A stretch of 40,558 nt of DNA, from positions 1 to 40,558 of the forward strand of contig JANYKG010000117.1 in assembly GCA_025358205.1 (NCBI GenBank), read 5' to 3'. Positions 1-40,558 of the stretch are shown here, piece by piece. The stretch's first letter is position 1; the number at the start of each line of letters is the position of its first letter. The position numbers were made by a program, and so were the translations under genes. The notes under the pieces were generated by a model. That model searched no databases, was not told the origin of the DNA, and saw only the letters and a list, made by a program, of their open reading frames with translations. This DNA comes from Armatimonadota bacterium. Its GTDB lineage: Bacteria > Armatimonadota > UBA5829 > DTJY01.

Positions 1-383
1 CCCGACCCGAGCGGCACATCGCCCTGTATCGCCAGATTAGCGCCGCCGACGGGATAGCCCTTGCGCCTGAGTGTGTGAACCACGCCGCGAGGATAGTTGC
101 TCCACTTGTTCACACGGTCTTTGTGGATTCCCTCAAGCGAGAAGGCCGATATCCGGTCAAAGTTCATGGAGTACAGGCAAACAGCTGACTCCTTGGAAGG
201 AGCGCCCGCCACCAGCACATCCCGGTCTATGGCGATGGGAAGCACGTACCCTTCGTTGTAGTCCGTGTGCTCACCGATGAGATTCACGCGTCCCGGCGCC
301 CGCACTATCACCTGCGGGGCCACGCCGTAAACCTCCACAAACTTATGAGTCAGAGCTTCAATTCTTTCTTCAAGGTCTGCCAT
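1..383 (-). CDS. galK: Galactokinase, N-terminal part (truncated by window edge)
   Basis: The reverse strand reads MADLEERIEALTHKF and continues into RVNLIGEHTDYNEGYVLPIA, the GHMP-family galactokinase signature that binds galactose. The fragment ends at PLGSG, the start of the ATP-binding glycine-rich motif. Galactokinase phosphorylates alpha-D-galactose at C1 in the Leloir pathway, in the cytosol. About 127 codons are present; the C-terminal two thirds lie outside the window. The ATG at 383 is preceded by GGAAAG about 9 bases upstream, and an in-frame TAA closes the frame further upstream, so the start is well fixed. It lies 70 bases downstream of galT on the same strand, a typical gal operon arrangement. 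Identification is from motif recognition. Confidence 0.93.
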   Translation of the reverse strand, partial: MADLEERIEALTHKFVEVYGVAPQVIVRAPGRVNLIGEHTDYNEGYVLPIAIDRDVLVAGAPSKESAVCLYSMNFDRISAFSLEGIHKDRVNKWSNYPRGVVHTLRRKGYPVGGANLAIQGDVPLGS

Positions 384-453
384 TGTATTGCCGTCTTTCC
401 ATTAGTAATGTTCAGGAGTAATGTTAGCCAAAGATGGCGAATGTTCCTGCGAT

Positions 454-1431
454 TCAACTACGCGGTTCCGTCTCTCTCAGTTCCTTCGCCTTTTCCTCGG
501 CCAACGTATCGTTGATGAAAACTCCGGCGCCGGACTCCGACCCTGCCAGGTACTTCAGCTTTTCCTTGGTCCGATACGGCGGGTAGAACTCTATGTGAAA
601 ATGGTAGTAGTCATGCGGCTGGCCGTCCGTGGGCGTCTGGTGCATCACCATCATATAGGGAAAGGACATGCCCCACAGATTGTCATACTTTGAGAGCACC
701 GTCTTCAGCATGCGAGCCAGTGATGACTTTTCGTCCGCCGAGAAATCAGCCAGGCACCCTCGATGCGCACGGGACATTATGTGTACTTCGTAGGGATACC
801 GCGCGTAGAATGGTACAACTGCCGCGAAATGCTCGTCCGACGCGACCACCCGCCTGCCGTCGCGGAACTCCTCGTCGAGGATGTCGCACATCAGGCAGTT
901 ACCGGTCTTCTCCGTATGCTTTTTGCTGGCCTGTAACTCGCGGTCCACAATCGGCGGAATGAACGGATACGCGTAGATCTGGCCGTGCGGGTGTACCAGC
1001 GTAACCCCGATCTCGCGGCCCTTGTTCTCGAATATGAAGACGTAATCCACGCAGTCCAGCGCGCCAAGCTCGTTATACCGATCCGTCCATACGTCAATCA
1101 GGTCTTCAATCTTCTCGACGCTCTCGCCTGCCAGCGATCCAAGATGCTCCGATGAATACAGTATGACCTCACAAGACCCGGACGCCGGCCTGACCTTGAA
1201 CAGATCAGTACCCTCCACAGCAGGCTCCGGCGCGTTTCGCCTGAGCGAGGGGAACTTGTTCTCAAAGGCTACCAGGTCATAGTCCTCGGCGGGAACTTCC
1301 GTCGGGAAGCCCCCCGGTTTGGTCGGACACAGCGGGCAGTAATCGTCCGGCGGGAAGAAAGTGCGTTCCTGCCGATGTGTGGCCGTAATGACCCATTGTT
1401 CAAGTAGTGGATTCCAGCGAAGTTCGGACAA
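454..1431 (-). CDS. galT: Galactose-1-phosphate uridylyltransferase
   Basis: Class I GalT of 325 residues, within the usual family length. It carries the zinc-type CPLC pair (Cys32, Cys35) and the catalytic HPHGQ motif (His147-Pro-His149-Gly-Gln151), where the second histidine is the uridylylated nucleophile in the family. The enzyme exchanges UMP between UDP-glucose and galactose-1-phosphate in the Leloir pathway. The start is TTG at 1431, preceded by AAAGGAA at suitable spacing. It is followed 70 bases later by galK, and a sugar kinase of the ROK family lies upstream, so the run looks like one sugar-use operon. A dispersed double-hairpin repeat sits just upstream, between it and the small Cys-rich gene. 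The histidine-triad nucleotidyltransferase fold also includes ADP-sugar phosphorylases, but the galK neighbour favours GalT. Confidence 0.95.
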   Translation of the reverse strand: MSELRWNPLLEQWVITATHRQERTFFPPDDYCPLCPTKPGGFPTEVPAEDYDLVAFENKFPSLRRNAPEPAVEGTDLFKVRPASGSCEVILYSSEHLGSLAGESVEKIEDLIDVWTDRYNELGALDCVDYVFIFENKGREIGVTLVHPHGQIYAYPFIPPIVDRELQASKKHTEKTGNCLMCDILDEEFRDGRRVVASDEHFAAVVPFYARYPYEVHIMSRAHRGCLADFSADEKSSLARMLKTVLSKYDNLWGMSFPYMMVMHQTPTDGQPHDYYHFHIEFYPPYRTKEKLKYLAGSESGAGVFINDTLAEEKAKELRETEPRS

Positions 1432-1448
1432 CTCGATTCCTTTCTAGC

Positions 1449-1521
1449 GCGGATTATTCATGAAGAAACGCGAATGATGCTCTGAGAACTCTGGATTATT
1501 CATTTCATGAATCATCCAGGC
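1449..1521 (+). repeat. Dispersed double-hairpin element, copy 1
   Basis: Two consecutive hairpins. Hairpin A has arms GGATTATTC (1451-1459) and GAATGATGC (1472-1480). Hairpin B has arms CTGGATTATTCAT (1491-1503) and ATGAATCATCCAG (1507-1519) with a 3-base loop and one wobble-type mismatch. The linker TCTGAGAACT resembles those of the other three copies. It lies between the small Cys-rich ORF and galT, so it would be transcribed inside the operon. Confidence 0.75.
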
Positions 1522-1667
1522 TAAGAGGCCTGTTCAGGCGTAGAACAATCGCAGCAGCGCTGATCGTCGGCGTTGTCTTCCGTGCAGCCGCAGTTCTCGC
1601 GGTCGAACCAGTAGTAGACGAGCGACCTGCCATCTTCCATGGTGATTGTTTCTTTTCTCATCGTCAT
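1521..1667 (-). CDS. Small Cys-rich protein, overlaps the ROK kinase stop
   Basis: A 48-residue ORF starting MTMRKETITMEDGRSLVYYW and ending with CGC, CCDC and a short tail, giving five cysteines. Its ATG overlaps the TGA of the ROK kinase as ATGA, which implies translational coupling; the kinase's last codons (GAGATGGGGGAA) supply a purine-rich ribosome site. The basic-aromatic N-terminal half followed by a cluster of CxC/CCxC cysteines suggests metal binding, but no family is recognised with certainty. The stop codon abuts repeat copy 1. Coding status is supported by the coupling and plausible composition, not by a homologue that I can name. Confidence 0.6.
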   Translation of the reverse strand: MTMRKETITMEDGRSLVYYWFDRENCGCTEDNADDQRCCDCSTPEQAS

Positions 1668-2656
1668 TCCCCCATCTCCTGGAGCACGAGCACCACGCCG
1701 CCAAGCACGCCGGCATCATCACCCAGCGCGGCGGGAACTACGCGACAGACCTCCAACGCTTCCATAAGCGCGTTGGCACGGACGGTTCGCATGATAGGGT
1801 CCCACAACACCGGCCCTGCCTGAGAGATTCCGCCGCCGATGACGACCATCTCCACGTTCAGGAAGTTGATTGTGTTCGCCACTCCTATGCCCACATACCG
1901 CCCGGTCTCGTCCAACACCTCAATGGCCAATTCATCGCCCTTGCCGGCCGCCTCAGCGATCAGCGCGGGTGTGAGGTCAAGATACTTCGGCTTAACCATG
2001 TCCGTCAAGTCGGTCTTCCGTCCCAGGTATATCTTTCGCAGCGCCCGTTCCACAATGGCATCGCGGTTTGCCATGGACTCCAGATCGCCGAAGTTGCCGC
2101 AGCCGCACAATCGTCCGTCCGGGCTGATAATCTGATGGCCGATCTCTCCCCCGCCCTCGTTAGCGCCCAGCCACAGCTTGCCGTTCAGGATGATACCGCC
2201 GCCTATACCGGTGCCGAGCGTCATCATCACCATGCTGCCGATGTTCTTGCCCAGCCCCGCGCCAAAGCGATACTCCCCAAGCGCGGCCACGTTCACGTCG
2301 TTGCCCATATACGCAGCCAGCCCCAGCGCATCGCACACCGGCGCAAGCAACTGCAGGCCGCCCCAGTCCTTGAAGTTCGGCGACCACAGCACCACGCCGT
2401 CACGCGAGATGTGCCGCCCTGGAACGCCCATTCCAATCCCGCAGACGTTGGATGCGGTCACACCGGATGCGGCCATTGCATCGCGGATCACCTGGATGAT
2501 GATAGGAACGGTGACGTCCGGCCCTTCCATGGCGCGTGACGCCAGCCTTGCGTCGCCGATAATCTTGCCCTGCCTATCCGAGACGGCCGCTCTCACGTTC
2601 GTTCCGCCCAGGTCAACTCCTACTATGTACTCGCCCGATGGATTTGGTTTCTGCAT
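1664..2656 (-). CDS. ROK-family sugar kinase (glucokinase-like)
   Basis: A 330-residue ROK kinase. It shows the phosphate-binding DLGGTN motif near residues 15-20, the GTGIGGG loop, an ND pair (GNDVNVAALGE) with the catalytic aspartate, and the EIGH and CGCG zinc region. The canonical zinc motif is CxCGxxGCxE; here it reads CGCGNFGDLE, so the third cysteine is aspartate. It likely phosphorylates glucose or a related hexose in the cytosol, feeding the same sugar pathway as galK and galT downstream. I choose ATG 2656, preceded by GAGG with 6-base spacing; a TTG at 2668 is an in-frame alternative with no good ribosome site. Substrate could also be N-acetyl sugars; only the family is certain. Confidence 0.88.
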   Translation of the reverse strand: MQKPNPSGEYIVGVDLGGTNVRAAVSDRQGKIIGDARLASRAMEGPDVTVPIIIQVIRDAMAASGVTASNVCGIGMGVPGRHISRDGVVLWSPNFKDWGGLQLLAPVCDALGLAAYMGNDVNVAALGEYRFGAGLGKNIGSMVMMTLGTGIGGGIILNGKLWLGANEGGGEIGHQIISPDGRLCGCGNFGDLESMANRDAIVERALRKIYLGRKTDLTDMVKPKYLDLTPALIAEAAGKGDELAIEVLDETGRYVGIGVANTINFLNVEMVVIGGGISQAGPVLWDPIMRTVRANALMEALEVCRVVPAALGDDAGVLGGVVLVLQEMGE

Positions 2657-2705
2657 TTGTATCCTCAATGAGATCGTGAAAAGTATACCGACGGCGAACC
2701 GACCA

Positions 2706-3449
2706 TCAATTCGCGCACCGCGCCTTGTGGCGAAACATAAGATTACCGGTCACAACGACCAGCGTTCCGAAAAGCCCTCTCAAGATCGAATCATCGGCAT
2801 GCACGGCCAGCCTTGCGCCAACCACCGACCCGAGCACGCCGCCCAATGCCAGCCACAACGCAATCCCCCACCTGACGTTTCCGTGTGCGCTATGGATAAG
2901 GGTGCCGGAGACCGCGACCGGTATCATCACCGCCAGCGATATCCCCTGCGCCGATTTCTGCGCAAAGCCGAGCATAAGCGTGAGGACCGGAACCATCACC
3001 AACCCACCGCCAATGCCAAACAATCCGGCCAGCACACCGGTCACCACGCCTATCACCACCACGAACAGACCGCCGCCCAGCGTGTGAGCATCAACCGACC
3101 GGCCCGTCACATGAGAGCTGGCCGCAGCCATAAACACCGCGCTGTAGAGCATCCGCAAGCCAACCAGCGCAAGAAAAATGCCAAAATAGTTCTTCAGATG
3201 ATTTGCGCTCAGCCGATTGCAGAGCTTTGCTCCGACCGCCGCCCCAACCACACCGCCGAACATCAGCTCTATCGCCACGTACCAATCCACCAGGCCATGC
3301 CTGCTGTAGAAGACCGCACCGCTGACCGCCACCACGGCTATTACTGCGAGCGAGGTAGCGTTGGCCCGATGCTGGCTCATCCCCAGCAGAAAGACCATAG
3401 CTGGTACAAGAATCGAACCGCCACCGATACCCAACAACCCACTGAGCAT
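2706..3449 (-). CDS. TauE/SafE-family permease
   Basis: Polytopic membrane protein with the two inverted TauE/SafE halves, each opening with LxGIGGG (SGLLGIGGG near residue 3 and AGLFGIGGG in the second half). The family exports or imports sulfite, sulfoacetate and other organic anions across the inner membrane. It is the first gene of the run leading into the ROK kinase (49 bases between the two), but nothing ties its substrate to sugars. The ATG at 3449 cuts the first membrane helix: in-frame hydrophobic codons (LIIIGFAIS) continue upstream to about 3476 and the frame stays open to 3543, yet no ATG, GTG or TTG occurs there. A non-standard start (CTG or ATH) or a lost start codon is possible. 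Confidence 0.85.
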   Translation of the reverse strand: MLSGLLGIGGGSILVPAMVFLLGMSQHRANATSLAVIAVVAVSGAVFYSRHGLVDWYVAIELMFGGVVGAAVGAKLCNRLSANHLKNYFGIFLALVGLRMLYSAVFMAAASSHVTGRSVDAHTLGGGLFVVVIGVVTGVLAGLFGIGGGLVMVPVLTLMLGFAQKSAQGISLAVMIPVAVSGTLIHSAHGNVRWGIALWLALGGVLGSVVGARLAVHADDSILRGLFGTLVVVTGNLMFRHKARCAN

Positions 3450-3561
3450 ACTAATAGCAAATCCGATGATGATTAAAGATAATATCTTCAGAGATCGGAT
3501 TCGCTGCTGGGTGGAGCTTACTTCTTCCAGGGTAGCGACCTTTCACGGCCGCCGATTTGCT

Positions 3562-3633
3562 CGCATTATTCACGGATAGCGAGAATAATGCGCTGAAGGC
3601 CCTGGATTGTTCATTTCATGAATAACCCAGGCT
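3562..3633 (+). repeat. Dispersed double-hairpin element, copy 2
   Basis: Hairpin A has perfect 10-base arms CGCATTATTC (3562-3571) and GAATAATGCG (3583-3592). Hairpin B has arms CTGGATTGTTCAT (3602-3614) and ATGAATAACCCAG (3618-3630) around TTC; its two mismatches are G-T type and so still pair in RNA. The linker CTGAAGGCC matches copy 3. It lies in the leader of the TauE operon, downstream of the promoter at 3654-3683. Confidence 0.8.
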
Positions 3634-3653
3634 AGCGGAGTGCGACCACCCAT

Positions 3654-3683
3654 ATTATAGACGAATACGCACCAGAATGGCAA
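3654..3683 (-). promoter_or_regulatory. Sigma-70-type promoter for the TauE-ROK-gal operon
   Basis: On the minus strand TTGCCA (3683-3678) is followed by an 18-base spacer and a perfect TATAAT (3659-3654). Predicted transcription starts near 3647 and would run through repeat copy 2 into the TauE gene. Confidence 0.7.
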
Positions 3684-3753
3684 GGTTTTGGTCATGGATC
3701 GGGCGTTGGAGGAGCGTCGGGGGCTACTGATGGAAAAGAAACACCGCCAGCCC

Positions 3754-3782
3754 TTTACAAGCGGAAGAGGAACTGATATAAT
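3754..3782 (+). promoter_or_regulatory. Promoter of the initiator tRNA
   Basis: TTTACA (3754-3759), a 17-base spacer and TATAAT (3777-3782). Predicted transcription begins only a few bases before the tRNA. Confidence 0.8.
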
Positions 3783-3793
3783 GCCCTTGTCGT

Positions 3794-3870
<77 letters not shown>

Positions 3871-3891
3871 TTTTGATTTCTTCCAAACTCG

Positions 3892-3950
3892 GAACTCCGG
3901 TTCTCTTGCGGTTGGTGACAAATGCAAGGTTACGGAGTTCTTTTCTTTTT
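3892..3950 (+). terminator. Rho-independent terminator after the tRNA
   Basis: An outer stem GAACTCCG (3892-3899) / CGGAGTTC (3933-3940) encloses a second stem CTTGC/GCAAG and is followed at once by TTTTCTTTTT. It starts 22 bases after the tRNA. Confidence 0.65.
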
Positions 3951-4125
3951 GCATATCGTCGCCTACTCTCGCTCTTATCACTTCTATGTCCGCTGCCTCA
4001 GCAACCCTTATGTGTGACATCATGCGCGACCGGGTATATGGTTTATGTCAGTGTTTGGGATTGAACGCTCTCTCCAATACATGAAGTCTTTTGACGACAT
4101 GTGAGAAAAAGAAAGAAGGAGAATT

Positions 4126-4473
4126 ATGTTCGAGTCTATCAGCAAAGCCATGATGATCGGACTTGGCGTCGCCGATCTGGCTGCCGACAGAGTCCAGCAG
4201 ACGATCAAGGATCTCGTAGAACGCGGCGACGTAACCGCAGACCAGGGAAAAGAACTCTACAGCGACATCATGGCTCGCATGGAGGAGCGCGGACGCACTG
4301 AAAATGAGCGTGTGCGTAAGCATATGCACGAGGCAATGCGGGATATGGGCATACCCGATCGCAAGCAAATGGCGACCATCGAAGCTAGAATAAAAGCGCT
4401 GGACAAAAAATTGGAGCAGATACTGGATCGCTTGCCGGAGCTTGATGACGCCGAATCGAAGTCGGTGGTCTAG
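4126..4473 (+). CDS. Phasin-like / polyhydroxyalkanoate regulator-type protein
   Basis: A 115-residue, highly charged, helical protein (MFESISKAMMIGLGVADLAA...). The N-terminus is amphipathic; the C-terminal part, from about residue 70, has coiled-coil heptads (IEARIKALDKKLEQILDRL). This matches the COG3937-type 'polyhydroxyalkanoate synthesis regulator phasin' family, whose members are common directly upstream of AarF/UbiB kinases, as here. The function of that pairing is not settled in general; granule binding is only a family label. AAGAAGGAG precedes the ATG with good spacing. The kinase gene begins immediately after its TAG. Confidence 0.75.
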   Translation: MFESISKAMMIGLGVADLAADRVQQTIKDLVERGDVTADQGKELYSDIMARMEERGRTENERVRKHMHEAMRDMGIPDRKQMATIEARIKALDKKLEQILDRLPELDDAESKSVV

Positions 4474-6129
4474 TTGGTTCTGGAGAAGAAACGCAGGCAC
4501 ATCGAACGCTACGTCGAGATAGGACGGGTACTCGCCAAGCACGGATGGGAGCATCTCCTGGGGCGATTTGGGCTCGCCGACCTTCTGCACGTCACGCAGT
4601 CTTCTAACGGCGCACCGCCCGGTCCCATCGAGGTTCGCAAAAGCATCGAGGAGCTTGGCCCGACTTTCATCAAGCTGGGCCAACTCCTGTCTACGCGCCC
4701 GGACATCATACCGAAGGAGTATGCGGACGAGCTTGAAAAGCTACAGGATAAAGCCCCTCCCATTCCCTTCAACGAAGTTCGCCGGGTGATCGAGGAGGAA
4801 TTCGGGCTGCCCATTGAGCAGGTGTTCGCGAAACTTGACCCCGATCCGCTCGCGACGGCCTCCCTCGGACAGGTACACGTTTCCACACTATTGGACGGTC
4901 GGGAGATGGTCGTTAAGATCCAGCGACCCGGCATCATCCAGCAAATAGATACGGACCTGGAGATCATGGCCGGCATAGCCAGGTTCCTCGAACAGCACGT
5001 TGAGCAAGCGCGCACCTATGGACTCTCGGACATCGTAGACGAATTCTCGATCATCATCCACCAGGAAATGGACTACACCAGGGAAGGTCGAAATGGAGAC
5101 AAGCTCCGTGATAATCTCGCCGAGCTAAAGACCACAAGAACTGCCGCCATAGTCTGGGATTACACCACATCTCGCGTGCTCACCCAGGAACGCCTCTGCG
5201 GGATAAAGATCAACGACATACAGGCTCTCGATGCCAATGGTCACGACAGAGCTGCCATCGCGGAGAACCTGTCCCGCGCTTTCCTGAAGATGATTTTTGT
5301 GGATGGCTTCTTCCATTCCGACCCTCATCCTGGCAATCTGGTGGTTCTGGACGACAATGTGGTCGGGATTCTGGACTACGGCCAAATGGGGCGACTGGAT
5401 ACCGATCTGAAAACCAAGATCACGATGCTCTTGTCCGGGTACATCCAGGAGGATTCAAGCGGTTTTGCAGAAACTCTGCTCGAAATAGGCTCCGCGCCTC
5501 CCGACCTGAATCGCAACGCGTATATCAAGGATATTGATCGCCTCCTCAGACAGTACTATGACGTACCGGTCTCCGAGGTCCGCATCGGCGACATGCTCAG
5601 GCGCTCGGTTCAGTTCAGCGCCACGCACCGCATCCGGCTTCCGGCAAACGTAGGCATGCTCGCAAAGGCAATCATTGAAGTAGAGAGCGCTGATCAGTTG
5701 CTTGATCCGCATTACAACCTCACACGAAATTCGCAGGAGTACATAGACCAATCCATCCGTGGCGAGTTGACACCGCGCAAGATCAGAGTCCAACTCCTCC
5801 AGAGTTTTCTTTCCTGGAAGAAGCTTCTCATCCACTTCCCGAATAAATCTGCCGAGATTCTGGATAGCATGGCGGAGAACAGATTCCGAATCATCTTCAA
5901 ACACGAAGGATTGGAGTCGGCCACTAAGGATATAGACCGATCTTCGAACAGATTGGCCTTCGCTCTCATGGCATCCAGCATCATCCTTGGCTCGGCGGTA
6001 ATCCTATCCGCGAAAGTCGGTCCTCTGTACCACGGATATCCCATCATCGGACTGATCGGCTTCGGAATCTCATTTCTGCTCGCGATCTGGCTCATGATTT
6101 CGATTATCCGCGCAGGAAGCTTGTGGTAG
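4474..6129 (+). CDS. AarF/UbiB (ABC1)-family atypical kinase
   Basis: 551 residues with the full ABC1/UbiB kinase set: KLGQ (67-70) of the family-specific KxGQ motif, ASLGQVH (129-135) replacing the glycine loop, Lys148 in VVKIQRP, HSDPHPGN (281-288) and DYG (301-303) for metal binding. Two C-terminal transmembrane segments (about 490-515 and 520-547) anchor it in the membrane. Family members are ATPases or kinases that support quinone biosynthesis or lipid homeostasis. The TTG at 4474 directly follows the TAG of the phasin-like gene, so translation is probably coupled; the N-terminus (RHIERYVEIGRVLAKHG) fits the family, so no large extension is needed. No ubiquinone gene lies in this window, so a quinone role is not shown here. 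Confidence 0.9.
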   Translation: MVLEKKRRHIERYVEIGRVLAKHGWEHLLGRFGLADLLHVTQSSNGAPPGPIEVRKSIEELGPTFIKLGQLLSTRPDIIPKEYADELEKLQDKAPPIPFNEVRRVIEEEFGLPIEQVFAKLDPDPLATASLGQVHVSTLLDGREMVVKIQRPGIIQQIDTDLEIMAGIARFLEQHVEQARTYGLSDIVDEFSIIIHQEMDYTREGRNGDKLRDNLAELKTTRTAAIVWDYTTSRVLTQERLCGIKINDIQALDANGHDRAAIAENLSRAFLKMIFVDGFFHSDPHPGNLVVLDDNVVGILDYGQMGRLDTDLKTKITMLLSGYIQEDSSGFAETLLEIGSAPPDLNRNAYIKDIDRLLRQYYDVPVSEVRIGDMLRRSVQFSATHRIRLPANVGMLAKAIIEVESADQLLDPHYNLTRNSQEYIDQSIRGELTPRKIRVQLLQSFLSWKKLLIHFPNKSAEILDSMAENRFRIIFKHEGLESATKDIDRSSNRLAFALMASSIILGSAVILSAKVGPLYHGYPIIGLIGFGISFLLAIWLMISIIRAGSLW

Positions 6130-6171
6130 CATCCGTGAGCTTTCCGCAGATGATACCACGCGCAAATCCCC

Positions 6172-6214
6172 TGCCCGGCTCTGGTGTTTCAGGTTCAGCG
6201 GGCAATTTTCCTAT
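6172..6214 (+). terminator. Possible terminator after the AarF gene
   Basis: TGCCCG (6172-6177) pairs with CGGGCA (6199-6204), followed by ATTTTCCTATTT. The stem is short and the loop long, so this is a weak call. Confidence 0.35.
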
Positions 6215-6291
6215 TTATGCAGGCGCACCAGCATACAATGCCAAATGAATTCATGCTAACAACACCGTGATCGCCCATCTGCAAATTTCTG

Positions 6292-6320
6292 TTTACGTTT
6301 GAATAAGTTCATGATATAAT
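6292..6320 (+). promoter_or_regulatory. Promoter of the M6 metalloprotease gene
   Basis: TTTACG (6292-6297), 17-base spacer, perfect TATAAT (6315-6320). The predicted transcript starts around 6327, downstream of an in-frame ATG at 6323, which supports the start at 6410. Confidence 0.75.
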
Positions 6321-6409
6321 CTATGAAAGATGTGCTCCATGCTACCTCTCCTCAGGCATTATGCCAAGGGGCTTGTAGTCTGACAAGGCATCGGCCAGGA
6401 GATATTGAT

Positions 6410-9061
6410 ATGGGAACGGTACACGGAGCACGCCGCATATGGTCAGTTCTTCTCACACTGTGTACTGTGCTGCTGATTGCGATTCCTGCACTGGCTGCTT
6501 ACCTCAAGAACGTGCCTCAGACATTGACCCAGCCCGATGGTATGGAACTACAATGTCTGGCAAGCGGCGATGAGTACTACAACTGGCTGCACGACAACAA
6601 CGGATACGTCATCATCCAGGATCCAAACACGGGCTACTATGTCTATGCCATAAAGGGCGGCGGCGGCGATCTCCTGCCCACAGCGTACATCGCTGGAAGG
6701 ACCGATCCAGCGCTCGTCGGTCTCAAGCCGAACATAAGCATCTCTTCGGCGAAACTAGCAGAACGAAGGTTAATCGTCGGCGCAGCGCCTATCGTATCCG
6801 CGCCCACTAGTGGCTCGATCAACAACATTGCCATCTTCATCCGCTTCAGCGATCAGCCCGAATGGACAGACCTACGCTCAACTTACGACAGCATGTTCAA
6901 CGCCACAACCAGCGGCGCCAATTCCATGCGCAACTACTTCTCTGAAACATCGTATAACCAGTTGGCCGTTAGTACAACGCTCTATCCAACCACTGCCGGC
7001 AGCACCGTCGTATCCTATCAGGACTCCCACCCCTCAGCATATTATCAACCCTACAATGCAACCACAAATCCCACCGGTTACACTGGAGGAGACAACGGAA
7101 CGGATCGGACGAACAGGGAGCATACGCTCCTTTTCAATGCGGTTAATGCAGTCTCATCCCAAGTGCCAAGCAATCTGGTCGTGGACGGCGACGGTGACGG
7201 CGAGGTAGACAATGTATGCTTCATCATAAAAGGAGCTCCAACCGGTTGGTCGTCACTTCTCTGGCCGCACATGTGGTCCCTGTACACCCAAAACGTGTAT
7301 ATCAACTCAAAACGCGTGTATACATACAATTTCCAGCTTCAGACCATGACCGGTAACAGCGTACTCTGCCACGAGATGTTCCATTCGCTCGGATCGCCTG
7401 ATCTCTATCACTACGCCTCCAACGGCATATCTCCCATGGGAGCGTGGGACATTATGGACAGCAACTCCAGCCCGCCGCAGCACATGACCACCTACATGAA
7501 ATTCCGCTATGGAAGGTGGATATCCTCAATCCCGGTTATCGGTGACGGCACATACACGCTCAATCCCACCACATCGTCAACCAACAACTGCTACAGGATT
7601 AACTCGCCCAACTCATCAACGGAGTATTTCATAGTGGAGTACCGCAGGAAGACCGGCGCATTCGAGAGTTCCGTTCCTGGTTCGGGGTTAATCGTATACC
7701 GTATCAATAGCAGTCGCGATGGGATAGGAAACGCAGACGGCCCGCCGGATGAGGTCTACGTCTATCGGCCGGGTGGCACTACAACCGCAAACGGCTCACT
7801 ATCGTCAGCCTATTTCGCGGCGGAAGTTGGACGAACGACGTTCAACAATTCAACAGACCCATCATGCTTCCTATCCACGGGTTCGCCGGGCGGGATATTC
7901 ATAACCAATGTAGGGTCTGCGGGCAATACAATCACCTTTACACTCGCTTCCAACTTGGTGGCCGCCCCAACTTTCAGCCCCGGTGGCGGAAACTACAACA
8001 CGAATCAGACGGTCACCATAGGCTGTGCTACGTCCGGTGCGACAATTCATTATACAACCAACGGCGTCAATCCCACGGAGAGCGATCCGATAGTCACAGG
8101 CCCGCTTCTGGTAGACAAGACCGAAACCATCAAGGCCACCGCATGGAAGTCAGGCATGACAACCAGCGGCGTTACCAGCGCGGTTTACACCCTCATGCCG
8201 CAGACCCCGACCTTCAGCCCTGACGCCGGTAACCACTCGGGGGCCTTTGTTGTCAACATTGCGTGCAACACACCCGGGGCGTACATCACCTACACAACCA
8301 ATGGCGCGAACCCCACTCAGACCGATACACTGGTCACAAACGGGCAGGTTACGGTTGATCATTCCCTTACACTAAAGGCCGCGGCGTTCAAGACAGGGTG
8401 GTCGTCCAGCAACATCAAGTCTGCCACCTATACCATCGTCTCCCCTATCACTGATGCCAAGCTTGCGAAGCCTAACGATCCTGTGTCACTCACCGGGTTT
8501 GTCACGGGTTCATGGTCGGCGTATTTCTATATGGAAGCTTCTGACAGATCATCGGGTATAAAAGTATCCATTTCACCGAACGCACTACCGGTTGGGGCAG
8601 AGGTAGTGGTCTATGGCAACGCACAGTCCAGCAACTCAACAGGTGAGAAGTATGTAGTCGCTAACAGCGCTGACCAAACTCCCGGCACTGGACTCACGAT
8701 ACTGCCGCCACTCATGCTAGTGAACAAATCCCTGGGTGGCGCAGACTGGCGCTATAACGATTCCACGAAGGCTGGACAGAAAGGAATCAAGGACTGTGTT
8801 TCCCTTAACAATATCGGACTCTTGGTTACAACAGCAGGTATAGTCACTTACAAGGGCACGTCCGACTTCCGAATAGATGATGGTTCCGGAGCTAAAGACA
8901 ACTCCTCATACAATGGAGTGAGGGTCTACGCGACCGGCCTCACGCTCCCTACCGTAGGAAAGTTTGCACGTGTAACCGGCATTATCAGTTGCTTCAAGGT
9001 GGGAAACGATCTGTACCGGATATTATCGGTCAGAACGCAAGGGGACATTGTCGTCTACTGA
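6410..9061 (+). CDS. Secreted M6-family metalloprotease with chitobiase-like repeats
   Basis: An 883-residue secreted protein. A signal peptide (SVLLTLCTVLLIAIPALA, cleavage near residue 30) precedes an M6 (immune inhibitor A-like) peptidase domain. The zinc site is HEMFHSLGSPD with His321, Glu322, His325 and Asp331, followed by the GAWDIMD turn typical of the family. After the protease come two copies of a beta-sandwich repeat beginning TFSP at residues 521 and 601, an 80-residue period, each with IHYTTNG/ITYTTNG and NPT, the CHB_HEX_C-type motif. The last 200 residues look like two OB-fold-like modules (SGFxxDxSSGIKV style). It likely degrades extracellular protein. ATG 6410 is preceded by AGGAG; the upstream in-frame ATG 6323 lies before the predicted transcript start. 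It converges on the URO-D gene with only 16 bases between stops. Confidence 0.88.
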   Translation: MGTVHGARRIWSVLLTLCTVLLIAIPALAAYLKNVPQTLTQPDGMELQCLASGDEYYNWLHDNNGYVIIQDPNTGYYVYAIKGGGGDLLPTAYIAGRTDPALVGLKPNISISSAKLAERRLIVGAAPIVSAPTSGSINNIAIFIRFSDQPEWTDLRSTYDSMFNATTSGANSMRNYFSETSYNQLAVSTTLYPTTAGSTVVSYQDSHPSAYYQPYNATTNPTGYTGGDNGTDRTNREHTLLFNAVNAVSSQVPSNLVVDGDGDGEVDNVCFIIKGAPTGWSSLLWPHMWSLYTQNVYINSKRVYTYNFQLQTMTGNSVLCHEMFHSLGSPDLYHYASNGISPMGAWDIMDSNSSPPQHMTTYMKFRYGRWISSIPVIGDGTYTLNPTTSSTNNCYRINSPNSSTEYFIVEYRRKTGAFESSVPGSGLIVYRINSSRDGIGNADGPPDEVYVYRPGGTTTANGSLSSAYFAAEVGRTTFNNSTDPSCFLSTGSPGGIFITNVGSAGNTITFTLASNLVAAPTFSPGGGNYNTNQTVTIGCATSGATIHYTTNGVNPTESDPIVTGPLLVDKTETIKATAWKSGMTTSGVTSAVYTLMPQTPTFSPDAGNHSGAFVVNIACNTPGAYITYTTNGANPTQTDTLVTNGQVTVDHSLTLKAAAFKTGWSSSNIKSATYTIVSPITDAKLAKPNDPVSLTGFVTGSWSAYFYMEASDRSSGIKVSISPNALPVGAEVVVYGNAQSSNSTGEKYVVANSADQTPGTGLTILPPLMLVNKSLGGADWRYNDSTKAGQKGIKDCVSLNNIGLLVTTAGIVTYKGTSDFRIDDGSGAKDNSSYNGVRVYATGLTLPTVGKFARVTGIISCFKVGNDLYRILSVRTQGDIVVY

Positions 9062-9077
9062 TCGGCAACACGGAGTA

Positions 9078-10211
9078 TCAGTCCCTGCCCTGATCGCGAT
9101 AATAGAGTAATCCATCCCAGAACGTCTTCATGTTCTCCCAGGGAACACCAGGGGTAACGGAACTCGATGCGCCGAGGAACAGCCCCGTCCTTGGGCCGTG
9201 CTTGACCAGAAACTCCATTTCCCGCTTCACATCCGTCGGGCTGCCCATCGGCAGGGTGCGCGTGACAGACACCCCGGCTATTATGATGAGATCATCGCCG
9301 CGTCTCGTCTTCATCTTGCATATCTTCTCGTAGTCCATCCCGTCTTCGTACTGGAAGCCCTGAAAACCCTGAATCCCGCAGTCGAGCAATCGCGGTACCA
9401 TTTGCATTAAGTTCCCGTCACAGTGCCAGATCATCTTCACGCCGGTTTTGAGGATCGGCTCCAGCGCGCGGGCAAAGTGCGGAAACCAAATCCTTTCCAG
9501 GCTGTCGAGGCTGACCAGCGTGCCTCGGGAATCGGCCATATCGTGGTCAAGCCGGTAGAGCGGTGGGAGGTTTCCTTCGGCATATGCATGCGCAGCCGCC
9601 CGGTTTCTCCGCGCGCAATAATCCGCCTGCAGCGAAAAATGCCTTTCCAGCACGTCGGGGTACAGCGCATAGGCCGAAAAGTAGTTGATATATCCATAGG
9701 CGCCATAGGCAAAGCTGGGGAACCCAATGAAACCATAGCCGCTTTTCAGAATCGCGGGGCCTAGTTTGGCCTGAATCGCACTTTCGGACTCAATGATCCG
9801 CCGCACCTCTGCATCCTCATCGAAGTCGTCAGTCGTCTTCTTCAGGTTCGGAAAGACAACCGACTCCATGTGCTCGACCACCGCTTCAGGGCTGTCAATT
9901 ACGATACCGTCCCGCACGATTTGCTCCGCGCCGGTAGTCGCCCCGTGCTGACCGCCTTGATAGGCGCTGCTGCCCATCGTAAGCGGGTTGTTCCACAGGT
10001 ACTGGTCGAGCAGGCATGTACCCAACGCCCGCTGCATGGCGTTGTAGGTCTCCTCGGGCTTCTCTCTGTACGTGCCGAGTGGAACTCCGGCGATGCGATC
10101 TATGTGGTCGTGCTCCATCACGTTCAGAAGCCAACTAGGTATGCCCTTCGTCGGCTTCTGATATATGGTATCGAGCGCAAGTTGTGCCGTCGCTGTAGTG
10201 ATCTCGGTCAT
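9078..10211 (-). CDS. Uroporphyrinogen decarboxylase (URO-D)-family protein
   Basis: A 377-residue protein of the URO-D/methyltransferase-type superfamily. The region MIWHCDGNLMQMVPRLLDCG followed by IQGFQGFQYEDGMD is the characteristic 'H-x-DGN ... GIxG' barrel segment, and IIAGVSVTRTLPMGSP plus GLFLGASSSVTPGVP is the family's C-terminal pattern (family members often read GGxxxxxxxxTPxE). Such proteins are abundant paralogues in environmental bacteria and resemble corrinoid-dependent methyltransferases (MtaA type) more than haem enzymes. No haem genes or corrinoid protein are adjacent, so the substrate is unknown. No signal peptide. The ATG has only a short AGG directly upstream, so its ribosome site is weak. 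Confidence 0.8.
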   Translation of the reverse strand: MTEITTATAQLALDTIYQKPTKGIPSWLLNVMEHDHIDRIAGVPLGTYREKPEETYNAMQRALGTCLLDQYLWNNPLTMGSSAYQGGQHGATTGAEQIVRDGIVIDSPEAVVEHMESVVFPNLKKTTDDFDEDAEVRRIIESESAIQAKLGPAILKSGYGFIGFPSFAYGAYGYINYFSAYALYPDVLERHFSLQADYCARRNRAAAHAYAEGNLPPLYRLDHDMADSRGTLVSLDSLERIWFPHFARALEPILKTGVKMIWHCDGNLMQMVPRLLDCGIQGFQGFQYEDGMDYEKICKMKTRRGDDLIIIAGVSVTRTLPMGSPTDVKREMEFLVKHGPRTGLFLGASSSVTPGVPWENMKTFWDGLLYYRDQGRD

Positions 10212-10358
10212 CCTGATAGCTCAAGCAGGAGAAGCAAACCCACAGATGAATATACCCATAAGACGCTGCGTTGCCGATCTGCGGATTTCGCATGTCTCAT
10301 CACTTACACGCTATAGGATAGATTGTCCGGCGTATCGTGTCAATGGAGGATTCCCGCT

Positions 10359-13253
10359 ATGAGGTCAACACTGGTTGCCATCACCCTAATGTGCATGTTC
10401 TTGCCCGCTCTGGGAACCGCACAGACTGAGTTCTATGTGTCAAACACCGGCAGCGATTCGAATCCAGGGTCGAAGGATAAGCCATTCGCCACGATGGATC
10501 ACGCAAGGGATGTCCTCCGGCTAAGCAAGCTCGGTCCCGGCGGAGCAACGATCTGGATACGTGAAGGCACGTACCACCGCATAGACACCTTCACACTGTT
10601 CAAGGGGGACAGCGGACGAAAGGATGCGCCTATCGTCTACCGCGCATTTCCTGGCGAGAAGGTCGTCATCACCGGAGGCAGAGAACTCACAGGGTTGAAA
10701 CTCGTCACCGATCCGGCGATCCTGAACCGCCTCGATCCCTCCGCGCACGGCAAGACACTGCAATGCGATCTCAAAGCGCTGGGCATAACTGACTACGGTA
10801 GTGTTACCGGCAGAGGTTTCGGACGACCCAGCCAGCCCGCCGGTTTGGAGCTGTTCTTCCGAAATCAGCGCATGACTCTCGCCCGCTGGCCGAACGATAA
10901 CTGGGCGCGAATAGCAGACGTACCTGCCGGGCCGAACGGCGGGAAGTTCACCTACGACGGCGACCGGCCATCTCGCTGGGCAAAGGCGGACGATGTCTGG
11001 CTGCACGGCTACTGGACCTGGGACTGGGCCGAATCATACGAGAAAATCAAATCCATAGACACGCAGACAAAGGAAATCGCGACCGAGCCGCCGCACGGGG
11101 TCTACGGCTACAAAAAAGGCGCGCGATACTACGTGCTGAACCTACTGGAGGAACTCGATCAGCCCGGCGAGTGGTACCTGGACCGCAAGACCGGCATACT
11201 CTACTTCTGGCCGCCGGAGCAGATACGATCGGGCGATCTCTGGGCCTCGCTCATGGACAACCCTCTGATATCCATGGATGACGCTTCATACATCACATTT
11301 CAGGGTCTGACGCTAGAATACGTGCGAGGCACGGCGGTGCGAATCACCAGCGGCTCACACAACCTCATCGCCGGATGCACTCTGCGCAACATTGGGAACA
11401 TCGCTGTCAACATCAAGGACGGAACATCAAACGGCGTGGACGGCTGCGATGTCTACGATACCGGAGACAACGCGATCGGCCTTAGTGGAGGCGCCAGGGC
11501 AACCCTCGCACCGGCGGGCAACTACGTCAGGAACTGCGATATCCACCATTTCAGCCAGTGGGTGCGAACATACAACCCCAGCATTGCGATCAACGGCGTG
11601 GGCAACATCATCGCCAACAACAAGCTCCATGACGCGCCGCACTGCGCGATTCTTCTGCACGGAAACGACCACGTAATCGAGTATAACGATATCTACCGAG
11701 TCTGTATGGAGACTCAAGATGCAGGAGCGTTCTACCTCGGACGCGACTGGACCGAGTACGGGAACGAAGTACGCTACAACTACTTCCACGACATGGTAAA
11801 CGCTAACGTAGACTCGGTCTACCTGGATGACTGGGCCAGCGGCACTCGGGTATACAGCAATGTCTTCTACAAGGCGGGGCGAGGAGTGTTGCTCGGCGGC
11901 GGGCGAGAAAATACCATCGGGAACAATGTGTTCATAGACTGCCGACCTGCTATACACGTGGACGCACGGGGACAGGGCTGGGCGAAATCATACTTCAACG
12001 GCAAGGACAACACGCTCTTCGACCGGTACAAAGCGATGAATGCCTCGCAGCCTCCCTACTCCACGCATTATCCGAAACTGAAGAACCTGCTGAACGATGA
12101 GCCGGCGATACCGAAGGGCAACGCAATCGCCCGGAACATCTCGTTCGGAGGCAGATGGATTGACTGGCAAGACGGTATGAGTGACAAGATCGTCAGCATG
12201 AAGGATAACATGGTGGACGTTGACCCCGGCTTCGTGGACCAGGCGCACGGCAACTTCCAGCTCAGAGACGACTCCCCTGCCTGGGCACTCGGCTTCAAAC
12301 GGATTCCGATGGAAAGGATTGGCCTGCATATGGATGAATATCGAACCACGCTCCCGACTGATGAGAACAAGTCGCGCATCCGCAAGCTCGGCACCATCGT
12401 CTGCGATCTGGTGGAGGCCACACCGGTGGTCTTCAAGGGCAGGCTCTACCGCTTCGAGTACGTGCGCGACCAATACTACAAGCCAAACCTGGGCAAACCA
12501 TCCTACTTCCGGTTCGTGGACGAGCAGACCGGCGAAGAGACCCCCGGTTTCGCGCAGGGCTACCACCTAGGCAGTGCCTTTGTGGAAGGCGACACGGCGT
12601 GGGCGTTCGGCGTGAACAAGTGGGACGGCGACAAGATCGGCGTGTTCTGGTCAAGAGACCTTAAGACCTGGGAGAGCGAGATCGCGCTTGATCTGCCGAA
12701 CTGGGGCATCTTCAACACATCGGTCTGCAGAGGCGACGGCAAGTACATCATGGCGTTCGAGATCGGGCGACCGGCGGAGGAGACCGGCGTCCCTTTCACC
12801 ATCCGATTCGCTGAGTCCAAGGACCTCAAAACGTGGAAGCTCACGCCCAAGGAGTGCGTCTACTCCAAGGACCGCTACACCGCGTGCCCTGCGATTCGGT
12901 ACCTGGACGGCTACTACTACATGATCTACCTGGAGGCGTACCCCGGCCCGGCGTACAAGCCGCACATCGTCCGCTCGAAGGACCTGGTAAAGTGGGAGAG
13001 CAGCCCGCTCAACCCCGTGATGGACTACTCGTTCGAGGACAAGTACATCGCCAACCCGAAGCTGACCGCCGAGGAGCGCGAGCGCATTCAGAACGCGGTG
13101 GACATCAACAACTCGGACATTGACTTCTGCGAGTTCGAGGGCAAGACGCACATCGTCTATTCATGGGGCAACCAGCAGGGCATCGAGCACCTCGCCGAAG
13201 CGGTGTACGACGGGCCGATGAATCAGTTCTTGAAGTCGTTCTTCCCGAAGTGA
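10359..13253 (+). CDS. Secreted right-handed beta-helix protein fused to a GH43-like propeller
   Basis: A 964-residue secreted protein. The signal peptide (MRSTLVAITLMCMFLPALGTA) is followed by FYVSNTGSDSNPGSKDKPFATMDHA, the usual entry into pectate-lyase/poly-lyase-type right-handed beta-helices; repeated N-x-I-x-x-N coils run to about residue 640. From about 670 the sequence changes to a beta-propeller of GH43/GH32 type, with repeats such as VFWSRDLKTWES, IRFAESKDLKTWKL and HIVRSKDLVKWES, and AFEIG/DFCEFEGK. It probably binds or cleaves a plant or exopolysaccharide. GGAGG stands 9 bases before ATG 10359; an upstream ATG at 10323 would put a non-signal tail in front. Catalytic residues of either module cannot be assigned with confidence from the sequence alone. 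Confidence 0.82.
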   Translation: MRSTLVAITLMCMFLPALGTAQTEFYVSNTGSDSNPGSKDKPFATMDHARDVLRLSKLGPGGATIWIREGTYHRIDTFTLFKGDSGRKDAPIVYRAFPGEKVVITGGRELTGLKLVTDPAILNRLDPSAHGKTLQCDLKALGITDYGSVTGRGFGRPSQPAGLELFFRNQRMTLARWPNDNWARIADVPAGPNGGKFTYDGDRPSRWAKADDVWLHGYWTWDWAESYEKIKSIDTQTKEIATEPPHGVYGYKKGARYYVLNLLEELDQPGEWYLDRKTGILYFWPPEQIRSGDLWASLMDNPLISMDDASYITFQGLTLEYVRGTAVRITSGSHNLIAGCTLRNIGNIAVNIKDGTSNGVDGCDVYDTGDNAIGLSGGARATLAPAGNYVRNCDIHHFSQWVRTYNPSIAINGVGNIIANNKLHDAPHCAILLHGNDHVIEYNDIYRVCMETQDAGAFYLGRDWTEYGNEVRYNYFHDMVNANVDSVYLDDWASGTRVYSNVFYKAGRGVLLGGGRENTIGNNVFIDCRPAIHVDARGQGWAKSYFNGKDNTLFDRYKAMNASQPPYSTHYPKLKNLLNDEPAIPKGNAIARNISFGGRWIDWQDGMSDKIVSMKDNMVDVDPGFVDQAHGNFQLRDDSPAWALGFKRIPMERIGLHMDEYRTTLPTDENKSRIRKLGTIVCDLVEATPVVFKGRLYRFEYVRDQYYKPNLGKPSYFRFVDEQTGEETPGFAQGYHLGSAFVEGDTAWAFGVNKWDGDKIGVFWSRDLKTWESEIALDLPNWGIFNTSVCRGDGKYIMAFEIGRPAEETGVPFTIRFAESKDLKTWKLTPKECVYSKDRYTACPAIRYLDGYYYMIYLEAYPGPAYKPHIVRSKDLVKWESSPLNPVMDYSFEDKYIANPKLTAEERERIQNAVDINNSDIDFCEFEGKTHIVYSWGNQQGIEHLAEAVYDGPMNQFLKSFFPK

Positions 13254-13257
13254 TCTG

Positions 13258-13266
13258 TGGTATAAT
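13258..13266 (+). promoter_or_regulatory. Extended -10 promoter of the AbrB cassette
   Basis: TGGTATAAT, a TGn-extended perfect -10 box, 20 bases before the AbrB start and just after the beta-helix stop. No convincing -35 box; extended -10 promoters do not require one. Confidence 0.55.
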
Positions 13267-13285
13267 TGTATCGGAGGATCAAGCG

Positions 13286-13531
13286 ATGAAAACAGCAAGA
13301 GTCAGGCCGGATTTCACGGTCGAGCTCCCGGAGGAGCTTCGGGCTGCTCTTCGCCCCGGGGAATCATTGGATGTGGTCGTAAGCGGTGAGCGCGTTACAT
13401 ACGCACGGCACAGAAGGAGCGCCCGCCCGAGCATGCGGTCTGTGATCGAGCGCATCCGCCGCAATCCGCCCTCCGAAACCCTCACCCCGCAGGAGATCGA
13501 AGACATGATCCACCAGGTTCGCAAGACGTGA
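13286..13531 (+). CDS. AbrB/SpoVT-type antitoxin-like DNA-binding protein
   Basis: An 81-residue protein with an N-terminal swapped-hairpin AbrB domain (ARVRPDFTVELPEELRAALRPGESLDVVVSGERVTY) and a charged helical tail (SMRSVIERIRRNPPSETLTPQEIEDMI). This layout is that of VapB-type antitoxins: the N-terminus binds DNA, the tail neutralises a toxin, usually a PIN-domain ribonuclease. No PIN gene follows. Instead the DUF433-GNAT gene starts 42 bases downstream. GGAGG precedes ATG 13286 and an extended -10 box lies just upstream. It likely autoregulates the cassette; its true partner is unclear. Confidence 0.8.
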   Translation: MKTARVRPDFTVELPEELRAALRPGESLDVVVSGERVTYARHRRSARPSMRSVIERIRRNPPSETLTPQEIEDMIHQVRKT

Positions 13532-13573
13532 TTCGTCAGAGCGAGTTGTACGCCAACGCTGAGAGGAGAGGCT

Positions 13574-14341
13574 ATGACAGAACAGGACAGACAGAGACTT
13601 CTCGATAGAATCACTGTAGACCCACAGATACAGGGCGGACGTCCGGTCATCAAGGGGACAAGAGTTCCTGTCTCCAAGGTTGTAGGAGCGCTATCCGCAG
13701 GCGCTACGGCCAAGGAGCTTTGTGACGACTATGGATTGCAGGAAGAAGACGTGATTGCGGCGCTGGCCTACGCAGCCAAATCTGTCAAGGATACTGAGAT
13801 CACTATCAAGAAACCTTCAGATTGCACACCGACCGAACTGGGATCGTTCGAGTCACTAGTGCTACAGGGCGGCGAAGTGCAACAGCAAGGTCTGCAGGCA
13901 CGAATTCAGCAGGCTCGTCTGTTGGGCTTTGCCTACAGGAATAGCGAGCTTGTCTCCATAGCGGCCGTCAAGAGACCCACAAACCACCATTCTTCAGATG
14001 TGTTTCGTTCTTCAGGGTCACAAGCGTCATTAGCGGAATTCCAGCATGAGTATGGCTGGGCCTTCACGGTGCAGTCGGATCGAGGGCTTGGTCATGCAAC
14101 TCGGCTACTGGATCAACTCCTTGCAAGTGATCCAACTCTGGCAATCTGGGCAACAACCCGTGAGGATAACGTCAGCATTCACCAGGTACTTATGAGACAC
14201 GGATTTGCGCGTAGCGGAACCCCGTTCCTTAGCGAACGGGGCAGATATCTCGTCCTGTGGATTAGGCCCTCTCGCCCAGTCTTTGGCGGGTTGGTTTCTT
14301 CGATAGAAAGTCTCGTCGCTGACGTACCGGACAGATGGTAG
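13574..14341 (+). CDS. DUF433-GNAT acetyltransferase fusion
   Basis: A 255-residue chimera. Residues 10-72 (ITVDPQIQGGRPVIKGTRVP ... LQEEDVIAALAYAA) are a complete DUF433 helix-turn-helix antitoxin domain. Residues 85-235 look like a GNAT fold: DRGLGHATRLLDQLL fits the acetyl-CoA loop (R/Q-x-x-G-x-G/A), followed by NVSIHQVLMRHGF and LVLWIR, the usual last strands. DUF433 normally acts as a separate antitoxin next to a PIN-like protein, while GNAT toxins acetylate aminoacyl-tRNA; here both types sit in one chain. It could be a toxin with built-in regulator or a DNA-targeted acetyltransferase. GAGAGGAGAGG precedes the ATG. The kinase gene begins 15 bases after its stop. Composition looks more AT-rich than the flanking genes, consistent with acquisition. 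Confidence 0.72.
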   Translation: MTEQDRQRLLDRITVDPQIQGGRPVIKGTRVPVSKVVGALSAGATAKELCDDYGLQEEDVIAALAYAAKSVKDTEITIKKPSDCTPTELGSFESLVLQGGEVQQQGLQARIQQARLLGFAYRNSELVSIAAVKRPTNHHSSDVFRSSGSQASLAEFQHEYGWAFTVQSDRGLGHATRLLDQLLASDPTLAIWATTREDNVSIHQVLMRHGFARSGTPFLSERGRYLVLWIRPSRPVFGGLVSSIESLVADVPDRW

Positions 14342-14356
14342 GAGTAGGAGCAACAT

Positions 14357-15604
14357 ATGGCAAAATCGATACCACCCGTCTTTCAGTCGACGTTTGGAGT
14401 ATACACAGCCGTCGCCGTGATTGGTCAAGGCGGAGCCGGTCGGGTGTTCAAGGTCCACGATGAGTCCGGGCAGTCCTTTGCTGTCAAGCTATTGGACCCA
14501 GCCTTGGCAAAGGGCGACAAGCTCAAGCGTTTCAAGAATGAGATATTCTTCTGTCTCCGGAATCAGCATGCGGGCATCATTACGGTCGTTGACCATGGGC
14601 TGTACGAGGACGCGGAAGTAGCCTCTCCATTCTACGTGATGCCAATGTACGATACCTCACTGAGAACGCTGCTAAATGAAGGAATCCCCCATCACAAGGT
14701 GCTGGAGAGCTTCTCCCAAGTGCTAGATGGAGTCGAGGCCGCCCACCTGAGGAATGTGGTCCATCGCGACCTCAAGCCCGAGAATGTTCTCGTCGACCGG
14801 ACACATAACAGACTCGTCGTGGCAGACTTCGGGATCGCTCGCTTTCAGGAGGACGAACTACGGACTCCAGTAGAGACGCTCGCGGCGGACCGTCTTGCCA
14901 ACTTTCAGTATGCTGCACCAGAACAGCGTGCTAGAGGCAGAGAGATAGACCGCCGCGCAGACATCTATGCGCTTGGACTGATTCTGAACGAGATGTTCAC
15001 AGGCGAGATCATACAAGGCACAGGGTACAGGACGATCTCGTCGATTTCTGCCGATAACGCATTCCTTGATGCTCTAGTTGAGTCTATGGTCAAGCAGGCA
15101 CCAGCGGATCGTCCTGAATCTGTGGAGGCAATAAAGAACGCGTTGATTGGGAGGCAGAAGGACTTCGTCACACGACAGCGTCTTAGCGAACTACAAAACA
15201 CAGTGGTTCCAGTGACTGACACCGACGATCCCCTGGTTCTGGATCCGCCTCGGTTGGTCGACGTTGACTGGCGACGCGATCAACTGACACTGACGCTTAG
15301 TCGTCCGGTCAACCTGAATTGGGTGAGGATAATCAAGAACGATGTCGGCGGTCCCTATATGTCCGGATATCAGGCACGGGATTTTGACTTTGCTGGCGAA
15401 CGAGCCTCGATCAGAGTCTATGAGGGTGCAGTTGGCAAAGTTGTGGAGCACTTCAAGGAATGGTTGCCTCTGACAAATGCGGCCTACGAGCGGTTTGCGA
15501 GAGAACAGACGGAGGAAAGGGAGGCACAAGCTCGAAAAGCCTTACAAATGGAGATCGAGGAAGAAGATCGACGTGCGCGCGTACTCCGAGGTATACAGAT
15601 CTGA
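14357..15604 (+). CDS. Hanks-type Ser/Thr protein kinase with unknown C-terminal domain
   Basis: 415 residues. The first 270 are a complete eukaryote-like kinase: glycine loop GQGGAG (23-28), ATP lysine Lys44, HRDLKPEN (136-143), DFG (157-159), AAPEQ (187-190), DIYALG (202-207) and the late arginine in DRP. It is an RD kinase. There is no transmembrane helix and no PASTA domain, so it is cytosolic. Residues about 290-380 form a beta-rich module (RLVDVDWRRDQLTLTLSRPV... WVRIIKND) and the end is a long charged helix (REQTEEREAQARKALQMEIE). I do not recognise the C-terminal module. It is the last gene of the AbrB / DUF433-GNAT cassette, 15 bases after its neighbour with AGGAG before the ATG, so the three are probably co-transcribed. 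Confidence 0.85.
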   Translation: MAKSIPPVFQSTFGVYTAVAVIGQGGAGRVFKVHDESGQSFAVKLLDPALAKGDKLKRFKNEIFFCLRNQHAGIITVVDHGLYEDAEVASPFYVMPMYDTSLRTLLNEGIPHHKVLESFSQVLDGVEAAHLRNVVHRDLKPENVLVDRTHNRLVVADFGIARFQEDELRTPVETLAADRLANFQYAAPEQRARGREIDRRADIYALGLILNEMFTGEIIQGTGYRTISSISADNAFLDALVESMVKQAPADRPESVEAIKNALIGRQKDFVTRQRLSELQNTVVPVTDTDDPLVLDPPRLVDVDWRRDQLTLTLSRPVNLNWVRIIKNDVGGPYMSGYQARDFDFAGERASIRVYEGAVGKVVEHFKEWLPLTNAAYERFAREQTEEREAQARKALQMEIEEEDRRARVLRGIQI

Positions 15605-15764
15605 GTCTCGGCTTCTCCGGGCATTCTCACTTCCACGAGAGAAATCCCGATGGGTGAAGACGGGTACTCGTCATGCCAGCGCTTGCCGTCTAGGTACCAT
15701 GAACGGTGGATGCCCTGGTTAGTGTATTATGTAGATGCGAACTGGGCAGACAACGGAGAACCAA

Positions 15765-16601
15765 ATGGACGAATGCATGAACACCAATCGAGACCACTGG
15801 AACGGGGTGGTCTCCAGTCACGTGAAGGCACCGTCATACGATGTTGACGGCTTCAGAGCCGGAGAGACCACACTCAGACCAATCGAGCTTGAAGAGGTCG
15901 GCGACGTATCGGGCAAGTCGCTGCTTCATCTGCAGTGCCATTTCGGCTTGGACACCATGTCGTGGGCGAGGCTGGGGGCTAGGGCGACCGGCGTGGACTT
16001 CTCAGACGAAGCCATCTCCACCGCACAATCACTCAGCAGCGAACTAGGCTTAGACGCGCGGTTCATCTGCTCGAATGTCTATGATCTGCCTGACGTGCTG
16101 GACGAGCAGTTCGATGTCGTCTTCACATCCTATGGGGTCCTCGCGTGGCTGCCGGATCTGGACCGATGGGCGCAAACCGTGGCCCATTTCGTCAAACCCG
16201 GAGGCACCTTCCACATCGCGGAGATTCATCCTATCGAGAGCATGATGGAGTACGATGCCGATACCGACGAACTGAGGTGGGAGTATCCATACTTCTTCCA
16301 GTCGGAAGCTCTGCGGTCGGAATGCGCGCACACCTACGCCGCAGAGAACGCGGCAGCCAACAGCCCGGTGACCTACGAGTGGTGCCACAGCCTCGGTGAG
16401 ATCGTCACCTCGCTCATCAACGCCGGACTGACGATAGAGTACCTGCACGAGTTTCCGTTCTGCTGCTACCAACCGTTCCCATGCATGACGAAGGACGAGA
16501 ACGGCTGGTGGAGACTCCCTGAGAAGTACCGCGACATCCCCCTGCTCTTCTCGATCAAGGCTAGGAATAACCTCTCCTCAATCTTACGGACTTCCGGCTA
16601 G
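15765..16601 (+). CDS. Class I SAM-dependent methyltransferase
   Basis: A 278-residue soluble methyltransferase. Motif I reads LLHLQCHFGLDTMSWARLGA followed by TGVDFSDEAI (the acidic end of strand 2), then FDVVFTSYGVLAWLPDL and VKPGGTFHIAEIHP for motifs II-III. Small-molecule methyltransferases of this type are common; the C-terminal half (EYPYFFQSEALR, CCYQPFPCM) probably shapes the substrate pocket. ATG 15765 has GGAG 8 bases upstream; a second ATG four codons later is possible. It stands alone between the kinase cassette and the glycyl radical enzyme, with 160 bases upstream in which I see no clear promoter. The substrate is unknown. Confidence 0.85.
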   Translation: MDECMNTNRDHWNGVVSSHVKAPSYDVDGFRAGETTLRPIELEEVGDVSGKSLLHLQCHFGLDTMSWARLGARATGVDFSDEAISTAQSLSSELGLDARFICSNVYDLPDVLDEQFDVVFTSYGVLAWLPDLDRWAQTVAHFVKPGGTFHIAEIHPIESMMEYDADTDELRWEYPYFFQSEALRSECAHTYAAENAAANSPVTYEWCHSLGEIVTSLINAGLTIEYLHEFPFCCYQPFPCMTKDENGWWRLPEKYRDIPLLFSIKARNNLSSILRTSG

Positions 16602-16673
16602 ACCGGAATGAATGGTGTCTCTCTGGCCATCAAGCAGGCGCTCTAACGGAACATTGGAAAATGCTCCTGGCCC

Positions 16674-16739
16674 GCATTATTCATAAAACATGAATAATGC
16701 TCGGAAGGCCGCGGATTATGCGGGAGATGCACAATCCGC
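16674..16739 (+). repeat. Dispersed double-hairpin element, copy 3
   Basis: Hairpin A has perfect 11-base arms GCATTATTCAT (16674-16684) and ATGAATAATGC (16690-16700) with loop AAAAC. Hairpin B has arms GCGGATTATGC (16711-16721) and GCACAATCCGC (16729-16739) with a single wobble. Linker TCGGAAGGCC. It ends four bases before the -35 box of the glycyl radical enzyme promoter. Confidence 0.85.
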
Positions 16740-16742
16740 GCT

Positions 16743-16770
16743 TGGAGTTTTGGATTTCTTGGTGTATAAT
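16743..16770 (+). promoter_or_regulatory. Promoter of the glycyl radical enzyme
   Basis: TTGGAG (16743-16748), 16-base spacer, perfect TATAAT (16765-16770). The transcript would start near 16777, so in-frame starts before that, such as an ATG at 16690 inside the repeat, are not used from it. Confidence 0.65.
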
Positions 16771-16809
16771 GATGGCATGACGCGATCGCTCGGAGAGGAG
16801 GACTCGAAC

Positions 16810-19053
16810 ATGGCGAAAGACAACGGCATCAATCGGCGGGACTTCCTCAGGACAGGCGCGGCTGCACTGGGCGGCGGGCTGCTCTATCTGAGCGCGGGCG
16901 GACAGGCGGAGGCCGGATCGGAGAAGCTTATGCAAACCTTGACCTCCCCTACTACCTTCCCAAGTCCCAAAAGGCTATCCGATATCACCCACGCACTGGC
17001 GCAGCGCGGACTGAGCGGCGAGTTCGGACGCGCGACCGTGTCTGCAGGTGTGAAGCTGGAAGACCTGATGGACGTGACGGGCGTCTCAGAGGAGATGCGC
17101 TGTGCTCATGCCATCGAGTTCATCGCCGAAAGAGCGCCCCTGCGCATACTCCCAGGCGAGCGGATAGTCGGCTCGGCCACCTACAACGAGGCGGTCCACC
17201 ACGCGATCCCCATCTACAACAAGGGGAGTGTCAGCCACACCACCCTCGGATTCGACAAGGCGCTTCGGGTCGGCTATAAGGGCCTGCGCAAGGAGATCGA
17301 GGATCGGCAGACGCGCGGCGGACTCGATGACAAGGGCGCGGACGTGCTGAACGCGATGAAACTCTGCCTCGACGCCGCTGGTCTCTGGCACGGCCGACAC
17401 CTGAAGCAACTCTCCGAGCTTATCGCCCAGTCCTCCGGCGATGAGAAAGCCGGTTACGAGCGGGTCTACGCCAATCTGCGCAGTGTACCCGAGAACACAC
17501 CGACCACCTTCGCCGAAGCGGTCCAGTCGCTCTGGTTCATGTACGCGTTCCAGAGGCTATGCGGCAACTGGTCGGGCATCGGGCGCATTGATGAGATGCT
17601 CGGCCCATACCTGAAGCACGACCTGGCTAGCGGCAAGACCACGCTTGACGAGGCGCGCGAGGACCTGGCCCACTTCTGGGTCAAGGGCACTGAGTGGATC
17701 GGCGGGATAGAAGGGCGCGGAAGCGGTGACGCACAGCACTACCAGAACATCGTCCTCGCAGGCGTGGACGCTCACGGCAACGAGATAACCAATGAGGTCA
17801 CCTACCTCGTGCTGGACGTGGTCGAGGAACTGCACATCAGTGACTATCCGATCGCTGTTAGGCTCAATTCGCATACGCCTGACAAGCTCCTCAAACGCAT
17901 TGCTGAGGTCCAACGGCACGGCGGCGGGATCGTGGCGGTCTACAACGAAGATGTCGTCATCAAGTCGCTGTGCAAGTTCGGCTATCCGCTGGACGAGGCG
18001 CGCCGGTTCGCCAACGACGGCTGCTGGGAGGCAATTGTCCCCGGCAAGACCAACTTCATCTACTCGCCGCAGGACACGCTCCTCATGCTGCAGAAGGCGC
18101 TGCCCCTTAGCGGTGATACTAAGGGCAACCCGGATTATCCCGATTTCGACGGCCTGTACGCGGCGTTTGCGAAGGAGCTTCAGACCGCTGTGGACGCGCA
18201 CAACGCAGGCGCGGACGGATATTCGGTCGGAGGCGGACCTGCCCCGCTCGTGTCGCTGATGATCGAGGGGTGCATCGAAAAGGCTCGCGGGTACTACGAC
18301 CGTGGACCGAAATACACGGTACTTGCGCCGCACATGGGCGGCATCGCAAACACCGCGAACAGCCTCCTCGCGATCAAGAAGCTGGTCTACGATGAAAAGC
18401 TTCTGACGCTGAGCGAGTTCCTGGACATCCTCGGCTCCGACTGGGAGGGCCAGGAGAACCTGCGCAGGATGGTGCTCAGCCGCATCGAGTTCTACGGCAA
18501 CGACAGCGACGAGGCCGATGCGATGGTGAAGCGAGTGTTCGACGATTACACATCAATGGCCGCAAAAGTCAGGGAGCGAAACGGAGTGCTCCGACCTGCC
18601 GGGATCAGTACGTTCGGCAGAGAGATCGAGTGGCGCGCTCACCGAACGGCTACTGCAGACGGCCACCGCAAGGGCGAGATACTTGCGACCAACTTCTCGC
18701 CGTCGCCGGGTACGGACAAGATCGGCCCAACCGCCGCGTTGAAGTCATACTGCAAGATGGATTTTTCCAATCTGCCGAACATCGGCACGGTGGAGCTGAA
18801 GGTGCTGCCCGCATCGGTGAAGGGTGAGCAAGGCGTGAGGGCGCTCGTCGGCCTGATGAAGAGCTTCGTGAAGCTCGGCGGCTGCTTCATGCACATTGAC
18901 GTGGTGGACACCGCGATGCTCCTTGACGCCCAGCGGCATCCCGAGAAGTACCCGAACCTCTCAGTCCGAATCGCGGGCTGGTCGGCCCGGTTCGCGACCA
19001 TGGACAAGAACTGGCAGGACATGGTCATCGGCCGCACCCAGCAGGCGGTGTAA
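16810..19053 (+). CDS. Glycyl radical enzyme with twin-arginine signal, substrate unknown
   Basis: A 747-residue pyruvate formate-lyase/dehydratase-type glycyl radical enzyme. The active-site thiyl cysteine is Cys405 in NDGCWE, with Glu407 two residues on, the CxE pattern of eliminases rather than the CC of pyruvate formate-lyase. The glycyl radical site is Gly723 in VRIAGWSARF, 24 residues from the end. The N-terminus is a textbook Tat signal: NRRDFLRTG (8-16), a hydrophobic Ala/Gly/Leu stretch and AEA at 33-35. AGGAGG precedes ATG 16810. A second start, ATG 16930 (residue 41), lies just after the cleavage site, with GGAG exactly 6 bases before it. The activase follows 80 bases downstream. 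Tat export of an oxygen-sensitive radical enzyme is unusual. Substrate not assignable by eye. Confidence 0.88.
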   Translation: MAKDNGINRRDFLRTGAAALGGGLLYLSAGGQAEAGSEKLMQTLTSPTTFPSPKRLSDITHALAQRGLSGEFGRATVSAGVKLEDLMDVTGVSEEMRCAHAIEFIAERAPLRILPGERIVGSATYNEAVHHAIPIYNKGSVSHTTLGFDKALRVGYKGLRKEIEDRQTRGGLDDKGADVLNAMKLCLDAAGLWHGRHLKQLSELIAQSSGDEKAGYERVYANLRSVPENTPTTFAEAVQSLWFMYAFQRLCGNWSGIGRIDEMLGPYLKHDLASGKTTLDEAREDLAHFWVKGTEWIGGIEGRGSGDAQHYQNIVLAGVDAHGNEITNEVTYLVLDVVEELHISDYPIAVRLNSHTPDKLLKRIAEVQRHGGGIVAVYNEDVVIKSLCKFGYPLDEARRFANDGCWEAIVPGKTNFIYSPQDTLLMLQKALPLSGDTKGNPDYPDFDGLYAAFAKELQTAVDAHNAGADGYSVGGGPAPLVSLMIEGCIEKARGYYDRGPKYTVLAPHMGGIANTANSLLAIKKLVYDEKLLTLSEFLDILGSDWEGQENLRRMVLSRIEFYGNDSDEADAMVKRVFDDYTSMAAKVRERNGVLRPAGISTFGREIEWRAHRTATADGHRKGEILATNFSPSPGTDKIGPTAALKSYCKMDFSNLPNIGTVELKVLPASVKGEQGVRALVGLMKSFVKLGGCFMHIDVVDTAMLLDAQRHPEKYPNLSVRIAGWSARFATMDKNWQDMVIGRTQQAV

Positions 19054-19133
19054 GGTATGTGTGGGAGTATGGGCGTGAGTGAGTGTGGGAGCAGCCTCTG
19101 CTCGTACTCTCTCAGTCAGGATTTGGTGAACCG

Positions 19134-20045
19134 TTGACTACCGGCGCTATCTTCGACATCCAGCGATTCTGCACGCATGACGGACCAGGGATACGGACGA
19201 CCGTGTTCCTGAAAGGCTGCCCGCTGAACTGCGCGTGGTGCCACAACCCTGAGTCGAAACGCCGCCAACGCGATATGTTCTACACCCCGCACCTGTGCAT
19301 CGCGTGCGGACGATGCGCGGCCCGGTGTCTCCATCACGCTCACCTAATGGCGGATGAGTGCCATGTATACGACCGGCACAAGTGCGCTCTTTGTTTTGAG
19401 TGCGCCGAAGTCTGCTACAGTGGGGCGTTGGCCGTAGCAGGTTCGGACATAACGGCAGAGCAGGCGCTGGCCGAGGTGGAAAAGGACCGCGTGTTCTACG
19501 AGGAATCCGGCGGCGGCATGACCCTCTCCGGCGGCGAACCGACCGCTCAGATCGAGTTCACCCGCGCGATCCTCGAGGGCGCTCGTTCGGCGAGTATCCA
19601 CACATGCATCGAGACCTGCGGCTTCGGCCCGGCTGATCGGTTCGCGGAGCTTGTGCCGCTTGTGGAACTGTTCCTGTGGGACATCAAGGACACCGATGAA
19701 ACACGGCATCTCGCGAACACCGGCGTTCCCCTGCCGCCCATACTGGAGAACCTGAGGCTGGTTGACGAGGCCGGCGGGACGACCATCCTGCGATGCCTGC
19801 TGATCCCGGTCGTGAACCTGACAGAATACCATCTGGACGGACTGGCGCAGATATACCGGTCACTCTCGAACTGCCAGGGGATTGAACTGCTCGCATATCA
19901 TCCCTTCGGCGACTCCAAGCGCGCGCGTCTCGGTCTCGCAGCCAGTGATCTCGCCTGCGATGCGCCGACGGAGGAGCAGATATCTCGCGCCCGAGAGTAC
20001 CTAACGGACATCTGCGGAATTGACGGCGTGCATTCCTCGGCCTAG
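19134..20045 (+). CDS. Glycyl radical enzyme activating protein (radical SAM)
   Basis: A 303-residue radical SAM activase. The [4Fe-4S]-SAM motif is CPLNCAWC (Cys29, Cys33, Cys36), followed by two ferredoxin-like clusters CIACGRCAARC (Cys55-65) and CALCFECAEVC (Cys84-94), then SGGEP. This is the activase type with an inserted two-cluster domain that installs the glycyl radical on non-PFL enzymes. The TTG at 19134 begins MTTGAIFDIQRF, where family members usually start; a GTG at 19083 in the same frame would add 17 unconserved residues. There is no signal peptide, so it works in the cytosol, on the enzyme encoded just upstream. It ends close to a hairpin-rich region. Confidence 0.9.
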   Translation: MTTGAIFDIQRFCTHDGPGIRTTVFLKGCPLNCAWCHNPESKRRQRDMFYTPHLCIACGRCAARCLHHAHLMADECHVYDRHKCALCFECAEVCYSGALAVAGSDITAEQALAEVEKDRVFYEESGGGMTLSGGEPTAQIEFTRAILEGARSASIHTCIETCGFGPADRFAELVPLVELFLWDIKDTDETRHLANTGVPLPPILENLRLVDEAGGTTILRCLLIPVVNLTEYHLDGLAQIYRSLSNCQGIELLAYHPFGDSKRARLGLAASDLACDAPTEEQISRAREYLTDICGIDGVHSSA

Positions 20046-20091
20046 CAAGCATCGGATGAAGCCGGAGTCATGGCACAGGCATCGGGACTGT

Positions 20092-20220
20092 CCGGCTCCG
20101 CCAGCGCTCGGGATTCGGAAATCCCGAGCTAACGTTTGGCTGGCGTTGGCGGTGAAACACTCAGCGGTGTTGGCAATGGATTTCCGAATCCAGTGCGGTC
20201 CGCCGAGGCGGACGTTCCGG
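20092..20220. repeat. MITE-like element with inverted termini
   Basis: Between two convergent genes. A 14-base sequence GGATTCGGAAATCC (20111-20124) recurs as its reverse complement at 20178-20191, and both are flanked outward by a diverged CCGCC/CCGG context (CCGG at 20092 and 20217). The left arm itself forms a hairpin GCTCGGGATT/AATCCCGAGC with loop CGGA (20106-20129), and the right arm contains GTCCGC/GCGGAC (20198-20213). No T-run follows the hairpins. It may be a small non-autonomous element or a bidirectional terminator region. Confidence 0.5.
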
Positions 20221-20264
20221 GGATATCTACCCGCTGATATCTATCTGATCAATGCCGGTACGCC

Positions 20265-21035
20265 CTACCTCTCGGCGATCCTTATGATACGGTTCATCGC
20301 CGGGTAGCGGTCCTCACTCACAAGCTGCCTGCGCGTGCCATTCTTTGAGACAAACGTCCGGTACGTCGCCACATAGAAGCCGGGATGCCCGCGGTTGATC
20401 AGCTTCCACCGCCCGGAGCCTTCGGTAGTTCTGTCCTGAATCACGTCGTTCGGCAGAGTGACCGACTTCGTCTGCGAATCAACCTGCACCCGACACTCCG
20501 GCTGATACTCCGTCATGATGCGAAAGACCAGGTTGTCCCCCTGCACGTTACCCACAATGCGAACCGGCCTGGACAGGTTATTCTTGAATCTGAGGTCAAT
20601 ATCGTAGTACGCCACAGCCGCATCCCTGCCCAAAGGCGCATACCTCGCAGGCCAGTGGTGCCTGTGCCGCTCCACGATCTCCAGCCCGGCCAACAGCGCC
20701 GCGTTGTAAAGCGTCGTGGAGGTCTGGCAGACTCCCCCACCCCAACTCCGCACAAGCTCGCCGTCGTAACTCACCGGCGCTTTCTCGTAACCCATATCGG
20801 CGGTCCACGGCCCCACGGTCTTCAGGAACGAGAACGTCTGCCCGGGTTGAAGCACGATGTTGTTCAGCTTCTTGGTCGCCAGCACAGCGTTGTTCCGCTG
20901 CGAATCGGTTCGTCCGCGCAGGCTGGTCACGTACGCGCCGATCTCACGCTCCGGCGCCGGGGCTACTGCGGCCCAAACGCCCAACGCGATCACCAGCGCG
21001 ATTCCAATTACCAGCGGGTATGCGCGGGTCTTCAT
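20265..21035 (-). CDS. VanW-family protein
   Basis: A 256-residue protein with an N-terminal signal anchor (YPLVIGIALVIALGVWAAVA) and a VanW domain: LNNIVLQPGQTFSFLKTVGP, then the hallmark SWGGGVCQTSTTLYNAALLAGLE and ERHRHHWP. VanW was named from a vancomycin-resistance cluster but its biochemical role is unknown; members are thought to act outside the membrane on cell-wall or surface material. Its ATG overlaps the TGA of the alpha-2-macroglobulin gene as ATGA, so the two are translationally coupled. This suggests a shared periplasmic job, which is an inference. Confidence 0.88.
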   Translation of the reverse strand: MKTRAYPLVIGIALVIALGVWAAVAPAPEREIGAYVTSLRGRTDSQRNNAVLATKKLNNIVLQPGQTFSFLKTVGPWTADMGYEKAPVSYDGELVRSWGGGVCQTSTTLYNAALLAGLEIVERHRHHWPARYAPLGRDAAVAYYDIDLRFKNNLSRPVRIVGNVQGDNLVFRIMTEYQPECRVQVDSQTKSVTLPNDVIQDRTTEGSGRWKLINRGHPGFYVATYRTFVSKNGTRRQLVSEDRYPAMNRIIRIAER

Positions 21036-24000
21036 CTGATGCTGAACTCCAATTCCGCGGTCGCCGCCCTGATCTCCGGTTGGTACATCGCGAAGACCTG
21101 CGCAGGCAGCGCATGGTAATCACCCGCGAACCCGGCGCGCATCTGGTATGTGAGTATATGCTTGCCCGGCTGCAAATCCTCAACGTAGAAGGATATCTTC
21201 TCGTCACGCACATCCTGCCCAACCCACCAGTCGTACCAGTCCCACTGGTTCACCCGGCCTCGGTCCATGATCTCACAACCCGCCGGGATAGTATCCTCAA
21301 CCAACAGGTGACGCACATATTTGCTGGAATTCACCGTCAGGCGAACCAGAACAACATCGCCCGTCCTGCAGCCCCATATAGGCGACGCAGGTTCCTTATC
21401 GGACGACGCGTCGTAGTAGCTGCTCAGCGGCCAGTAGTACTTTCGCGAAATAGACACTCCACCACCGCTCACCACCGTCGGCGTCAGGTCCTTCGCAAGA
21501 TACTGTCTAAGACTGGTCGTGACGTACATGTTACCGACCCCAATCTTGCGAATTTCCAGGTTGTTTCGACCTTTGAGCAGACCATTGCTTGTAACCACAA
21601 ACTCCGGTTCGAAGATGTCGGCTTTCGTGAAATGCTTCCCGCCGACCGGTTTGCCGTTGACCAGCACAGTCACGCTAAAGTCCGGTGCAAGCTCATTGGA
21701 TGCCTTGAAGAATTCCGCCATCGCGTACAGGACCATCGCTGTGTCGCGCGTCGAGTACCAACAATCGCTCTGACGCTGCTCCATCAGCCAGCGGACAATC
21801 TGGATGGCCCGTGGATCGCTCGGATTGGCCTTCAGCGACGCCTGCAGTGCAAGCGCCGTCGTCTCCACATCGTCTGCGTGGTACTTCTCGGCCCCGTCCC
21901 AGTGCATCATCCCGGACTCGACCACGGCGTGATCGAGCAGCCACTTGAGAGCCAAGTTAGCATTGTCCTTCTGCCCCGTGTGCTGGAATGCTAGCGCCAG
22001 AAGGGCGAGCGCCTTGCTACTCAATACCGGACTCCGTGCCAGATTGTCCAGTCCCGCATTTGCAGCGCCGCCCGAAAGCGCTTGCACATAGTATGCAAAT
22101 GCCTTCGTGTCAGCAGGCAGTCTGGAGTCTAGGAGTATCTCACCCAGTCGCCTGAGACCGTTATTCAGGATATCTTCGTTCACCGCAAACCCGGCGTCGC
22201 GCGCCTGGATCAGCCCGTAGCACACATATGCCGTCATCCACGGATCGTCCTCACCGTACTCAGACCAGCCCCACCCACCGTCAGTTAGCTGGAAACGGTA
22301 GAGGCGGAAAAGGCCGTTCTGCACCATATCCGGTAGCTGCTTCTCAAGTTTTGCATTTCGTTGGCCTAGAGCCTTGAACGACTTGGACAGAATCACGTCC
22401 GGCAGGAACGAGCTTGTTGTCTGCTCCGTGCAGCCGTAGGGATACTGCGCCAGATACTCCAGCGAGCCGAGCATCGCCGACGCAAGCGACGGAGCAAGTC
22501 TTATCTGCAGACGTGTCGTTCCGGGAATGGCGTCGCTTCGGACGATGATCGTATCCTTAGATGTGGACGATCCGCTAAGCGATCCGGTGGTCATCGTGCG
22601 GCGTTCCACCCCATGCGGATACACCGGCAGAACGGTCTGCATGGCGTCCCCGGCGCTGTCCCCGGATGCCTTGACTGACACCAGGAACTCACCGGGCTTC
22701 GGCGCGCTGATCTGCCAGTTTACTCGCGCTATCTCGCCGTTACGCACCCTGACCCTCCGCGTGGCCTTACCGTCGAGCGTAAGACCAGCCGATTCGAAGA
22801 GCAGGTCCACGTTCTGGTCGCGACCGGTGTAGTTGTGAACAGCCGTCGTTATGGTCGCGCTGTCGGTCTGCACCATGAACCGAGGTGTCTCCAGGCGGAC
22901 CATGAAGTCCTGCCTTGATAGCACGGTGTTCTTCGCCTCGCCGCACATGGTGTCGAGAGTAATTCCCCGCACGGTCGCCCGCCATGTCGTGAGGTTGTCA
23001 GGCAGTTGGAAGCTCACAGTCGCCTCGCCCTTGCCATCGGTGAGAACGGACGGGTTCCAGTAAGCCGTGTCCAGGAACCGCTTGCGCACACGAATGTCCT
23101 CCATCCGAGGCTTGTTCGCAACCGGCGCACCGGCCTTGTCCGGATCGCTCAGGTATATCTGAGGGAACGAGAAGTTCGTGCTGACCGCATTAGCTTTTCG
23201 CGCATAGAAATAGCCCAACATCGCTGGGGTGTCGTCCTCGGCGATGGCGTAGATTGCCTCGTCCACAACGCCGATGGAAACCTCCGCCTGCGCCGATTTG
23301 CCGTTCGCATCAGTCGTCTTGATCTTGTAGGTCGCTGCCTCGCCGGGCTTGTACTTGCTCTTGTCCGGCGCGACCTGCACGCGAAGCTCTTGCGTTCCGA
23401 GCGACACCCGCGCACGTGCCTCCTGGCTCGCGAACTGCTTGTCCTTCACGTAGCATACACTGATGTAGAAGTTGGGCCTGTACGCTTTCGTGATCGGAAT
23501 CTTCACCAGCGTGGACTTGCCGGTCAGACGCACAGTTTGGCTGTCGTAGATCCTCGATCCTTCGACCGTGACGAGCGCGGTCGCGCCCGGCGTCTTGGTG
23601 TTGATCAGCGCTTTAGCGGTGTCTCCGGCGTTGTAGACCTTCTTGTCGGTGATGATCTGAAGGTCAGGATAGCTGCCGTAGCCCTCATCCTCATAGGCCT
23701 CCGAATACGACCAGACGTAGGCCTCGCTGATGACCTTGTTCCGCCTGCCGTCTCTCGCCCAGACTTCGATGCGAATCTCGCCTGAGCGACTTATCTCGAC
23801 CGGTATGGACGCATGCCCAGCGTTATCTGTGGTGACTTGCGCATCCTTCAACGTCTCGACAGAGCTTCCGTCCCTGGTCCACTTGACCCGCGCAACCTTG
23901 ACGGCGAGACCCTGGCTCTTCATCGGATGATGATCGTAGTCCACCGCGCTGATAGCGACATTCACCTTCGCGCCCGGCTCTGCCACATACCTGTCCGGCG

Positions 24001-25753
24001 TGACGTCAATCGCAAACTCGCCGCGTGTCGCCACCACCGAGCCTGTCCCAGTAGCATCCCGGCCCACGCGATCTATGACCGTCGCCTCAATGGTGAACTG
24101 CTGGTCGGAGTCCCAGGCATACTCCCCTTCAGGCTGCGGCCAATCCGCAGGCGCCTCAATCACCGCATTGCCATTCGCATCCGTGGTGACCTCGCTTTCC
24201 GTCACCACATCGCCGTATCCGCCGTAATCTTGGTAACCTGGGTTCTCATCCAAATAATCCTCTTCTTCATCGGTGAAGAGCCAGTAAGGCACCCGGCTAA
24301 CCACGTACCGCACCTTCGCGTTGGGCACCGGCGCTCCGAAATAGTACTGCGCCGAGACGTTCGCCTTAACTATCTCACCGCGCGTATATCGCTTCTTCGG
24401 AAAGCTCACCTTCACGCTGAACTCAGGTTTCTTGTACGCGGCAACCTGGAACTGCACAGGCTCCCTGTCCTGCTCGCCGGAGATAATTGTCGAGATGGTG
24501 TAGTATCCGGTCGCGGTCTCCGGGTTCAGATCGAAGCTTCCGTTGTAGGAGCCGTACCGATTTGTCCGCGCGGTGGTCTTGTAGATGAGCGTGTCCTTGG
24601 GATCGCGGACCTCGATTGTTACCGGCAAAGATGAAGCCACCGCGTAACCGGTCGGCGTTTGTCGCCTGATAATCCCTTTGAAGTAGACCTTCTGCCCCGG
24701 TCTGTACACCGGTCTGTCGGTATACCCGTACACCACGCTGTTAGACGAATCACCGCCCTCATACCACGAAGATACGAACGCCGCCGAATCGCCTTTGCGG
24801 GCGACCAGCAATTGCTCCCTGCTCCCATCGTTACTGCTTGGAACCGCGAGCGCCAACGTCCCATCAACCGTTGTTCTGCCTGAAGCAACTTCCTTCGAGT
24901 CTACATATGCGGACACATCCGTCCCCGGAACAGGCGCGCCGGTCTTCAGGTCAACAGCATAGGCGAGGGTCTGCGATCCCGAAGTCTTCGAGACAAGCCC
25001 GATGGACGTCACCATTAGCCAGCCGAGTTCCTGAAACCCTTCCGATTTCAGCGATGCCACGTATAGTCCCGGCTCCATAACCGGCATGTCAACGCGCTGG
25101 TTGAATATGCCTTCGAGATCGCGCGAGTTGATTGGGACGAACATCGTTTTTGTCAGCGTGAGCGCCCTGTTGTCGTTCAGATTCACATTCGCGGATTTGC
25201 GCGAGTCGCTGTAGTAAGAGTGCAACCCCAACAGCCGCTCCATGGACCCGCTGGAGTTCACCAGGAACGCGTTCAGATCAACCTTGTACAGTCGAAGGAC
25301 CAACGCATCGGAATTCATGAACCCACCGCACGTAATCTGAGGTTTCTCGTCCGGCGTGAAGATGTGCTGGTGGATGTAGAGGTTCAGGTAGGGTGACGCG
25401 GGCTTCAGCTCGGCCTCGATGTTCGCGGTCTTGCTCTCCTCGACTGTGATCTTGACCGGCTCCATGCCGTGCGCTTTGCTGCTGATTGTGAGCTTGTAGT
25501 CACCGGCGGGGATACGCCTAAAATCGAAGCCGCCATCCCGTTTTGACTCGGTGTTGTAGCATGTTACCTCGTCGTACAGTCCCGTATTGGGGGTGAGAGT
25601 GACCGACGCTACCAGCGGATTGCCGGTCTCCTGCGCCACCACCCGGCCTTTCACCGTCCCCACCGGCGTCTCCTGGGCTATTGTGAACGCGAACAGCCCG
25701 GCGGCAACGAGAACGGCCAGCGCTAAGGCGAATCTGAAGCTGCGATGCGTCAT
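21032..25753 (-). CDS. Bacterial alpha-2-macroglobulin with thioester
   Basis: A 1573-residue periplasmic or surface protein. The signal peptide (FALALAVLVAAGLFAFTIAQ) is followed by a carboxypeptidase-regulatory-like domain (GTVKGRVVAQETGNPLVASV), a series of MG beta-sandwich domains with PVYRPGQKVYFKGIIR, the bait/MG7 part and the thioester domain. The thioester motif YGCTEQ is intact, with Cys1108 and Gln1111, followed by the helical alpha-alpha toroid (GGWGWSEYGEDDPWMTAYV) and a C-terminal receptor-like domain. Such proteins trap proteases by covalent capture. The usual bacterial partner, penicillin-binding protein 1C, is absent; instead it sits between a polytopic membrane protein (11 bases upstream) and VanW (4-base overlap). 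The sequence lacks an obvious lipobox. Confidence 0.93.
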   Translation of the reverse strand: MTHRSFRFALALAVLVAAGLFAFTIAQETPVGTVKGRVVAQETGNPLVASVTLTPNTGLYDEVTCYNTESKRDGGFDFRRIPAGDYKLTISSKAHGMEPVKITVEESKTANIEAELKPASPYLNLYIHQHIFTPDEKPQITCGGFMNSDALVLRLYKVDLNAFLVNSSGSMERLLGLHSYYSDSRKSANVNLNDNRALTLTKTMFVPINSRDLEGIFNQRVDMPVMEPGLYVASLKSEGFQELGWLMVTSIGLVSKTSGSQTLAYAVDLKTGAPVPGTDVSAYVDSKEVASGRTTVDGTLALAVPSSNDGSREQLLVARKGDSAAFVSSWYEGGDSSNSVVYGYTDRPVYRPGQKVYFKGIIRRQTPTGYAVASSLPVTIEVRDPKDTLIYKTTARTNRYGSYNGSFDLNPETATGYYTISTIISGEQDREPVQFQVAAYKKPEFSVKVSFPKKRYTRGEIVKANVSAQYYFGAPVPNAKVRYVVSRVPYWLFTDEEEDYLDENPGYQDYGGYGDVVTESEVTTDANGNAVIEAPADWPQPEGEYAWDSDQQFTIEATVIDRVGRDATGTGSVVATRGEFAIDVTPDRYVAEPGAKVNVAISAVDYDHHPMKSQGLAVKVARVKWTRDGSSVETLKDAQVTTDNAGHASIPVEISRSGEIRIEVWARDGRRNKVISEAYVWSYSEAYEDEGYGSYPDLQIITDKKVYNAGDTAKALINTKTPGATALVTVEGSRIYDSQTVRLTGKSTLVKIPITKAYRPNFYISVCYVKDKQFASQEARARVSLGTQELRVQVAPDKSKYKPGEAATYKIKTTDANGKSAQAEVSIGVVDEAIYAIAEDDTPAMLGYFYARKANAVSTNFSFPQIYLSDPDKAGAPVANKPRMEDIRVRKRFLDTAYWNPSVLTDGKGEATVSFQLPDNLTTWRATVRGITLDTMCGEAKNTVLSRQDFMVRLETPRFMVQTDSATITTAVHNYTGRDQNVDLLFESAGLTLDGKATRRVRVRNGEIARVNWQISAPKPGEFLVSVKASGDSAGDAMQTVLPVYPHGVERRTMTTGSLSGSSTSKDTIIVRSDAIPGTTRLQIRLAPSLASAMLGSLEYLAQYPYGCTEQTTSSFLPDVILSKSFKALGQRNAKLEKQLPDMVQNGLFRLYRFQLTDGGWGWSEYGEDDPWMTAYVCYGLIQARDAGFAVNEDILNNGLRRLGEILLDSRLPADTKAFAYYVQALSGGAANAGLDNLARSPVLSSKALALLALAFQHTGQKDNANLALKWLLDHAVVESGMMHWDGAEKYHADDVETTALALQASLKANPSDPRAIQIVRWLMEQRQSDCWYSTRDTAMVLYAMAEFFKASNELAPDFSVTVLVNGKPVGGKHFTKADIFEPEFVVTSNGLLKGRNNLEIRKIGVGNMYVTTSLRQYLAKDLTPTVVSGGGVSISRKYYWPLSSYYDASSDKEPASPIWGCRTGDVVLVRLTVNSSKYVRHLLVEDTIPAGCEIMDRGRVNQWDWYDWWVGQDVRDEKISFYVEDLQPGKHILTYQMRAGFAGDYHALPAQVFAMYQPEIRAATAELEFSIR

Positions 25754-25764
25754 CTCCGACCTCC

Positions 25765-27297
25765 TTACCTGGACCTGCGCGCTGACCAGATGCCGCTCGT
25801 CACCAGCCAGACCACTGCGACTAAGGCGACCCCGCCGACCATGGATATGCGCACCATCCTGGTCAGTTCAAACCGCACCAGCGGACCTGTGAAAAGGACT
25901 GCCGCCAACTGCGAGCCGATCACCAACGGCACGACGGAGAGTTCCTTCAGCAGAGACTCCTCACGCGACAGGCCGACCATCATCATGAACGCAATGGCCG
26001 CTGTTAGCCCGAAGACCAGGCCCAGAACGACCTTGATATCCCACATCAGGTACAAGAGAACCGGGGCAAGCGCCGCGACTAGGCCGATGAACGCGACCTG
26101 CATGATGAGCTTTGCGTCCGTCTTAGCGGAAGCCTTCATCCTGGCGAGGACTGAAACGAATGTGAATGGGATGATCGCCCCAAGGAGCGCGCCGATGAAT
26201 GTGTAGTGTATTCGCAGATCGGCGGTTCCGACCTCTACCCTATAAGCTACGACGAACAGGCGGGAGAGCAGTATGACCAGCCCGAGTCCGAGGAAGCCGA
26301 GCAGCGCCTTCGACTTGCCCTTCTCGGATTCGGATGCGAAGATCGCGACCGGCCACGCCGCAAGCAGCCCGAGCGCGATGCCAAGGCCGGACCACAGCTT
26401 GAATGCAGCCACAGTAAACGCAACGGTCAACAGTACCACTGCCGACGCCGTGTCCATGCCTGCCGACGCCTCTTCCGCTACGTCAAGCCTGGATGCGAGC
26501 CACGCAGTGATGCCTGCGAGGGCCAGTCCAACTGCCGCAACCCAGAGGAGCGACCACTCATGAACAATCCTCGATGCGTAGATCGCGCTGAGACCCAGGA
26601 CCATGATGACTAGGGCCAGACCTGGGAGGACCGTACGCCCTTTGCCGATAGACCGCAATTCGGTCGCGACGAAGTTCGAAACCAGCGCGGTGGAACCAAG
26701 CAGTATCGGGAGAGGCCACCAGTTGCGCAGATCTATGCTGCTGAAGTGCGCGACCGACAGCCAGACCGCGACAGCTATGGTAACGGCGAAGACAGTCCAC
26801 ACTTCGGCGTATCCGACGACCGAAGATTCGCGATCTTGCGAGTAATACTGGAGAATGCCCGCCATGACAGCGCCGACCGCGAAACCGATCATCGCCGTCT
26901 GGGGATCGCCGTGGAAGAGTGAATACGTCAGCGAAGCCCCGAAAAGCGCCAGGAATGTGACTGAGTGAAGTGCGAGCCGCGCCTGCCGGTCAGACGAGTC
27001 AGCCGATGCGAGGGCGAGTCGGCATGAGAGCAATTGCGCCAGTGTACCCGAAACCCCTCCGATCAGGAAGCCCAAACCGAGCCTTTGACCTGGCGAGAAC
27101 GGCGCCCGATTCTGCATCGTGATTGCCCAGAAAATTAGGGTAAGCGCCAGCGTAAACCCCGCCGCCCACCTGGACCGCCGCCTGATATCCGCCCCGCCGC
27201 CGGTCTCTCCGGCGCTGACACCACTCGCCATGCGATAAGTCACGATGGCGCCGACCAACCCGATTGCTACACCTAACCACCCAAGTCCTATGTCCAC
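25765..27297 (-). CDS. Polytopic membrane protein of unknown family
   Basis: A 510-residue very hydrophobic protein with roughly 13-15 membrane segments separated by short basic or acidic loops (for example RRRSRWAAG, SESEKGKSK, LARMKASAKTDAK). I recognise no catalytic motif. It starts with GTG at 27297, with GGGAGG at suitable spacing, and stops 11 bases before the alpha-2-macroglobulin gene, so it is the first gene of a three-gene operon. It could be a transporter or a membrane platform for the downstream periplasmic proteins; this is inference only. Confidence 0.75.
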   Translation of the reverse strand: MDIGLGWLGVAIGLVGAIVTYRMASGVSAGETGGGADIRRRSRWAAGFTLALTLIFWAITMQNRAPFSPGQRLGLGFLIGGVSGTLAQLLSCRLALASADSSDRQARLALHSVTFLALFGASLTYSLFHGDPQTAMIGFAVGAVMAGILQYYSQDRESSVVGYAEVWTVFAVTIAVAVWLSVAHFSSIDLRNWWPLPILLGSTALVSNFVATELRSIGKGRTVLPGLALVIMVLGLSAIYASRIVHEWSLLWVAAVGLALAGITAWLASRLDVAEEASAGMDTASAVVLLTVAFTVAAFKLWSGLGIALGLLAAWPVAIFASESEKGKSKALLGFLGLGLVILLSRLFVVAYRVEVGTADLRIHYTFIGALLGAIIPFTFVSVLARMKASAKTDAKLIMQVAFIGLVAALAPVLLYLMWDIKVVLGLVFGLTAAIAFMMMVGLSREESLLKELSVVPLVIGSQLAAVLFTGPLVRFELTRMVRISMVGGVALVAVVWLVTSGIWSARRSR

Positions 27298-27315
27298 GGT
27301 GATGCCCTCCCCTAA

Positions 27316-27384
27316 CGCAGATTATGCATGTCCTGCGTAATCTGCGGTCTCCTGAGCATTATTCATGCTCTTCATGAATGATGC
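27316..27384 (-). repeat. Dispersed double-hairpin element, copy 4 (inverted)
   Basis: Same two hairpins as the other copies but in reverse order on the plus strand. Hairpin B has arms CGCAGATTATGCA (27316-27328) and TGCGTAATCTGCG (27334-27346) with one wobble. Hairpin A has arms GCATTATTCAT (27356-27366) and ATGAATGATGC (27374-27384) with one wobble. The minus-strand linker is TCAGGAGAC. It lies in the leader of the macroglobulin operon. Confidence 0.8.
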
Positions 27385-27466
27385 GGACCAATCGGATGAT
27401 ACCAGGTAAATATGAAGCTTGTTCCATCTCACGGCAATAGCGTAATCCAGCCGCTGAGTTGAGGGT

Positions 27467-27495
27467 ATTCTAAGCTCCCTTTTCGGAATTGTCAA
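27467..27495 (-). promoter_or_regulatory. Promoter of the macroglobulin/VanW operon
   Basis: On the minus strand a perfect TTGACA (27495-27490), 17-base spacer and TAGAAT (27472-27467) in the context GAGCTTAGAAT. The leader to the GTG at 27297 is about 160 bases and contains repeat copy 4. Confidence 0.75.
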
Positions 27496-27573
27496 GCCAA
27501 TAGTTGAGGAATCTAGGATGTTGAGTACAGGCCAAAACGAGAGGTGAACGCGACTACATGACGTACAACCGCT

Positions 27574-28221
27574 CTACGATTCGCTCTTGCTTTTCTGGTA
27601 CTCTTGATCGCTCTTGATGTGGTGGTAGATGTACAGGCCGGTCATCACAAGCAAGACCGCGACTATGATGACGTCTGCTCCGTGAAAGTATTTCTTAAGC
27701 TCGGTGTCCCACTTCTCGCCCAGCACCTTACCCGCGTATGCGAGTGCGATGCACCAGGGCAGTGAGCCGAGGAATGTGTAGACTATGAACCGCTTGAACG
27801 GAACCCGCGCGACGCCGGCGGGGAAGGAGATGAACGTGCGGATGACCGGAAGCAGTCGGCTGATGAATATTGCGGAATCCTCGTGCTTGTTGAACCACTC
27901 GTCCGCCCTATCCAGATCTTTGTGCCGTATGAGTATGTACTTGCCGTACTTCTCCACAAAGGGTCTGCCGCCGTACTTACCCGCCCAGTAGGCCACCATG
28001 GAGCCCCATACGCAGCCCAGTGCGCCGGCGATGCCCATGCCCAATACGCTGAAACGCAAAGGTTCCGCATGAACCAGATACCCGCCATATGGCATTATGA
28101 TCTCGCTGGGCAGCGGAATGCACGCGCTCTCAATGCCCATCAGCAGCACGATTCCGTAGTAACCCATGTGAGAAATGCAGCCGGTGATCCAGGTTGTCAC
28201 GCCGTGAATGATCGCTTCCAT
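27574..28221 (-). CDS. DedA-family membrane protein
   Basis: A 215-residue inner-membrane protein of the DedA/SNARE-associated family. Signature parts are GIESACIPLPSEIIMPYGG in the first half and ISRLLPVIRTFISFPAGVAR in the second, with the conserved acidic residues and the S-R-x-x-P-x-x-R arginines. Members act as undecaprenyl-phosphate or phospholipid flippases and support proton-motive force and antimicrobial resistance. GGAGG precedes ATG 28221. It lies 59 bases after prfC and has its own extended -10 box. Confidence 0.9.
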   Translation of the reverse strand: MEAIIHGVTTWITGCISHMGYYGIVLLMGIESACIPLPSEIIMPYGGYLVHAEPLRFSVLGMGIAGALGCVWGSMVAYWAGKYGGRPFVEKYGKYILIRHKDLDRADEWFNKHEDSAIFISRLLPVIRTFISFPAGVARVPFKRFIVYTFLGSLPWCIALAYAGKVLGEKWDTELKKYFHGADVIIVAVLLVMTGLYIYHHIKSDQEYQKSKSES

Positions 28222-28255
28222 CTATCCTCCAAGTTGCCCCAAGCCTACTGCTCAC

Positions 28256-28264
28256 ATTATAGCA
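28256..28264 (-). promoter_or_regulatory. Extended -10 promoter of the DedA gene
   Basis: On the minus strand TGCTATAAT, a TGn-extended perfect -10 box, between the prfC stop and the DedA start. The -35 region is weak. Confidence 0.55.
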
Positions 28265-28280
28265 TGTATTAGGCTGGGAA

Positions 28281-29870
28281 TCACGCCGGTGCGATTCGGA
28301 GGAACTCCACGTTCGGATTCTTTTCTTTTGCGTAGTTAACTTCCCAGTCGCCGCCGAAGAGTACGACGGTTCGTCCTCTGCCATCCTCAGCCATATGCGA
28401 AGACGACGGGAGCGTGAGCTTGCTCAGACCGGCTTCATCACCGCTGGGCCACGTCACCTTCGTGTAGTGGAGATGCTCCAACTGCACCTGCACGGAGTAC
28501 TCGGACTCCATGAGATACTGCACGACCTCGAACTGAAGCTTGCCGACAGCCGCCAGGATCGGTTCACTTCTTGAACCGCCTTTCCGGTACAACAACTGGA
28601 CCGCGCCCTCCTGAAGCAACTGCTCGATTCCCTTCTGGAACTGCTTGTACTTGCCGGTGTCGGGGCATCTCATCACCGCGAAGTGCTCAGCAGGGAACGC
28701 CGGTACCCCCGCGAACTCCAGACCCTTGGCAGTGCTGATGGTATCGCCGATGCGAAATGCCCCAGGGTTGATGAGGCCGAGTATGTCGCCGGGGTACGCT
28801 GTCTCGACCGTTTCTCTGTCTCGCGCGAAGAGCTTGTGCGGTCTGGACAGGCGTATCTTCGTGCCGAGGCGCGAATGGTGTACCGGCATGTCCTTCTCAA
28901 AACGACCTGAGCACACTCGAACAAAAGCCACGCTGTCGCGGTGTTTGGGGTCCATGTTCGACTGTATCTTGAACACAAAACCGGAGAACCCATCGGTCTC
29001 TGGATGAACGGTTTTGACGGATGCGTTTCGGGAGGATGGATACAAACCCAGCTTGACGAACGAATCAAGAAACAGCTTCACGCCAAAGTTGTTCGCCGCG
29101 CTGCCGAAGTATACCGGAGTGAGTTTGCCCTGCCTGAGCTTTTCCTGATCAAACTCATGCCCTGCCATATCGAGGAGTTCCATCTCCTCGCGGAACTGCT
29201 TGTACACGCCTTTTCCGACCAGTTCTTCAAGCGAAGGATCATAGGCGTCCTTCACTGTCACGGGCGCAGTCGTCGCACCGTGCTCTGTGCGCTCAAAGAG
29301 GTGAACCTGGTTGTTTATACGATCAAACACTCCGCAGAAGGTGAAGCCGTTCCCGATCGGCCAATTCACCGGAAATGCGTTGATGCCCAGAACTCGTTCG
29401 ATCTCGTCAAGCAGGTCGAGCGGTTCGCGGGACGGCCTGTCCATCTTGTTGATGAACGTGAAGATCGGTATCTCGCGCATCCGACAAACGTCGAACAGCT
29501 TGAGCGTCTGTGACTCTATGCCCTTCACGGCGTCAATCAGCATCACCGCATTGTCGGCGGCGGTCAGCGTGCGGTAGGTATCCTCGCTGAAGTCCTCGTG
29601 GCCCGGCGTGTCGAGCAGGTTCATGCAGTGATTATCGTACTCGAACTGCATCACCGTCGAGGAAATGGAGATGCCTCGCTGGCGTTCCAGTTCCATCCAG
29701 TCAGAGGTCACGCTCCTGCGGTTCTTACGCGCGCGCACCGACCCGGCCATGGTGAGCGCGCCTGCGTAGAGCAGGAGCTTCTCCGTAAGCGTGGTTTTCC
29801 CCGCATCGGGGTGAGATATGATAGCGAAGGTTCTGCGTCTCTGAACCTCTGCTGTAAGTTCTGCGTCCAA
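28281..29870 (-). CDS. prfC: Peptide chain release factor 3
   Basis: A 529-residue translational GTPase of full RF3 length. Motifs: SHPDAGKTT (19-27), RQRGISI in switch I, DTPGHEDF (87-94), NKMDR (141-145), and RF3-specific segments such as FPVNWPIGNG and the C-terminal LQFEVVQYLMESEY. RF3 recycles RF1/RF2 from the ribosome after peptide release. The start is TTG 29870 with GGGAG a few bases upstream. A short hairpin (29883-29898) immediately precedes the ribosome site. Confidence 0.96.
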   Translation of the reverse strand: MDAELTAEVQRRRTFAIISHPDAGKTTLTEKLLLYAGALTMAGSVRARKNRRSVTSDWMELERQRGISISSTVMQFEYDNHCMNLLDTPGHEDFSEDTYRTLTAADNAVMLIDAVKGIESQTLKLFDVCRMREIPIFTFINKMDRPSREPLDLLDEIERVLGINAFPVNWPIGNGFTFCGVFDRINNQVHLFERTEHGATTAPVTVKDAYDPSLEELVGKGVYKQFREEMELLDMAGHEFDQEKLRQGKLTPVYFGSAANNFGVKLFLDSFVKLGLYPSSRNASVKTVHPETDGFSGFVFKIQSNMDPKHRDSVAFVRVCSGRFEKDMPVHHSRLGTKIRLSRPHKLFARDRETVETAYPGDILGLINPGAFRIGDTISTAKGLEFAGVPAFPAEHFAVMRCPDTGKYKQFQKGIEQLLQEGAVQLLYRKGGSRSEPILAAVGKLQFEVVQYLMESEYSVQVQLEHLHYTKVTWPSGDEAGLSKLTLPSSSHMAEDGRGRTVVLFGGDWEVNYAKEKNPNVEFLRIAPA

Positions 29871-30095
29871 TTCTAACTCCCTGGTTGGCTACCCAACCTT
29901 ATACTGATTCCTGAGAACTCTGTGATCACAGTCATGGGGGTTGCGCCAAAGCGACTACGACTCAGGCGGTTGCCGCCGAAGTGGGCGACAAAACAAAACA
30001 CCTCCGGAGGAACGGAGGAAGCGACTAACGAGGTTAGGTGTGTCCAGCTAACATGTGTCTATTATACTACATTCGGACCGGATCGGTCAAAGAAT
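29871..30095. other. Intergenic region between msrA and prfC
   Basis: 225 bases with no supported gene. On the minus strand GGTTGG (29888-29883 complement) and CCAACC form a 6-base hairpin with a 4-base loop at 29883-29898, ending directly before the prfC ribosome site. A 12-base palindrome CTGTGATCACAG lies at 29920-29931, and TATAAG, a possible -10 box, lies between them. Confidence 0.4.
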
Positions 30096-30560
30096 TCACG
30101 GAATAGCGCATCCACCGGTGGCGCATCCCTTCGTCCCGGTCTTCTCATAGTAACGCTGATGATACTCTTCCGCATCGTAGAATGCGGACGCAGGGAGAAC
30201 CTCGGTTACTATCGGTTTGCCAAGTGTCTGGGCAAGCGTCGCTATCACTGCCACTGCGGCCTTCTGCTGGTCGGCTGAATAGAAAAAGATGACGGACTTG
30301 TACTGCACCTTGATCTTCAATGTAGGGTCGTGCTCCGCCCAGAACACCTTCAGCAGGTCTTCATACGATACACGCTTCGGGTCATACATCACCTGAACTA
30401 CTTCGGTATGTCCGGTGCCGCCCTCGCATACCTGCTCATATGTAGGATTCAGCATGGACCCGCCGGAGTAACCCACCCGCGTATCCACCACACCGCAGAC
30501 CTGTCGGAACGCCTCTTCAACGTGCCAGAAGCAGCCCGCGCCAAACATCGCCGTCTCCAT
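30096..30560 (-). CDS. msrA: Peptide methionine sulfoxide reductase A
   Basis: A 154-residue MsrA that reduces methionine-S-sulfoxide. The catalytic motif is GAGCFWHVEEAF (Cys10), with histidine at the position that is usually glycine. It is followed by GVVDTRVGYSGG, YEQVCEGGTGHTEVVQV and YHQRYYEK, all family marks, and C-terminal GCATGGC, which supplies resolving cysteines. ATG 30560 has GGGAG 5 bases upstream; a GTG at 30623 would add a 21-residue tail that family members lack. It points toward prfC. Confidence 0.94.
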   Translation of the reverse strand: METAMFGAGCFWHVEEAFRQVCGVVDTRVGYSGGSMLNPTYEQVCEGGTGHTEVVQVMYDPKRVSYEDLLKVFWAEHDPTLKIKVQYKSVIFFYSADQQKAAVAVIATLAQTLGKPIVTEVLPASAFYDAEEYHQRYYEKTGTKGCATGGCAIP

Positions 30561-30706
30561 GCGCACTCCCTTCGCGATCTTTGTTGAACTTATATGAATA
30601 CTATCGGCCACTGCCACGTTCACAGCTCACTGCCAGGATGATCGCATTCTCGCTTTTGTTATTCCGCTACTGTTTTGACAATGATAGCGGAGCCTTGTTC
30701 ACTACT

Positions 30707-32647
30707 CTACCTTGCGGGACTCTTTGCCGAAAGCGCCTTCAGGAAACCTGATGGGAACTTCACCCCATAGCGCCGACTATCGTCAATCTCTTTGTATGAT
30801 TCCTGGTATCGTCCCGCGGCGAACAGCGCAATGGCCAGATTGCTATGCGCTTCTGGATAGTCGGGGCGGTACTTCACAGCCTTAGCGAAACACGATGCTG
30901 CCTCGTCATACCGCTTCCGCCCCCCCAGTAGGATTCCCAAGTTATTGTATGCCGAAGCGTAGGTGGGCTTTATGCGTATCGCCTCCCTGAGATGCTTTTC
31001 AGCTTCATCCGCAAACCCCTCCTTCATTAGTATCAGAGCCAGGCCGTAGTGCGCTTCGAAGTATTCTGGATTGATGCGGATCGCCTCATTGTACTCATCA
31101 ATCGCACCGGCATACATACCGAGCTTGCCGTAAGAGATTGCCAGGTTGTTGTGCGCCTCGGCAACCTCCGGTTTGGCGCTGATCGCCTGCTGGTACGCCT
31201 CTACCGCATCGACATACCTGCCGAGTTCGCCATAAGCGACCCCCAGGTCATAATACGCGGCGGAATACTTTGGCCTAATGCGAATCGCCCGTTTGTACTC
31301 CGCTATGGCATCTGCCCGCCTGCCGAGCTCGCCATAGGCAACGCCCAAGCTGTAATGAGCAATACTGTTTTTGGACGTGACGGCGAGAGTGTGCTTCCAC
31401 AGACTCACGCTGTCATGCCAATAGGCGCACTGCCGCCATGTGCAAACTGCAAGGGTTATGATGACTAATATGGAGACGACACGAGAATTTGGAGATGTGG
31501 CAAATCGAGAGCCAAACAGATCGAAGGCGCCCCAGACAAGTATGACGAACAGTCCAATAAAAGATATGTACGTGTATCTATCAGCAATCGCCTGGTCACC
31601 CACTTGCACCAGACCTATCATTGGCAGCAGAACGATCAGATACCACAGCCATCCCACAACTAGATACGGACGACTCCGCGCCAACCGAATCACGAATACT
31701 GTGATCACTACCAGTATCATAGCTGCGCCCGCTGCTTGCCACACTGGAGTCAGGTACGGGTGCGGATACTGCACCGCGAGCTTGGCAGGCCATAGCATCT
31801 TGCCCACATAGCTTACATAGGCGGTCAACGCATTTGCTGCTCGCTGAGAAAATGGAAGTGCGCTCACACTCATGACCGCACCACCTCTCTGCTGAGCTAA
31901 ATATGTGACCACACAGGAGGCCGCCGACATGACGAAGAGAGGCAGCTTCTCTCTGATCATTCTCAGTGTCGCGCCTGACCACCTGCCAAGCGGCCAGTAA
32001 TCAAGCAGCAGTAGGACCAATGGCAGCGTCACCAGTGTCGGTTTGGACATCAGCCCGAGAGCGAAGAGTACCACAACAACGATATAGCGTTTCAGACCAG
32101 GGGCTTCGGTATATCGCATATACGCCCACATGGTGAGCATCCAGAAGAGGGCGCTAAGCACATCCTTACGCTCCGCTACCCATGCCACAGATTCCACATG
32201 CATCGGGTGGACAGCGAAGAGGGCAGCAACAAACGCGCTCTTCCAGAGCGACTTTGTCATGCTGTTGAGGACCAGCAGCAGAAGTATTGTGTTCGCGAGA
32301 TGGAGCAGCAAGTTAACGGCATGGGGGCCGACCGGGCCTGGGCCGAACGCCTGACGGTCGAGCATGTGGGATATCCACGTTAATGGGTGCCAGTTGCACT
32401 CATACCCAACATTGAACGCCCACTTAAATCCATTAGCGGTCAGACCTGTCTGGACATGGGGATTCCTGGTCACATACTGCTCGTCGTCGTAGTTCACAAA
32501 GTCGGCGCGTAGCGCCGGCAGATAAGCCGCGATGGTAACCAGAATAAGAAGGATCACTACAATATGGAGTTGAGAGCCTTTCGCCTGATTCTTCATGCTT
32601 TCCAGAAATCCCCTTATAGCCATTCTGTTCAGCGCATCCATGTTCAT
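30707..32647 (-). CDS. GT-C-type membrane protein with TPR repeats (paralogue 2)
   Basis: 646 residues: about 10 membrane helices then six TPR units from about residue 430 (NSIAHYSLGVAYGELGRRAD and following). The first periplasmic loop has the acidic pair DFVNYDDEQYV, followed by HPLTWISHMLDRQ and HPMHVESVAWVAERKDVL, as in TMTC-like O-mannosyl-type GT-C proteins. It likely transfers a lipid-linked sugar to proteins at the membrane, with the TPRs binding partners. It is about 60% similar by eye to the gene directly upstream, 55 bases away, so the pair arose by tandem duplication. ATG 32647 has AAGGG upstream; by comparison with its paralogue, translation could also begin at ATG 32596 (MKNQAKGSQLHIVV). 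Confidence 0.82.
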   Translation of the reverse strand: MNMDALNRMAIRGFLESMKNQAKGSQLHIVVILLILVTIAAYLPALRADFVNYDDEQYVTRNPHVQTGLTANGFKWAFNVGYECNWHPLTWISHMLDRQAFGPGPVGPHAVNLLLHLANTILLLLVLNSMTKSLWKSAFVAALFAVHPMHVESVAWVAERKDVLSALFWMLTMWAYMRYTEAPGLKRYIVVVVLFALGLMSKPTLVTLPLVLLLLDYWPLGRWSGATLRMIREKLPLFVMSAASCVVTYLAQQRGGAVMSVSALPFSQRAANALTAYVSYVGKMLWPAKLAVQYPHPYLTPVWQAAGAAMILVVITVFVIRLARSRPYLVVGWLWYLIVLLPMIGLVQVGDQAIADRYTYISFIGLFVILVWGAFDLFGSRFATSPNSRVVSILVIITLAVCTWRQCAYWHDSVSLWKHTLAVTSKNSIAHYSLGVAYGELGRRADAIAEYKRAIRIRPKYSAAYYDLGVAYGELGRYVDAVEAYQQAISAKPEVAEAHNNLAISYGKLGMYAGAIDEYNEAIRINPEYFEAHYGLALILMKEGFADEAEKHLREAIRIKPTYASAYNNLGILLGGRKRYDEAASCFAKAVKYRPDYPEAHSNLAIALFAAGRYQESYKEIDDSRRYGVKFPSGFLKALSAKSPAR

Positions 32648-32702
32648 ACCGCACCCTTAAGTTTGCACGGTGATGCGGCTGCACGGACTGACATGCCTCG
32701 AA

Positions 32703-34688
32703 CTATTTGTTGATGAAGTCAAAGAGTTTATTGGCTAGCGGTGGGGCAAGTTCCTTTAGCGTCTCGTACTCGTGCTGCGCCACAGCCTTGCTGCCCATTC
32801 TACAATAGACTATCCCCAAAAGGAAATGCGCCTCGGCGTCACCAGGATTGATGCGAATCACCTGCCTGTATTCCTCTGCGGCATCTACGTACCTACCTAA
32901 CCTGGCATAGGCATCGGCCAGGTTGTAATGAGCATCAGCATAATCCGGGTTGATTTGGATTGCCTGTCTGTATGCATCAACCGCCTCGGCGTACCTTCCG
33001 AGCTTGCCATAAGCGTTCCCAAGGTTGAAGTACGCATCGGCATTACCCGGCATTATGCGGATCACATTCTGATACTCCCCTATCGCCTCGGCGCTTTTGC
33101 CGATCTCGAAATAGGCAGATCCCAGGTTGTAGTGCGCATCGGGATCATTCGGTCTGAAGCGAGTTGCCTGAACGTACGCACCCACAGCCTCCTTGGATTT
33201 GCCAAGTTCGTGATAGGCGATGCCGAGGTTATAGTACGCATCAGGATAATCACGCTTGATGCGTATCGCCTGCTTGTAGGCATTCACGGCATCGGCGTTC
33301 CTGCCAAGATCGAAATAGACGACACCCAAATTGTTGTACGCTTTGGCATATCGGGGATTGATGCTGACCGCCTGCTCGTATTCAGGCACGGCCTCGGCTG
33401 ACTCCCCCAGATCCTTGTAGGCATTACCCAGGCTGTAGTGCGCCACGGCGTTGTTGGTCGTGACGGCAAGAGCGTGCGTCCACAGAGTCACGCTGTCATG
33501 CCAGTACCCAGCCTGCCGCCAAGTACACCCTGCGAGAACCAGGATCACAATCATAGGGATGATACGGAGTCTCGGAGATGAGGCGACGCGACGAGAAAAC
33601 ACGTCGGAGAGGCCCCAAACGATGATGATATACAGCCCCATGAAGGGTATGTATGCATAGCGATCAGCTATGGCCTGCTCGCCAACCTGTAGAACCCCAA
33701 TCATCGGGGTAAACACAATCAGGTACCAAAACCATCCTACAGGCAGATACGGACGTTTCGTTGCTGAGCGGATCACAAGTAGAGTTACGACTACTAGAAT
33801 AGCGATCGCTGACGCGACATGCCCCATCGGAAGGCTATGCCGATAGGGATATAGCACGGCGAGCTTCGCTGGCCACAACATCTTGCCCACGTAGCTCACG
33901 TAAGAGACGACGGCGTTGTCGATACGAAAGAACAGAGGTAGGCGGTTCATGGCGAGTATTCCACCACTCTCACCAGCAGTATACGTTAGTATGCAAGCCA
34001 CCGCCGTCATGATACAGAGAGGCACTTTTTGCCAGACCAATCGCAACCTCTCTCGGGACGAAGCATCTGCCCACCGGCCCAGCGGCCAGTAATCCAAGAG
34101 TAGAAGTACCAACGGCAGAGTCACGAGCGTCGGCTTGGACATCAGCCCGAGGGCGAAGCATACTATGATGACCGCATAGCGCTTCAGACTGGGGATTTCG
34201 GAGTACCGAACGTATGCCCACATCGTCAGCAGCCAGAAGATCCCACTCAGCACGTCTTTTCGCTCCACAACCCACGCTACCGATTCCACGTGGATAGGAT
34301 GTACCGCGAACAGCGCTGCTACAAAGGCGCTCTTCCACAGGGACTTGGTCATGCGGTTCAGTACCAGGAGCAGGAGTATGACGTTGGCGACGTGAAGGAA
34401 CAGGTTGACCGCGTGCGGACCTGCAGGACCCGGGCCGAACACCTGGCGCACTAACATGTGGGAGATCCAGGTCAGCGGCGTCCAGTTGCCTTCGTACCCG
34501 ATGTTGAATGCCCACTTGAGACTGTCAGCCGTCAGTCCCGACTGCACATGTGGGTTCAGGGTGACGTAGAGCTCGTCGTCGAAATTGATGAAGTCGGCGT
34601 GAAGCACGGGCAGGTAAGCCAGCACGGTGACCAGCGCCAGAACCGCGATGACCATATGAACTTGGTAGTTTCGACCGTTTCTTTTCAT
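32703..34688 (-). CDS. GT-C-type membrane protein with TPR repeats (paralogue 1)
   Basis: 661 residues with the same plan as the gene that follows it: short N-terminus, DFINFDDELYV acidic pair, TPLTWISHMLVRQ, HPIHVESVAWVVERKDVL, about 10 membrane helices, then seven TPR units (each near HYNLGSAYFEIGKSAEAIGE) ending LANKLFDFINK. Probable membrane glycosyltransferase of the TMTC/PMT type, or a related polyisoprenyl-phosphate-sugar-using enzyme; activity is inferred from the fold only. It is the first gene of the tandem pair. Confidence 0.82.
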   Translation of the reverse strand: MKRNGRNYQVHMVIAVLALVTVLAYLPVLHADFINFDDELYVTLNPHVQSGLTADSLKWAFNIGYEGNWTPLTWISHMLVRQVFGPGPAGPHAVNLFLHVANVILLLLVLNRMTKSLWKSAFVAALFAVHPIHVESVAWVVERKDVLSGIFWLLTMWAYVRYSEIPSLKRYAVIIVCFALGLMSKPTLVTLPLVLLLLDYWPLGRWADASSRERLRLVWQKVPLCIMTAVACILTYTAGESGGILAMNRLPLFFRIDNAVVSYVSYVGKMLWPAKLAVLYPYRHSLPMGHVASAIAILVVVTLLVIRSATKRPYLPVGWFWYLIVFTPMIGVLQVGEQAIADRYAYIPFMGLYIIIVWGLSDVFSRRVASSPRLRIIPMIVILVLAGCTWRQAGYWHDSVTLWTHALAVTTNNAVAHYSLGNAYKDLGESAEAVPEYEQAVSINPRYAKAYNNLGVVYFDLGRNADAVNAYKQAIRIKRDYPDAYYNLGIAYHELGKSKEAVGAYVQATRFRPNDPDAHYNLGSAYFEIGKSAEAIGEYQNVIRIMPGNADAYFNLGNAYGKLGRYAEAVDAYRQAIQINPDYADAHYNLADAYARLGRYVDAAEEYRQVIRINPGDAEAHFLLGIVYCRMGSKAVAQHEYETLKELAPPLANKLFDFINK

Positions 34689-34813
34689 GCCTTCAGCTCA
34701 CGTATCACCAGTTCATCATAGTTCTATGGAACCTGGGGCTTTCCCTCTTGGCGTACTTGGTGTCTTGGCGGTTGCTCTGCCGATCAGCATTCAGCAGGCT
34801 CACCCCCCAAGAC

Positions 34814-34853
34814 AAAAAACAACCGCCGAGCTATACTGCACTCGGCGGTTGTT
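34814..34853 (-). terminator. Rho-independent terminator of PEP-CTERM gene 1
   Basis: Arms AACAACCGCCGAG (34818-34830) and CTCGGCGGTTGTT (34841-34853) make a 13-base perfect stem with a 10-base loop; on the minus strand it is followed by a T-run. It lies 26 bases past the gene's stop. Confidence 0.85.
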
Positions 34854-34879
34854 TGATTCATTTTTCTTGTCCCGGCTTA

Positions 34880-35746
34880 TTAAGCGCGGCGACGTCTGAA
34901 CATCATGCCTGCGGGGGCAAGAAGCGCCAGAGCGGCGGCAACTGTTCCCGGCTCAGGAACTGCCTCTGTGGTGAAGCTTGCAGACGACACTGTGGACATG
35001 TCTACGTTCTTTGCAGTTACCGTCCAGGTATACGTGGTACCCGGAAGCAAAGTGGGCAGAGGTACAGATACTGTACCTTCAGCCAGACCAGTCCAGCTCT
35101 GTACAGAAGTGGAGCCAATCTTGAGGGCCACATCAAAGCCTGAGGAGTAATTGCCGACTACCCAGCTCAACTGAGTCGCTGACTTCGCCAGACTGGTGGC
35201 TGCACCCGGCGTGGCGGACGTCAGTCTCATCTGATCAAGATACCAGCGGTTCGTGGTCACGCCGTTCTCGTCAAACCGAATCTTCGGGGTTGTCGAGGTC
35301 GCCTTGTAGATTCCCATCGAGTTCCAGGCGTTTGCAGTGCTGAAAATGCTGGTCGAAGTGGGCAGACCCACCCAGTTATTCACGCTGGATACTTTGATTG
35401 CGCCTACACCAATATTTGACGAAGGATTCGTAGCAGCGATATCCCAGTAGCCGGCAGCCGTCAGATTGAACTGAATTTCAGCGAATGCAGCCTGACCAGA
35501 AGTGGTGTTGTAGGCAGACTTAGTTCTCGTGTACGGCGAAGCGTTGTTCCTGGCCGTACTTACTGCTGACGAAGCGCTCCACGCATCCGGGAAAACGCTC
35601 CCTGCGGACCATAGACCGGCCCCGTCCGTTGAACCCTGGGTAATAGCTCCAGCAGCGGTGGTTCCGTCCCAGTACAAGATCGTCGCCTGCGCGCCGAAGG
35701 CCAGTACCAAGGTCAAGGCAAAAACTAGAAACAAAACCTTCTTCAT
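34880..35746 (-). CDS. PEP-CTERM sorted extracellular protein 1
   Basis: A 288-residue secreted protein. The signal peptide (LFLVFALTLVLAFGAQA) precedes a domain that begins TILYWDGTTAAGA, followed from about residue 180 by a fibronectin-III-like part (YTWTVTAKNVDMSTVSSASF). The C-terminus is a PEP-CTERM tail: VPEPG (263-267), a hydrophobic helix and RRRRA. Exosortase cleaves such tails and the protein reaches the surface or extracellular matrix. No exosortase gene is in this window. GGAGG precedes the ATG. It has a strong promoter with a palindrome just upstream and a strong terminator. Confidence 0.9.
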   Translation of the reverse strand: MKKVLFLVFALTLVLAFGAQATILYWDGTTAAGAITQGSTDGAGLWSAGSVFPDAWSASSAVSTARNNASPYTRTKSAYNTTSGQAAFAEIQFNLTAAGYWDIAATNPSSNIGVGAIKVSSVNNWVGLPTSTSIFSTANAWNSMGIYKATSTTPKIRFDENGVTTNRWYLDQMRLTSATPGAATSLAKSATQLSWVVGNYSSGFDVALKIGSTSVQSWTGLAEGTVSVPLPTLLPGTTYTWTVTAKNVDMSTVSSASFTTEAVPEPGTVAAALALLAPAGMMFRRRRA

Positions 35747-35871
35747 TCAGAAACCTCCATTCCATATAATACTGAGATACAACTGAGATTCGGTACACCG
35801 AACTCTTCCCGATTCAGCCGTGACACACGTATAACCACGGTCTGTACGAGTTCTTGTTGCTCTTACTCATC

Positions 35872-35900
35872 ATTCTAAGCGCCGGAAGGCGATATGTCAA
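35872..35900 (-). promoter_or_regulatory. Promoter of PEP-CTERM gene 1
   Basis: On the minus strand TTGACA (35900-35895), 17-base spacer, TAGAAT (35877-35872), in the context GCGCTTAGAAT. It matches the macroglobulin operon promoter in both boxes, spacing and the CTT before the -10 box. Confidence 0.75.
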
Positions 35901-35916
35901 GCGCTTTGGCCAAAAA

Positions 35917-35932
35917 CTGGTATTTATACCAG
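35917..35932. promoter_or_regulatory. Palindromic operator candidate
   Basis: CTGGTATTTATACCAG: two 7-base arms around TT, 17 bases upstream of the -35 box of PEP-CTERM gene 1. A position suited to an activator. A related half, CTGGTATTATTATCGGCAG, lies upstream of PEP-CTERM gene 2 near 36784. Confidence 0.45.
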
Positions 35933-36076
35933 GTAGAAAAGTGGGATGATTGAGGAATGGAGGCGTGTGGGTGGAAATACGAGCATATGTGGAGCGAAAA
36001 GCCCCTCGACGGTTCGATTAGTTCACCACAGACAGGCTGGAACAGGTGTTCGCCATGGCGAACTAAACGCTCATCA

Positions 36077-36721
36077 CTAGAGTCGGTTTTTGCGCCTGCG
36101 GAAAACCAGTGCGGCGGGCGCTAGAAGCGCGCAGGCTGCAAGCATTGCGCTCGGCTCCGGCACGGAGGATGTCTGGGCGCCAAACTGTACGCGATTAACG
36201 TTCACGCTGACGCCGACATGGAAATTAGCAGAGCGATTCTCAGTCGAGTTGACCTGTGCGATACCGAAGTAATTCCGTGACCCGCGCGCCGACACTGTGT
36301 CTGCATTTCCCAACGCGAGCTCCGACGGACCCTGCCGGGCTGTGGCGATATCCACAATAGCAAGACGTGTATTCTTCAGCAGGAGATTCAGATGCGACGG
36401 CGTGATCCACATGGCTGACAACGCGGTCTGGCTCCCCTGCTCCGTAGCGTTTAGGGTATCAGCAGACTTCACCTTGCCCGACCTGGACACGCGCCATATC
36501 TCGCAGTCTGCAGCCGAATCAGCATACGCGCTAATATCGTTGCCAATGCCGTAGCCGACCAGACTATCATCTGACACTGCTTTCGCCTGGCGAGTGGCGG
36601 CCTTTACCGGTTTCTGGAAACCGGCCAACGTGTCCCAGAATGCCGCTGCCAAAACCGGAGAGACCAGCAGCGCAACGAACATAAATGATACCGTCAACAA
36701 AACCAAACGCTTCGTCTTCAA
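36077..36721 (-). CDS. PEP-CTERM sorted extracellular protein 2
   Basis: A 214-residue secreted protein with signal peptide (RLVLLTVSFMFVALLVSPVLA), a mid-region without recognised domain (rich in Ser/Asn/Ala, NYFGIAQVNSTENRSANFHV) and a PEP-CTERM tail VPEPSAMLAACALLAPAALV followed by FRRRK. It would be exported and sorted like gene 1. I take TTG 36721, which has GAGG 7 bases before it and gives a normal signal peptide; an ATG at 36766 would add an unusual charged extension. An inverted repeat AGCCACAT/ATGTGGCT lies just upstream. Confidence 0.82.
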   Translation of the reverse strand: MKTKRLVLLTVSFMFVALLVSPVLAAAFWDTLAGFQKPVKAATRQAKAVSDDSLVGYGIGNDISAYADSAADCEIWRVSRSGKVKSADTLNATEQGSQTALSAMWITPSHLNLLLKNTRLAIVDIATARQGPSELALGNADTVSARGSRNYFGIAQVNSTENRSANFHVGVSVNVNRVQFGAQTSSVPEPSAMLAACALLAPAALVFRRRKNRL

Positions 36722-36740
36722 ATAATCGCCTCGTTTCAGT

Positions 36741-36773
36741 AGCCACATCTGAACTACAACAGACAATGTGGCT
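36741..36773. promoter_or_regulatory. Leader hairpin upstream of PEP-CTERM gene 2
   Basis: AGCCACAT (36741-36748) and ATGTGGCT (36766-36773), perfect 8-base arms with a 17-base loop, ending about 20 bases before the TTG start. Could be an operator or an RNA hairpin. Confidence 0.4.
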
Positions 36774-36996
36774 CACAGGAAACCTGGTATTATTATCGGC
36801 AGAAGCGCCGGCTCACTGTACAATTTCCGGTAAGCGAGGCGTAGTATGCGGGTGTGGGGGTGTGGGGAAACTGATCGAGCTGTCACATAAAGAGTAAGAC
36901 AGCCAAGTGAAGCACAGCTAGCCAGTAAGCCATTATCATAGAGCAGCAACTTAGGATAATGCATTCCGACTATGGCACGGAAACCGGGAGTTCACC

Positions 36997-38235
36997 CTAT
37001 TTGCCGGACTTTGGAACATCCAGCTTGCATAGGGGATCGCCGATTACTATATCTTTCCAGCCGATGAAGCGTGAAGCCGCGTAGAAAGACTCTGCCAGAT
37101 TGCGACCAGACGTATAGAGATCCACAAGGACAGTTGGAGAAGCCATTGCGTGCAAAAATGGCTCGCTCACATAGCCTTTCGCACCAGCGGCGCCTTGATG
37201 AATAAGATCGGCTATGAGCGACTGCCCGCCAGAAGCAGCAAGGAATGTCCGGCCACTGGATGACACGGCAGTCTCCGCAATGCTGCGCGGCGCAAACATC
37301 AGGCTGTGATAAATCTCAGCCTTATATCCCGCGGCATTGCTCCCCCACGATACATATATGGTCAACTTGTTGTCGCTTGAATCGAACTCCTTGGTCACAT
37401 CAAGCTGGGTTGACACGCCGGGTCGTTTGGATATCACCTGGCTAGCCCGGATCATATCCGCATCGAAGTCACTAAAAGTAATCCCAAAGCCCTTGTTGAT
37501 AGTCCCATCCGGCATCAGTACGGGTATCGGCTGCTTTGCAACGGCGGCGGCATCAGGCTTGCTGGCGGCATCCAGGAGTACATACACCGGGGAAGTCTGT
37601 GCATCCAGTGCGCGGTCAACCAGGGCCTTTGCATCCCTTTCGGTATATCCGTCGAGTCTGGTCACCAAATACCCGCCGTACTTGCTGTGGGAAAAAGGTT
37701 CAGTCGAACGCCAGTATCGGTTTATCACGCCGACATTGGGCTTTTCTCGCGGCCCCATATTCACGGCCATCGGCTTGTCTATGCCCAATACTGCAAGCAT
37801 GCTATCAACAGCCTGACCATTAACACCAGTGGCAGTATCAGCAGCAATGCGTATAGGAATTCCCTTTGTGAGCACGATGTACTGTATCTTGTTTGCCAGT
37901 TGGTTCTTATCCAAGAACTCGGCGATCGGCTTTTCTATGCCGTTCCGATACTCATCCAGGGATATGACCTCATTTGCGGGATCGAGACCGGAATCATTGA
38001 CCTTTATTGTGACCACATTCTTGGGGGCAATATTGCGTTTGGAAACATAATACTGGGCAACGCGTTGTGAGATTGGACTATTGTCGTTCTGCACCACCAG
38101 TACGTTCTCAATCTCAGCAACAGGCGCAGGCGCAGGACGACAGCTCACCGTCACGCTTATCACAACAGAAAATATAAGTGCCAAAGGAATCACATTCTTC
38201 AGGTTCCTGATCGGGTAGATCGAGGTCTGTCTCAC
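36997..38235 (-). CDS. TIGR03790-family protein
   Basis: A 412-residue exported protein. The N-terminal hydrophobic segment ends VTVSC, a possible but poor lipobox. The body begins with ENVLVVQNDNSPISQRVAQYY and RNIAPKNVV, and continues with IQYIVLTKGIPIRIA and GYVSEPFLHAMASPTVLVDL, which is the TIGR03790 pattern. The family's function is unknown. The GTG at 38235 has AAGGTG four bases upstream. It has a good promoter with a leader of about 185 bases that holds a small ORF. Confidence 0.8.
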   Translation of the reverse strand: MRQTSIYPIRNLKNVIPLALIFSVVISVTVSCRPAPAPVAEIENVLVVQNDNSPISQRVAQYYVSKRNIAPKNVVTIKVNDSGLDPANEVISLDEYRNGIEKPIAEFLDKNQLANKIQYIVLTKGIPIRIAADTATGVNGQAVDSMLAVLGIDKPMAVNMGPREKPNVGVINRYWRSTEPFSHSKYGGYLVTRLDGYTERDAKALVDRALDAQTSPVYVLLDAASKPDAAAVAKQPIPVLMPDGTINKGFGITFSDFDADMIRASQVISKRPGVSTQLDVTKEFDSSDNKLTIYVSWGSNAAGYKAEIYHSLMFAPRSIAETAVSSSGRTFLAASGGQSLIADLIHQGAAGAKGYVSEPFLHAMASPTVLVDLYTSGRNLAESFYAASRFIGWKDIVIGDPLCKLDVPKSGK

Positions 38236-38329
38236 GTTTCACCTTATTTCCGGTAGACTAGTGTCGCCTTCACGCACTCTGAAGTCCATGCTGTAGCCAA
38301 AGCATTCGGGTGCATCATACGTTTTCTGC

Positions 38330-38410
38330 TTAATCGGCTGAATCTGTCTTGTCAGCGCTCGGAACAAAGTCCTTGCAGATAGTGGACAAGTCGGTTATTA
38401 TGAAGGCCAT
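38330..38410 (-). other. Possible 26-codon leader ORF
   Basis: Begins MAFIITDLSTICKDF and ends with TAA. The ATG lies about 11 bases after the predicted transcript start, with AGGGA nearly abutting it. The first residues resemble the N-terminus of bacterial ferredoxins (MAFxITDxCxxC), so it may be a decayed gene fragment or a leader peptide. Coding status is doubtful. Confidence 0.25.
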
Positions 38411-38427
38411 TCCCTTTTAACAATCGG

Positions 38428-38456
38428 ATTATATCATATCCTGTCCGTATTGTGAA
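38428..38456 (-). promoter_or_regulatory. Promoter of the TIGR03790 gene
   Basis: On the minus strand TTCACA (38456-38451), 17-base spacer, perfect TATAAT (38433-38428). Confidence 0.7.
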
Positions 38457-38486
38457 TCTTCTGATCTTGTCGAGCGCCTGCCTTCA

Positions 38487-39455
38487 GTGAGCAGCGGACT
38501 GTATGCGAAGAATATGAGTTACAGCAGTAATGGCAGGCACGAACCGAAAACGCTGACGCAGGAAATGTTAGCCTCCTGGGAGTTCGAGACAGGACTCCTG
38601 AGGCGTTACTTGAGCAGGAAGTTGGGCCGGTGGTTCACGCCGAAAGGATGGCGCGTGCTCAAGTGGTGCGTGGCGCTCGGTATCGCGCTGCTGCTCTTTG
38701 ACATGTTCATCTACGAACCAAATCACGTTCAACTGAACATATACTACATACCCGTACACAACCTGCCTGCCAAGCTTGATGGACTGCGCGTAGTCCAGTT
38801 GAGTGATCTGCACATGGGGTCTACTACGCCCAATGACGTCATAGCAAGAGCCGTGGACGTCGCGAACTCTGCACACCCTGATATTGTGACGCTGACCGGA
38901 GATTTCGTGACGTACCAAGAAGGCAGTTCGATCACACTTACAGCGATGCTTTCGCGTCTTCACCCGAAACTCGGCTCCTATGCTGTGCTGGGCAACCATG
39001 ACCATGCGGTAGGCGCGACAACCGTAACAAGCGCACTGGAGCGGCAAGGGATACATGTGCTGACCAACCGGAATATCCAGGTCGCAATGGGACTCTACTT
39101 GGTGGGGATGGATAATCTTTCATTCGGGAACCCGGATACTAAGGCGTTCGAGGGCATCGGCAAGGACAAGTGTTACATTATGCTCGCACACACGCCGTCA
39201 ATAATCAATCAGCTCAGGGACCGACACGGATTACTACTCACGGGCCACACCCACGGCGGACAGATAAGAATCCCATTCCTCTCAGGCAGAATGGTGCCTG
39301 GGGACTTTGCCGGCGGATATATTTCCGGATGGTATGCAGCTAGAGACTTGAAAATGTACGTAAATCGGGGCATAGGCATAACCAATGTACCCGCACGCTT
39401 TCTTTGCCGTCCCGAGGTGGCTGTGTTTGTTTTAGAATCTGCGCACAAACAGTAG
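38487..39455 (+). CDS. Membrane-anchored metallophosphoesterase (YkuE-like)
   Basis: A 322-residue protein with one membrane segment (VLKWCVALGIALLLFDMFI, about 59-77) followed by a calcineurin-like phosphoesterase domain: QLSDLHMGS, LTGDFVTY, VLGNHDHAV, LAHTP and LTGHTHGGQIRIP, which supply all metal-binding Asp, His and Asn residues. Family members hydrolyse UDP-diacylglucosamine-type lipids or other phosphodiesters; the substrate is not known. The frame opens at GTG 38487; ATG 38514 nine codons later is equally possible, as neither has a clear ribosome site. Confidence 0.88.
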   Translation: MSSGLYAKNMSYSSNGRHEPKTLTQEMLASWEFETGLLRRYLSRKLGRWFTPKGWRVLKWCVALGIALLLFDMFIYEPNHVQLNIYYIPVHNLPAKLDGLRVVQLSDLHMGSTTPNDVIARAVDVANSAHPDIVTLTGDFVTYQEGSSITLTAMLSRLHPKLGSYAVLGNHDHAVGATTVTSALERQGIHVLTNRNIQVAMGLYLVGMDNLSFGNPDTKAFEGIGKDKCYIMLAHTPSIINQLRDRHGLLLTGHTHGGQIRIPFLSGRMVPGDFAGGYISGWYAARDLKMYVNRGIGITNVPARFLCRPEVAVFVLESAHKQ

Positions 39456-39631
39456 GAAAGATTCTTGGGGCAGGCTGGAGACGGAATACAAACCTTCCGA
39501 TAGCTCCTTCCAACACATCATGGACGCACAGAGATACGTGTGGATGCAGTTTGGCTTTGTTTCGCAAAAAATCACTTTTCGTAGAACTGAGCAGACACAC
39601 TGGGTACGCGACCTGATCAGGCAATGGTGGA

Positions 39632-40416
39632 ATGATAGTGCGCAAAGAGACTTCGCCGGCAAAGATTGAGTCAAACAAAAAGAACGCTCTGCGCTCGACC
39701 GGGCCGCGTACTCATGCAGGGAAGGCCGCGGTGAAGTGGAACGCGGTCAAGCATGGGCTACTGGCAAAGGAAGCAGTGATTACGACGGGGCAAGGGAAAG
39801 ACACAAAGCTGAGTTTGACGCGCTGTTCAAGTCGCTGGTTGACGATCTGAAGCCGGAAGGTGTGCTGGAGGAGATGCTTGTGGAGAAGATCGCGGTTTGC
39901 CACTGGCGGTCACGACGGGCAATGCGCGCCGAGAATGGCGAGATCATGGGAACCTTGGACACACTTCGGTTGGAGTGGAGTAAGCAGCAGGATGAGGCGG
40001 TGCGTGAGCAGACTGAAGAATTGGATTTCGGTGGGATATGGATGAGAGTCCAGGCTGTGCGAGAGCAGCGCCGGGATCGGGTATATGTTCGGGGTGATCG
40101 AGCGGCTGCCGGAGGGGTGGCGGCGTTGGATACTGGAGCTGCTTTCGCGAAGGAAAAGGCGATCCGGGCCAGGCTTAAAATGGTAAAGGTGCAGGAAGAG
40201 ACGCAGTTGCGCGCAGAGGCAGCCAAGGCGGTGCTGCCAGGGAAAAAGAGCATGGAGCGGCTTCAAGGAAAGCGGGGCGGGGAGTTTGTGCCACCGACAC
40301 TCAATGTGGAGTTGTCGGATGGCCGGGTGAGGCCGGGGAGTCTTGAGCGTGGAAAGAGCGGCAACCGCCAGGAATATGGGAGTAACGCAGGAAGGAATCT
40401 CAGATCTGAGATTTGA
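39632..40416 (+). pseudogene. Frameshifted gene of an 'STGPRT...KHGL' family
   Basis: Two overlapping frames form one protein. The first (from ATG 39632, ending at 39850) reads NALRSTGPRTHAGKAAVKWN, then AVKHGLLAKEAV; the second (to the stop at 40414-40416) continues HKAEFDALFKSLVDDLKPEG, then VLEEMLVEKIAVCHWR, with a Gln/Arg/Glu-rich C-terminal region. I recall the same order in single, intact proteins of other environmental genomes, where the family can be multicopy; its function is unknown. The switch falls about 39780-39815 and needs a -1 change; no classic slippery heptamer is in the right frame. An indel, real or from sequencing, is likely. Two palindromic repeats follow. Confidence 0.7.
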
Positions 40417-40425
40417 GAGGCGGGG

Positions 40426-40486
40426 TGACAGGACGTCCCGGTCACCCCAGAGTTAAATCACGGAAGTGACAGGACGTCCCGGTCAC
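40426..40486. repeat. Two 21-base palindromic direct repeats
   Basis: A 21-base near-palindrome GTGAC-AGGACGTCCCG-GTCAC occurs at 40426-40446 and again at 40466-40486, a period of 40 bases. In both copies the arms extend outward (GGG/CCC in the first, A/T in the second). They start ten bases after the frameshifted gene. No third copy is in register before the window ends. Confidence 0.75.
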
Positions 40487-40558
40487 TCCGCGAATCGCCT
40501 TTTTGGCAATTCATAAAAAACTGTTTTCAACAAGTTTTGTTCACTCGGATCTCGCCTG

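Follow-up and report, generated by a model that had tools for sequence, protein, structure and literature searches.

A glycyl radical enzyme gene with a conserved Tat signal in an Armatimonadota genome and its relatives

Glycyl radical enzymes (GREs) are regarded as strictly confined to the cell interior, since SAM-dependent activases install their radical and oxygen destroys it. To our knowledge all characterised GREs act in the cytosol or within microcompartments, and no protein-radical enzyme is known to us to be transported by Tat. One gene in the 40,558-nucleotide Armatimonadota contig analysed here (the window) raises the question of whether this picture is complete, as a preliminary description reported a GRE with a twin-arginine (Tat) signal at 16810-19053 on the plus strand. 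No report of an exported or periplasmic GRE was found in the literature searched, where subscription journals are little covered; the enzyme class and the export route are each known and their combination was not previously seen in that literature. The export signal on these GREs suggests that radical chemistry also takes place outside the cell membrane.

Identity of the enzyme

The frame opened by ATG 16810 encodes 747 residues and carries the two domains expected of the GRE superfamily, with Pfam matches to PFL-like (320 bits) and Gly_radical (76.5 bits). Both superfamily motifs, the catalytic loop with C405 and the glycyl loop with G723 (R-x-x-G), were found by alignment, C405-W-E407 falling on the GCVE of glycerol and diol dehydratase and G723 on the glycyl radical position (Table 1). 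The NDGCWE motif occurs in 23/23 rows of the Tat-type group described below and in 95/95 other relatives, and the catalytic and radical motifs are complete in all 21 Tat-type members with a whole C-terminus (L046 and L123 are not counted as their sequences end early).

Table 1. Positions of the features discussed (all on the plus strand of the window)
Feature	Coordinates	Strand	Evidence
Ribosome-binding site AGGAGG of the long form	16796..16801	+	8 bases 5' of ATG 16810
Tat signal peptide (predicted), residues 1-35	16810..16914	+	TAT_signal match, orthologue alignment, dN<dS, pLDDT <50 at residues 1-46
Internal GGAG and ATG (residue 41)	16920..16932	+	Sequence; not conserved as a start
Folded GRE core, residues ~51-747	16960..19053	+	PFL-like barrel PF02901 and Gly_radical PF01228; model, fold matches
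N402-D-G-C405-W-E407, thiyl cysteine (TGC 18022-18024) and catalytic-base glutamate	18013..18030	+	Alignment
Glycyl radical loop V719-R-I-A-G723-W-S-A-R-F (GGC 18976-18978)	18964..18993	+	Alignment
Radical-SAM GRE activase (TIGR02494), TTG start 19134	19134..20045	+	305 bits against a cut-off of 174

An AlphaFold model built from a 34-sequence alignment had a mean pLDDT of 88.9, with the fold beginning near residue 50, after the low-scoring N-terminal segment. Foldseek and VIA-align grouped this model with diol dehydratase, glycerol dehydratase, CutC and HypD. The B12-independent glycerol and 1,2-propanediol dehydratases (1r8w, 5i2g) and the trans-4-hydroxyproline dehydratase HypD (6vxc) share the fold over residues ~50-747 (VIA Z 37-39) and have in common with the window's enzyme a GC-x-E motif, a glycyl loop and a dedicated radical-SAM activase. 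Identity to these enzymes is 24-28%, however, and only the window's enzyme has a signal peptide; its glycyl loop reads AGW where the dehydratases have AGY, and its N-W-S-G-I aligns with N-G-H-S-I of glycerol dehydratase. GREs of the PflD/YbiW type, whose structures (8id0, 8id7) contain 1,5-anhydrohexitol-6-phosphates, belong to the same superfamily and share the fold (Z 37.4-38.5) at 25-26% identity, but lack a signal. These structures show that sugar-like substrates can be bound by GREs, while an extracytoplasmic enzyme would not usually be expected to have phosphorylated ligands of this kind.

None of the named NCBIfam GRE equivalogs was reached, all scores lying far under their cut-offs (TIGR01774, the PFL2/glycerol dehydratase subfamily, gave 328 bits against 678). 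A named GRE function was rejected on these grounds, and the enzyme thus belongs to an unnamed subfamily. Judging by the Cys-x-Glu motif, a dehydratase or eliminase type of reaction (C-O or similar) is most likely. The substrate is weakly constrained because the neighbouring genes differ between genomes; a polyhydroxy or glycan-derived compound would be our guess. The host genome encodes two further GREs, both without a Tat-like N-terminus.

The Tat signal and its conservation

The N-terminus has the layout of a Tat substrate: an n-region with NRRDFLR, a hydrophobic h-region and an A-x-A motif ahead of a putative cleavage site. NRRDFLRTG at residues 8-16, the hydrophobic stretch at 17-29 and A-E-A at 33-35 are all present on the sequence as the preliminary description gave them. 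Pfam TAT_signal (PF10518) has 22 matches over the whole host genome, one of which is 16828-16884 in the GRE gene (22.6 bits, or 23.4 with its frame, against a cut-off of 22.7; E 7.4e-4). TIGR01409 gave 14.5 bits, under its cut-off of 16.7, which is reached by three orthologues (L012, L026 and L041); the window's own profile scores are therefore to be read as at or slightly under the curated cut-offs. The host genome also encodes Tat machinery (TatC and two TatA/B genes). The reading frame is open further 5' of 16810, up to ATG 16690; in the alignment with L005, the nearest orthologue (79% identity), the stretch 16690-16810 has no evident likeness, and MAKDNGI(N/D)RRDF is kept between the two proteins.

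Relatives of 45-79% identity were collected from a scan of genome contigs (genome_contigs) and three whole-genome searches, the source genomes being apparently nearly all metagenome-assembled. In the window and 22 orthologues the N-terminus carries RR, then D/E/G, F/L and a hydrophobic stretch, with RK in place of RR in L022. These orthologues reach down to ~56% identity and come from at least four bacterial phyla: Armatimonadota (L005, L091, L020, L021, L023), Phycisphaerae (L010, L014, L126), Hydrogenedentota (L012, L026, L028, L029, L031, L036, L041, L043, L046, L110, L113, L123) and Bacteroidota (L022), with L011 Tat-type but unplaced. L117, very similar to L026, is left out of the count, and the N-terminus of L118 is cut. 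A clean A-x-A motif is missing from several Tat-type members. An RR signal was found in none of the ~64 more distant relatives (Bacillota, Lentisphaerota, Chloroflexota and others), whose N-termini begin after the signal position, shortly 5' of the first conserved core motif.

The signal is clustered on the protein trees. As a label it changes twice on an 86-protein tree and three times on a 55-protein tree from which the N-terminal columns were removed, as against 17.8 changes for shuffled labels (0/500 shuffles as low); a single origin may be compatible with the latter tree. The signal is absent from one subclade (L017, L040, L094, L096) and from the singles L013 and L015, though these are placed within the Tat group or next to it. 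In 9/9 pairs tested dN was below dS over the signal codons (0.16 against 0.65 for window/L005; 0 against 0.26 for L028/L029), and in most of the nine pairs these codons are less constrained than the mature part. TatC was found in 15/18 host genomes of Tat-type members; the three remaining genomes include that of L091, whose completeness is only 80%.

Taken at the sequence level, the Tat signal at this N-terminus is real and evolutionarily conserved. The original proposal of a GRE with a Tat signal is borne out by the profile match and the 22 orthologues with an equivalent segment; orthologues lacking RR, which would have pointed to a chance N-terminus, are not what the clade presents. A chance N-terminus was accordingly rejected on conservation, dN<dS and the TAT_signal match. 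The product of 16810-19053 is probably a Tat-exported GRE, one of a conserved clade of enzymes of this type.

Charging, export and competing explanations

GRE activation needs SAM and a reductant, and Tat transports folded proteins. The gene at 19134-20045 encodes a radical-SAM activase of the kind that serves the GRE superfamily and is the only one over the TIGR02494 cut-off in the host genome. Activases were found in 18/18 genomes and are GRE-adjacent in many loci, and no recognisable signal peptide was seen on any activase read, including the window's own; co-export of the activase was rejected for this reason. Because the activases lack a recognisable signal and depend on SAM and reductant, activation is expected to occur in the cytosol, and since Tat accepts folded proteins the simplest order would be folding, charging and then export. 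In this scheme the GRE would fold in the cytosol, the activase would install the glycyl radical there, the folded and charged protein would pass through Tat and the enzyme would act outside the membrane. The signal-less activases thus lend inferential support to the earlier suggestion that the exported enzyme is charged before transport. The host genome has three GREs and one activase over the cut-off, which adjoins the Tat-type GRE.

Precedent for Tat export of metabolic enzymes comes from Tat-type Gfo/Idh/MocA oxidoreductases and Moco catechol dehydroxylases (PMC7028382). As in these cases, a folded, cofactor-bearing enzyme carries an RR signal; the cargo here would differ in bearing a protein-backbone radical instead of a bound cofactor.

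We consider the chances about even that the whole clade is charged in the cytosol, exported by Tat and active outside the membrane, with a lectin-like domain in Hydrogenedentota holding glycan substrates, and so represents extracytoplasmic radical enzymology in anaerobes. An alternative is that the signal is only a membrane tether or is non-functional, the enzyme being active, as other GREs are, on the cytosolic side of the membrane. The known location of characterised GREs and the lack of a clean A-x-A in several members speak for this, but it appears unlikely given that RR(D/E/G)F/L and the hydrophobic stretch are under purifying selection, that Tat machinery is present and that Hydrogenedentota members carry a lectin-type insert. 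It is less probable still that the enzyme is radical-free outside, its radical lost in transit or not installed in the first place, and has some other function, for example binding: glycyl radicals are oxygen-labile and some hosts have oxidases, but no point speaks directly for this reading, and the complete motifs in 21/21 members, together with an activase that adjoins the GRE in many loci, argue against it. We give very little credence to a mis-called start, in which an ordinary cytosolic GRE would have an in-frame extension by chance. The frame is indeed open 5' of 16810 and extension-less relatives exist, but a chance extension would not be expected to recur in 22 orthologues down to ~56% identity, with dN<dS and a profile match.

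It was also proposed that the gene yields two products, an exported long form and a cytosolic short form from ATG 16930. This ATG (M41) does lie exactly 6 bases after a GGAG, but the two ribosome-binding sites are not equally good as had been claimed, as ATG 16810 has AGGAGG and ATG 16930 only GGAG. Of 210 in-frame ATGs inside the likely genes of the window, 7 (3.3%) are preceded by GGAG, GAGG or AGGA at a spacing of 4-9, and because of this background an internal GGAG-ATG alone is weak evidence. Signal-less relatives begin near ATG 16930, and at the aligned position L091 (a 67% relative belonging to a different family of the class) has an ATG, with GGGAG 8 bases 5'. However, the window and L091 are the only two of 19 Tat-type genes with an ATG and ribosome-binding site there, and neither L005 nor most other orthologues have a start codon at this position. 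The internal site is therefore not kept, a dual start as a conserved feature was rejected on its absence from L005, and two forms from one gene are not borne out as a general feature. With only L091 sharing the site against the 3.3% background, the proposal is a lead for two genomes and no more, and we think it improbable for the window's gene.

Returning to Tat export of a charged enzyme, an intact GRE with a conserved export signal offers a testable case that such enzymes act at the cell surface or in an anoxic periplasm. If it holds, proteins with a backbone radical are among the cargo that Tat can transport, and radical lyases may be used beyond the membrane by uncultured bacteria that degrade glycans.

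Inserted domains, oxygen and gene neighbourhood

Most Hydrogenedentota members have an insert of ~210 residues past core residue ~169, between two GRE core helices. The one scanned, in L036 (L036:4986-7895, residues ~176-390), matches Pfam Laminin_G_3 (E 3.3e-14), and an aligned concanavalin/laminin-G-like insert is also found in L026, L028, L029, L031, L041, L043, L046, L113 and L123. Segment 191-382 of the L036 model is all-beta. Only GRE cores were among the best matches listed in a structure search with L036, and the assignment thus relies on Pfam and the all-beta segment. In three signal-less relatives from Lentisphaerota/Firestonebacteria (L034:4395-6953, L038 and L042) the insert is a different one, shorter (~130-190 residues) and placed near core residue 90; by eye it resembles a jelly-roll domain, and L034 has no Pfam match beyond the GRE domains.

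With regard to oxygen, no match to heme-copper (COX1) or bd oxidase was found in the window's genome (97% complete) or in the relative G002, which speaks for the export reading. COX1 and/or bd oxidase are present in several other hosts (terminal oxidases occur, for example, in the genomes of L012, L020, L036 and L043), so the periplasm of these hosts need not be anoxic.

Near some members we found Tat-type Gfo/Idh/MocA, sulfatase, GH43 and GH116-type genes, including a Gfo/Idh/MocA gene with TAT_signal near L023. Like the Laminin_G_3 insert of L036 and the aligned inserts in other Hydrogenedentota, these genes fit an extracytoplasmic setting. Among Tat-type loci no widely recurring neighbour other than the activase was seen, and a conserved operon that would name the substrate was rejected, since the other neighbours vary. 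After the activase, the neighbour shared most often is an AraC-type regulator, mostly adjoining signal-less relatives. A family of ~600-residue proteins that seem to have signal peptides and match no Pfam entry adjoins the GRE in a Bacteroidales genome (L022:2608-4389 and L022:10234-12060) and a Hydrogenedentota genome (L043:2765-4573). Elsewhere in the window, a VanW-like gene (20265-21035, minus strand) directly abuts the end of a bacterial alpha-2-macroglobulin gene (21032-25753, minus strand).
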